Origin: a virus | Virus record (IMG/VR): IMGVR_UViG_3300043425_000901 | Span: 1-34,413 of that record | Direction: 5' to 3' (one strand) | DNA length: 34,413 nt | Shown here: positions 1-34,413 of the stretch, piece by piece | Numbering within the stretch: position 1 is the first letter of the stretch | How the letters are laid out: every line of letters begins with the position of its first letter | Made by a program: the position numbers and the translations under genes | Notes under the pieces: model-generated | The model's database searches: none | What the model saw: the letters and a program-made list of their open reading frames with translations, nothing else | Told to the model about the DNA's origin: nothing

Positions 1-84
1 AAGCTCAAGGAAGGCCAGTCCTTGAGCATCACGATTTCCGGCGCGTCGGTGGACTGCAATCTCTCCTGGACGGAGTTGACCTAA
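1..84 (+). CDS. C-terminal end of a gene entering from the left edge
   Basis: An open frame enters at base 1 and stops with TAA at 82-84, giving 27 residues that end in SWTELT. The stop overlaps the ATG of the FN3-LamG gene by one base, as in the other coupled tail genes. The residues alternate hydrophobic and polar (SLSITISG), fitting the last strands of a beta-sandwich tail-fibre domain. The frame matches that of the collagen-like gene leaving the right edge (582 bases, exactly 194 codons), so on a circular molecule the two would form one protein of about 221 residues. That join is inferred. The piece could equally belong to an unrelated tail protein. Confidence 0.6.
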   Translation, partial: KLKEGQSLSITISGASVDCNLSWTELT

Positions 85-1103
85 TGGCCCGCTTTCGCCG
101 CCTGAGCGATCTCAATCCGCCGATCCTGACCGCCGACGAGCGGTGGCAGTATTTGCTGCCCGGCGCACCCACGGGCGTCACCGCAACGGCCGGCAACGCC
201 CAGGCCACCGTGTCGTGGACGGCGCCGGCGAGCGTGGTTGCGATCACCGACTACTACGTCCAGTATTCGTCCAACGGCGGGTCGACGTGGACGACGTTCT
301 CGGACGGCACGTCAACGGCGACGAGTGCGACGGTCACGGGCTTGACGAATGGCACGGCCTACACGTTCCGCGTGGCGGCCGTCAGCGGCATCGGGCAGGG
401 GCCGTACAGCACGGCGAGTGGCAGCGTGACGCCGGGCGGCGATCCTCTGTTCGCCCAGGTGGCTCTGCTTCTCCACATGGACGGCAGCGGATCGACGTTT
501 GTTGACTCCAGCAAGTACGCGAGGGCGATCGCCGCGAACGGGGACGTTACGCAGTCCACGGCGCAGAGCCAGTTCGGCGGCAAGGCGGCGGCGTTTGACG
601 GGACTGGCGATGCGCTCACTATCCCTTACAGCAGTTCGCTGGATCTGGCGACTGGCGACTTCGCTATTGAGTGCTGGTGGTATCCGACAAGCACCGCCAA
701 CGGCCAAACGCTGTTCGCGTTCAACGGTTCCGGCCCGTATTCGCAGGTGCGAGTAGACGCCTACAACGACGGCTCTAGGTATTTCCGTTTCCTGACGCAG
801 TCTGGCGGCGACTGGATCAGTACGGCTGGAGGCGGCGCGTGGAACGTGAACCAATGGCACCACGTTGCCGCAGTGAGGACAGGCAGCCAGTTCAATTTGT
901 ACATCAACGGCACGTCTGCGATTTCGTTCTCGTCCAGCGGTTCGCTCGTCAACAACTCGTCTGGGGTCGCCATCGGTTCTTTGAACGGCGGCAACTACTG
1001 GGTCAGCGGGTACATCGACGAGTTCCGGGCAACCGTCGGACACAACAGGGGCTACACGGGCAGCACCATCACCGTCCCGACAGCCGCCTTCCCTGACGCA
1101 TGA
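84..1103 (+). CDS. Tail adhesin with fibronectin type III and LamG/ConA-like lectin domains
   Basis: A 339-residue protein with no signal peptide. Residues about 28-115 form a fibronectin type III domain (start GVTATAGNAQATVSW, end GSVTPGG). Residues about 125-330 form a concanavalin A/LamG-like jelly roll, shown by LLHMDGS, FDGTGD, ECWWYP, WHHVAAVR, LYINGT and a closing YIDEFR motif. LamG-type domains bind glycans, and FN3 domains in phage tail proteins act as spacers or weak surface binders. Its place between two collagen-like fibre genes points to a receptor-binding or decorating tail protein; this role is inferred. The ATG at 84 overlaps the stop of the preceding frame. Confidence 0.85.
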   Translation: MARFRRLSDLNPPILTADERWQYLLPGAPTGVTATAGNAQATVSWTAPASVVAITDYYVQYSSNGGSTWTTFSDGTSTATSATVTGLTNGTAYTFRVAAVSGIGQGPYSTASGSVTPGGDPLFAQVALLLHMDGSGSTFVDSSKYARAIAANGDVTQSTAQSQFGGKAAAFDGTGDALTIPYSSSLDLATGDFAIECWWYPTSTANGQTLFAFNGSGPYSQVRVDAYNDGSRYFRFLTQSGGDWISTAGGGAWNVNQWHHVAAVRTGSQFNLYINGTSAISFSSSGSLVNNSSGVAIGSLNGGNYWVSGYIDEFRATVGHNRGYTGSTITVPTAAFPDA

Positions 1104-1156
1104 GCTCTACCCTACGCCTCATCGCCGACGCTCTCGCCGCGGGGCTACAGGACTAA
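1100..1156 (+). CDS. Possible 18-residue leader-like ORF
   Basis: An ATG overlaps the stop of the FN3-LamG gene in the ATGA arrangement used throughout this genome and opens an 18-codon frame ending at TAA 1154-1156, four bases before the next ATG. The predicted peptide (MSSTLRLIADALAAGLQD) is a plausible amphipathic helix. It could be a real micro-gene, a coupling device carrying ribosomes to the BppU-like gene, or chance. No homology can be judged at this length. Confidence 0.3.
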   Translation: MSSTLRLIADALAAGLQD

Positions 1157-1159
1157 CAC

Positions 1160-1477
1160 ATGGCCACATCACCACAAGAGCCGGGCATCCTTAACGTGTC
1201 GTTCGTTCGCGGCGACGCCTGGGGGACGCTCGTGGACTTCTCGCAGCCGGCGTCGATCGTGGGCTATACGTTCACGGCCGGGCTGTACTCGACTTTCACG
1301 GGCGGGCAGGTGCAGGCGATCGCCTGCACCGTCGTTGACGCGGCGGCCGGCCAGGTGAACCTCTCTCTGACGGCAGCCCAGACGGCCGCGATCCCCGCCG
1401 GCACCTACGAGCTGCGGCTCAACTGGGGGCCGACGGCCCGGCGGATCTACCAGGGCGTGTGCGAGGTGCTGGCATGA
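1160..1477 (+). CDS. BppU-like baseplate upper protein, copy 2
   Basis: A 105-residue protein with the pattern of the N-terminal domain of phage baseplate upper protein BppU: an opening FVRGDAW strand, a GYTFTAGLY segment on permitted input, a middle part ending LSLTAAQTAAIPAGTYELRLNW, and a closing RIYQGVCEVL strand. It matches the plan of the protein at 33440..33835 (GDQLDI, GYTLEAKVF, LGLTEAQTSTL, YRWYFRW) although the sequences have diverged. In lactococcal phages this domain docks receptor-binding proteins to the baseplate. Here it is followed at once, with a 4-base overlap, by a collagen-like protein, as in the other copy. The assignment rests on pattern recognition, so the fold is likely and the exact role inferred. 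Confidence 0.6.
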   Translation: MATSPQEPGILNVSFVRGDAWGTLVDFSQPASIVGYTFTAGLYSTFTGGQVQAIACTVVDAAAGQVNLSLTAAQTAAIPAGTYELRLNWGPTARRIYQGVCEVLA

Positions 1478-1746
1478 CGATCCAGGCGAGCGTCACGACG
1501 CAGCAGATCACCGCAGCCGTCTCGGGCGGCACCGTGGCCGCGAGCGTGCCAGCAGCTGCGTCCGTCCAGGCGGCCATCACCGGCGGGATCGGCCCCCAAG
1601 GGCCGGCTGGTAGCGACGGCGGCCTGATCGACGAGCTGGCCGACGTCCAGGTGGCGGCGGCCTCGGATAGCCAGGTGCTGCGGTATGACGCCCAGGCCGG
1701 ACAGTGGAAAAACCAGACCCTGACCGTGAACGGAGGAAACTTCTAA
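1474..1746 (+). CDS. Short collagen-like tail protein
   Basis: A 90-residue protein overlapping the BppU-like gene by ATGA. It has an Ala/Val/Thr-rich N-terminal half of beta type, one short collagen-like stretch (IGPQGPAGSDGG, residues about 39-50), then a tail-fibre-like segment with LIDELADVQVA and SQVLRYDAQAGQWKNQTL. That second segment is common in phage fibres, where it often leads to the trimeric shaft. It looks like a reduced version of the collagen-like protein at 33832. The stop overlaps the next ATG by one base. It is probably a trimeric linker in the fibre; no enzymatic motif is seen. Confidence 0.65.
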   Translation: MTIQASVTTQQITAAVSGGTVAASVPAAASVQAAITGGIGPQGPAGSDGGLIDELADVQVAAASDSQVLRYDAQAGQWKNQTLTVNGGNF

Positions 1747-2393
1747 TGGCCGATCCGATCCGTCTGAAGCGCCGCACGAGCGGCAATGTCGGGGCGCCCG
1801 CCACGCTGCTGAACGCCGAGCCTGCCTACAACGAGGTGGAGGACGTTCTCTACATCGGCGTCGGCCTGGGCCAGGACGGCAACGCAACGACTATCAAGGC
1901 GATCGCCGGGGCCGGTGTGTTCGCCACCAAGGCCTACGTCACGAGCGCTGTGGCTGCCGTCGACGTCTCGGCCCAGCTCGCGAACTACGTCACGACCGCC
2001 ACGGCCTCGAGCACCTACGCGCCGCTGGCGTCCCCGGCCCTGACGGGCACGCCCACGGCCCCGACGGCGTCTGCTGGCACGAGCACCACGCAGATCGCCA
2101 CGACGGCGTTCGTGTCGACAGCGGTGGCCAACCTCGTGAACGGGGCACCCGGGGCGTTAGACACGCTGGCAGAGCTGGCGCAGGCGATGAACAGCGATGC
2201 CAGCTTTAGCGCGACGGTCACGAACAGCCTCGCCGGCAAGCTCACGGCAGCGTCGAACCTTTCTGATCTTGCCAGTGCCTCTACGGCCCGCACAAATCTG
2301 GGCTTGGGCACCATGGCCACCCAGAACGCGAATAACGTCGCGATCACTGGCGGCACTATCGACGGCGTGACGATCGACGGCGGCACGTTCTGA
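1746..2393 (+). CDS. Tail fibre protein with SPALTGTPTAPTA repeat
   Basis: A 215-residue fibre protein. The N-terminus (IRLKRRTSG, LNAEPAYNEVEDVLYIG) is the attachment motif typical of fibre proteins fixed to a baseplate. Residues about 95-135 contain the classical phage tail-fibre repeat (PLASPALTGTPTAPTA followed by TQIATTAFV), then AELAQAMNSDASF, LSDLASASTARTNLGLG and a closing IDGVTIDGGTF. These pieces form extended, probably trimeric shafts. It is too short to carry a large receptor-binding head, so that function may lie in neighbouring proteins. The ATG at 1746 overlaps the preceding stop and has GGAGG upstream. Confidence 0.85.
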   Translation: MADPIRLKRRTSGNVGAPATLLNAEPAYNEVEDVLYIGVGLGQDGNATTIKAIAGAGVFATKAYVTSAVAAVDVSAQLANYVTTATASSTYAPLASPALTGTPTAPTASAGTSTTQIATTAFVSTAVANLVNGAPGALDTLAELAQAMNSDASFSATVTNSLAGKLTAASNLSDLASASTARTNLGLGTMATQNANNVAITGGTIDGVTIDGGTF

Positions 2394-2403
2394 CGGAGGG
2401 GCG

Positions 2404-2745
2404 ATGCCTCGCAGCAACGATATCCGCATACGCAGCGGCACGACGACGCCGTCGGCCAACGACTTCAACGTCGGCGAGCCGGCGTGGGACAAGTCGGCCG
2501 GGCGGCTCTACGTCAAAAACGCCGCGGGCCAGATGGTCGAGATCGGCGCCGGTGGCGGCGGCGGCACGACCGAGGTGCTCGAGTACGCCACACCGGCGGC
2601 GTTCCCGGCCACCGGCACGGCGGCTCGGCTCTACGTCGCCACCGACACCAGCCGCGTCTACCGCTGGGACGCGAGCGGCTCCGTCTACGTCGAAGTCGGC
2701 AGCCGCTCTCCGTCTCCGATCGCCGCCTCTCTGATCTGGGGCTAG
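2404..2745 (+). CDS. Short fibre-associated protein
   Basis: A 113-residue protein preceded by a strong GGAGGGG ribosome site. The N-terminus (IRIRSGTTTPSANDFNVGEPAWD) repeats the attachment motif of the preceding fibre gene (IRLKRRTSG, LNAEPAYNE), showing that both are probably fixed to the same baseplate partner. A run of five glycines near the middle leads to a C-terminal beta segment with LYVATDTSRVYRWDASG, a motif found in many fibre proteins. Probably an accessory or alternative fibre subunit. Confidence 0.7.
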   Translation: MPRSNDIRIRSGTTTPSANDFNVGEPAWDKSAGRLYVKNAAGQMVEIGAGGGGGTTEVLEYATPAAFPATGTAARLYVATDTSRVYRWDASGSVYVEVGSRSPSPIAASLIWG

Positions 2746-2748
2746 CCC

Positions 2749-3645
2749 ATGCCGATGTCGTTTCCATCGTCGCCGACGGTCGGCCAAGCCGCCTACACGG
2801 GGGGACGTAGCTGGCGGTGGAGCGGCTACGCGTGGGAGATCGTCGAAGTCGGCCAGCAGCAGGCCCGCGTGCTCGTCGTGGGCGGCGGCGGCGGCAGCGG
2901 GGCGGGCGTCATTAACGCCGGCGGCGGTGGCGGTGGTGGTGGCGGCGGGCTGATCGAGACTACCGTCACCATCTCGCTGGGCATACCATACGACGTGACG
3001 GTCGGTGCTGGCGGTGCTGCCGTCACTCGCGGCTCGCCGTCTCGCTTCGGCGCGTTCACGGCGATCGGCGGCGGCAACGGCGGCAGCAGTGCGGCGACAA
3101 CGCTACCCGCCGCCGGCCTCGGTGGCTCTGGTGGCGGCGGCGGCGCGTCTAGTACGGCTGGCGTCTCTGGCGGTGCCGTACTGGCACTCGTGCAGGGCAA
3201 CGCGGGCGGTGCCGGTGCGTCTGGCGGGTTTCGTGCCGGTGGCGGTGGCGGGGCAGGTGCCGCTGGTTCGCCCGCCGACACCTCGACAGCCGGCAACGGC
3301 GGCGACGGCGTGGAGTCGAGCGTGCCGGTCACGCCCACCTACTACGCCGGCGGTGGTGGCGGCGGCGCGAGATCTGGGACGGCCGGCACAGGCGGCCTCG
3401 GAGGCGGCGCCAACGGCCGGCTTGGGAGCGGCGGCGGATTTTCAGCCACGGCGAACACCGGCGGCGGTGCGGGCGGTGGTGGAAACAATGTCGGGGCCGC
3501 TGGCGGCTCTGGCCTCGTCGTTCTGCGGTTCCCGTCGACGCTCACGCTCTCGGCGTCCGAAGGGCTCACGACATCGTCGGCCACGAGCGGCGGCGACACG
3601 GTCGTGACGATCACCGCTGGCACTGGCACCGTGACCTGGAGTTGA
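2749..3645 (+). CDS. Polyglycine-rich tail-tip adhesin
   Basis: A 298-residue protein. A short N-terminal module (FPSSPTVGQAAYTGGRSWRWSGYAWEIV on two adjoining segments) resembles fibre-docking motifs. A long glycine-rich domain follows (residues about 40-260) with many GGGGGG runs separated by small variable segments, then a short beta-rich tail. Glycine-rich domains starting VLVVGGGGG and containing PYDVTVGAGG are widespread in phage tail proteins; polyglycine II sandwiches form the receptor-binding tip of T-even-type adhesins such as S16 gp38. The variable segments between the glycine runs would be the specificity loops. That function is inferred; the glycine architecture is seen directly. 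Confidence 0.75.
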   Translation: MPMSFPSSPTVGQAAYTGGRSWRWSGYAWEIVEVGQQQARVLVVGGGGGSGAGVINAGGGGGGGGGGLIETTVTISLGIPYDVTVGAGGAAVTRGSPSRFGAFTAIGGGNGGSSAATTLPAAGLGGSGGGGGASSTAGVSGGAVLALVQGNAGGAGASGGFRAGGGGGAGAAGSPADTSTAGNGGDGVESSVPVTPTYYAGGGGGGARSGTAGTGGLGGGANGRLGSGGGFSATANTGGGAGGGGNNVGAAGGSGLVVLRFPSTLTLSASEGLTTSSATSGGDTVVTITAGTGTVTWS

Positions 3646-3647
3646 CC

Positions 3648-3947
3648 GTGGCCCACTACGCATTCGTCGATGAGACCGGCACAGTCGTCGAGGTGATCGT
3701 CGGACGCGACGAGGGCGACGGCATCGACTGGGAGCAGCACTACAGCAGCGTCCGTGGCCTGCGGTGCCTGCGGACGAGCTACAACACGCAAGGAGGCCAG
3801 CACCGCGATGGCGGCACGCCGTATCGCGGCAACTACGCGGGCGTGGGCTACCGCTACGACGAGCGGCTGGACGCGTTCCTCCCGCCTTGCCCAGGCGACG
3901 GCTGGGCGATTGATGAGGCAACGTTCTCGTGGGTGGCACCGACATGA
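3648..3947 (+). CDS. Small conserved phage structural-type protein
   Basis: A 99-residue protein. The GTG start at 3648 is preferred over a TTG at 3642 because GGAG lies 8 bases upstream of it. The sequence reads AHYAFVDETGTVVEVIVGRDE, then WEQHY, CLRTSYNTQGGQHRDGGTPYRGNYAG, GYRYDERLDAFLPP and a closing W...DEATFSWVAP, given here as separate motifs. This set of motifs is familiar from many environmental tailed phages, where the protein is small, tail-associated and of unknown function. It has no signal peptide or membrane segment. Its position after the adhesin suggests a tail-module protein. Confidence 0.75.
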   Translation: MAHYAFVDETGTVVEVIVGRDEGDGIDWEQHYSSVRGLRCLRTSYNTQGGQHRDGGTPYRGNYAGVGYRYDERLDAFLPPCPGDGWAIDEATFSWVAPT

Positions 3948-3959
3948 CGGAGGCTCGGC

Positions 3960-4145
3960 ATGGCGAAGAGAGCACGGAAGCGGCGCCCCGCCAGGCCGGG
4001 CGTGATCCTGAATCCTGACGTCGTGGACGATTCGGACGACGATCCGCCGACCATGGGGATCCCCGACGATGACGGCTGGGTCTATCTCAAGCGCACGGAG
4101 GCCAAGGGTGGCAAAGAAAAGCGACGGAAGCCCGGCAAGCGGTAG
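3960..4145 (+). CDS. Small charged protein of unknown function
   Basis: A 61-residue frame with a good GGAGG site before its ATG. The N-terminal 13 residues and the last 15 are strongly basic (KRARKRRPARP; KEKRRKPGKR), while the middle is acidic (DDSDDDPP). Such charge blocks fit a nucleic-acid- or protein-binding small phage protein, but no family is recognised. Its end overlaps the start of the next gene by 38 bases in another frame, longer than usual here, so one of the two starts may be misplaced. Confidence 0.5.
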   Translation: MAKRARKRRPARPGVILNPDVVDDSDDDPPTMGIPDDDGWVYLKRTEAKGGKEKRRKPGKR

Positions 4146-4389
4146 TGCCCTGCTCCAGGCCGTGAGGGCGAACCTCACGACGCGGAAGCCGGGATTCCGC
4201 CCCTGGCACGAGCGTCTGAGCCCCGAGCACCTGGCCGAGCTCGACGAGCTGCGAGCGGAGTGGCGGGCGGGGAGGCTCGGCTCGCAGCTCAAGCCCGTGG
4301 CCAGCGAGGTCGTGGCCTACCTCCATGCGAACCAGATCAGCGACATCGGCGTCCAGGGGGTGATCAAATGGCTCGGGCAAGAGGACTGA
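4108..4389 (+). CDS. Small helical protein of unknown function
   Basis: A 93-residue protein. The GTG at 4108 is chosen because GGAGG lies 6 bases upstream. After a basic, Ser-rich N-terminus (VAKKSDGS) the protein is mostly helical: WHERLSPEHLAELDELRAEW, then LKPVASEVVAYLHAN, then VQGVIKWLGQ. The end looks like a compact three-helix, possibly HTH-like, domain. No family name can be supported. Its stop at 4389 overlaps the start of the phosphoesterase gene (4368) by 22 bases, implying cotranslation. Confidence 0.6.
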   Translation: MAKKSDGSPASGSALLQAVRANLTTRKPGFRPWHERLSPEHLAELDELRAEWRAGRLGSQLKPVASEVVAYLHANQISDIGVQGVIKWLGQED

Positions 4390-5543
4390 AGGCCCAGGTC
4401 GCCGCCGCCGTGCTGCCACCGAAGGACGCCGAGCAGCTCACCGTCAAAGATTCGGACGGCGTCCGCGAGGCCCGCTCGGTGTCTCGGACGATCCGCACTG
4501 TCGAGGATCTGCTCCGGCATATCGAGGCCGACATGAGCCGCTTCGATGTCGCGGCCAGCGAAGCCACGAAGTGGGACGGCATGACGGCCGGAGACGACGG
4601 CCCAGAGGTCACGGAGCTGCACCGCGTCTGGGTGAGGCTCAAGCCCAAGGCAGGCCCGAGCGTCCGCGAGTGCGTCGAGGCCATGCTGGCAGCGGCCCAG
4701 CTGTCGCGGCCGGTGGCGAAGGCCTCCAAAGCACCGAAGCGGGCCGGACTCTGGCAGGTGCTCGTCGTGGCGGACACCCACTTCGGAAAATACTGCTGGG
4801 GCAAAACGGCTGGCGGCGGGGACTACGACCTGGACATCGCGGCCCGGCTCGTGAACGACGCCGGCGGCGAGCTGCTCGCCGTGGGTGACGCGCACAAGCC
4901 GGCCAGGAGGACGATCGCCTTCCTGGGCGACCTGTTCCATTACGATACGCCGAGCGGAACGACGACCGGCGGAACGCCGCTTGAGCGTGACGGCCGTCTG
5001 CAGAAGATGATCCAGACGGGCTGCGACTCGCTCCTGGGCCTGGTCGAGCGGTCGGCGGCCACCTGCCCCACCGACGTCGTGATCGTCAACGGGAACCATG
5101 ACGAGGTGCTGACCTGGACCTTCCAGCGGATTCTCGTCGAGCGGTTCCGCAACGATCGCCGCGTCTCGGTCAAAGCCGACTTTACCGGCAGGCAGTACCT
5201 GCACCACGGCGGGACGCTCCTAGGCTTCGCTCACGGCCACCGGGCCAAGGCCAAGCTGCCGCAGCTCATGGCCCTGGAAAGCCCGCAGGAGTGGAGCCGG
5301 TGCCCGTACCGCGAGTGGCACACTGGACACTTCCACTCTCAGGCTGCCGAATGGCAGAGGCCGATCGAGACGCTCCAGGGCGTGATCGTCAGGACGGCCC
5401 CGGCCTTGAACCCGCCGGACGACTACCACGCTGTCAACGGGTGGATCGCCAGCAGGCAGGCCATGGAAACGTTCCTCTACCACGAGCGAGGCGGCCTTAC
5501 CGCCATGCACGTCGCCGGCCCAAGCTTCGAGGCTCGCACATGA
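4368..5543 (+). CDS. Calcineurin-like metallophosphoesterase
   Basis: A 391-residue protein with all metal-binding blocks of the calcineurin-like phosphoesterase fold: ADTH (Asp136, His138), LGDLFHYD (Asp188), NGNHDE (Asn243-His244-Asp245), AHGH (His289, His291) and HTGHFH (His321, His323). These enzymes hydrolyse phosphomonoesters or phosphodiesters at a two-metal centre. Residues 1-125 precede the catalytic domain and look helical. Proteins of this type occur in many environmental phages with unknown substrate; nucleotide or DNA processing is likely given the dNMP kinase directly downstream (ATGA overlap). The ATG at 4368 was chosen because the frame further upstream lies inside the preceding gene and has no fold-like sequence. 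Confidence 0.9.
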   Translation: MARARGLKAQVAAAVLPPKDAEQLTVKDSDGVREARSVSRTIRTVEDLLRHIEADMSRFDVAASEATKWDGMTAGDDGPEVTELHRVWVRLKPKAGPSVRECVEAMLAAAQLSRPVAKASKAPKRAGLWQVLVVADTHFGKYCWGKTAGGGDYDLDIAARLVNDAGGELLAVGDAHKPARRTIAFLGDLFHYDTPSGTTTGGTPLERDGRLQKMIQTGCDSLLGLVERSAATCPTDVVIVNGNHDEVLTWTFQRILVERFRNDRRVSVKADFTGRQYLHHGGTLLGFAHGHRAKAKLPQLMALESPQEWSRCPYREWHTGHFHSQAAEWQRPIETLQGVIVRTAPALNPPDDYHAVNGWIASRQAMETFLYHERGGLTAMHVAGPSFEART

Positions 5544-6247
5544 CACGACTGCCCGAGCACTACCTCGACGAAGCCCGACTGCGGGCGAACAGGTTCTGCG
5601 CCCAGTGGACGGGCACCTCGGGCAGCCTGGCGGCCGACGTGCGGCGCCTGCTCTGGGAGCGCGAGGCCCTGGTGTCCGAGCTCGAGCAGGCCCGCCGGCG
5701 AGAGCCGCCGCGGATCGTCGGCCTGTGCGGCTACGCCGGCAGCGGAAAGAACGCGGCGGCCGAGGCCACGGGCGGCGTCGTCCTGGGCTTCGCCGATCCG
5801 CTGTACGCGGCCCTGGCGGCGATGCTCGGCGTCTCGGAAGCGTCCCTGCGGGCTCGGGCCACCAAAGAGCTGCCCATGGCCTGCGGGAAGTCGCCGCGCG
5901 ACCTGCTGCGGACGCTCGGCACCGAGTGGGGCCGGCAGCTCGTCCGGGAGGATCTCTGGGTCTGGCGGGCTCGCCAGCGGATCGAGGAGGCCGCGGCCAC
6001 CGGGGCGGCCGTGATCGCCGTCTGCGACGTCCGGTTTCCCAACGAGGCAGCGTTCCTGCGGGGCTTGGGCGGGCAGATCTGGTGGATCGACCGGCCCGGC
6101 ATGGCCCAGGGTGAACACGCCAGCGACCGTGCCCTGACGGCCGCGGACGCCGACAGGGTGGTCCGCAACGACGGGAGCCTAGAGCAGCTCAGGTGGCGGG
6201 TGGAGGCGGAGCTGCGGGCTTGGGGGGGCGTCACTCCCGCAGCGTAG
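5540..6247 (+). CDS. Deoxynucleoside monophosphate kinase-like protein
   Basis: A 235-residue P-loop kinase. The Walker A motif is GYAGSGKN (residues 64-71). FADPLYAAL (84-92), SPRDLLRTLGTEWGR (118-132) and DVRFPNEA (163-170) are the marks of the phage dNMP kinase family, which phosphorylates dNMPs to dNDPs in the cytoplasm to supply phage DNA synthesis. An extra N-terminal helical region (1-55) precedes the kinase domain. The start overlaps the phosphoesterase stop by 4 bases, so the pair is cotranslated and may act together on nucleotides. Unusually, both are at the far end of the fibre module rather than with the replication genes. The 3' end overlaps the convergent secreted-protein gene by 17 bases. 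Confidence 0.88.
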   Translation: MTRLPEHYLDEARLRANRFCAQWTGTSGSLAADVRRLLWEREALVSELEQARRREPPRIVGLCGYAGSGKNAAAEATGGVVLGFADPLYAALAAMLGVSEASLRARATKELPMACGKSPRDLLRTLGTEWGRQLVREDLWVWRARQRIEEAAATGAAVIAVCDVRFPNEAAFLRGLGGQIWWIDRPGMAQGEHASDRALTAADADRVVRNDGSLEQLRWRVEAELRAWGGVTPAA

Positions 6248-7013
6248 CTTTGAAAAGCCCCTTGCACTGCGCGGCCTCCTCTTTTGTCTGCGTCAGCTCT
6301 TTGCCGTCGGCAAAACGCACGCGCGACAGCCAGACCTTTGCGTAGCCAGTTCCTCCGTGGAGCGACAACTGCCAGGTGCTGTTTTCTTTGGCTCCCGGCG
6401 CAACCGTCGACTGCGACATCCCCGAAAAGACGTTTCCCTTAAATGGAGCTTTGACGGGCTCGTCAAACTTATTGAAGCACTCGGCGTCGATTGTGAACGC
6501 CTCGACGGGCTGGTCGGTCAGGTTCTCGACTCGCACTGTTAGCTCTGGGAGCCCGATCACGTTGCGAACGAGCTTCGTTCCGACGATTGCAAGTGGACGT
6601 GTCTTCGCCGCCTCGGCCCTGCGGGCGGCGGACTCTTGCCTCTGCTTCTCTACAGCCTCTCGCTCCTGCTTCTCGAAGGCAAGGCGTTCGCGGGCAATCT
6701 TGAGCCACTCTGGCAGCGCAAGCTGCTTCCTTTCGTTCAGCTGCTTCTTGGCGGCGGAGACCTTCAGCTTGGCCGACGCGATTCTGTCGCGGTCGCGAGC
6801 CTTTGTCGCGTCTTTGAGCCCCTGCTCCTCGCGGCGCAAGGCCTCTGACAGTGGCCCGACCACGCTCATCTTCTCGGCTTCAGCAAGGTCTCGGTCGGCT
6901 GGCGTCATGTCATGGGCGTCTGCCACGGCAACTGCCGACGGCTCGTCATCCTCCTCTGCATGGGCGATCGAACATGCAACGATGAGCGCGACGGCTACGA
7001 AAGCGGCCTTCAT
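6231..7013 (-). CDS. Secreted coiled-coil protein, candidate lysogenic-conversion cargo
   Basis: A 260-residue protein on the minus strand. The first 19 residues (MKAAFVAVALIVACSIAHA) are a clear Sec signal peptide with AHA-type cleavage before EEDDEP. Residues about 45-140 are a charged, Ala/Lys/Glu/Arg-rich coiled coil (ERLAFEKQEREAVEKQRQE). The C-terminal part (about 143-258) is a beta-type domain starting LAIVGTKLVRNVIGLPELTV and containing ECFNKFDEPVKAPFKG; it resembles periplasmic Ig-like domains with two cysteines that could pair. GGAGA lies before the ATG. It is exported by the host, is not a virion-module gene, and sits next to the integrase, where cargo ('moron') genes commonly reside. 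Its biochemical role is unknown. Confidence 0.8.
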   Translation of the reverse strand: MKAAFVAVALIVACSIAHAEEDDEPSAVAVADAHDMTPADRDLAEAEKMSVVGPLSEALRREEQGLKDATKARDRDRIASAKLKVSAAKKQLNERKQLALPEWLKIARERLAFEKQEREAVEKQRQESAARRAEAAKTRPLAIVGTKLVRNVIGLPELTVRVENLTDQPVEAFTIDAECFNKFDEPVKAPFKGNVFSGMSQSTVAPGAKENSTWQLSLHGGTGYAKVWLSRVRFADGKELTQTKEEAAQCKGLFKATLRE

Positions 7014-7104
7014 GGGGATTCTCCAGGGAGTGTGCGATCGGGAAAAAATCTACGCGTGCGTGGGTCGGCCCAGCAAAGCTGAGCAACAGGAAACTTTCTT
7101 GATA
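7014..7104. other. Gap beside integrase 3' end; candidate attP region
   Basis: This 91-base stretch between the start of the secreted-protein gene and the end of the integrase gene holds no gene. It is less GC-rich than its surroundings, with an A-run (GGGAAAAAATC around 7040) and a short dyad CAGCAAAGCTG near 7071-7081. It must carry the promoter of the minus-strand secreted-protein gene. In phages with this layout, attP usually lies beyond the 3' end of int, on the side away from xis; integration here would put the secreted gene at one prophage end. No tRNA-like core is recognisable, so the attP call is inferred from position only. Confidence 0.35.
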
Positions 7105-8145
7105 TCACTGCTGCGGCGGAGCGGCGGGCTTTGGAGACAGGTCGAGCGGCGGGAGGCTGATCAGCTCGTCCGGGCAGATCACCGGATCGACATATACCTC
7201 CTGCAGCCTGGGGTCTGCGTGATCCAGTAGCTTCGTGGCTGCGGCCCGGCCGCCTGCGAGCGCCGCCAAAGACGCTGCCGTGCGGCGGAAGCCGTGAAAG
7301 CCCCTGTAACGGACGCCTGCCAGCCTGCAGATCAGCTTGAGGCTATTCCACTGCGAGCGGCTCGTCCTGTCCCATGGCCACACGAGCTGCTCTGCGGCCC
7401 CCTGGAACGCCCGCAGCTGGTGGGCGAGGTCGGTGGTGATGCTCCGCTCTATGTCGCGAGTGCGGCCCTTTCGCGTCTCGCCCAGGAACGTCATCGTCCG
7501 ACGCTCGAGGTCGACCTGCCCCCAGCGGATCGAAGTGAGAGCCGTGAAGCGTTCGCCGGTGCAGTAGGCCGCGTAGATCAACGTCGACCACCACCACGCC
7601 GACGGTAGGCCGCCCGTCTTTCCGCAGCGGCGACGCGCCCGCAGGATCAGTTTTGCGATGTCCTCGGACGTGTAGGCCCTGCCAGACGGCGACCGCTTCG
7701 GCACCTTCACTGGCGGAAGCTCTGGGTGTTGCCCGGTCCAGCCTTTGCGGGCCGCGAGCTCCCATGCTGCCTGGATCATGTTCAGATCCTTCTGGACAGT
7801 CGCGGCAGAAGGCAGGCGGCCACGCCACCGCGGCGTTGTCGCCCGCCATCGCAGATACCTCGCCATGATCAGGTCTTCGAGGTCGGTGATCGTCCCCTCT
7901 CTGCCGAGGAAGTCTCTGATCCTGTCGGCAAGCTGCGAGTAGAGCAGTGCTGTCTTTGGGTCGAGGTTCCGCAGCTCGACGTGACGATCGAACAGCTCGC
8001 GAAGTGGCATCGGTTGCATCTGTGGGCTCCTTCGGCCGGAGCGCACAAATGTACAGCGGAACCACTCCCGCCGCCTCCACTCGAACTTCTCCAGGCCACC
8101 CCCGATCATACCCGGGGGCCTGGGGAAGATTCGCAGTCTAGGCAA
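7105..8145 (-). CDS. int: Tyrosine recombinase (phage integrase)
   Basis: A 346-residue tyrosine recombinase, numbered from a TTG start at 8145; an ATG at 8109 (334 residues) is also possible. Residues about 46-140 form the core-binding SAM-like domain (LRELFDRHVELRN; DLIMARYLRWR). The catalytic domain carries every expected residue: Arg199 (CTGERFTALT), Lys226 (ETRKGR), His284 and Arg287 (HGFRR), His309 (LLDHADP) and nucleophile Tyr318 (QEVYVDP). It would catalyse integration and, with the excisionase-like protein encoded divergently 38 bases away, excision. Its position between a secreted cargo gene and an early control region, with no bacterial DNA on either side, is that of the attP-containing circular phage form. 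Confidence 0.93.
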   Translation of the reverse strand: MPRLRIFPRPPGMIGGGLEKFEWRRREWFRCTFVRSGRRSPQMQPMPLRELFDRHVELRNLDPKTALLYSQLADRIRDFLGREGTITDLEDLIMARYLRWRATTPRWRGRLPSAATVQKDLNMIQAAWELAARKGWTGQHPELPPVKVPKRSPSGRAYTSEDIAKLILRARRRCGKTGGLPSAWWWSTLIYAAYCTGERFTALTSIRWGQVDLERRTMTFLGETRKGRTRDIERSITTDLAHQLRAFQGAAEQLVWPWDRTSRSQWNSLKLICRLAGVRYRGFHGFRRTAASLAALAGGRAAATKLLDHADPRLQEVYVDPVICPDELISLPPLDLSPKPAAPPQQ

Positions 8146-8148
8146 CGC

Positions 8149-8176
8149 TTGCCTATTAAACCGCCGTCGGTACTAT
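8149..8176 (+). promoter_or_regulatory. Predicted sigma70 promoter of the excisionase-like gene
   Basis: TTGCCT (8149-8154) is followed after 16 bases by TACTAT (8171-8176). Transcription would begin at about 8183, directly at the ATG at 8184, so the mRNA would be leaderless if that start is used. The -35 overlaps the first codons of the divergent integrase gene. The -10 lies in a copy of the CCGnnGnCGGTACTAnT repeat also seen at 8480. Confidence 0.5.
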
Positions 8177-8183
8177 TCCGAGG

Positions 8184-8414
8184 ATGGTCGCCGTGAAGAA
8201 CGACAAGGGCCGGGAAATGGTGAGCTGCAGCGATGCAGCACAGGAATACGACTGCACCATGTCCTACATGCGGCGGCTGGCCCGCGAGGGCCGCGTCCGG
8301 GCCGAAGAGCACGCCGGGGTGTGGTGGTTCGACCTCGAGGACGTCCGCAAGCTCTCAGAGCGGCAGGACGAGGGCCGCAAGCGGAAGCGGTCGCAGGGGT
8401 TCCAGGCCAACTGA
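8184..8414 (+). CDS. xis: Excisionase-like small HTH DNA-binding protein
   Basis: A 76-residue protein encoded divergently from int. It has a MerR/excisionase-type winged helix: SCSDAAQEYDCTMSYMRRLAREGRV (two parts), then an aromatic wing (AGVWWFDLEDVRKL) and a basic tail (EGRKRKRSQ). Such proteins bend DNA at attachment sites and steer integrases to excision; some are regulators instead. The ATG at 8184 has GAGG directly against it, too close for a normal ribosome site, so translation may be leaderless from the promoter at 8149-8176 or begin at ATG 8217 (65 residues), still keeping the whole HTH. The gene symbol is based on position and fold, not on proven function. Confidence 0.7.
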   Translation: MVAVKNDKGREMVSCSDAAQEYDCTMSYMRRLAREGRVRAEEHAGVWWFDLEDVRKLSERQDEGRKRKRSQGFQAN

Positions 8415-8466
8415 CGTCGTCGCCCTGGGCCGAAAAGACACCCGTCGGGATTTTGATTTATCCCCG

Positions 8467-8495
8467 TTGACTTATGGTGCCGATGGCGGTACTAA
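8467..8495 (+). promoter_or_regulatory. Strong predicted sigma70 promoter for the early genes
   Basis: TTGACT (8467-8472), a 17-base spacer and TACTAA (8490-8495) form the best promoter match noticed in the window. The spacer and -10 overlap the second operator-like repeat (8480-8496). It points toward the early operon starting at 8816. No long gene lies between 8415 and 8815, so this gap of about 400 bases is mainly regulatory, with one possible 48-residue ORF inside it. Confidence 0.6.
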
Positions 8496-8576
8496 TGCTC
8501 CCGCTGGCGGACGACGCCCGGGACGGCCCGGCAGCGAGCCTGGCCTGAAGGATGCTCCCTGCCACGGATGGCTCTT

Positions 8577-8723
8577 ATGCGACTGCAACTCAATCGCGTG
8601 TTCGAGTCCTTGGTGCTGATTCGCATCGGCCAGGATCTGGGCGCCGACACGCCAGCGGCCCGCGTCGTTCACGACCTGCTCGAGCTGCTGGCCTCACTGC
8701 CCATCAGTTTTTTTCTTGGCTGA
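8577..8723 (+). CDS. Possible 48-residue small protein in the control region
   Basis: A short frame with ATG at 8577 and TGA at 8721-8723. The peptide starts MRLQLNRVFESLVLIRIGQDLG and ends LLELLASLPISFFLG (listed as separate ends). It looks protein-like, with two amphipathic or hydrophobic helical segments. A GGATGG element 6-11 bases upstream is only a weak ribosome site. It lies between the strong early promoter and the third repeat, where small regulatory phage proteins often occur. It has no recognised family and may be chance coding. Confidence 0.35.
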   Translation: MRLQLNRVFESLVLIRIGQDLGADTPAARVVHDLLELLASLPISFFLG

Positions 8724-8815
8724 ATGGTACCGATGGCGAAACTTAACGATGGCCCCTTGACCATGCACTGATCGTTTGTTCAGGTACCCCCTAACCCCAC
8801 CCAGGAGCCCCCCAC

Positions 8816-9076
8816 ATGGCACACGATCGCGAATACGCCGCCGCAATCGCCGGCATGCACGAGCACACGCCGAGCCCCGTGTGTCGGCTGATCGACGGCC
8901 AGCTCGTCGAGGCGTACTTCGTCAACAGCCCCATCCGGTTCATCCGCGACGGCGAGACGCTCAAAGGCACCGTCGTCGAGGTGCTGACGGACACGCTCTA
9001 CCACGTTCGCCGATACGTCCCGGACGTGGGCTACGAGCACTACGCGGTGGACGCGTCGGAGACGGTGCCGTTCTGA
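8816..9076 (+). CDS. Early protein of unknown function
   Basis: An 86-residue protein, first of the early operon, with AGGAG 8 bases before its ATG. The sequence (CRLIDGQLVEAYFVNSP, GETLKGTVVEVLTDTLYHVRRYVPDV) is beta-rich and reads like a small SH3-like or OB-like barrel. It ends ETVPF, somewhat like the acidic or hydrophobic tips of ssDNA-associated proteins, though without the acidic run. No family can be named. Downstream is a 133-base gap (9077-9209) in which I see only the ribosome site of the ATPase gene. Confidence 0.65.
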   Translation: MAHDREYAAAIAGMHEHTPSPVCRLIDGQLVEAYFVNSPIRFIRDGETLKGTVVEVLTDTLYHVRRYVPDVGYEHYAVDASETVPF

Positions 9077-9209
9077 GGAAACACCAGGACCGCAGCCAGC
9101 GGAGCTGGCCAGCGGAAGGAGCGGGCGGAGCCCGAGCAGCAGGGACGCGATTCATCACCCGCCGAGCACGACGCGAAGCGGGACTCACTCACCAGAAAGG
9201 GACAAGGCA

Positions 9210-10157
9210 ATGGGCGTTCTCAAGATCACTCGCGGTATTCAGCAGGCACCCGTTCGCGGCTGCATCTACGGCGACGAAGGCATCGGCAAGACCACGCTGG
9301 CCGTGGCGTTCCCAAACCCGATCGTGCTCGACACCGAGGACGGCTCGCGGCACCTCGACGTTGCCCGGGTGGCGATCCACGACTGGAAGTCGCTCACGCT
9401 GGCCCTGGCCGAGCTTGCCGTTCAGCCGCAGGGCTTCCAGACGGTCGTGATCGACTCGGCCGACTGGGCCGAAAAGGCCCTGGCCGAGTGGCTGCTGGAG
9501 TCGTCCGACAAGAAGTCGATCGAGGACTTCGGCTTCGGCAAGGGCTACACGATGCTGGCTGAGCACTGGTCCCGCATGCTCGCGGCCTGCGACAAGCTGG
9601 TGGCCGCCGGCATGCACGTCGTGTTTGTGGCCCATGCAAAGGTGGTGCGGACGAGCCCGCCAGACCAGACGGACGGGTACGACCGCTACGAGCTCAAGCT
9701 CTCGAAACAGGTCGCCCCGGCCCTGAAAGAGTGGGTCGATTTGCTGCTGTTCGCGAACTACCAGACGCGTCTGGTCGAGGGCTCGGACGGCCGCATGAAG
9801 GCCAAGGGCGGAAAGGAGCGGATCCTCCACGCCGAGCACGCCGCCGCCTGGGACGCGAAGAACCGATTCGGCCTGCCCGCCTCGATGCCCATGGAGATCG
9901 GGCAGCTGCGGCCGATCTTCGGCAAGCCGGTCGCGAAGGCGGACGCCAAGGAGTCGGCCGACGCGTTCGAGCGGGCCACCAAGCGGATCGCCTCGGCCAC
10001 GACCGTGAGCGAGCTCGGCCGGATCGGCGACCGCGTCGACGAGCTGGCGAGCCTCGGCCAGCTGACCGCCGAGCAGGCCGACGAGCTGCGGGCTCGTGTC
10101 GGCCGCCGCCACGACCAGATCGAGCCGCAGGAGGCATCGACCAATGGCGTGGCATGA
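9210..10157 (+). CDS. Sak4-like / AAA_24 RecA-fold ATPase
   Basis: A 315-residue P-loop ATPase. The Walker A motif is GDEGIGKTT (residues 21-29), followed by LDTEDGSRHLDV. The Walker B is TVVIDSADW (78-86), and VVFVAHAKV lies further on. This layout is that of the phage AAA_24 family, which includes Sak4-type single-strand annealing recombinases that work with a phage ssDNA-binding protein. The next gene, overlapping by 14 bases, encodes just such a DUF669-like partner, a common phage pair. The C-terminal 70 residues are helical and charged. It probably acts in recombination-dependent replication or repair of phage DNA. The ATPase family is sure; the Sak4 subgroup is probable. Confidence 0.85.
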   Translation: MGVLKITRGIQQAPVRGCIYGDEGIGKTTLAVAFPNPIVLDTEDGSRHLDVARVAIHDWKSLTLALAELAVQPQGFQTVVIDSADWAEKALAEWLLESSDKKSIEDFGFGKGYTMLAEHWSRMLAACDKLVAAGMHVVFVAHAKVVRTSPPDQTDGYDRYELKLSKQVAPALKEWVDLLLFANYQTRLVEGSDGRMKAKGGKERILHAEHAAAWDAKNRFGLPASMPMEIGQLRPIFGKPVAKADAKESADAFERATKRIASATTVSELGRIGDRVDELASLGQLTAEQADELRARVGRRHDQIEPQEASTNGVA

Positions 10158-10683
10158 CAGCTGGACCCAGATGAAGAAGAAGCCCACCCCCAAGGAGACG
10201 ACGAGCATGGACTGGCCGATCGACGACGACGAGCCCGAGACGCAGACGCAGACGACGCAGTACGAGCGGCTGGAGGTGCCCGAGGGCACACACGAGCTGC
10301 AGATCCACCAGGTGCTGCCGAGCGACGAGCAGCTCGAGCTACGGCTCGTCCACGACGACCCGCAGTACGGCTGGGTCTTCCTGCGGCTCAAGCGCGGGCA
10401 GAAGTGGGCCAAGGCCCTGGTCAAGCAGCTCGCGAAGGCCCTCGGCATGACGGCCCAGGACTGGGCAGACACCGACAAGGGCGACCTTGTCGGGCGGCGC
10501 GTTCGGGCCGTGATCGAGCACAAGGTCAAGGGCGACCGGATGTACGTCAACGTCGTCGGCTTCGAGCCGCAGGCCGCGACGGCGCCGCAAGAGCCCGCCA
10601 AGCCCTCGCCCGTGGCCAGGACGCCTGCCGCCAAGGTGCGGGCGGCAAGCCCCGACATCGGCAACGACGACATCCCGTTCTGA
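10144..10683 (+). CDS. DUF669-like ssDNA-binding protein
   Basis: 179 residues from ATG 10144 (AGGAGG 8 bases upstream) or 158 from ATG 10207 (AAGGAG 9 bases upstream); the shorter form starts MDWPIDDDEPE and looks the more natural N-terminus. The core (YERLEVPEGTHELQIHQV, WVFLRLKRGQKW, LVGRRVRAVIEHKVKGDRMYVNVVGF, given as separate segments) is an OB-like beta barrel. The last residues are DIGNDDIPF, an acidic tip almost identical in style to SSB C-termini, which recruit partner proteins. With the upstream ATPase it forms a recombination/replication pair. DUF669-like proteins are common in phage early operons; ssDNA binding is inferred from the tip and context. Confidence 0.75.
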   Translation: MAWHDSWTQMKKKPTPKETTSMDWPIDDDEPETQTQTTQYERLEVPEGTHELQIHQVLPSDEQLELRLVHDDPQYGWVFLRLKRGQKWAKALVKQLAKALGMTAQDWADTDKGDLVGRRVRAVIEHKVKGDRMYVNVVGFEPQAATAPQEPAKPSPVARTPAAKVRAASPDIGNDDIPF

Positions 10684-10743
10684 GCATGCGGCCGGGCGCG
10701 TGCCCCGGCCGAGGTTGGTTGGTTCTCACGGAGGAGACTTCGC

Positions 10744-11058
10744 ATGAGGTGGATGGTTTTCATGACTCTTGCCCTTCTCGTCGGTGCCATCGAGGCCCGG
10801 GCCGAGCAGGTGCTCACGGTGACGACGATCGTGTCGGCCCAGCAGGCCGCCGAGGACATGGCCCGTACGGGCGTCCTGCGGCACTGCGGCCGGGCCGGTG
10901 GCCGTCGCGAGGGGATCGGATTCAGCACCGCGAGCCCCGACGCCGCGATCCGCAGCTGCTGCTACTACGCCGACGCCATGCGGGGCCGCTACCGCATCGT
11001 CGAGCGCGGGGTGGCCCGCGGCCCGCGGGGCTGGTTCGCGGTCGTTCGGTACGAGTGA
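10744..11058 (+). CDS. Small secreted protein with paired-cysteine motif
   Basis: A 104-residue protein with a strong GGAGGAG site. The first 21 residues (MRWMVFMTLALLVGAIEARA) are a signal peptide with A-R-A cleavage before EQV. The mature part contains VLRHCGR, GIGFSTASPDAAIRSCCYYAD and a C-terminal beta segment RYRIVERGVARGPRGWFAVVRY (split motifs). The Cys and Cys-Cys pattern suggests disulfides in an extracytoplasmic protein. Similar short secreted proteins with CCY motifs are, in my recollection, frequent in Planctomycetes. An exported protein inside a DNA-replication operon is out of place: candidates are superinfection exclusion or host-envelope modification, both unproven. Confidence 0.75.
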   Translation: MRWMVFMTLALLVGAIEARAEQVLTVTTIVSAQQAAEDMARTGVLRHCGRAGGRREGIGFSTASPDAAIRSCCYYADAMRGRYRIVERGVARGPRGWFAVVRYE

Positions 11059-11223
11059 TTCACGCCGGCCCGCCCTGGCCCCGCCTCGCATCGGGCGGAA
11101 TGGGCTCGTGAGCTGTGAGAGCGAGACATCCACAGCAGCTGCAGACGGCGTTTCGCACCTTCCGCCGGGCTGCAGCCGGATGCCCCACGACACGGGGCCA
11201 ATACACGGACGACGAGGTGAGGC

Positions 11224-11376
11224 ATGGGAAAGACGATCGCCACAGAGGACCAGGTCGTGAGGCTCGCCCGGCAGGGCGTGGACGCAAGGAATATCGCCGT
11301 GCGGCTCGGATGCTCGACCTCGACGGTCTGGCGGCTGCTGCGGCGAAACAAGAGGCAGCGGGAGGCCGTCAAGTGA
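11224..11376 (+). CDS. 50-residue HTH protein
   Basis: A short frame with an excellent GAGGTGAGG site before ATG 11224. The peptide MGKTIATEDQVVRLARQGVD plus ARNIAVRLGCSTSTVWRLLRR is a textbook resolvase/Trp-repressor-like helix-turn-helix, with a basic tail (NKRQREAVK). It probably binds DNA and is a candidate early regulator. The stop overlaps the GTG start of the next gene (GTGA). The preceding gap 11059-11223 (165 bases) shows no convincing gene. Confidence 0.7.
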   Translation: MGKTIATEDQVVRLARQGVDARNIAVRLGCSTSTVWRLLRRNKRQREAVK

Positions 11377-11633
11377 CGCAGGTCTACAGAGCAGAGCCGT
11401 TCGATCGCGTTGACCGCACGGACGGCTGCTACGTCTACATCCAGGAAGGGCAGGCGGTCGTCATCGACGGCAAGCCCATGGTCAAGCTCGGCGGCGGCGC
11501 CTACTGGCCGGCCGATGGCTGGTACAGCACCCGCGAGGAAGCCATGGCCGCGATCGCATGCCGGATCGAGGACTGGGGGCACAAGCTGCTGGCCCAGGCC
11601 GAGCGCTTGCGGAGAGGGGGGGGCGGGGCATGA
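11373..11633 (+). CDS. Early protein of unknown function
   Basis: An 86-residue protein. The GTG at 11373 is chosen because it overlaps the preceding stop in the usual coupled way, with GGGAGG upstream. The N-terminal two-thirds are beta-rich (VYRAEPFDRVDR, CYVYIQEGQAVVIDGKPMVKLGGG, YWPADGWYSTREEAMAAIA), ending in a short helix with KLLAQAERL. The W-Y-S-T-R-E-E-A segment looks like the end of a small double-psi or WGR-like fold, but no family is recognised. It ends with an ATGA overlap into the next gene. Confidence 0.65.
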   Translation: MTQVYRAEPFDRVDRTDGCYVYIQEGQAVVIDGKPMVKLGGGAYWPADGWYSTREEAMAAIACRIEDWGHKLLAQAERLRRGGGGA

Positions 11634-11887
11634 GTCGACGCGTGAACGAGGACGAGCTGGGGACGATCGACGAGCGCACAGTGAGCCGCTACCTCGAGCG
11701 GGCCGGCCGTCCGCAGATGGCCCAGTACGTCAGGTGGCTCTTTGCATGGGCCGCCGATCACGGCCGCCGCGAGCAGCAGCTGCGGGAAGCGTACGCCCGC
11801 GTGCTCGAGCGACTGCACAAGTACGAGCCGCCAGGGCCGGCGTACGTCCCGCGGGACTACACGCCGCCGGCCGAGGCATCCGACTGA
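11630..11887 (+). CDS. Early helical protein of unknown function
   Basis: An 85-residue protein whose ATG overlaps the preceding stop. It has helices VNEDELGTIDERTVSRYLERA, QMAQYVRWLFAWAADH and REQQLREAYARVLERLHKYE (separate segments), followed by a proline-rich tail. It has no membrane segment or catalytic motif. The middle amphipathic helices could mediate dimerisation. Part of the small-gene early operon between the secreted protein and the winged-helix gene. Confidence 0.6.
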   Translation: MSRRVNEDELGTIDERTVSRYLERAGRPQMAQYVRWLFAWAADHGRREQQLREAYARVLERLHKYEPPGPAYVPRDYTPPAEASD

Positions 11888-11900
11888 GGAGGGCACGACC

Positions 11901-12218
11901 ATGAACAGACCGAGCTGGATCACGCCGCCGATCGAAGAGGCCCTGCCGCTGTGGGGAGCAGCCCGAGCTACGGACCCGGCAACGTCGCACGAGGCTGCGC
12001 GTCGGGCGCCGGTGGCCGGGCACTGCCGGCTGATCTGGGAGGCCCTCGCTGCCGGCCCGGCAGGGCAGACCGAGCTCGCCAGGCGGACGGGCATGACTGT
12101 GGCCGCAGTGTCGAAGCGGCTGCCGGACATGCGGCGGGCAGGGCTGATCGAGCAGGTCGGAGAGACGGTTTCGGCGAGTGGTGGGCGGGAAGCGAAGTAT
12201 GCGGCGACAGTGCGGTGA
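11901..12218 (+). CDS. Winged-helix DNA-binding protein
   Basis: A 105-residue protein with GAGGAGG upstream. The N-terminal PLWGAARATDPATSHEAARRAP contains the ARATDP.TS.EAA signature found before the winged helix in many phage early proteins. Residues about 50-100 form the MarR/ArsR-like fold: LIWEALAAGPAGQTELARRTG, then MTVAAVSKRLPDMRRAGLIEQ, then the wing with a C-terminal REAKYAATV. This is a credible transcription regulator, a candidate for lysis-lysogeny or early control, since no LexA/CI-like peptidase-bearing repressor is visible in the genome. Confidence 0.75.
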   Translation: MNRPSWITPPIEEALPLWGAARATDPATSHEAARRAPVAGHCRLIWEALAAGPAGQTELARRTGMTVAAVSKRLPDMRRAGLIEQVGETVSASGGREAKYAATVR

Positions 12219-12265
12219 CGCACGGCCGAGTATGGCGTCAGGAAACCAAGTAGAGGACCAAACGC

Positions 12266-13138
12266 ATGGCTACGACACTGGGGACTTCGCGCAACGGCGC
12301 GCACGCGATTGCATCGCAGAGGGTTGAAAGGATTTTTGTAACACCGGAAATGGCATCGGACTGGCTGGCCGCAAACACCAACAACAGGCGGCTCGTCAAG
12401 GGCCACGTCGGGTCGTTGGAGGCTGTGCTGCAGCGTGGCGAGTGGATGCTGAACGGTGAGACAATCAAGTTTTCGCGCGAGGGGCGGCTGATTGATGGAC
12501 AGCACAGGTTGCACGCATGCAAAAACGTAGGCATCGGGTTCTGGACGTACGTCGCCTATGGCGTAGAGCCGAAGGCCTTCGACACGATCGATACGAACAT
12601 TCGCACGCGTAAGGCGGCCGACATTTTGAGCATCCACGGCAAGGAGAACGCAACTCATCTCGCCGCGGCAGTCAAGATTCTGTGGCTTTTTGGGCAGACA
12701 GGGCAGGTCTATGAGGGTGGTGGCGGGTTTAACGGATTCAGCCCGAAGCTCTGCCTGGAAGTGATTGAGAGGCGGCCTGGAATCCAAGAGTCCGTGGCTC
12801 GGTGCGGCGGCGTCCGCATGTTCTCTTCGCCGTCCCTCCTCAGCGCGCTGCACTACCTCTTTGCGTGTGCCAATTCTGAGATGGCGTCCGATTTCGTGTC
12901 TGTCATGGCGGAAGGCAGTTCCGAACTGGACAGGCCGTTTCACATCCTGCGAGAGGCGGTCATTAACAGGCGTCTGAGCATACGGCGCATAGGGGCCAGG
13001 CAACTTGCCTTCATGGCGATCAGGTCGTGGAACTCTGAAATCTCGGCCAACTGGATCAAGAAGGTGTACTACAAGCCGAACGAGGAGTTTCCGCAAATCA
13101 CCGGGCTCAACTACGAGCGTCTTGGCGACTACGTCTGA
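12266..13138 (+). CDS. ParB/DGQHR-like phage protein
   Basis: A 290-residue protein. The N-terminal part has the ParB-like nuclease/NTPase fold signature: ITPEMA-type strand (FVTPEMASDWL), NRRLVKGHVGSL, GEWMLNGETIKFSREGRLIDGQHRL with DGQHRL at 77-82. Such proteins are frequent in phages and genomic islands; some act in DNA partition or modification, but most are uncharacterised. The C-terminal 190 residues are helical. Codon use and base composition are visibly less GC-rich than in the neighbours (for example AAAGGATTTTTGTAACACC near 12327), and its ribosome site is weak. It therefore looks like a later arrival in the early operon. Confidence 0.7.
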   Translation: MATTLGTSRNGAHAIASQRVERIFVTPEMASDWLAANTNNRRLVKGHVGSLEAVLQRGEWMLNGETIKFSREGRLIDGQHRLHACKNVGIGFWTYVAYGVEPKAFDTIDTNIRTRKAADILSIHGKENATHLAAAVKILWLFGQTGQVYEGGGGFNGFSPKLCLEVIERRPGIQESVARCGGVRMFSSPSLLSALHYLFACANSEMASDFVSVMAEGSSELDRPFHILREAVINRRLSIRRIGARQLAFMAIRSWNSEISANWIKKVYYKPNEEFPQITGLNYERLGDYV

Positions 13139-13206
13139 CTCGCGCCGCCCTCGTGATAGGCACGATGCCGCTTCGACGCGGCGAGGCGGAATGGAAAGGA
13201 GGCCGC

Positions 13207-14052
13207 ATGGCCGGTGAGTGGATCCCCTACGACGTATGCACACCCCAGAAGCCAGAGGTGCTCGAGCTCGTCGACCGGACCGGCCTGGAGCCGGACCAGA
13301 TCGTCGGGCGGATGGTCATGCTCTGGGGCTGGGCGTCCCTGAACAGCTCGGACGGGACGGCCCGGATGTCCGTCCGGCTGCTCGGGCGTATCTGTGGTGG
13401 CGACGAGGCCTTCTGGCTGGCTGTGCAGGACGTGGGCTGGCTCGTGATCGACGCGGAAAACGGAACTGTGGCGATCCCCGGATGGGAGCGTCGGTTCTCA
13501 AATGCCGCGAAGTCTCGGGCTTTGGCCGCCGTCCGGCACCAGGTCGACAAGGCCAGGGGCGCGTCGCGCCCCCCGCCGGGGCGCGCCGCGCCCCCAGCGG
13601 GGGCGCCGCGCGCCCTAGAGAGAAGAGATAGAGGAGATAGAAATTCTTCTTCTTCCCGCGGGAGCGCTGCGCTTGGCCAGGAGGAGCCGGCAGGCTGGGA
13701 CACGCTGCGGAAGGCCTGGGCCAGCGGCACGGGCCGGCCCTGGAAGCTGCCGGCACCGCCGGACAAGGTGGCCGACAGGCTGGCCGAGGAGGGTTGGTTC
13801 GAGAAGGCCCTGGCGGCGATCGACGCCCTGCCACGGTGCAAGTACTTCCGGGATCCGGTGACGCTGCCGCAGCTGCTGGCCCCGGGCTTCGTGGACAATG
13901 TGCTTGGCGGGCAGTTCGACAATCCCCGCGAACAGCGTGGCCCGGCACGCCTGGACGACAAGCCGCCGCCCCAGGGGTGGACCGGCGACGACGCAGCCCG
14001 GTTCGAGGCCACTAAGAGGGCCATGATCGCGAAGCTCAAGGAGGCCGTATGA
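13207..14052 (+). CDS. Replication initiator-like protein (phage O / replisome organiser type)
   Basis: A 281-residue protein from ATG 13207, which has a strong AAAGGAGG site. Residues 1-100 form a winged-helix initiator-type domain (GEWIPYDVCTPQKPEVLELV, RTGLEPDQIVGRMVMLWGWA, RLLGRICGGDEAFWLAV). Residues about 115-160 are a low-complexity Pro/Arg/Ser linker coded by striking DNA repeats. Residues about 160-280 form a second helical domain (WDTLRKAWASGTGRPW, WFEKALAAIDALPRCKYFRDPVTLPQLL) similar to C-terminal parts of phage replisome organisers. As in lambda O, the repeats inside the gene could be the origin the protein binds. No helicase or polymerase is encoded, so host machinery would be loaded. 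Confidence 0.7.
   Translation: MAGEWIPYDVCTPQKPEVLELVDRTGLEPDQIVGRMVMLWGWASLNSSDGTARMSVRLLGRICGGDEAFWLAVQDVGWLVIDAENGTVAIPGWERRFSNAAKSRALAAVRHQVDKARGASRPPPGRAAPPAGAPRALERRDRGDRNSSSSRGSAALGQEEPAGWDTLRKAWASGTGRPWKLPAPPDKVADRLAEEGWFEKALAAIDALPRCKYFRDPVTLPQLLAPGFVDNVLGGQFDNPREQRGPARLDDKPPPQGWTGDDAARFEATKRAMIAKLKEAV
13556..13656 (+). repeat. Three GC-rich palindromic iterons plus purine-rich tract; candidate replication origin
   Basis: Three 17-base dyads lie in tandem: 13556-13572 (GGGGCGCGTCGCGCCCC), 13578-13594 (GGGGCGCGCCGCGCCCC) and 13599-13615 (GGGGGCGCCGCGCGCCC). Their starts are 22 and 21 bases apart, two helical turns. Immediately after comes a low-GC, purine-rich stretch (13616-13640) with GAGATAG twice, running into AAATTCTTCTTCTTC. 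Iterons inside an initiator gene beside an easily melted tract match the lambdoid origin layout. The repeats are seen directly; origin function is inferred. Confidence 0.6.
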
Positions 14053-14291
14053 CGCCCATCCGCTACCTGATCCTGCGGTGGATCGCCACCTATTGCGAGG
14101 ACCGGGGCTACAGCCCGAGCCGTCGCGAGCTGTGCCTGGCGTTCCGGTGGGCGAGCCCGAACGCGGCCCAGCAGCACATCGACGCACTGGCCCGCCTGGG
14201 GCTCGTGGCCCGAGAGGAGTTCATGGCCAGGACGTTGACGGTCACCGAGGCCGGGCACGAGCTGCTGCGGCAGCAGGAGGTGCGGGCGTGA
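14049..14291 (+). CDS. LexA-type winged-helix protein lacking the peptidase domain
   Basis: An 80-residue protein overlapping the initiator stop (ATGA). It closely follows the LexA DNA-binding domain: LILRWIATYCEDRGYSPSRREL, then ASPNAAQQHIDALARLGLVARE, then the wing and TEAGHELL. The Ser-Lys self-cleavage domain of LexA is absent, so it cannot be inactivated the same way. It could bind LexA-like or phage operators and modulate the host SOS response or phage control. Family certain by pattern; targets unknown. Confidence 0.75.
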   Translation: MTPIRYLILRWIATYCEDRGYSPSRRELCLAFRWASPNAAQQHIDALARLGLVAREEFMARTLTVTEAGHELLRQQEVRA

Positions 14292-14677
14292 GCGAAGACA
14301 TTGCCACCAGGCTGCTGACCTGGACTCACGCTGTCGACGCACCGCCGGCGAGCGACCTGATGGACGAGGCCGCCAGGGAGATCGTCGAGCTGCGCAACAG
14401 GCTCGCGGAACTAAGCGTCATCGTCCGCACCTGCCGGTCGAGGAGCGAGTGCGTCAAAGCGGCGAAGCGACTCGCCCCGGTGACTGTCGGCCAGCAACTG
14501 GTGAACGGGTTTCACCGCGTCGAGCTTGCGTGGCGAGAGATGCGGCAGCCCACACTCACCGACGAGGAGCGGGAGGCGATTAGGGAGGCGGTCGGAGCCT
14601 ACAACGACAACGACGACGACGAGGAATGTGCGAAGATCGCAGCCACGCTACACGGACTCTTGAAGCGGCTAGGCTGA
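14288..14677 (+). CDS. Early protein with C-terminal LHGLLKRL motif
   Basis: A 129-residue protein with GTG start at 14288 overlapping the preceding stop, GGAGG upstream. It is mostly helical: IATRLLTWTHAVDAPPASDL, AAREIVELRNRLAEL, then a C-terminal module LTDEEREAIREAVGAYNDND and IAATLHGLLKRLG. The same C-terminal module (L-S/T-ADEREAV..AI.E, then SATLRGLLERLG) ends the next gene. I associate this module with small planctomycete phage and genomic proteins, but its function is unknown. The first part could be a coiled-coil dimeriser. Confidence 0.65.
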   Translation: MSEDIATRLLTWTHAVDAPPASDLMDEAAREIVELRNRLAELSVIVRTCRSRSECVKAAKRLAPVTVGQQLVNGFHRVELAWREMRQPTLTDEEREAIREAVGAYNDNDDDEECAKIAATLHGLLKRLG

Positions 14678-14716
14678 GAACGGCTGCATTGAGCAGCATC
14701 GAAGAAAGGATTCACC

Positions 14717-15040
14717 ATGACACAGGAGGCGAATGAGATGTCTGCTCCAATGCTTGGTTCTCAACGCGGCACGCCAGTCGCGTGGGCTGTCATGGTTCGC
14801 TGGGAGTACCGAGACATTTGCGGCACATACGAGCAGGCGAAAGAGCGGGCCGATGCGATCACATACTGGGACGGAGACGACCTTGTTACGGCATCCGTAC
14901 AGCCGCTGCATCGTTTCCCATGCGCGACGCTTTCGGCAGATGAGCGGGAGGCAGTGCAGGCCGCCATTGAAGAATGGGCAATGGAGCGCAGCCATCATAT
15001 ATCTGCCACGCTGCGTGGGCTTTTGGAACGACTAGGCTGA
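14717..15040 (+). CDS. Early protein sharing the LRGLLERL C-terminal module
   Basis: A 107-residue protein with AAAGGA before ATG 14717. The N-terminal domain (AWAVMVRWEYRDICGTYEQA, AKERADAITYW, DDLVTASVQPLHRFP) is a small alpha-beta fold. The C-terminus (TLSADEREAVQAAIEEWAME, then HHISATLRGLLERLG) repeats the module at the end of the previous protein. The bases just after both stops also match (GGCTAGGCTGAGAACG and GACTAGGCTGAGAACG), suggesting that module and adjacent spacer were duplicated together. Base use is a little lower in GC than the neighbours. Confidence 0.65.
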   Translation: MTQEANEMSAPMLGSQRGTPVAWAVMVRWEYRDICGTYEQAKERADAITYWDGDDLVTASVQPLHRFPCATLSADEREAVQAAIEEWAMERSHHISATLRGLLERLG

Positions 15041-15098
15041 GAACGCCAGCGATCAGCGGCTCGTCCGCTGCATCGCGTGGTTCTCGCAAGGAGGAAAC

Positions 15099-15356
15099 AT
15101 GGCTGAACGTGAGAGCAAGCAGAGAAACGTCATTGAGATAGGCTCGCCAGTCAACATCGGGACGGCCGACGATCCGATTCATGCGGTCATTCAGGCCGTC
15201 TCGCTTCGCGGGCCGCACGGCGCGGTCGCGCAGTACGAATGCGTCTGGTGGGACGGCAAGACGAGGAAGAGCGAGTGGGTCGGCGAAGACGAAATCGTTC
15301 AGGCATCGAAGCCGATCGCCGCAAAGATGAGCATCGGTTTTGCGCCCGCTGGGTGA
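15099..15356 (+). CDS. Small conserved-looking early protein
   Basis: An 85-residue protein with AAGGAGG upstream. After a charged start (AERESKQRNVIEIG) it forms a beta-rich domain: SPVNIGTADDPIHAVIQAVSL, AVAQYECVWWDGKTRKSEWV, then EDEIVQ. The VWWDGKTR.SEWV motif recurs in small phage proteins of unknown role and suggests an SH3-like barrel. It is the last gene of the early block before a 178-base regulatory gap. Confidence 0.65.
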   Translation: MAERESKQRNVIEIGSPVNIGTADDPIHAVIQAVSLRGPHGAVAQYECVWWDGKTRKSEWVGEDEIVQASKPIAAKMSIGFAPAG

Positions 15357-15370
15357 ACATAGAGAACCAG

Positions 15371-15509
15371 TGATTACCCGGCCCTGGATAATCACCCGCC
15401 CCGCCGCATAACGCCCCACCGCCCCGCGTCGCACGGCTGCAAAACGCTGGCCTGCTGCGTTATGCAGCACGAATAACGCGCTAGACAGTACCACTCTCGC
15501 GCGTACATT
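15371..15509 (+). promoter_or_regulatory. Regulatory gap before the packaging operon with dyads and a promoter
   Basis: The 178-base gap 15357-15534 contains no gene. It holds an inverted pair TGATTA / TAATCA (15371-15376, 15389-15394), and TAACGC elements at 15406-15414 (GCATAACGC), 15457-15465 (inverse, GCGTTATGC, inside a GCTGC/GCAGC hairpin) and 15472-15479 (AATAACGC). TAGACA (15482-15487), 16 bases, TACATT (15504-15509) is a plausible promoter for rusA and the late genes. The repeats may be activator or repressor sites for the early-late switch; this role is inferred. Confidence 0.5.
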
Positions 15510-15534
15510 CCGCCGCGTCCCACGGAGGGGACGT

Positions 15535-15954
15535 ATGGCGATCCTGCTCGAGGTGCCCGGCCAGCCCGTTCCGCAGCCCAGGCCTCGCGTGTCAACGCGC
15601 GGCGGCTTCGGCCGGGCGTACACGCCCAAGGGCCACGCTATCCACGCGTACCGGGAAGCGATCGTTTTGATGGCGAGGGGGGGGAGGGTCGACGGCCCAG
15701 TGAAACTGGAGGTCGACGCGATCTTTGCCCGGCCGCCGAGCCACTGGCGCAAGCACGACCTGCGGGCCGACGCGCCTCGCTGGCCTCGGGCCGACGGTGA
15801 CAACTTGCTGAAGGGCGTGGCCGACGCGCTCACGGACGCGGGCGTTTGGGACGACGACGACCAGGTCGTCGAGTGGGTGATCCGCAAGCGGTACGCGAGC
15901 CGGGCCGAGCAGGCCAGGACGGTGATCCGCATCACGGAGGACGCCGTCCCTTGA
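15535..15954 (+). CDS. rusA: RusA-family Holliday junction resolvase
   Basis: A 139-residue protein of the usual RusA length. The N-terminus VPGQPVPQPRPRVS and the acidic core RADGDNLLKGVADALTDAGVWDDDDQVV (two segments) are the family signature; Asp87, Asp89 and one of the aspartates at 106-109 correspond to the catalytic carboxylates. RusA dimers resolve four-way DNA junctions symmetrically, clearing branched replication intermediates before packaging. A GGAGGGG site precedes ATG 15535, which lies 26 bases after the predicted promoter -10 box. The stop overlaps the TTG start of the next gene. Confidence 0.9.
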   Translation: MAILLEVPGQPVPQPRPRVSTRGGFGRAYTPKGHAIHAYREAIVLMARGGRVDGPVKLEVDAIFARPPSHWRKHDLRADAPRWPRADGDNLLKGVADALTDAGVWDDDDQVVEWVIRKRYASRAEQARTVIRITEDAVP

Positions 15955-16244
15955 GTCGCGCAAAGCTGCTGTCGCCCGAGCAGGAGGCCGCCGTCAGGGC
16001 GGCCTATGCCCGTGGGGCGACATCGGCCGAGGCAGCGTTCCTGGCGGGCGTAACGGTGAGCGTAATCCAGGCGCGGCTGCGGGACCAGATCAGGGACATC
16101 CGCAAGGGCCGAGGCAAAGGCGGGCGGCGTGGCAAGGCAGTCGATCCGACGCCAGAGGAGATCGCCGAGAGGCGGGCCGAGTGTGATCGTCGGCGGCTGC
16201 TGATCATGCAGCCAAAGTTCCACGACCCCAACGATCTGAGCTAA
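15951..16244 (+). CDS. Small HTH protein before the HNH/terminase genes
   Basis: A 97-residue protein. The TTG start at 15951 overlaps the rusA stop and has GGAGG 10 bases upstream. Residues 5-45 form a helix-turn-helix of the Hin/sigma region 4 kind (LSPEQEAAVRAAYARGATSA, EAAFLAGVTVSVIQARLRDQ). A basic Gly/Lys/Arg linker (RKGRGKGGRRGKA) and a C-terminal helix PEEIAERRAECDRRRLL follow. It is placed like DNA-recognition proteins that accompany terminases, and could be a late regulator or packaging accessory. Confidence 0.65.
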   Translation: MSRAKLLSPEQEAAVRAAYARGATSAEAAFLAGVTVSVIQARLRDQIRDIRKGRGKGGRRGKAVDPTPEEIAERRAECDRRRLLIMQPKFHDPNDLS

Positions 16245-16251
16245 TGCACGC

Positions 16252-16545
16252 ATGCCAGACGCGATCAAGCGATGGAGGCCGACGCAGGCCAAGGCGAGGC
16301 CCGCCAAGGAGCGAGCCCACTACACGTCTGCCGATTGGCGGGCGCGGCGACTGCGGATCCTGTTGCGTGATGCATACGTCTGCCGTGCGTGCGGCTGCGT
16401 GTGTCACACCAAGGACGCGCACGTCGATCACATCAAGCCGCTCGAGGACGGCGGCAGTGACGCGGGCGCGAACCTGCAGACACTCTGCAGTGCGTGCCAC
16501 GGTCGGAAGACGAGAGCCGAGCAGAAGGCCAAGGGCTTCGCGTGA
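16252..16545 (+). CDS. HNH endonuclease adjacent to the terminase
   Basis: A 97-residue HNH nuclease: zinc pairs CRAC (44-47) and CSACH (79-83), and the catalytic HVDHIKPLEDGG segment with His57/His60 and Asn74 (ANLQTLC). In HK97-type phages an HNH protein next to the terminase stimulates specific cos cleavage by the large subunit and is needed for head morphogenesis. The gene order here (HNH, TerS, TerL, portal, protease) fits that role well, implying a cos-type packaging mechanism, though the cos site itself cannot be recognised. Start ATG 16252. Confidence 0.88.
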   Translation: MPDAIKRWRPTQAKARPAKERAHYTSADWRARRLRILLRDAYVCRACGCVCHTKDAHVDHIKPLEDGGSDAGANLQTLCSACHGRKTRAEQKAKGFA

Positions 16546-16563
16546 TGGCATGCCTGGGGGGGT

Positions 16564-16601
16564 GGGGCTTTTTGACAAACTGACGTTCGCCGGAAAGCCC
16601 C
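16564..16601 (+). promoter_or_regulatory. Hairpin in the gap before the small terminase gene
   Basis: GGGGCTTT (16564-16571) and AAAGCCCC (16594-16601) form a perfect 8-base dyad with a 22-base loop containing TTGACA. It lies in the 108-base gap between the HNH and small terminase genes, where cos sites or regulatory stem-loops are often found in HK97-like phages. No good -10 box follows TTGACA at the right distance. Function is undetermined. Confidence 0.35.
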
Positions 16602-16653
16602 ATGCCGCCTCAGCGCGAATAACTGACCAACTAACGCCAAACGGGAGCGAACC

Positions 16654-17148
16654 ATGGGCCGCAGAGGCCGCCACCCAGACCCCAATAGCAAGCGTTCTCA
16701 AGCCGCCCTGGCTCGCGCAGCGGCCATCGGCGTGGCAGTGCAGGCCAAGCCGCAGGCGGCCACGCAGGCCGATCCGGTGGCCATGCCTGCCGACGTTGAG
16801 GCCCGCGTGATCGCGGCCCAGTTCTGGACGAGCCACGCCGACCCGCTGGCGGCTGCCGGCCGCCTGCGGGCCGAGCAGGCCGAGGGCCTCGCGATCCTGT
16901 CGCACCTCTACGCCGACTGCCGCGAGCTCGCGCAGCAGCTCGCCCAGGAGGGCTGGATGACGTCGACCGAGAAGGGCCAGGCCGCCAACCCGGTGGCCCG
17001 CCTGCTGCGTGATGCCCGGCGCGACTTCGTCGCCCTGGCCCGCGAGTACGGGCTGACGCCGGCGGCCGAGACGCGATTCCCACCAGAGGCCGCCGACCAT
17101 GGCGAAGAAGACGCAGAGGAAGCGAAGCTCCGCGCGTTCATCGGCTGA
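16654..17148 (+). CDS. terS: Terminase small subunit, P27 family
   Basis: A 164-residue protein. The N-terminus RRGRHPDPNSKRSQAALARA is of the P27-type (R-x-P-x-N-x-K), the middle is helical (LADC-type segment: LYADCRELAQQLAQEGW), and the C-terminus NPVARLLRDARRDFVALARE plus YGLTPAAETRF matches the conserved family ending (LGLTPAAR.R). The subunit recognises phage DNA and recruits the large subunit to start packaging. It overlaps terL by 50 bases, an unusually long overlap that forces tight coupling. Confidence 0.85.
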   Translation: MGRRGRHPDPNSKRSQAALARAAAIGVAVQAKPQAATQADPVAMPADVEARVIAAQFWTSHADPLAAAGRLRAEQAEGLAILSHLYADCRELAQQLAQEGWMTSTEKGQAANPVARLLRDARRDFVALAREYGLTPAAETRFPPEAADHGEEDAEEAKLRAFIG

Positions 17149-18715
17149 GCCAGGCGGCGACAGGCCCGAGTACGCCCCGGGCTACGTCTGGGACGCAGCT
17201 GCTGCGGCGCGCCCCGCCGAGTTCATCGAGTCGTTCTGCCGGGTGCCGTCGCCCGACGGTGGCGATCCGGTGCCGGTGAAGCTGATTCCGTGGCAACGCG
17301 ACCGCGTGATCGCACCGCTGTTCGGGTGGAAGCGGCCCGACGGCCGGCTACGGTACCGCCGCGGTGCCGTCTTCGTGCCGAAGAAGAACGGCAAGACGTG
17401 GCTCATGTCGGGCGTGGCCCAGTACCTGCTGACGGCCCACCAGCCGCTGGCCGACGTCTACCCTGCGGCCGTCGACCGCGAGCAGGCCCGGATTCTGTAC
17501 CGCATGCTCAAGCGCAGCGTCGAGGCTTCGCCCACGCTGTCGAAGGTGCTCGAGGTCGTCGACTCAAAGAGCATCATCCGCAACCGGAAGCACGGGAACG
17601 TGCTGCGGTGCTTGAGCGCCGACGCGTACCGCAACGAAGGCCTGAACGGCTCGGTGATCATCGACGAGATCCACGCCCACAAGAGCGACGAGCTGATCTC
17701 GGCCCTCATGTACGCGACGCGGGCCACGCCCAACGGCCTTGTCCTGGCGATCTCGACGGCCGGCGACGACCGCAAAGGCCCTGGCTACCAGTGGTGGCAG
17801 GACTGCGAGCTCGTGATGAAGAACCCCGCCGCGAATCCGACGTTCTACGGGCTGATCTACGCCGCGGCAGCAGACGACGACCACGACGATCCCGAGACGT
17901 GGCGGAAGGCGAACCCGTCTATGGGCGTGACGTTCCCCGAGGAAGAGTTCCGCGCCGACTGGCAGGACTCGCAGACGAACCCCGTGAAGCGGACGCGGTG
18001 GCTCCGCTACTCGCTGAACGTCTGGACGACGCCCGATAACCGCTGGTTCACCCCCGAGGTCTACGTCCCCTGCGTGGCCCAGCCGCCCGAGCCTCTGGCC
18101 GGCCGGTCGTGCTTCCTCGGCCTCGACCTGGCCGACCACCTCGACCTGACGGCGGCCGTCGCCCTCTTCCCGGACGGCCACGGTGGCTACGACGCCGACG
18201 CGATGTTCTGGATGCCCGAGGACAACGTGGCCGAGCGTGAGCGCGAGGCCCGCGTTCCGCTGCGTCAGTGGATCGCCGACGGGTGGATCCGCACCACGCC
18301 AGGCGTCCGGCTCGATCACGACCAGGTGGCCGCGGATCTGATCGCGTATTCGCAGTCGCACAAGGTCCGCGGCGTCGGCGCCGACCCGTGGAACCTGGGC
18401 TCGGTGGCTACGCAACTTCAACGTGCCGGCCTTGAAGTGCAGGCTATCGGGCAGTCCGTTGGCCGGATGACGGCGCCGTCCAAGCTGCTCGAGGTCCTGA
18501 TCCACGAGCGGAAGTTTCGGTGCCCGTCGCCGGTGATGCAGTGGATGGCCGGGAACGTCTGCCTGTACGTCGATCACGCAGGAAACATGAAGCCCGATAA
18601 GGGCCGGTCGAGCGAGAAGACCGACGGGATCGTGGCGGCCGTCTGCGGCCTGGCGGTGGCAAGCACGGCGGAGCCGGAACCGGGGCCTGACGCATGGCAG
18701 ATCATCGAGCTGTGA
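17099..18715 (+). CDS. terL: Terminase large subunit, HK97-like (Terminase_1)
   Basis: A 538-residue packaging motor. ATPase domain: Q-motif region IPWQRD (63-68), Walker A VPKKNGKT (93-100), Walker B VIIDE (186-190) and the coupling motif ISTAGDD (218-224). Nuclease domain of RNase H type: GLDLAD with Asp343, ADPW with Asp429 and KTDGIVAA with Asp509 as metal ligands. Length and motifs are those of the HK97-like group. It cuts concatemers and drives DNA into proheads through the portal encoded next (22-base overlap). ATG 17099 is within terS; no better start with a site is seen. Confidence 0.96.
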   Translation: MAKKTQRKRSSARSSAEPGGDRPEYAPGYVWDAAAAARPAEFIESFCRVPSPDGGDPVPVKLIPWQRDRVIAPLFGWKRPDGRLRYRRGAVFVPKKNGKTWLMSGVAQYLLTAHQPLADVYPAAVDREQARILYRMLKRSVEASPTLSKVLEVVDSKSIIRNRKHGNVLRCLSADAYRNEGLNGSVIIDEIHAHKSDELISALMYATRATPNGLVLAISTAGDDRKGPGYQWWQDCELVMKNPAANPTFYGLIYAAAADDDHDDPETWRKANPSMGVTFPEEEFRADWQDSQTNPVKRTRWLRYSLNVWTTPDNRWFTPEVYVPCVAQPPEPLAGRSCFLGLDLADHLDLTAAVALFPDGHGGYDADAMFWMPEDNVAEREREARVPLRQWIADGWIRTTPGVRLDHDQVAADLIAYSQSHKVRGVGADPWNLGSVATQLQRAGLEVQAIGQSVGRMTAPSKLLEVLIHERKFRCPSPVMQWMAGNVCLYVDHAGNMKPDKGRSSEKTDGIVAAVCGLAVASTAEPEPGPDAWQIIEL

Positions 18716-20052
18716 AGAAGACCGGCGCGGCCCCGAAGCCGCGGGCACGGCGGCCCAGCAAAAAGGCCTTGAACGAGTTCGCCCTGCGGGCGCTCGCGGA
18801 TCACCTGCCCGTCGGCACGATCCTGAACGCGGCGACGATCGACGCCGAAGTGGCCGTCCGCACGACCTGCATCCTGGCCTGTGTGCGGTTCATCGCGTCG
18901 TCGCTCGCCTGCATGCCGACCGAGATCATCCGCCGGCGGCCGGGCTACCCGAAGACCCACGCCCACGACCTGGCCTGCTACGACGTCCTGACGTGGCGGC
19001 CCAACTCGTGGCAGAGCGACTTCGAGTACAAGGAAACGACCGCCTACCACCTCGCCCTCTACGGCCGGGCGTACTCGCGGATCGTGGCCGGCGAGAACGG
19101 CTTCTGCTCGGCTCTTGAGCCGCTGCACCCAAGCCGGATGTCGACGTTCCGCGGGGCCGATGGCAGCCTGCTGTACCGCTACCTGCTGCCGCGTGGCCAG
19201 TTCCGCGACTTCCAACAGGCCGAGATCGTCCATTACCGCTGGCTCTCGGACAACAGCTACGAGGGCCAGCTGCCGGCCGAGCTCTGCTCGACGAGCGTGG
19301 CGCTCGCCCGCAAGCTCGACGTTGCCGCGGCGTCGTTCTGGGACAACTCGGCCCGGCCGGACGGCGTGATCGAGACGCAGGAAGACGTGCCGCCCGAGGC
19401 TCAGTCGCGTTTCATCGAGCAGTGGCGGGAGATCTACGGCGGTGCCAAGAAGCGCGGCGCGACCGCGATGCTGCCCAAGAAGACGCAGTTCAAGCCGATC
19501 GAGGGAAACAGCAACGAAGCGAACCAGTTCATGGAGCTGCGGAAGTCGCTCCTGCCCGAAGTGGCCCGCGTCTACGGCATCCCGACGACGCTGCTCGGTG
19601 ACGCCGACATGGCGAAGTACTCGAACGTCGAGCAGGAGTTCGTGACGGCCCACGTTTTCGGGCTGCTGCCGTGGCAGAAGCGTTTCGAGGGGGCGATCGA
19701 CCGCTCGATCCTGCGGACCTACGACAACCCGATGGACGGCCGGCACTACTGCCGGCTGGACAGCCGGGCGCTGCTGCGTGGCGACACCCAGGCCCGCGTG
19801 GCCCTCTACCAGTTCCTGTTCAACTGCGGGGCGATCTCGCCCAACGAGCTGCGGGATCTCGAAGACCTGGACCTGCTCGAGAACCCGGCAGCGAACGCGA
19901 CCTACATGCAGCTGGGCTTCGCGCCGCTGGGCACATCGGCCACCGGCACCGGGCCGGACGCCCAGCCGGCCGCCGGCGAGGAGCAGTACCCGGCCGACAC
20001 GATCGAGCCCGAGGACGTGCCGGCCGACATGGAGGACGACGCCAATGGCTGA
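18694..20052 (+). CDS. Portal protein, HK97 family
   Basis: A 452-residue protein in the right place and of typical length for HK97-type portals (gp3). Family features: RTTCILACVRFIASSLACMP (wing/clip start), FEYKETTAYHLALYGRAYSR, ALEPLHPSRM, VHYRWLSD-type segment and a long stem helix region preceding VARVYGIPTTLLGDADMAKYSNVEQE, the last being highly characteristic. Twelve copies form the DNA channel at one capsid vertex and bind the terminase. The acidic, Pro-rich C-terminus (GEEQYPADTIEPED) is typical. ATG 18694 overlaps terL; GTG 18712 is a second possible start. Confidence 0.94.
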   Translation: MADHRAVKKTGAAPKPRARRPSKKALNEFALRALADHLPVGTILNAATIDAEVAVRTTCILACVRFIASSLACMPTEIIRRRPGYPKTHAHDLACYDVLTWRPNSWQSDFEYKETTAYHLALYGRAYSRIVAGENGFCSALEPLHPSRMSTFRGADGSLLYRYLLPRGQFRDFQQAEIVHYRWLSDNSYEGQLPAELCSTSVALARKLDVAAASFWDNSARPDGVIETQEDVPPEAQSRFIEQWREIYGGAKKRGATAMLPKKTQFKPIEGNSNEANQFMELRKSLLPEVARVYGIPTTLLGDADMAKYSNVEQEFVTAHVFGLLPWQKRFEGAIDRSILRTYDNPMDGRHYCRLDSRALLRGDTQARVALYQFLFNCGAISPNELRDLEDLDLLENPAANATYMQLGFAPLGTSATGTGPDAQPAAGEEQYPADTIEPEDVPADMEDDANG

Positions 20053-20752
20053 TGACATCGAGCGCCGCTACGTCCCCGCCGCCGTCGAGCCGATCGAGCT
20101 CGAGGAGCGGTCGGCCGCCGCCCCGACGATCAAAGGGATCAGCCCGCCGTTCAACTCGAAGAGCCACGACCTGGGTGGCTTTCGCGAGGTGTTCGCGCCG
20201 ACCGCGTTCGACAAGGTCGTGGGCCGCCATCGCAACGACCCGCGCGGCGGCGTGGATGTCGTCGCCCTGTTCAACCACGACGAGAACCAGGTGCTCGGCC
20301 GGACGACGTCCGGGACGCTGGAGATCTCGAAGGCCGACAAGGGTCTGGCATACTCGATCACGCCGCCCGACACGACGCTCGGCCGGGATCTGCTCACGCT
20401 GATCCGCCGGGGCGACATCTACGGGGCGTCGTTCGCGTTCTCGGTCGCCCAGGGCGGCGAGTCGTGGACGCAGGAGGCCGACGGCTCGGCCGTCCGCACG
20501 ATCACCGAGGTGGCGGGCCTGTACGACGTCTCTGTCGTCACCCGGCCGGCCTATCCGCAGTCGTCCGCGGCCCTGCGGTCGCTGGAGGCGTGGCGGAGCG
20601 AGAACCTCACGAGCCACGAAGTCGAGCAGCTGGCCCAGCAGGCCGCCGATCTCGAAGCCGACAAGCGGCGCCGCTGGTCCTACGCCCTGACAGCCGCAGC
20701 CGCGCGGCTCGTCTCCGCGAGGCTCAAGGCCAATGCACCACGAATCAAGTAG
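20045..20752 (+). CDS. Prohead maturation protease, HK97 family (S78)
   Basis: A 235-residue serine protease with the U35/S78 signature: IKGISPPFNS (29-38), EVFAPTAF, LFNHDENQVLGRT with catalytic His78, and GDIYGASFAF with nucleophile Ser129, then GLYDVSVVTRPAYPQS. It cleaves the scaffold-like N-terminal part of the major capsid protein and itself during prohead maturation. The ATG at 20045 overlaps the portal stop. In most HK97-like phages the capsid gene follows directly; here nine genes intervene before it, the main oddity of this genome. Confidence 0.94.
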   Translation: MADDIERRYVPAAVEPIELEERSAAAPTIKGISPPFNSKSHDLGGFREVFAPTAFDKVVGRHRNDPRGGVDVVALFNHDENQVLGRTTSGTLEISKADKGLAYSITPPDTTLGRDLLTLIRRGDIYGASFAFSVAQGGESWTQEADGSAVRTITEVAGLYDVSVVTRPAYPQSSAALRSLEAWRSENLTSHEVEQLAQQAADLEADKRRRWSYALTAAAARLVSARLKANAPRIK

Positions 20753-20900
20753 GGCCTGCCGCAAGTGCGGGCACCGCTGCCGCGTGATCACCTCGCGCCG
20801 CGTCGGCCTGGAGCAGGAGCAGCGGCTGGAGTGCAGCTGCTGCCATGCCCGCCGGAAGCGCGTCGTGCCCGCCACCGAGATCTGGAGCCGGAAACGATGA
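20733..20900 (+). CDS. 55-residue zinc-ribbon-like protein
   Basis: A short frame overlapping the end of the protease gene by 20 bases and coupled to the next by ATGA. It reads MHHESSRACRKCGHRCRVIT, then a charged link, then LECSCCHARRKRVVPATEIW. The C-x2-C and C-S-C-C pairs form a plausible zinc ribbon. Similar tiny Cys4 proteins occur in phage late operons; they may bind DNA, RNA or the transcription machinery. No specific role can be given. Confidence 0.6.
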   Translation: MHHESSRACRKCGHRCRVITSRRVGLEQEQRLECSCCHARRKRVVPATEIWSRKR

Positions 20901-21259
20901 ACGCCACGCCCGACTCCATCGCCGTCGTCGCGTCCCAGGTGAACGCGTTTGTTGTTAGCGCCCGCGAGCAGGCCCGGGACGGACTCACCTGGACCGAGTT
21001 CGGCCGGCTGCTCGTGCAGCTGCTCTACCTCGCCGTGGCCGGGCTCGACGCGGTGGCCACGCTCACCGGCCCGCAGAAGCGCGAGGTCGCCGTGACGGCC
21101 GCCGCCGTGCTGTTCGACACGCTCGCGGATAAGGCCGTGCCGGTGACGGCGTGGCCCGCCTGGATGCTCGTCCGCCCCGCGACTCGCCTACTCGTCCTCT
21201 CGCTCGCCGCCGGGGCCGTCGAGGCCCTGCTCAGGATCTCCAGGAGTGCTGCCGCATGA
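20897..21259 (+). CDS. Membrane-associated protein of the late cassette
   Basis: A 120-residue protein, ATG overlapping the preceding stop. It has helices ATPDSIAVVASQVNAFVVSA and LTWTEFGRLLVQLLYLAVAG, then QKREVAVTAAAVLFDTLADK and a C-terminal hydrophobic stretch PATRLLVLSLAAGAVEALLR. The second and last hydrophobic helices could enter a membrane. Size and layout fit a holin-like or holin-accessory protein, but there is no family signature. First of a chain of overlapping genes leading to the cysteine peptidase. Confidence 0.65.
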   Translation: MNATPDSIAVVASQVNAFVVSAREQARDGLTWTEFGRLLVQLLYLAVAGLDAVATLTGPQKREVAVTAAAVLFDTLADKAVPVTAWPAWMLVRPATRLLVLSLAAGAVEALLRISRSAAA

Positions 21260-21534
21260 TCACCATCCTCATCGTCGCCGCCGCCGTCGCGTTCCTGCTG
21301 TGGCCGAGCAAGAAGCCGGGCGAGGCCTCGCCGGCCATCGGCCTGTTCAAGGTGCCGCCGGTGCTGCCGCCGGCGGCACCCCCGGCCCAGGCCGGGCCGG
21401 ACCCGCGGACAGCGATCGACTCGCTGCTGGCCGTCCGGGACCGGCTCGCTCTCACTGACAGCCTTAACGAGGACTCTGCGAGGGCCGTCGACACGCTCTG
21501 GCTGGATCTGCTGCACGGGAGCCATCGGAAATGA
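21256..21534 (+). CDS. Single-pass membrane protein (Rz/spanin-like layout)
   Basis: A 92-residue protein with an N-terminal membrane segment (MITILIVAAAVAFLLW), a Lys-rich stop, a Pro/Ala-rich stretch (VLPPAAPPAQAGPDP) and a C-terminal helix (TAIDSLLAVRDRLALTDSL). N-in, C-out topology with a long extracytoplasmic helix is what inner-membrane spanins show, but no lipoprotein partner is seen next to it. Coupled on both sides by ATGA overlaps. Confidence 0.6.
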   Translation: MITILIVAAAVAFLLWPSKKPGEASPAIGLFKVPPVLPPAAPPAQAGPDPRTAIDSLLAVRDRLALTDSLNEDSARAVDTLWLDLLHGSHRK

Positions 21535-21989
21535 ACCCCCGCCACAAGCTCGCCCTGGCCGCCGCCCTGCTCGCCGGCGCCGCCCTCGTGGCGGCCGTCG
21601 AGTTTTGGCCGCGATCTGCCCCTGCCCCGGCCCCGTCGGGCGGCCTGTCGCTCCGCGGCAAGTTCATCGGCGCCGAGGCGGCCGAGGACGCCGCCGCGTT
21701 TGCGGGCGTGTGCGGCTCGATCGCCGACGCCCTCGAGCTCGACGGCACGGCCGCGAGCCCGCGGATCGCCACGGGCCTGCAGCTCGAAGAGCTTCGCGTG
21801 GGCGTCTCCGAGTTTCGGTTCGCGCCCCGTCCGCTGCGTGAGCGGCAGCCGCACGTCAAGGCGGCCGTCGGCCGCTACCTCGACGAGGCGGCCGGCACCT
21901 CGGGCGGGCCGATCGACGCCGAGGCCCGCGGCCGGTGGGTGACAGCGTTTCGCGAGCTGGCTCGGGCGGCCGAGGAGGCAGTCCGATGA
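21531..21989 (+). CDS. Membrane-anchored protein of unknown function
   Basis: A 152-residue protein. The N-terminal segment (HKLALAAALLAGAALVAAVEF) is a signal anchor or signal peptide. The extracytoplasmic part is Ala-rich and helical: SGGLSLRGKFIGAEAAEDAA, AFAGVCGSIADALELDG, then LQLEELRVGVSEF and WVTAFRELARAAEEAV. A single cysteine is present. It is not similar to known endolysins. ATGA overlaps tie it to both neighbours, so it is made together with the peptidase and small membrane proteins. Confidence 0.65.
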   Translation: MNPRHKLALAAALLAGAALVAAVEFWPRSAPAPAPSGGLSLRGKFIGAEAAEDAAAFAGVCGSIADALELDGTAASPRIATGLQLEELRVGVSEFRFAPRPLRERQPHVKAAVGRYLDEAAGTSGGPIDAEARGRWVTAFRELARAAEEAVR

Positions 21990-22204
21990 TCGGCTATCTG
22001 CTCAGCACCGCCGCGTTCGTACTCGGCTCGCTGGCCGTCCTGCTCGTGATCGGCTCGGCGGCCCTCATGCCGTTCATGGTAGCCACCGTGATCGTCGAGC
22101 TACGCGAGCTGCGTGAGCAGGTCGAGAAGCGGCCCGCCTGCGACTGCCGGCGGCCCGTCGTGCCGTTCCCGCGATCCCGTTTCGGGGAGCTGCTCGATGA
22201 CTAA
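21986..22204 (+). CDS. Small membrane protein with cytoplasmic tail
   Basis: A 72-residue protein. A long hydrophobic N-terminal region (IGYLLSTAAFVLGSLAVLLV, then IGSAALMPFMVATVIVE) can cross the membrane once or twice. A short heptad-like stretch (ELRELREQVEK) and a Cys/Pro-rich tail (ACDCRRPVVPFPR) follow. Size and topology are compatible with a class II holin. It overlaps the peptidase gene by 8 bases. Confidence 0.65.
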   Translation: MIGYLLSTAAFVLGSLAVLLVIGSAALMPFMVATVIVELRELREQVEKRPACDCRRPVVPFPRSRFGELLDD

Positions 22205-23288
22205 GCGGAAAGCCATCTGGACATGGTCTGCCGTCGGGTTCGTTGTCTTCGCGGCGATCCTGGGCGCGTTGATCGAGCATGTGACGCACCGGGCGCTGCG
22301 GGCAGCCGAGCAGCGGTTCGGCTACGTCCCGGACGCCGCGGGCACCAAGGCGTTCCTGCGTGAGCTGGCCGAGCCGACGTTCGCCCAGGCCGGTGCCGAC
22401 GCGATCCGCGCAGCTCAGGGCAAAGACGCTTACCTCTACCGCTACGCCGACCGCTGCCATCGCGCGAAGTACGGCACGCCCTACGGACCATGGAACCAGG
22501 GCGACCACGGGAGCTGCGTCTCGTTCGGCTGGGCCATGGGCTCGTACGTCGGGCAGTGCGTCGACTACTGCCAGGGGCAGCTCGACGAGCTGCCGCTCGT
22601 CGTGGCCACCGAGCCGATCTACGGCGGCTCGCGGACGGAAGGCCGACTGCCGCCGGTGACGTTCGCGGGCTACTCCGACGGAAGCTACGGTGGCGCCGCC
22701 GCCCGGTGGGTTTCGGGGCTGAAGAACGGCCGCGGCGGGATCCTGTTCCGCCAGAAATACGGCGACGTCGATCTCTCGTCCTACTCGATTCCACGGTCGC
22801 GAGATTGGGGAGCGCGGGGCGTGCCAGCAGATCTCGCCAAGCTCGCGAACCAGCACGTCGCGAAAAAGGTCGCCCTCTGCGAGGACTGGGCCAGCCTCAC
22901 GGCAGCCCTGGAGAACGGCCTCTGCGTGCCGATCTGCTCGAACGTCGGCTTCAAGGGTCAGGACAGGGACGCCGACGGGTTCCTCCGTCGCAGCGGCTCG
23001 TGGGCTCATTGCATGGTCGTGATCGGCCTGAAGTACGCGAAGAACAACGGCCCCGGCTCGCCTGAGCCGATGAAACAGCCGCGCGACGGCGTGCTCGTGA
23101 TGAATAGCTGGGGGTCTGGGTGGGTCCGGGGCGGCAAGCACCCGAGCGACCAGCCCGAAGGATCGTTCTGGATGAGCCGCACCGACGCCGAGGCGATCCT
23201 CGCCCAGGGCGACTCATTCGTGATCGGCGGCGTGGAAGGGTTCAAGCCGCGGCAGCTTGTGAACGACGGCTGGATGGAGGGACGCTAA
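22197..23288 (+). CDS. Membrane-anchored papain-family (C1) cysteine peptidase
   Basis: A 363-residue protein. Residues 8-26 (WTWSAVGFVVFAAILGALI) are a signal anchor; residues 27-90 form a helical pro-like region. The peptidase domain has the complete papain set: oxyanion Gln101 and nucleophile Cys107 in NQGDHGSCVSFGWA, His271 in GSWAHCMVVIG, and Asn303 in the hallmark MNSWGSGW. Many extra cysteines (87, 121, 125, 228, 243, 247, 272) suggest disulfides and extracytoplasmic action. Papain-like enzymes cleave proteins; CHAP and NlpC folds cut peptidoglycan but have a different order of motifs. It sits among small membrane proteins between protease and capsid genes, where it may serve host lysis or envelope breach. 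The enzyme class is secure, the role inferred. Confidence 0.9.
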   Translation: MTKRKAIWTWSAVGFVVFAAILGALIEHVTHRALRAAEQRFGYVPDAAGTKAFLRELAEPTFAQAGADAIRAAQGKDAYLYRYADRCHRAKYGTPYGPWNQGDHGSCVSFGWAMGSYVGQCVDYCQGQLDELPLVVATEPIYGGSRTEGRLPPVTFAGYSDGSYGGAAARWVSGLKNGRGGILFRQKYGDVDLSSYSIPRSRDWGARGVPADLAKLANQHVAKKVALCEDWASLTAALENGLCVPICSNVGFKGQDRDADGFLRRSGSWAHCMVVIGLKYAKNNGPGSPEPMKQPRDGVLVMNSWGSGWVRGGKHPSDQPEGSFWMSRTDAEAILAQGDSFVIGGVEGFKPRQLVNDGWMEGR

Positions 23289-23521
23289 TGCTCGAGCTCG
23301 TGTACTGGGTGATCCTGGGCAGCATCGCCGGCGGCGTCGCGAAGGCGATCGTGCCCTCGACCGTGCCGGCCGGCTGGGTGCCGACGATCGCCGTGGGCGT
23401 TCTCGGCTCGATTGCCGGCGGCCTGCCATTCGGCCGCGGCCCGGCCGGGCTCGTCGGCTCGATCGTCGGGGCCGTCGTCGTGCTCTACCTCCACCAGCTC
23501 TGGAGGGACAGCCATGCTTGA
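23288..23521 (+). CDS. GlsB/YeaQ-like small membrane protein, holin candidate
   Basis: A 77-residue protein directly after the peptidase (ATG overlaps TAA). Three hydrophobic, Gly-rich segments are seen: LVYWVILGSIAGGVAKAIV, WVPTIAVGVLGSIAGGLPFG and AGLVGSIVGAVVVLYLHQLW. The repeated GSIAGG motifs resemble the GlsB/YeaQ/YmgE (transglycosylase-associated) family of small three-helix membrane proteins. Three segments, small size and a place right after a lytic-type enzyme suit a holin. The family resemblance is moderate. Confidence 0.7.
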   Translation: MLELVYWVILGSIAGGVAKAIVPSTVPAGWVPTIAVGVLGSIAGGLPFGRGPAGLVGSIVGAVVVLYLHQLWRDSHA

Positions 23522-23804
23522 CATACGTCAACACGAGAAGCGACTTGCCGTCGCCGCCGTAGTGCTGGCGGCCGTCGTCTGGTGGCTGGCCACGGCACCA
23601 GAGTCGCCGATCCGGCCCGATCCGCCCCGTCCGCAGCGTCCCGTCCTGCGGTTCCTCGGCCGCGTGGCCCAGGTGGCAGCCAAGCTCGGCCTGACGGCCC
23701 TCTGGGTGTTCGAGCCGGCCCCGCCCGACGCCGACGAGGTGCAGCTCGTCCACGCCGTGATCGGCGCCGACGGCCACCAAGTTCTCGATAATGCGAGGTG
23801 GTAG
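23514..23804 (+). CDS. Single-pass membrane protein
   Basis: A 96-residue protein overlapping the previous gene by 8 bases. A basic N-terminus (MLDIRQHEKR) is followed by one membrane segment (LAVAAVVLAAVVWWLA), a Pro/Arg-rich linker (PESPIRPDPPRPQRP), then an amphipathic helix LRFLGRVAQVAAKLGLTALW and an acidic end. Topology resembles accessory lysis proteins. No recognised family. Confidence 0.6.
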   Translation: MLDIRQHEKRLAVAAVVLAAVVWWLATAPESPIRPDPPRPQRPVLRFLGRVAQVAAKLGLTALWVFEPAPPDADEVQLVHAVIGADGHQVLDNARW

Positions 23805-24104
23805 ATGTACGACGCCGCCCACTCCCTCTGGCACTGGCTGCTGTGGTCGCTCGCGATCGCGTCCCACGATCCGGCGTCGATCGAAGCCGAGCGCGCCCGG
23901 GCCGCTGGCTGCGTGAGCGTGGCCTATGCGGCCATGGCCCAAGAGCCGCCACCCGCCCCGGCCCCTGCGAAGGCGGCCCCGCCGGCCAAGCCCGCCTGCC
24001 GTGAGTGCAACGGCACGGGCCGCATCTACCGCCCCGACGGCGGCTACGTCCGCTGCAAGTGCGGCGCGTGCTCAACGGGCACCTGCCCGAAAGCTCTACC
24101 GTAG
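23805..24104 (+). CDS. Protein with DnaJ-type zinc-binding motif
   Basis: A 99-residue protein that starts one base after the preceding stop. The N-terminal hydrophobic segment (SLWHWLLWSLAIASHD) may anchor it. After an Ala/Pro linker, the C-terminus carries CRECNGTGRIYRPDGG and RCKCGACSTGTC: Cys65, Cys68, Cys84, Cys86, Cys89 and Cys94 in the CxxCxGxG style of the DnaJ central zinc domain. That motif binds zinc and unfolded proteins or disulfide substrates. It may be a small tethered chaperone or redox partner for the Cys-rich peptidase; this link is inferred. Confidence 0.65.
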   Translation: MYDAAHSLWHWLLWSLAIASHDPASIEAERARAAGCVSVAYAAMAQEPPPAPAPAKAAPPAKPACRECNGTGRIYRPDGGYVRCKCGACSTGTCPKALP

Positions 24105-24184
24105 AACAGCGAAGTTCAACGGTGTCGTCCCACGCGGGACAGTGTGCGAGTCGTCAGACACGAACACCTTCCCGCGAGGACCCC

Positions 24185-25405
24185 ATGAACAAGCTCCGCC
24201 TGGCCCAGGACGAGATCGCCACCCTCCTTCCGCAGATCGAGAACCTGCGGAACGTCGACCCCTCGGACGACAAGGACGGCGCGGCCGCCGCGGCCCTGGA
24301 TCGGGCGCTGCAGCGGGCCGACGAGCTGAACGGCATCGTGGAGCGTGAGAACGCGATCGAGGCCCGGCTCGCCGCGGCCCGTGCGAAGCTCACGCCCGTG
24401 GCCGACAGCGAGCCACGCGGCGTCGTCGAGAAGGGCGAAGAGCTGCGGACCAAGGCCGAGCGGTCGATCATCGGCGGCCTCCGCGGCTACTCGAGCCGTG
24501 AAGCGGCCGACCGCGTCGGCGGCTACCTGCGGCAGCTCGTGACGGGCGAAGTTCGCGCCATGGGCGAGACGAGCCCGGCGTACGACGCGAAGGGTGTCGA
24601 TTTCGTGATGCAGGAGCTCTACGGGGCGATCGTCAACCGGCTGACCTACAGCTCGGTGGCGCTGCAGCTCGCGAGCGTCTACACCCCGTCGAGCAACAGC
24701 ATCAAGATCCCGAAGATCGGCGACGCCACCGTCTCGATCGTCGCCGAGGGCGTGGCCACCAGCGACCAGGACATCTCGTCCGACGGCGCGACCGTGACGC
24801 TCTACGAGCACCGGCTCTCGGTGGCGATCTCCCGGTCGCTCCTCGAGGACTCGCCGCTCGACGTGGCGGGTGTCGTGGCCGAGCGGATCGGCGTGGCCTA
24901 CGCGAAACACGTCGACAGCCTCTGGCTGGCGGGCAACGCGAACCCCGCGATCACCGGCCTGGCCGGTGCCGTGGCGGCCGGAAACACGATCACCGTGGCG
25001 GCCAACGCGGCCACCAGCCTCAACAACCTGGCCGACGTCGTCGGCAAGGTCGACGAGCAGGTGATGGAGACCGCGTGGGTGTGCAGCCGGGCCGGCTGGG
25101 TCGACCTGATGAAGATCTGGTCCGCTCAGCAGACGACCATGACGGTCGGCGGCGGGCGGGTGGTGCCGACGGTGTTCGGTGCCCCGGTCTACCTCGTCAA
25201 GGGTCTGCCCGCCACCACGCTCGCCCTCTACGGCGACTTCAAGATGGCCTCGGCCATCGCGGTGAAGTCGTCCGGCCTGGAGATCGACGTGGCCCGCGAG
25301 CTGCTCATCCGCAATCGGCAGGTGCTCTACGCGGCCTCCCAGCGTGCGGGCGTGGCCAACCACGACGCCCAGTACGTCGGCCGGCTCGCCAAGGCTGCCA
25401 GCTGA
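24185..25405 (+). CDS. Major capsid protein, HK97 gp5 family
   Basis: A 406-residue protein of family length. Residues 1-105 are the helical delta/scaffold domain (LAQDEIATLLPQIENLRNVD; VERENAIEARLAAARAKLTP) removed by the prohead protease. The mature part shows the HK97 fold markers: VDFVMQELYGAIVNRL, SSNSIKIPKIGDATVSIVAE-type strand, VTLYEHRLSVAISRSLLEDS (A and P domains), HVDSLWLAGNANPAITGLAG and a C-terminal FGAPVYLVKGLP then ALYGDFKMAS, IDVARELLIRNRQVLYAASQR. The ATG at 24185 is the only start giving the natural N-terminus. The preceding 80-base spacer contains a GTCCCACGCGGGAC dyad (24126-24139). Confidence 0.95.
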   Translation: MNKLRLAQDEIATLLPQIENLRNVDPSDDKDGAAAAALDRALQRADELNGIVERENAIEARLAAARAKLTPVADSEPRGVVEKGEELRTKAERSIIGGLRGYSSREAADRVGGYLRQLVTGEVRAMGETSPAYDAKGVDFVMQELYGAIVNRLTYSSVALQLASVYTPSSNSIKIPKIGDATVSIVAEGVATSDQDISSDGATVTLYEHRLSVAISRSLLEDSPLDVAGVVAERIGVAYAKHVDSLWLAGNANPAITGLAGAVAAGNTITVAANAATSLNNLADVVGKVDEQVMETAWVCSRAGWVDLMKIWSAQQTTMTVGGGRVVPTVFGAPVYLVKGLPATTLALYGDFKMASAIAVKSSGLEIDVARELLIRNRQVLYAASQRAGVANHDAQYVGRLAKAAS

Positions 25406-25427
25406 GCCCGGCAGCGTGACGCATGAC

Positions 25428-25459
25428 GCGGCCGGGGGTGGCCAACCGCCCCCGGCCGC
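25428..25459 (+). terminator. Stem-loop terminator-like element after the capsid gene
   Basis: A perfect 11-base stem GCGGCCGGGGG / CCCCCGGCCGC (25428-25438, 25449-25459) with a 10-base loop, 23 bases after the capsid stop. The following T-tract is weak (TTGT). A partial terminator or 3' stabiliser after the capsid gene would give capsid mRNA its high abundance, as is common in tailed phages. Confidence 0.65.
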
Positions 25460-25486
25460 TTGTCCATACACCGGAGACCGTTCGCC

Positions 25487-25669
25487 ATGCTCATGCGATT
25501 CGTCCGCGACGGCTGGGGCCATAAGGCCGGTGACGAGGTCGAGAAGCTGCCCGACTTCGCTCGGGTGCTTGAGCAGGAGGGCTATGCCGTCCCGGTCGAC
25601 GCCCAGCCGAAGGTCGAGCGTGCCGTTGCCCAGGAGCCCGACAAGCGCACTGCCGACATCAAGAGGTAG
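25487..25669 (+). CDS. Small head-region protein
   Basis: A 60-residue protein. ATG 25487 is preferred over TTG 25460, which lies at the terminator stem. The sequence (LMRFVRDGWGHKAGDEVEKL, then PDFARVLEQEGYAVPV, then a charged tail) has the form of small SH3-like head proteins that follow capsid genes in HK97-like phages and may decorate the capsid or help connector assembly. No family is certain. Confidence 0.65.
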   Translation: MLMRFVRDGWGHKAGDEVEKLPDFARVLEQEGYAVPVDAQPKVERAVAQEPDKRTADIKR

Positions 25670-25672
25670 CCC

Positions 25673-26266
25673 ATGCGGCTCCGCTCGCTCGTCGTCGCGA
25701 CTCACCCCACAGTCGAGCCTGTGTCGCTCGCCGCGGCCAAGTCTCACCTGGGCCTGCTGCCCGAGCAGGAGGACGATCACGCCCAGATCCTGGCCATGAT
25801 CGCCACGGCCCGCCGGCTCGTCGAGAGGCGGCTCGGCGTGGCCCTCATGCCGCAGCAGCTGCGGGCGCGATTCGACCATTCCGACGGCGACGGCTGGAGC
25901 CGCGGGCCGGCCGGCATTGGGCCGATCACGCTGCGGCTGCCCGTCACGCCGATCCTGGTGGGCAACGCGTACCCGGTGGCCGTGGACGTTGACGGCGTGG
26001 CCGTCAGCAGCTCGGCCTACAGCGTCGACGCCGACGGCGGCTACCTGCGGTTCTCGACGGCCCCGTCCGTGTCCGAGCTGGCCACGCTGACCGTCACTTA
26101 CTGGGCCGGGCAGGAGATCCTCTCGCCGCAGCTGCGGTCGGCCATCCTGCTGTACGTCGGGCACCTGTACCTGAACCGTGAGGCCTCGGCGGCCGGTGCG
26201 GTGTCGGATGTGCCGCTCGCGTTCGAGACGCTCCTGGCGAGCGAGTCTGTCACCGGGAGGTGGTGA
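25673..26266 (+). CDS. Head-tail connector (gp6-like adaptor)
   Basis: A 197-residue protein. The N-terminal pattern PVSLAAAKSHLGLLPEQEDD, ILAMIATARRLVERRLGVAL is the marker of the HK97 gp6 / phage connector family, followed by a central inserted beta domain (LRLPVTPILVGNAYPVAVDV; YLRFSTAPSV) and the C-terminal helix LRSAILLYVGHLYLNREA. It forms a ring under the portal after packaging. Its stop overlaps the next ATG by one base. Confidence 0.85.
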   Translation: MRLRSLVVATHPTVEPVSLAAAKSHLGLLPEQEDDHAQILAMIATARRLVERRLGVALMPQQLRARFDHSDGDGWSRGPAGIGPITLRLPVTPILVGNAYPVAVDVDGVAVSSSAYSVDADGGYLRFSTAPSVSELATLTVTYWAGQEILSPQLRSAILLYVGHLYLNREASAAGAVSDVPLAFETLLASESVTGRW

Positions 26267-26598
26267 TGGCGATCCCCGCCGGCATCCTCCGCGAGACGGT
26301 CGTGATCGAGCAGCAGGCCGAGACCCGCAACTCGCTCGGCGAGGCGGTGGCCACCTGGTCGACGTTCGCGAGCCGCCGGGCCGCCGTCGAGGCGATCAGC
26401 TACACCGAGGCTCAGCGGCAAAACTCGATCGGCGGGACCGCCACCTGGGTCGTCCGCTGCCGTTTCGTGGACGGGATCACCGGCAAGATGCGGGTCCGCT
26501 GGGTCAGCCGCGGCGGCCGGATTCTCTACATCTCCTCGGTCGTCGAGCGCGGGAACCGCGACGAGCACGAGCTGACCTGCGAGGAGAAAGCCTCTTGA
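26266..26598 (+). CDS. Head closure / head-tail adaptor (SPP1 gp16-like)
   Basis: A 110-residue protein from ATG 26266 with GGGAGGTGG upstream. It has the phage head-tail joining family pattern: AGILRETVVIEQQAETRNSL (R-x-x-I-x-Q), GEAVATWSTFASRRAAVEAI, VRCRFVDGITGKMRVRW and GRILYISSVVERGNRDEHEL (separate segments). It plugs the connector and receives the tail. TTG of the next gene overlaps its stop. Confidence 0.87.
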   Translation: MAIPAGILRETVVIEQQAETRNSLGEAVATWSTFASRRAAVEAISYTEAQRQNSIGGTATWVVRCRFVDGITGKMRVRWVSRGGRILYISSVVERGNRDEHELTCEEKAS

Positions 26599-27107
26599 TC
26601 AGCCTCGACATCCAAAACGACGCGCAGGTCCAAAAACAGGTCCAGGGGCTGATAGCTGCGTTCGGGAGGCTTCCTCGCGACTTGGCGAAAAAGCGCATGC
26701 GCGCCGCCATTCGAAAGGCCACAAAGCCGTTTGAGCCGGCGCTGCAGGGGAATACGCCATACCTGACGGGCTCGCTCATTCGGAGCATCAAGACCAAGAT
26801 CAAGGTCTACGACAAAGGCACCCACGGCAACGTCGTGTTTGTCTGTGGCTACGCCAGGGGGTCGCTCAAGAAAAAGAGAGGCCTGTTCGTCGTGTCTGGG
26901 TCTGGCAGCCACGCGATCATCGTCGAAAACGGATCAAAGCTGCGGCGCCGCAAGAGCGGCGGATCCACGGGCATCATGCCTGCGAGAAGAATGGCGAAAC
27001 GCACGCTGGACGCAACCCGGCAGTCCGTCCTGTCGTCCCTCGTCACTGAGCTGGCGTCTGCCCTTGAGCGGACAGCCAAGGAGGTCGGTTCAAATGCCGT
27101 TTCCTGA
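26595..27107 (+). CDS. HK97 gp10-like tail completion protein
   Basis: A 170-residue protein with a TTG start at 26595 coupled to the preceding stop. Family marks: FGRLPRDLAKKRMRAAIRKA, TPYLTGSLIRSIK, SGSHAIIVENGSK and IMPARRMAKRTLDATRQSV, matching the H-A-x-x-V-E-x-G and PARPF motifs of the gp10 family, which joins the tail to the head. Its codon use is more AT-leaning than that of its neighbours (for example CCAAAAACAGG near 26632), suggesting replacement by recombination. Confidence 0.82.
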   Translation: MISLDIQNDAQVQKQVQGLIAAFGRLPRDLAKKRMRAAIRKATKPFEPALQGNTPYLTGSLIRSIKTKIKVYDKGTHGNVVFVCGYARGSLKKKRGLFVVSGSGSHAIIVENGSKLRRRKSGGSTGIMPARRMAKRTLDATRQSVLSSLVTELASALERTAKEVGSNAVS

Positions 27108-27492
27108 ACAGTGGCTCAAGGCCGCAGCCGAGGCGGCCGGCGGGTGCCTGGCGTGGCCCATGGAGGCCCCGGAGGGGGCCGCCCTGCCGTATGTCGTCTA
27201 CGGCCGCACGTCCACGACACGCGAGCAGATCATGGCCGGGCCGACTCCCGTGGCAGTCAGGCCGTCGGCGCAGTTTCAGGTGCTCGTCTACGCGCCGACC
27301 TACTTCGGTGCGAAGACGCTCGCGGAGGCCGTCAGGCTGGCCCTTCACAACTTCAACGGTACAGCGCACGGCGTGACAATCCGCGAGTGCCTGATCCAGG
27401 AGGAGGCGGACGCCCCGCCGGACTACCTCGAGGGGCAGGATAAGCCGACGTTCGCCGTCGAGCAGACGTATCAAATCCGCTGGGAGGAGTAG
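27094..27492 (+). CDS. Tail terminator / tail completion-like protein
   Basis: A 132-residue protein overlapping the gp10-like gene by 14 bases, AAGGAGG upstream. It has the plan of gpU/DUF3168-type tail terminators: helix PFPEQWLKAAAEAAGGCLAW, ALPYVVYGRTS, then AQFQVLVYAPTYFGAKTLAEA, AVRLALHNFNGTAHGVTIRE and a closing strand FAVEQTYQIRW. These proteins cap the tail tube and set its length. Position agrees; the family is probable, not certain. Confidence 0.7.
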   Translation: MPFPEQWLKAAAEAAGGCLAWPMEAPEGAALPYVVYGRTSTTREQIMAGPTPVAVRPSAQFQVLVYAPTYFGAKTLAEAVRLALHNFNGTAHGVTIRECLIQEEADAPPDYLEGQDKPTFAVEQTYQIRWEE

Positions 27493-27495
27493 CAC

Positions 27496-27846
27496 ATGCC
27501 GGACCCCAACATCGCCGACTCTCAGGGGACAACTTTCACGTTCGGCGGCGCCACGTTCGTCGCGAAGAACGTGAAGGTGAAGCGCAGCCAGGCCTATATC
27601 GACGTCACGCCGCTGTCGGCGGCAGCCGGCTCGACGCGGTGGCTTCAGAAGTCGCCCCTGGTCGACGGCGACGAGATCAGCTGCGAGTACTGGGGCACGA
27701 CGGCACCTTCTCGCGGCGCCTCGGCAGCCATCGGCTGCGACAAGCTCGGCGTCTCCGGCAACGCGGTCTGCGAGGAGTTTGAGCTGACCGCCGCCGTCGG
27801 CGAGCTGATCGTCGGCACCGCCACCTTCAAGCTAACGGGCGGCTGA
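27496..27846 (+). CDS. Tail tube-like protein, copy 1
   Basis: A 116-residue beta-rich protein. It opens DSQGTTFTFGGATFVAKNVK, followed by VTPLSAAAGSTRWLQKSPLV, then ISCEYWGTTAPS and a C-terminal ELIVGTATFKLTGG. It shares the DSQG-x-T-x-x-F opening and closing x-A-x-FK-x-T/F-G pattern with the next gene, so the two are paralogues. The fold expected is the tail-tube barrel (lambda gpV N-domain class). One may form the tube and the other a variant or adaptor. Confidence 0.65.
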   Translation: MPDPNIADSQGTTFTFGGATFVAKNVKVKRSQAYIDVTPLSAAAGSTRWLQKSPLVDGDEISCEYWGTTAPSRGASAAIGCDKLGVSGNAVCEEFELTAAVGELIVGTATFKLTGG

Positions 27847-27864
27847 TCGGCCGGGAGGTGACCC

Positions 27865-28251
27865 GTGCCAGACGTACCAGACAGTCAGGGCGCCACGCTC
27901 TCGTTCGACGGCACCGTGCTCGGCATCCTGCGGGGCGTTTCGCCGTCGTTCTCGGCGGGCAACATCCACGAGGTTACGAGCATGCGGTCGCCCGTCCTGG
28001 GGGCGGGGCAGAACGCCCGCGTGCTCAAGCAGTTCAACTGCACGAGCGTCGACACCGGCTCGGTCACGGCCAGGTTCATCGGGCTGCCTGGATTTTCGCG
28101 AAACGACATCGGCGGCCCCGGGACGCTCACGCTCACATGGCCGTCCGGCGGCACGCTGAGCGCGGCTGCGGTGCTCGAGCAGCTCGACGCCGAGCTGACC
28201 ACGGGCGAGCTCGTGCAGTGGGTCGCCCGGTTCAAGTTCACAGGGTTCTAG
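27865..28251 (+). CDS. Tail tube-like protein, copy 2 (probable major tail protein)
   Basis: A 128-residue beta-rich protein with GTG start and GGGAGG site. It opens DSQGATLSFDGTVLGILRGV, continues NIHEVTSMRSPVLGAGQNAR and VLKQFNCTSVDTGSVTARFIG, and ends LVQWVARFKFTGF. This layout (including the V-T-S / early loop motif) is that of major tail tube proteins of siphophages. It lies directly before the chaperone pair, the usual place of the major tail gene, so it is the better candidate of the two. Confidence 0.7.
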   Translation: MPDVPDSQGATLSFDGTVLGILRGVSPSFSAGNIHEVTSMRSPVLGAGQNARVLKQFNCTSVDTGSVTARFIGLPGFSRNDIGGPGTLTLTWPSGGTLSAAAVLEQLDAELTTGELVQWVARFKFTGF

Positions 28252-28265
28252 ACACAGGAGCATCT

Positions 28266-28610
28266 ATGGGTCTGGCCGAAGACATCCTCGCGATCGACGA
28301 CATCCGCCCGCCGCAGAAGCTGCACGTCAAGGCCTGGGGGCGTGATGTCTTCCTGCTCGATCCGACGGCCGACATCCGGGACGAGTGGGAGATCTACTGC
28401 GCCGCCAACCAGGGGAAGAAGGCGTCTTGGCGGGCGAAGCTCGCGAGCCTGATCCTCTGCGACGAGCAGGGCAACCGGCTGTTCACGACGGACGCCGACG
28501 TCGCCAAGCTCGGCAAGAAGAAGGCCGCGGCCCTGCACGAGATCTGGCAGGCCGGGCAGAAGCTGCTCTCGATCACCGACGACGAAGTGGAGGAGCTCGA
28601 AAAAAACTGA
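28266..28610 (+). CDS. Tail assembly chaperone, gpG-like
   Basis: A 114-residue protein with AGGAG before ATG 28266. It begins GLAEDILAIDDIRPPQKLHV, has VFLLDPTADIRDEWEIYCAA and WRAKLASLILCDEQGNRLFT, and ends DDEVEELEKN. This acidic-ending helical protein in front of the tape measure gene is the gpG-type chaperone, which keeps the tape measure soluble during tail assembly. Its final codons carry the slippery heptamer that yields the extended gpGT form. Confidence 0.85.
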   Translation: MGLAEDILAIDDIRPPQKLHVKAWGRDVFLLDPTADIRDEWEIYCAANQGKKASWRAKLASLILCDEQGNRLFTTDADVAKLGKKKAAALHEIWQAGQKLLSITDDEVEELEKN

Positions 28611-28930
28611 GAAGCCGGCCGGACGAGGTCTTTCTCTACCGGCTGGCCCTCGAGCTCGGCATCCCGCACCCGGAGGCCTGGAAAAAACGACTGACAGTCA
28701 GGCAGCTACGGCGGTGGATGGCCTACTGGCGGATCGAGCCATTCGGTGACGAGTGGCGACGGTCGGCCCGCGAGGCCCTGACGGCGGCGGCCGGGTTCGG
28801 CGCAAAGCCGGACCCTGACGCCGAGGAGAAGTTCCTGCCCAGCTACCGCGAGAAGCCGCAGACGATCGACGACATCCGCCGCGAGCTGGCCAAGATCCCG
28901 GCCTTTGCGGCCCAAATGAAGCAAGAGTAA
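28266..28930 (+). CDS. Tail assembly chaperone frameshift product, gpGT-like (join 28266..28607, 28607..28930)
   Basis: A -1 shift at A_AAA_AAC (28601-28607) moves ribosomes past the gpG stop (28608-28610) into a frame open to 28930, making a 221-residue fusion. The T part begins LRSRPDEVFLYRLALELG, contains PEAWKKRLTVRQLRRWMAYW and FGDEWRRSAREALTA, and ends FAAQMKQE; these W-rich helices recur in T domains of many phages and have no start of their own. T binds the tail tube subunit while G coats the tape measure, recruiting the tube around it. The T part stops one base before the tape measure ATG. Confidence 0.88.
28601..28607 (+). promoter_or_regulatory. Programmed -1 frameshift slippery site A_AAA_AAC
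   Basis: The seven bases AAAAAAC are phased as gaA AAA AAC TGA in the gpG frame, the ideal XXXYYYZ arrangement, with the zero-frame stop immediately after. The -1 frame continues with CTG AGA AGC for 107 residues. This is the standard tail-chaperone frameshift, here with one of the most efficient bacterial heptamers. Confidence 0.88.
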
Positions 28931-30475
28931 ATGGCCACGATCGGCAAAGTATCCGCCGTATTCACCGCGAGCAGCGCGGGCCTCAAGGCCGGCGTCAACG
29001 ACGCGTCGGCGTCGTTCAAGAAGCTCTCGGCCGACGTCGCCAGCCTGCGTGGCGGCATGCGGTCGCTCGTGGCGATCCAGGGCGCCCAGCTCTTCGGCCA
29101 GGTCGCGAACGCCGCCCGGGCGGCGGCCAGCTCGTTCGTCAACGTGGCCCAGGCCCAGGCCCAGACGATCGACAACACGAGCAAACTGTCCCGCCGGCTG
29201 GGCATGACGTACGGCGAGCTCGCCGGGCTGTCGCTCGCAGGCGATCTGGCGGGTGTGTCGATGGACACGATCGGCAAGGCGGCCACCAAGGCCGACGTCG
29301 CGTTCGTGAAGGCCGCCCAGGGGTCCACGCAGGCCCAGGCCGCCCTGGCGGGCGTCGGGCTCTCGGTGGACCAGCTGCAGAACAAGAGCCCGGCCGAGCG
29401 GTTCCAGATGATGGCCGACGCGATCGCCGGGCTGCCGACGCCGGCCGAGCGTGCCCGGGCGTCCATCGCCCTGTTCGGAAAGAGCGGGGCCGACCTGCTG
29501 CCGCTGTTCGAGGGCGGGGCCGGCTCGATCCGCAACGCGACCGACGAGGCCCAGAGGTTTGGGCTCGCCCTGACAGACCAGCAGGGGCAGGCCGTCGAGA
29601 ACATGAACGACGCGTTCACGCGGGCCTATTCGGCCATCGGCGGCGTTGTCCAGCAGGTGGTGGCGTATCTGGCCCCTGCCCTGCAAAGCGTCACCGACAC
29701 GTTCACGAACCTTGTGGGCGGCATCGGCGGGGCGAACATTGGCCAGTTCATCGGCGAAGGGATCCTGGCTGGTGCCGAGTTCTTCGCGACGGTGGCCGAC
29801 GCAATCATCTCTGGGCTGTCCAGCGTCTGGGAGTACGTCTCGTCGATCGGCGTGCAGTGGAGCGCTGTGTGGGAGGCCGGGAACCGCGTGGGCGCGTTCC
29901 TGTCGGGCGTCGGCAACACCATGAAGTTCATTTTCGGCGCCGCGATCCTCGGCCTCACTGGCCCGATCACGGCCCTGCTCAAGGGTGCCGACTTCCTGGC
30001 GAAGCGAGTGGGCGTCGATCTGGGCGTGGACGGCTTCCTGGCGGGGGCCGACGCGTTCAACCAGTCGATCGTGGACGGCATGACGGATGCCAGCAACGCG
30101 GCTGCGGCTGACTTTGGCCGGGCGTTCGGCGAGGGTGGCGCCGTGGCCGAGGCCCAGAAAGGCCCCGTCTCCACCATGATCGGCGATGCCGTCAAGGCAG
30201 CCCGCGAGGCTGCTAACGCCCGCAACGAAGCGGCCAGGACCGTCGTGCCACAGGCCGGGCCGAAGCCGCCGCCTGAGCAGGCCGCGTTCACGGGACCGTC
30301 GTCAGAGGCCCTCAAGGCCACCGACAGCCGCTCGCGTGAGGGCATCGCCGAGATGTTCCGCCTGATGCGTGGCGACACGGGCAACGTCCAGGAGCGCATC
30401 GCCGTGGCCGTCGAGCGGGTGGCCGACAACACGAGCGAGGCGGACGACATGGACACCGTGGACATCGGGGGCTGA
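28931..30475 (+). CDS. Tail tape measure protein
   Basis: A 514-residue protein right after the chaperone pair. It starts IGKVSAVFTASSAGLKAGVN, with long Ala-rich helices (DVASLRGGMRSLVAIQGAQL, ARAAASSFVNVAQAQAQTID), a segment typical of tape measures (LSRRLGMTYGELAGLSLAGD; ARASIALFGKSGADLLPLFE), hydrophobic helices in the middle (AGAEFFATVADAIISGLSSV; FIFGAAILGLTGPITALL) that may enter the membrane on DNA injection, and a helical C-terminus. Length sets tail length; at 514 residues the tail would be short for a siphophage, on the order of 75 nm by the usual 1.5 Angstrom per residue rule. Confidence 0.93.
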   Translation: MATIGKVSAVFTASSAGLKAGVNDASASFKKLSADVASLRGGMRSLVAIQGAQLFGQVANAARAAASSFVNVAQAQAQTIDNTSKLSRRLGMTYGELAGLSLAGDLAGVSMDTIGKAATKADVAFVKAAQGSTQAQAALAGVGLSVDQLQNKSPAERFQMMADAIAGLPTPAERARASIALFGKSGADLLPLFEGGAGSIRNATDEAQRFGLALTDQQGQAVENMNDAFTRAYSAIGGVVQQVVAYLAPALQSVTDTFTNLVGGIGGANIGQFIGEGILAGAEFFATVADAIISGLSSVWEYVSSIGVQWSAVWEAGNRVGAFLSGVGNTMKFIFGAAILGLTGPITALLKGADFLAKRVGVDLGVDGFLAGADAFNQSIVDGMTDASNAAAADFGRAFGEGGAVAEAQKGPVSTMIGDAVKAAREAANARNEAARTVVPQAGPKPPPEQAAFTGPSSEALKATDSRSREGIAEMFRLMRGDTGNVQERIAVAVERVADNTSEADDMDTVDIGG

Positions 30476-30478
30476 GCC

Positions 30479-31351
30479 ATGGCCATCGCAGCATGTCTGG
30501 AGACAGCCCGCGGGACGGGCGTCAGCGGCAAATACGGCGAGTCGTTCACGTTCACGCGGAAGTGGATCGTCCGCGTCGACAGCCCCTCCACACCGCGGAC
30601 GCTGATCGCCCGGGCGCCGGGGATCGTGTTTGGCGCCGGCCACCCGGACTTCGGCAACCATAAAGCGATGGAGTTCGACTGCACGGAGGAGTCGGGCGAC
30701 GGCATGGTCTGGTCCGTCACGGTCAAGTACTACATCCCGCCCGTCAGCAACACGCCCGACACGACGGGCATGCCGAAAGACGCCTGGTCGGCCAGCGGCT
30801 CGACGATCACCATCCCGGTGTTCGAGGACAAGGACGGGGAAAAGATCGCCAACTCTGCTGGCGATCCAATCGAGAACGCCGAGCGCGAGTCGAGCGACTT
30901 TTCGCTGACGCTCACGAAGTGCTATGCCGACCTGGCATGGTCGAACATTGCTCGTGACCAGAGCAACACCGTCAACAACGGCAGCTGGAACAGCTCGCCG
31001 GCCCGGACGTGGAAGGTGGCATTTCGCTCGGCCAACAAGAAGGAAGCCACCTCGAGCAGCTCGAACACCACCAAGCCCTTCTGGGAGGTCGTGTGGGAGT
31101 TTCAGTACCGCCAGGAAACGTGGGACTACAAGCCGTGGGACGTCGGCTTCAACCAGCTCGTGGACTCGAGCGGCAACCCGCAGACGGGCGGCACCAAGCG
31201 GGCTGCCGTCCTGGGGGCTGACAAGAAGCCCGTCAAGCAGCCGGTCGCCCTGGCCAACGGCGTGGCGAAGACGCCCGGCCAGAAGCCCGACGTCCTCACG
31301 TTCAAGCTCTACCGCGAGACCAGCTTCTCCGTATTCGGGACGCCGAGCTGA
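30479..31351 (+). CDS. Minor tail protein, distal-tail region
   Basis: A 290-residue beta-rich protein following the tape measure, with no signal peptide. Motifs: ACLETARGTGVSGKYGESFT, KWIVRVDSPSTPRTLIARAP, WSVTVKYYIPPVSN, NNGSWNSSPARTWKVAFRSA, WDYKPWDVGFNQL and a closing LTFKLYRETSFSVFG. No family name can be supported, but position (where lambda gpM/L or distal tail proteins lie) and all-beta appearance point to the tail tip. Its stop overlaps the next ATG by one base. Confidence 0.75.
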   Translation: MAIAACLETARGTGVSGKYGESFTFTRKWIVRVDSPSTPRTLIARAPGIVFGAGHPDFGNHKAMEFDCTEESGDGMVWSVTVKYYIPPVSNTPDTTGMPKDAWSASGSTITIPVFEDKDGEKIANSAGDPIENAERESSDFSLTLTKCYADLAWSNIARDQSNTVNNGSWNSSPARTWKVAFRSANKKEATSSSSNTTKPFWEVVWEFQYRQETWDYKPWDVGFNQLVDSSGNPQTGGTKRAAVLGADKKPVKQPVALANGVAKTPGQKPDVLTFKLYRETSFSVFGTPS

Positions 31352-31686
31352 TGGCCAAGCCGCCGCGACAGTCCGGGCAGCGAGTGACGTTTACGCCGGC
31401 ATCAGCCCGGCGGATCGCGGCCGTCGTCCAGGCCTACGAGCGCGGCAACGGCTCGATCCCTGCGGCCCGGCAGCGGACAGGCGGCGACGACGGCGGCATC
31501 GTCCGCGGCACGTTCACCGGGGCCTGGGCCAAGGGCAGCACGAAGACGGTGACCGACGCCACGCTGTCGGCGGTGACATATGAGAACGTGAAGAACTATT
31601 TCGCCGCCGTCAGCGGCAGCGGAACGAAAGCGTGTGCCATCGCCTTTGCTAATGGTGAGTGGATCCTCATTGCTGCGGAGTGCTGA
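31351..31686 (+). CDS. Small tail-module protein
   Basis: A 111-residue protein. It starts with a basic region (KPPRQSGQRVTFTPASARRI, AAVVQAYERGN), then a Gly-rich linker, then a small beta domain (VRGTFTGAWAKGSTKTVTDA, VKNYFAAVSGSGTKACAIAF, NGEWILIAAEC). The first part recurs in tail proteins of similar environmental phages; the second resembles a small SH3-like domain. Probably structural. Confidence 0.65.
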   Translation: MAKPPRQSGQRVTFTPASARRIAAVVQAYERGNGSIPAARQRTGGDDGGIVRGTFTGAWAKGSTKTVTDATLSAVTYENVKNYFAAVSGSGTKACAIAFANGEWILIAAEC

Positions 31687-31689
31687 CGA

Positions 31690-32685
31690 ATGGCCATGCT
31701 AGGTGGCGAGTGCTCGGAGTGCTGCGAGCAAGAGTGGGTGTGTCTGCAGTGCGATGCATGCGACATTCCTGACGCCATTCGCATCACGATCAGCAGCCAG
31801 TCTCTGCCGATCTATCACGCATGCGTCTGTGGGGTGTTCATCCCAGGCGGCGCGGAGCCTACACCTACCTTCTCATTCGCGTACTACATCAGGCAGATAT
31901 CGGGGACGTTCGTCCTGCAAAAGATCGGCGGAAATGCGACCCAGGGCATATATAACTTCGGAGGCGCCGGCGACGACGTGTTTTTACAGGCGAGCATCGG
32001 CTACGCATCCTCGCCAGACGTCGCGTACGCCAATGTCTCGGTAAGGCTCGGCAACCTCGTCAGGTGCCGTTGCGTTGACGGCGGGACGCCGCCGACACAG
32101 CAGCAGATGGAGTCGAGCGAGTGGGGAAACGCATGCCAGAATGGGAACGGCGGGTCGCCCAGGCTGTTTCCGAGCAGCGACTGGGCGGCGGCGAATGGCA
32201 CCTCGTTCATGCTGTCCAGGCAGGTGTTCATGTCTGAGTGCGAGTATCGCGGCGCCGTCATTGCCTTAGTTGATCAGGCATGCACTAACGGCACGGAGAG
32301 CAGGTCTGTGGCGTTCGCCCCCATTTCAGTGCCAACGGATGGGGCATCTGCTGCCGGCTGCGTGCCGCCACTGTCGATGACCATACGCCACAGTGTGACG
32401 CTGCTGGGAACGCCATCTGGAACCAGCAACGTGGCGAGCCTGACAAACGTAAAAACTGTATACGACGCCGGGCCATTCAATGGTGTGATACCGATATGGC
32501 TGGTCAGTACGTCACTGCCGTCTGCCGCATGGCCGCCTCCGGTGGGCTACCTACCGACCGACATCTATTCGACGCCTACTGTGCGGCATGATCAGCAGGT
32601 GTCGGTTGACGCAATAGAGATGCTCTACGGAGCGTCGGCCATTCCGCTCTTTGCTGATCGCGGCAAGCCTGCTTGTGCGTTCTGA
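31690..32685 (+). CDS. Cysteine-rich tail protein
   Basis: A 331-residue protein with 18 or so cysteines, clustered at the N-terminus (GGECSECCEQEWVCLQCDAC) and again as CVCGVF, CRCVDGG, CEYRG and GCVPP. The body is beta-rich (ISGTFVLQKIGGNATQGIYN; VRHDQQVSVDAIEMLYGA). The first cluster could bind zinc or form disulfides outside the cell. Base composition is less GC-rich than the upstream genes, with codons such as ATA, TTA and GTA (ATATATAAC near 31948), which suggests recent exchange. Probably a tip or receptor-contact protein; no family recognised. Confidence 0.65.
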   Translation: MAMLGGECSECCEQEWVCLQCDACDIPDAIRITISSQSLPIYHACVCGVFIPGGAEPTPTFSFAYYIRQISGTFVLQKIGGNATQGIYNFGGAGDDVFLQASIGYASSPDVAYANVSVRLGNLVRCRCVDGGTPPTQQQMESSEWGNACQNGNGGSPRLFPSSDWAAANGTSFMLSRQVFMSECEYRGAVIALVDQACTNGTESRSVAFAPISVPTDGASAAGCVPPLSMTIRHSVTLLGTPSGTSNVASLTNVKTVYDAGPFNGVIPIWLVSTSLPSAAWPPPVGYLPTDIYSTPTVRHDQQVSVDAIEMLYGASAIPLFADRGKPACAF

Positions 32686-32690
32686 GGTGC

Positions 32691-32915
32691 ATGATGGCCT
32701 GCTATCAGACATCTTCGCTTCCATCTGGAATCAGCGCTGCAGGCCGCACGCCCTACAAGACTCAAGCCGAGTGCCTCCAGGCCTGCAAAGAGGGCGCGTG
32801 TTGCGAAGGCACGGCGTGTACCGTCAAGCCGCAGTGCCAGTGTCAGGGGGCAGGAAAAACGTTCATGGGTGTTGGGACTGTGTGCAGCCCGAGCCCCTGC
32901 AACCCACTTCCATGA
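32691..32915 (+). CDS. Small Cys-rich protein
   Basis: A 74-residue protein; ATG 32691 and 32694 are both possible, with GAGGT just upstream. Ten or so cysteines form the pattern CLQACKEGACCEGTACTVKP then CQCQGAGKTFMGVGTVCSP. The G-A-C-C ... Q-C ... G-A-G-K-T-F-x-G-x-G-T-x-C arrangement is a small repeat domain that I associate with planctomycete proteins, presumably disulfide-bonded. It has no signal peptide, so as a virion component it would be exposed only after assembly. Role unknown. Confidence 0.65.
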   Translation: MMACYQTSSLPSGISAAGRTPYKTQAECLQACKEGACCEGTACTVKPQCQCQGAGKTFMGVGTVCSPSPCNPLP

Positions 32916-33379
32916 TCTCCTGCCACCGCTCACACCTTGAGGCCCGTTGTCGCGAGCGCGGCTACACGCTCGACGAGGTGCTGCCGTGCGTCGTCTCGCA
33001 GGACGGCGACGCGTGGACGATCGACGTCGATCATCCGGCGTACCCGAGGACGCCGAGGGCTGGGCATGAGCCGGCACCAGCACCGCCGGCCGTCCATCCT
33101 TCCGGCTGCACGGCCGGCGCCGAGCTCAAGAAGCTGCTCGCCAAGGTCGGCATCACCGCCACGCCGGACTGCTCGTGCAATGCCCGTGCCGCCGAGATGG
33201 ACCGCCAGGGCTGCGACTGGTGCGAAGCCAACGTCGAGACGATCGTCGGCTGGCTCCGCGACCAGGCCCACGCACGCGGCCTACCGTTCCTCGACGCCGT
33301 CGGGCGGATGCTCGTGCGGCGGGCGATCCGCAGCGCTCGGCGGAACGCCAAGGCAGGCCATGACGCCCCCTCCGGCTGA
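32912..33379 (+). CDS. Tail-module protein with ELKKLLAKVGI motif
   Basis: A 155-residue protein. It opens CHRSHLEARCRERGYTLDEV, LPCVVSQDGD, TIDVDHPAYP; after a Pro linker it has GAELKKLLAKVGITATPDCS, CNARAAEMDRQGCDWCEANV and VGWLRDQAHARGLPFLDAVG. The second half (Cys-rich helical, C-x-C-N-x-R-A-x-E-M-D) is a recurring module in environmental phage tail regions and possibly in planctomycete genomes, often next to small Cys-rich proteins as here. Function unknown; metal binding by the cysteines is plausible. Confidence 0.65.
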   Translation: MISCHRSHLEARCRERGYTLDEVLPCVVSQDGDAWTIDVDHPAYPRTPRAGHEPAPAPPAVHPSGCTAGAELKKLLAKVGITATPDCSCNARAAEMDRQGCDWCEANVETIVGWLRDQAHARGLPFLDAVGRMLVRRAIRSARRNAKAGHDAPSG

Positions 33380-33439
33380 ACTTGCCCGTGCCACTCTCAG
33401 GCCCACAATCGGCCGGGAGTCGAGCAAGGAGGGCATTTC

Positions 33440-33835
33440 GTGCCTACGTCGTTTGAACAGATCCCTGCCGATATGCCGGTGACGTTCGTCATCGGGGACC
33501 AGCTCGACATCGGGCTGGCCGTCACGACGCAGGACGTGCCGCCGGTGCCGGTGAACCTCACGGGCTACACCCTCGAGGCGAAGGTGTTCGTGCCGCAGTA
33601 CGCGAACCCGGACGGCGGCCTCGGGGCCGGCGGCTACACGGTCGGCACGACGGCCGCCACGTTCACGATCTCGCCCGTCTCGCTCTCGGGCGGCACCGTG
33701 AGCCTCGGGCTCACTGAGGCCCAGACGTCGACGCTCAGCGCCGCCACGGGGTACCGCTGGTATTTCCGCTGGACGGACACCGCAGGGGCCACGCGGACGG
33801 CCGTCTCGGGCACCTTCACCGCGAGGATCCCGTGA
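33440..33835 (+). CDS. BppU-like baseplate upper protein, copy 1
   Basis: A 131-residue protein with GTG start and AAGGAGGG upstream. BppU N-terminal pattern: PVTFVIGDQLDIGLAVTTQD, VNLTGYTLEAKVFVPQ, VSLGLTEAQTSTLSAATGYR and WYFRWTDTAGATRTAVSGTF. It should dock fibres to the baseplate. It precedes and overlaps (GTGA) a collagen-like gene, the same order as in the second set at 1160-1746. Confidence 0.65.
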   Translation: MPTSFEQIPADMPVTFVIGDQLDIGLAVTTQDVPPVPVNLTGYTLEAKVFVPQYANPDGGLGAGGYTVGTTAATFTISPVSLSGGTVSLGLTEAQTSTLSAATGYRWYFRWTDTAGATRTAVSGTFTARIP

Positions 33836-34413
33836 GCTTCCTCGTTACCGTCCAAGGCAAGGCCGGGTCGAGCGTCGTCGCCACCAACGGCGACACGATC
33901 AACCTGTCCGTCGGTGCGGCCCCGGCTGCGTCCGCGATCACGTTCTCGCCTGCCGGCTCGCCCGGTGGCCAGGGGCCGGTGGGGCCTGCCGGCCCGTCCG
34001 CCGTGCTGTCGATCGGCACGGTCGTCGGCGGCGAGACTGCAGCGGCTACGCTCACCGGCAGCTCGCCGGCGCAGGTGCTGAACCTGGTCCTGCCCAAGGG
34101 CGACAAAGGCGACGTCGGACCGAGCGGTCCTGCCAACAGCCTCGCCATCGGCACGGTGACTACAGGTGCGGCCGGCTCATCGGCGTCGGCGTCCATCACC
34201 GGCGACGCGCCAAACCAGACGCTCTCGCTGACGATTCCGCGTGGTGACACTGGAGCGGCGAATAGCCTCTCCATCGGCACCGTGACGACTGGTTCTGCTG
34301 GCTCTTCGGCGTCCGCCACGATCACTGGGACGGCACCGAATCAGACGCTCTCGCTCGAGATCCCGCGCGGTGACACTGGCGCCGCTGGAAGCGTCGGGCC
34401 GGCTGGCCCCGTT
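33832..34413 (+). CDS. Collagen-like tail fibre protein, running off the right edge
   Basis: At least 194 residues from GTG 33832. After a short beta domain come collagen-like triplets (GSPGGQGPVGPAGP), then three related units of the form S-x-x-IGTV..G.......TG..P.Q.L.L..P.GD.G; the last two are nearly identical 42-residue copies. It ends inside a further collagen run (GPAGPV). The unit (IGTVTTG..GSSASA.ITG.APNQTL.L.IPRGDTGA) is common in phage fibres as a trimeric shaft. On a circular map the frame would close with residues encoded at 1-84. Confidence 0.85.
   Translation, partial: MSFLVTVQGKAGSSVVATNGDTINLSVGAAPAASAITFSPAGSPGGQGPVGPAGPSAVLSIGTVVGGETAAATLTGSSPAQVLNLVLPKGDKGDVGPSGPANSLAIGTVTTGAAGSSASASITGDAPNQTLSLTIPRGDTGAANSLSIGTVTTGSAGSSASATITGTAPNQTLSLEIPRGDTGAAGSVGPAGPV
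34135..34386 (+). repeat. Two tandem 126-base repeats coding 42-residue fibre units
   Basis: Copies at 34135-34260 and 34261-34386 code units starting NSLAIGTVTTG and NSLSIGTVTTG and ending IPRGDTGAA. Protein identity is high while many third codon positions differ, so the duplication is not recent or is under selection. Copy number can change by recombination, altering fibre length. Confidence 0.8.

Follow-up and report, generated by a model that had tools for sequence, protein, structure and literature searches.

A membrane-anchored papain-type (C1) peptidase in a conserved gene block of Planctomycetota phages: a candidate lysis enzyme

The stretch of DNA analysed here, referred to as the window, comprises the 34,413 bases of a virus record in IMG/VR. 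Since it carries terminase, portal, prohead protease, capsid and tail genes together with an integrase (among 25 of 42 Pfam families listed), its source is a tailed, probably temperate phage. On the plus strand, an ORF of 363 aa extends from an ATG at 22197 to a stop codon at 23286-23288, and its start overlaps the 3′ end of the preceding gene (21986..22204) by 8 bases; the coordinates and residue numbering of the initial annotation were exact. This ORF, which encodes a C1-type cysteine peptidase, lies in a block of small genes between those for prohead protease and major capsid protein, listed below with the number of loci and the type of evidence in parentheses.

19778..20752, plus strand: prohead protease S78, adjoining the block on its 5′ side
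20897..21259, plus strand: holin-like small membrane protein of 120 aa with one hydrophobic segment (HMM matches in 134 loci; hydropathy; putative as a holin)
21256..21534, plus strand: small protein with an N-terminal TM segment, in a subset of relatives (24 loci; hydropathy)
21531..21989, plus strand: exported or TM-anchored helical partner ('LIP'), a lipoprotein in some relatives (146 loci)
21986..22204, plus strand: small protein with one TM segment and a coiled-coil-like tail, in close relatives only (13 loci; hydropathy)
22197..23288, plus strand: papain-type (C1) cysteine peptidase with an N-terminal membrane anchor (catalytic conservation, family PF00112 matches, AF2 model, Foldseek)
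22221..22286, plus strand: N-terminal transmembrane helix of the peptidase, residues about 9-30, after basic MTKRK (hydropathy; model helix)
22497..22499, plus strand: Gln101, oxyanion hole (invariant, 160/160)
22515..22517, plus strand: Cys107, nucleophile (invariant, 160/160)
23007..23009, plus strand: His271, base (invariant, 160/160)
23103..23105, plus strand: Asn303 in NSWG, NSWGSGW in the window (Asn in 158/160, Gln in 2/160)
23288..23521, plus strand: two-TM protein of GlsB/YeaQ (Transgly_assoc) type (86 loci; PF04226 matches in relatives)
23514..23804, plus strand: small TM-anchored protein with a conserved C-terminal 'H(G/A)RGW' (120 loci)
23805..24104, plus strand: small Cys-rich protein with DnaJ-like CxxCxGxG (121 loci; thioredoxin domain in relatives)
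24185..25405, plus strand: major capsid protein, adjoining the block on its 3′ side

The C1 gene itself was counted in 196 loci in this survey, and some loci enter the locus counts of the block more than once, as overlapping copies.

As sole query, the window protein returned no Pfam, PHROG or PDB match in sequence searches, and a query with nine close relatives still gave no family match; a more diverse family set was required before sequence searches matched. PF00112 was then matched by 15 of 50 family members at E≤1, with a best E of 2.7e-9. One relative from a Gemmatales MAG (L082; 33% identity in the alignment, 31% in the scan) reached 26.7 bits against a curated cut-off of 20.7, while the window protein itself had no match over the cut-off. 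The AF2 model built from 50 sequences presented a papain fold (pLDDT 93.5, pTM 0.88), compared to a pLDDT of 40.5 with 9 sequences only. Foldseek comparison of the model with the PDB gave xylellain as the top match (E 8e-10, probability 1.00) and 202 matches at E<1e-3. The structure search also matched the model to viral C1 proteins from elsewhere. The catalytic order Gln-Cys-His-Asn is complete, and no match over the cut-off to CHAP (PF05257) or NlpC/P60 (PF00877) was obtained in the C1 records. Residue conservation, family matches and the confident papain fold therefore support the initial description of a papain-family peptidase with a complete catalytic set. We consider the papain fold and homology to be near certain, and the fold and catalytic set suggest that the protein is probably an active peptidase.

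The gene is under purifying selection, with a dN/dS of about 0.21-0.25 against four relatives. In two distant members (L142 and L155), Gln replaces the catalytic Asn303 (QSWG), and these proteins may still be active. The window protein has eight cysteines, of which only C107 is invariant; the many cysteines, taken at first as a sign of action outside the cytoplasm, thus say little on that point. C247 (22935-22937) and C272 (23010-23012, adjoining the catalytic His) are well conserved, tend to be lost together, and might form a disulfide or a metal site: these positions covary as C/C in 138 sequences, A/E or A/Q in 16, and S/C in 6. Because the changes are largely clade-linked and the 6 S/C sequences exist, a disulfide is a tentative reading.

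The membrane anchor, which was also part of the initial annotation, was recovered as a hydropathy maximum of 2.0 (19-residue KD) and as a helix of residues 10-38 in the model. By the positive-inside rule, it is predicted to be oriented N-in/C-out. Of the non-redundant members, 48 in number, about 30 share an N-terminal hydrophobic helix, about 16 are without it, and one has a lipobox. Members of the anchorless branch are about 300 aa long, and several of the loci viewed adjoin a different small TM-plus-coiled-coil protein. Two loci of this branch contain a second cysteine-peptidase-like ORF (C39-like 'KTHFSC', by eye), which lies about 0.6 kb downstream of C1 and is read from the other strand (L098:2395-2961 (-) and L099:9498-10058 (-)).

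In 165 C1 loci the upstream sequence was long enough to be judged; 129 of them had the exported partner upstream of C1 and 28 more had a related type, A8, for a total of 157. According to hhalign, the two partner types A6 and A8 are related (probability 87.5%, E 3.6e-6); single-sequence comparison of the upstream gene of L082 with the partner was negative. No convincing match was obtained in Pfam for the exported partner, or among Pfam or PHROG holin families for the holin-like protein. The GlsB/YeaQ-type (Transgly_assoc) membrane protein repeatedly adjoins C1 (window 23288-23521; L187:12104-12352), and its relatives in L187 and L011 matched PF04226, the latter below the cut-off. Relatives of the Cys-rich protein in planctomycete genomes (L169:621-1364 (-), L166:2945-3466 (+)) have a thioredoxin domain, some with a lipobox.

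The block (window 20897-24104) was found in three positions, namely between prohead protease and capsid genes, upstream of terminase, and between tail genes and integrase. It relocates as a unit between phages, as seen when the window is compared with L009, L036, L062, L066, L033 and L072, and in L179 it is paired with a different terminase and a lambda-type portal. In lambda-like phages, lysis genes sit where the block-terminase arrangement places them.

Profile scans of IMG/VR identified 261 stretches encoding C1 relatives, and a broader profile raised the confirmed number to 417. No relatives were found in INPHARED with three members as query, in PLSDB with one member as query, or in the PHROG collection as searched. 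In order to avoid counting only loci pulled in by C1, terminase relatives of the window were fetched separately, and all 13 of those spanning prohead protease to capsid carried C1 at that place. The gene is thus phage-encoded, as initially claimed, and not an assembly error. It was also described as rare in tailed-phage late operons, which does not hold here, since C1 is a core and abundant gene in this uncultured phage lineage.

A first profile scan of public genome contigs found no C1 relative; once the alignment had been broadened, a repeat scan yielded two, both in Planctomycetota MAGs. When genomes of Planctomycetota, the phylum of the Gemmatales MAG and the one sampled, were scanned, 13 of 392 had a C1 match. 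L179 is a clear prophage in which the C1 block, terminase and lambda-type portal adjoin a chromosomal gene of DUF1559, a family typical of planctomycetes. These results strongly support C1 as a phage gene with planctomycete hosts, in agreement with the host suggested initially.

Classical lysins were surveyed by profile in records carrying the C1 block. Phage_lysozyme was not found in 32 records, and Amidase_2, SLT, NLPC_P60, CHAP, M23, Amidase_3 and M15_3 gave nothing over the cut-off in 28 records including the window; a single CHAP match, in G406, was below the cut-off. Positive controls matched for all eight families counted, and GH108 was left out because its control gave no match. Since many of the surveyed records are fragments, which may hide a lysin, the Pfam listing of the window itself spans 25 of 42 families, and only known lysin types are detectable, the absence is strong only as a pattern across records.

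Among known systems, MEROPS family C1 (PF00112) includes the nearest solved structure, xylellain from Xylella fastidiosa (3ois), a bacterial C1 enzyme with the same papain fold, Q-C-H-N order and NSWG motif. The window gene differs from MEROPS C1 peptidases in being a phage gene of a late block with an N-terminal membrane anchor, and its product has about 11-19% identity to the solved structures listed and has a longer Cys-to-His stretch than papain. CHAP and NlpC/P60 phage endolysins have in common with it a papain-like fold, Cys/His catalysis and probable use in host lysis, but they are different families, and the window protein has the full protease set including Gln and Asn. PeiW and PeiP, the pseudomurein endoisopeptidases of methanogen (pro)phages, are also phage cysteine peptidases, directed at an unusual peptide-linked wall; they belong to another peptidase family, C71, and to archaeal hosts. 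SAR endolysins such as P1 Lyz combine an N-terminal anchor and a periplasmic catalytic domain with soluble relatives, as predicted for the C1 family, but are lysozymes. Papain folds are also present in BFVD C1-domain proteins of uncultured Caudovirales (for example A0A6J5TCZ4 and A0A6J5Q5J0; 15-17% identity), with no known link to the block.

What computation shows is the homology, fold and catalytic set of the protein, its anchor, the conservation of the block, the association with planctomycetes and the lack of common lysin families. We lean, at a little better than even, towards C1 being a probably active peptidase with an inner-membrane signal anchor and a periplasmic catalytic domain, which serves as hydrolase in a mobile, late lysis cassette of Planctomycetota tailed phages. 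A role in lysis, which the initial annotation had also proposed, is the more probable case, as the block is conserved and classical lysins are lacking in the surveyed records; lysis by cutting protein is plausible. The cassette would consist of the holin-like membrane protein, the exported helical partner, the C1 peptidase, the small membrane proteins and the thiol/zinc protein. We infer activity, topology, a release step, a substrate and lysis itself in the following way. The peptidase would be produced late, then exported while still anchored and silent, and a timing event at the membrane, involving the holin-like protein and perhaps the partner, would free it. The freed enzyme would then cut an envelope polypeptide (protein layer, lipoprotein links or peptidoglycan peptides), resulting in bursting of the cell. 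More speculatively, thioredoxin-bearing neighbours could keep the cysteine enzyme active in the periplasm, the window's own Cys-rich protein being without that domain. Among endolysins, the occurrence of a catalytic domain both as a soluble and as an anchored protein is a known pattern; the two C1 forms match both known modes of endolysin delivery and were counted in favour of lysis. Counted against it were the spot between prohead protease and capsid, which is unusual for lysis genes, and the holin-like protein, which is outside known holin families.

As for the substrate, envelope proteins, lipoprotein links and stem peptides are possible candidates. The earlier rationale of a protein-rich planctomycete envelope is out of date, as these bacteria possess sacculi with DAP peptidoglycan that are sensitive to lysozyme (PMC4432640). 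C1 enzymes are usually proteases, and with peptidoglycan present in these hosts (PMC4432640), protein cutting alone may not suffice for lysis. We treat as a tentative and rather doubtful possibility that a whole planctomycete phage lineage swapped its classical endolysin for an exported papain-type protease that cuts envelope protein, aided by an exported partner and, in some relatives, by an activity-keeping periplasmic thioredoxin.

The enzyme could instead serve lysis as a hydrolase of peptidoglycan peptide bonds, in which case it would be an endolysin of C1 type that cleaves stem peptides or cross-links in the manner of CHAP and NlpC/P60. Papain-like folds in phages are mostly peptidoglycan hydrolases (PMC10318531), lysozyme makes planctomycete sacculi disintegrate (PMC4432640), and the surveyed records revealed no other lysin. 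We think this unlikely, since the family is C1 (PF00112), its PDB matches are proteases (xylellain, cathepsins), the Q-C-H-N protease set is complete, and no endolysin-type structure occurs among the best 50 fold matches listed. It is improbable, too, that C1 is an exported protease remodelling the host surface during infection or lysogeny, whether for superinfection exclusion, to process a receptor or S-layer, or for release without lysis. Such a role would suit the N-terminal anchor, the lipoprotein and thioredoxin partners, and the S-layer-associated C1 protease Cwp84 at rank 39 among the fold matches, but C1 is core in late operons beside a holin-like protein with no other lysin detected, and soluble, unsecreted relatives exist.

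The place of C1 between prohead protease and capsid genes in the window and many relatives could also point to a head-maturation or virion protease working with the S78 prohead protease. We consider this very improbable, because in other phages the block precedes terminase or sits between tail genes and integrase, a dedicated S78 protease is already present, and a membrane anchor is ill-suited to a head protein. That the ORF is inactive or misassigned, or a host gene put here by assembly error, might be thought from the absence of a family match for the window protein alone; this explanation is already contradicted and can practically be dismissed, as Q, C and H are conserved in 160 of 160 sequences, dN/dS is about 0.2, the fold is confident, and gene order is the same in 13 of 13 independently found relatives.

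Little is known about how phages open planctomycete cells. Our search of the open-access literature on planctomycetes and phage lysis found no dedicated study, and one on phage C1 peptidases found nothing relevant. The C1 family is a concrete candidate with conserved partner genes. As the hydrolase of a lysis cassette, it would be an envelope hydrolase that phages have drawn from a family seldom put to such use, and if it is the lysis enzyme, its type lies outside the usual list of lysozyme, amidase and CHAP. Because the C1 block recurs in hundreds of contigs from uncultured phages and in Planctomycetota prophages, and those surveyed are without a detectable ordinary lysin, phages with this block may open their hosts with a peptidase in place of a classical endolysin. 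The family would also give a handle on the load-bearing part of the planctomycete envelope, and could be a marker gene to recognise Planctomycetota phages in metagenomes.

Outside the block, the tail region of the window (84-1103) encodes a protein with Fn3 and Laminin_G_3 (lectin-like) domains, which probably binds a receptor or surface. Proteins related to it are found again close to the block in other phages.
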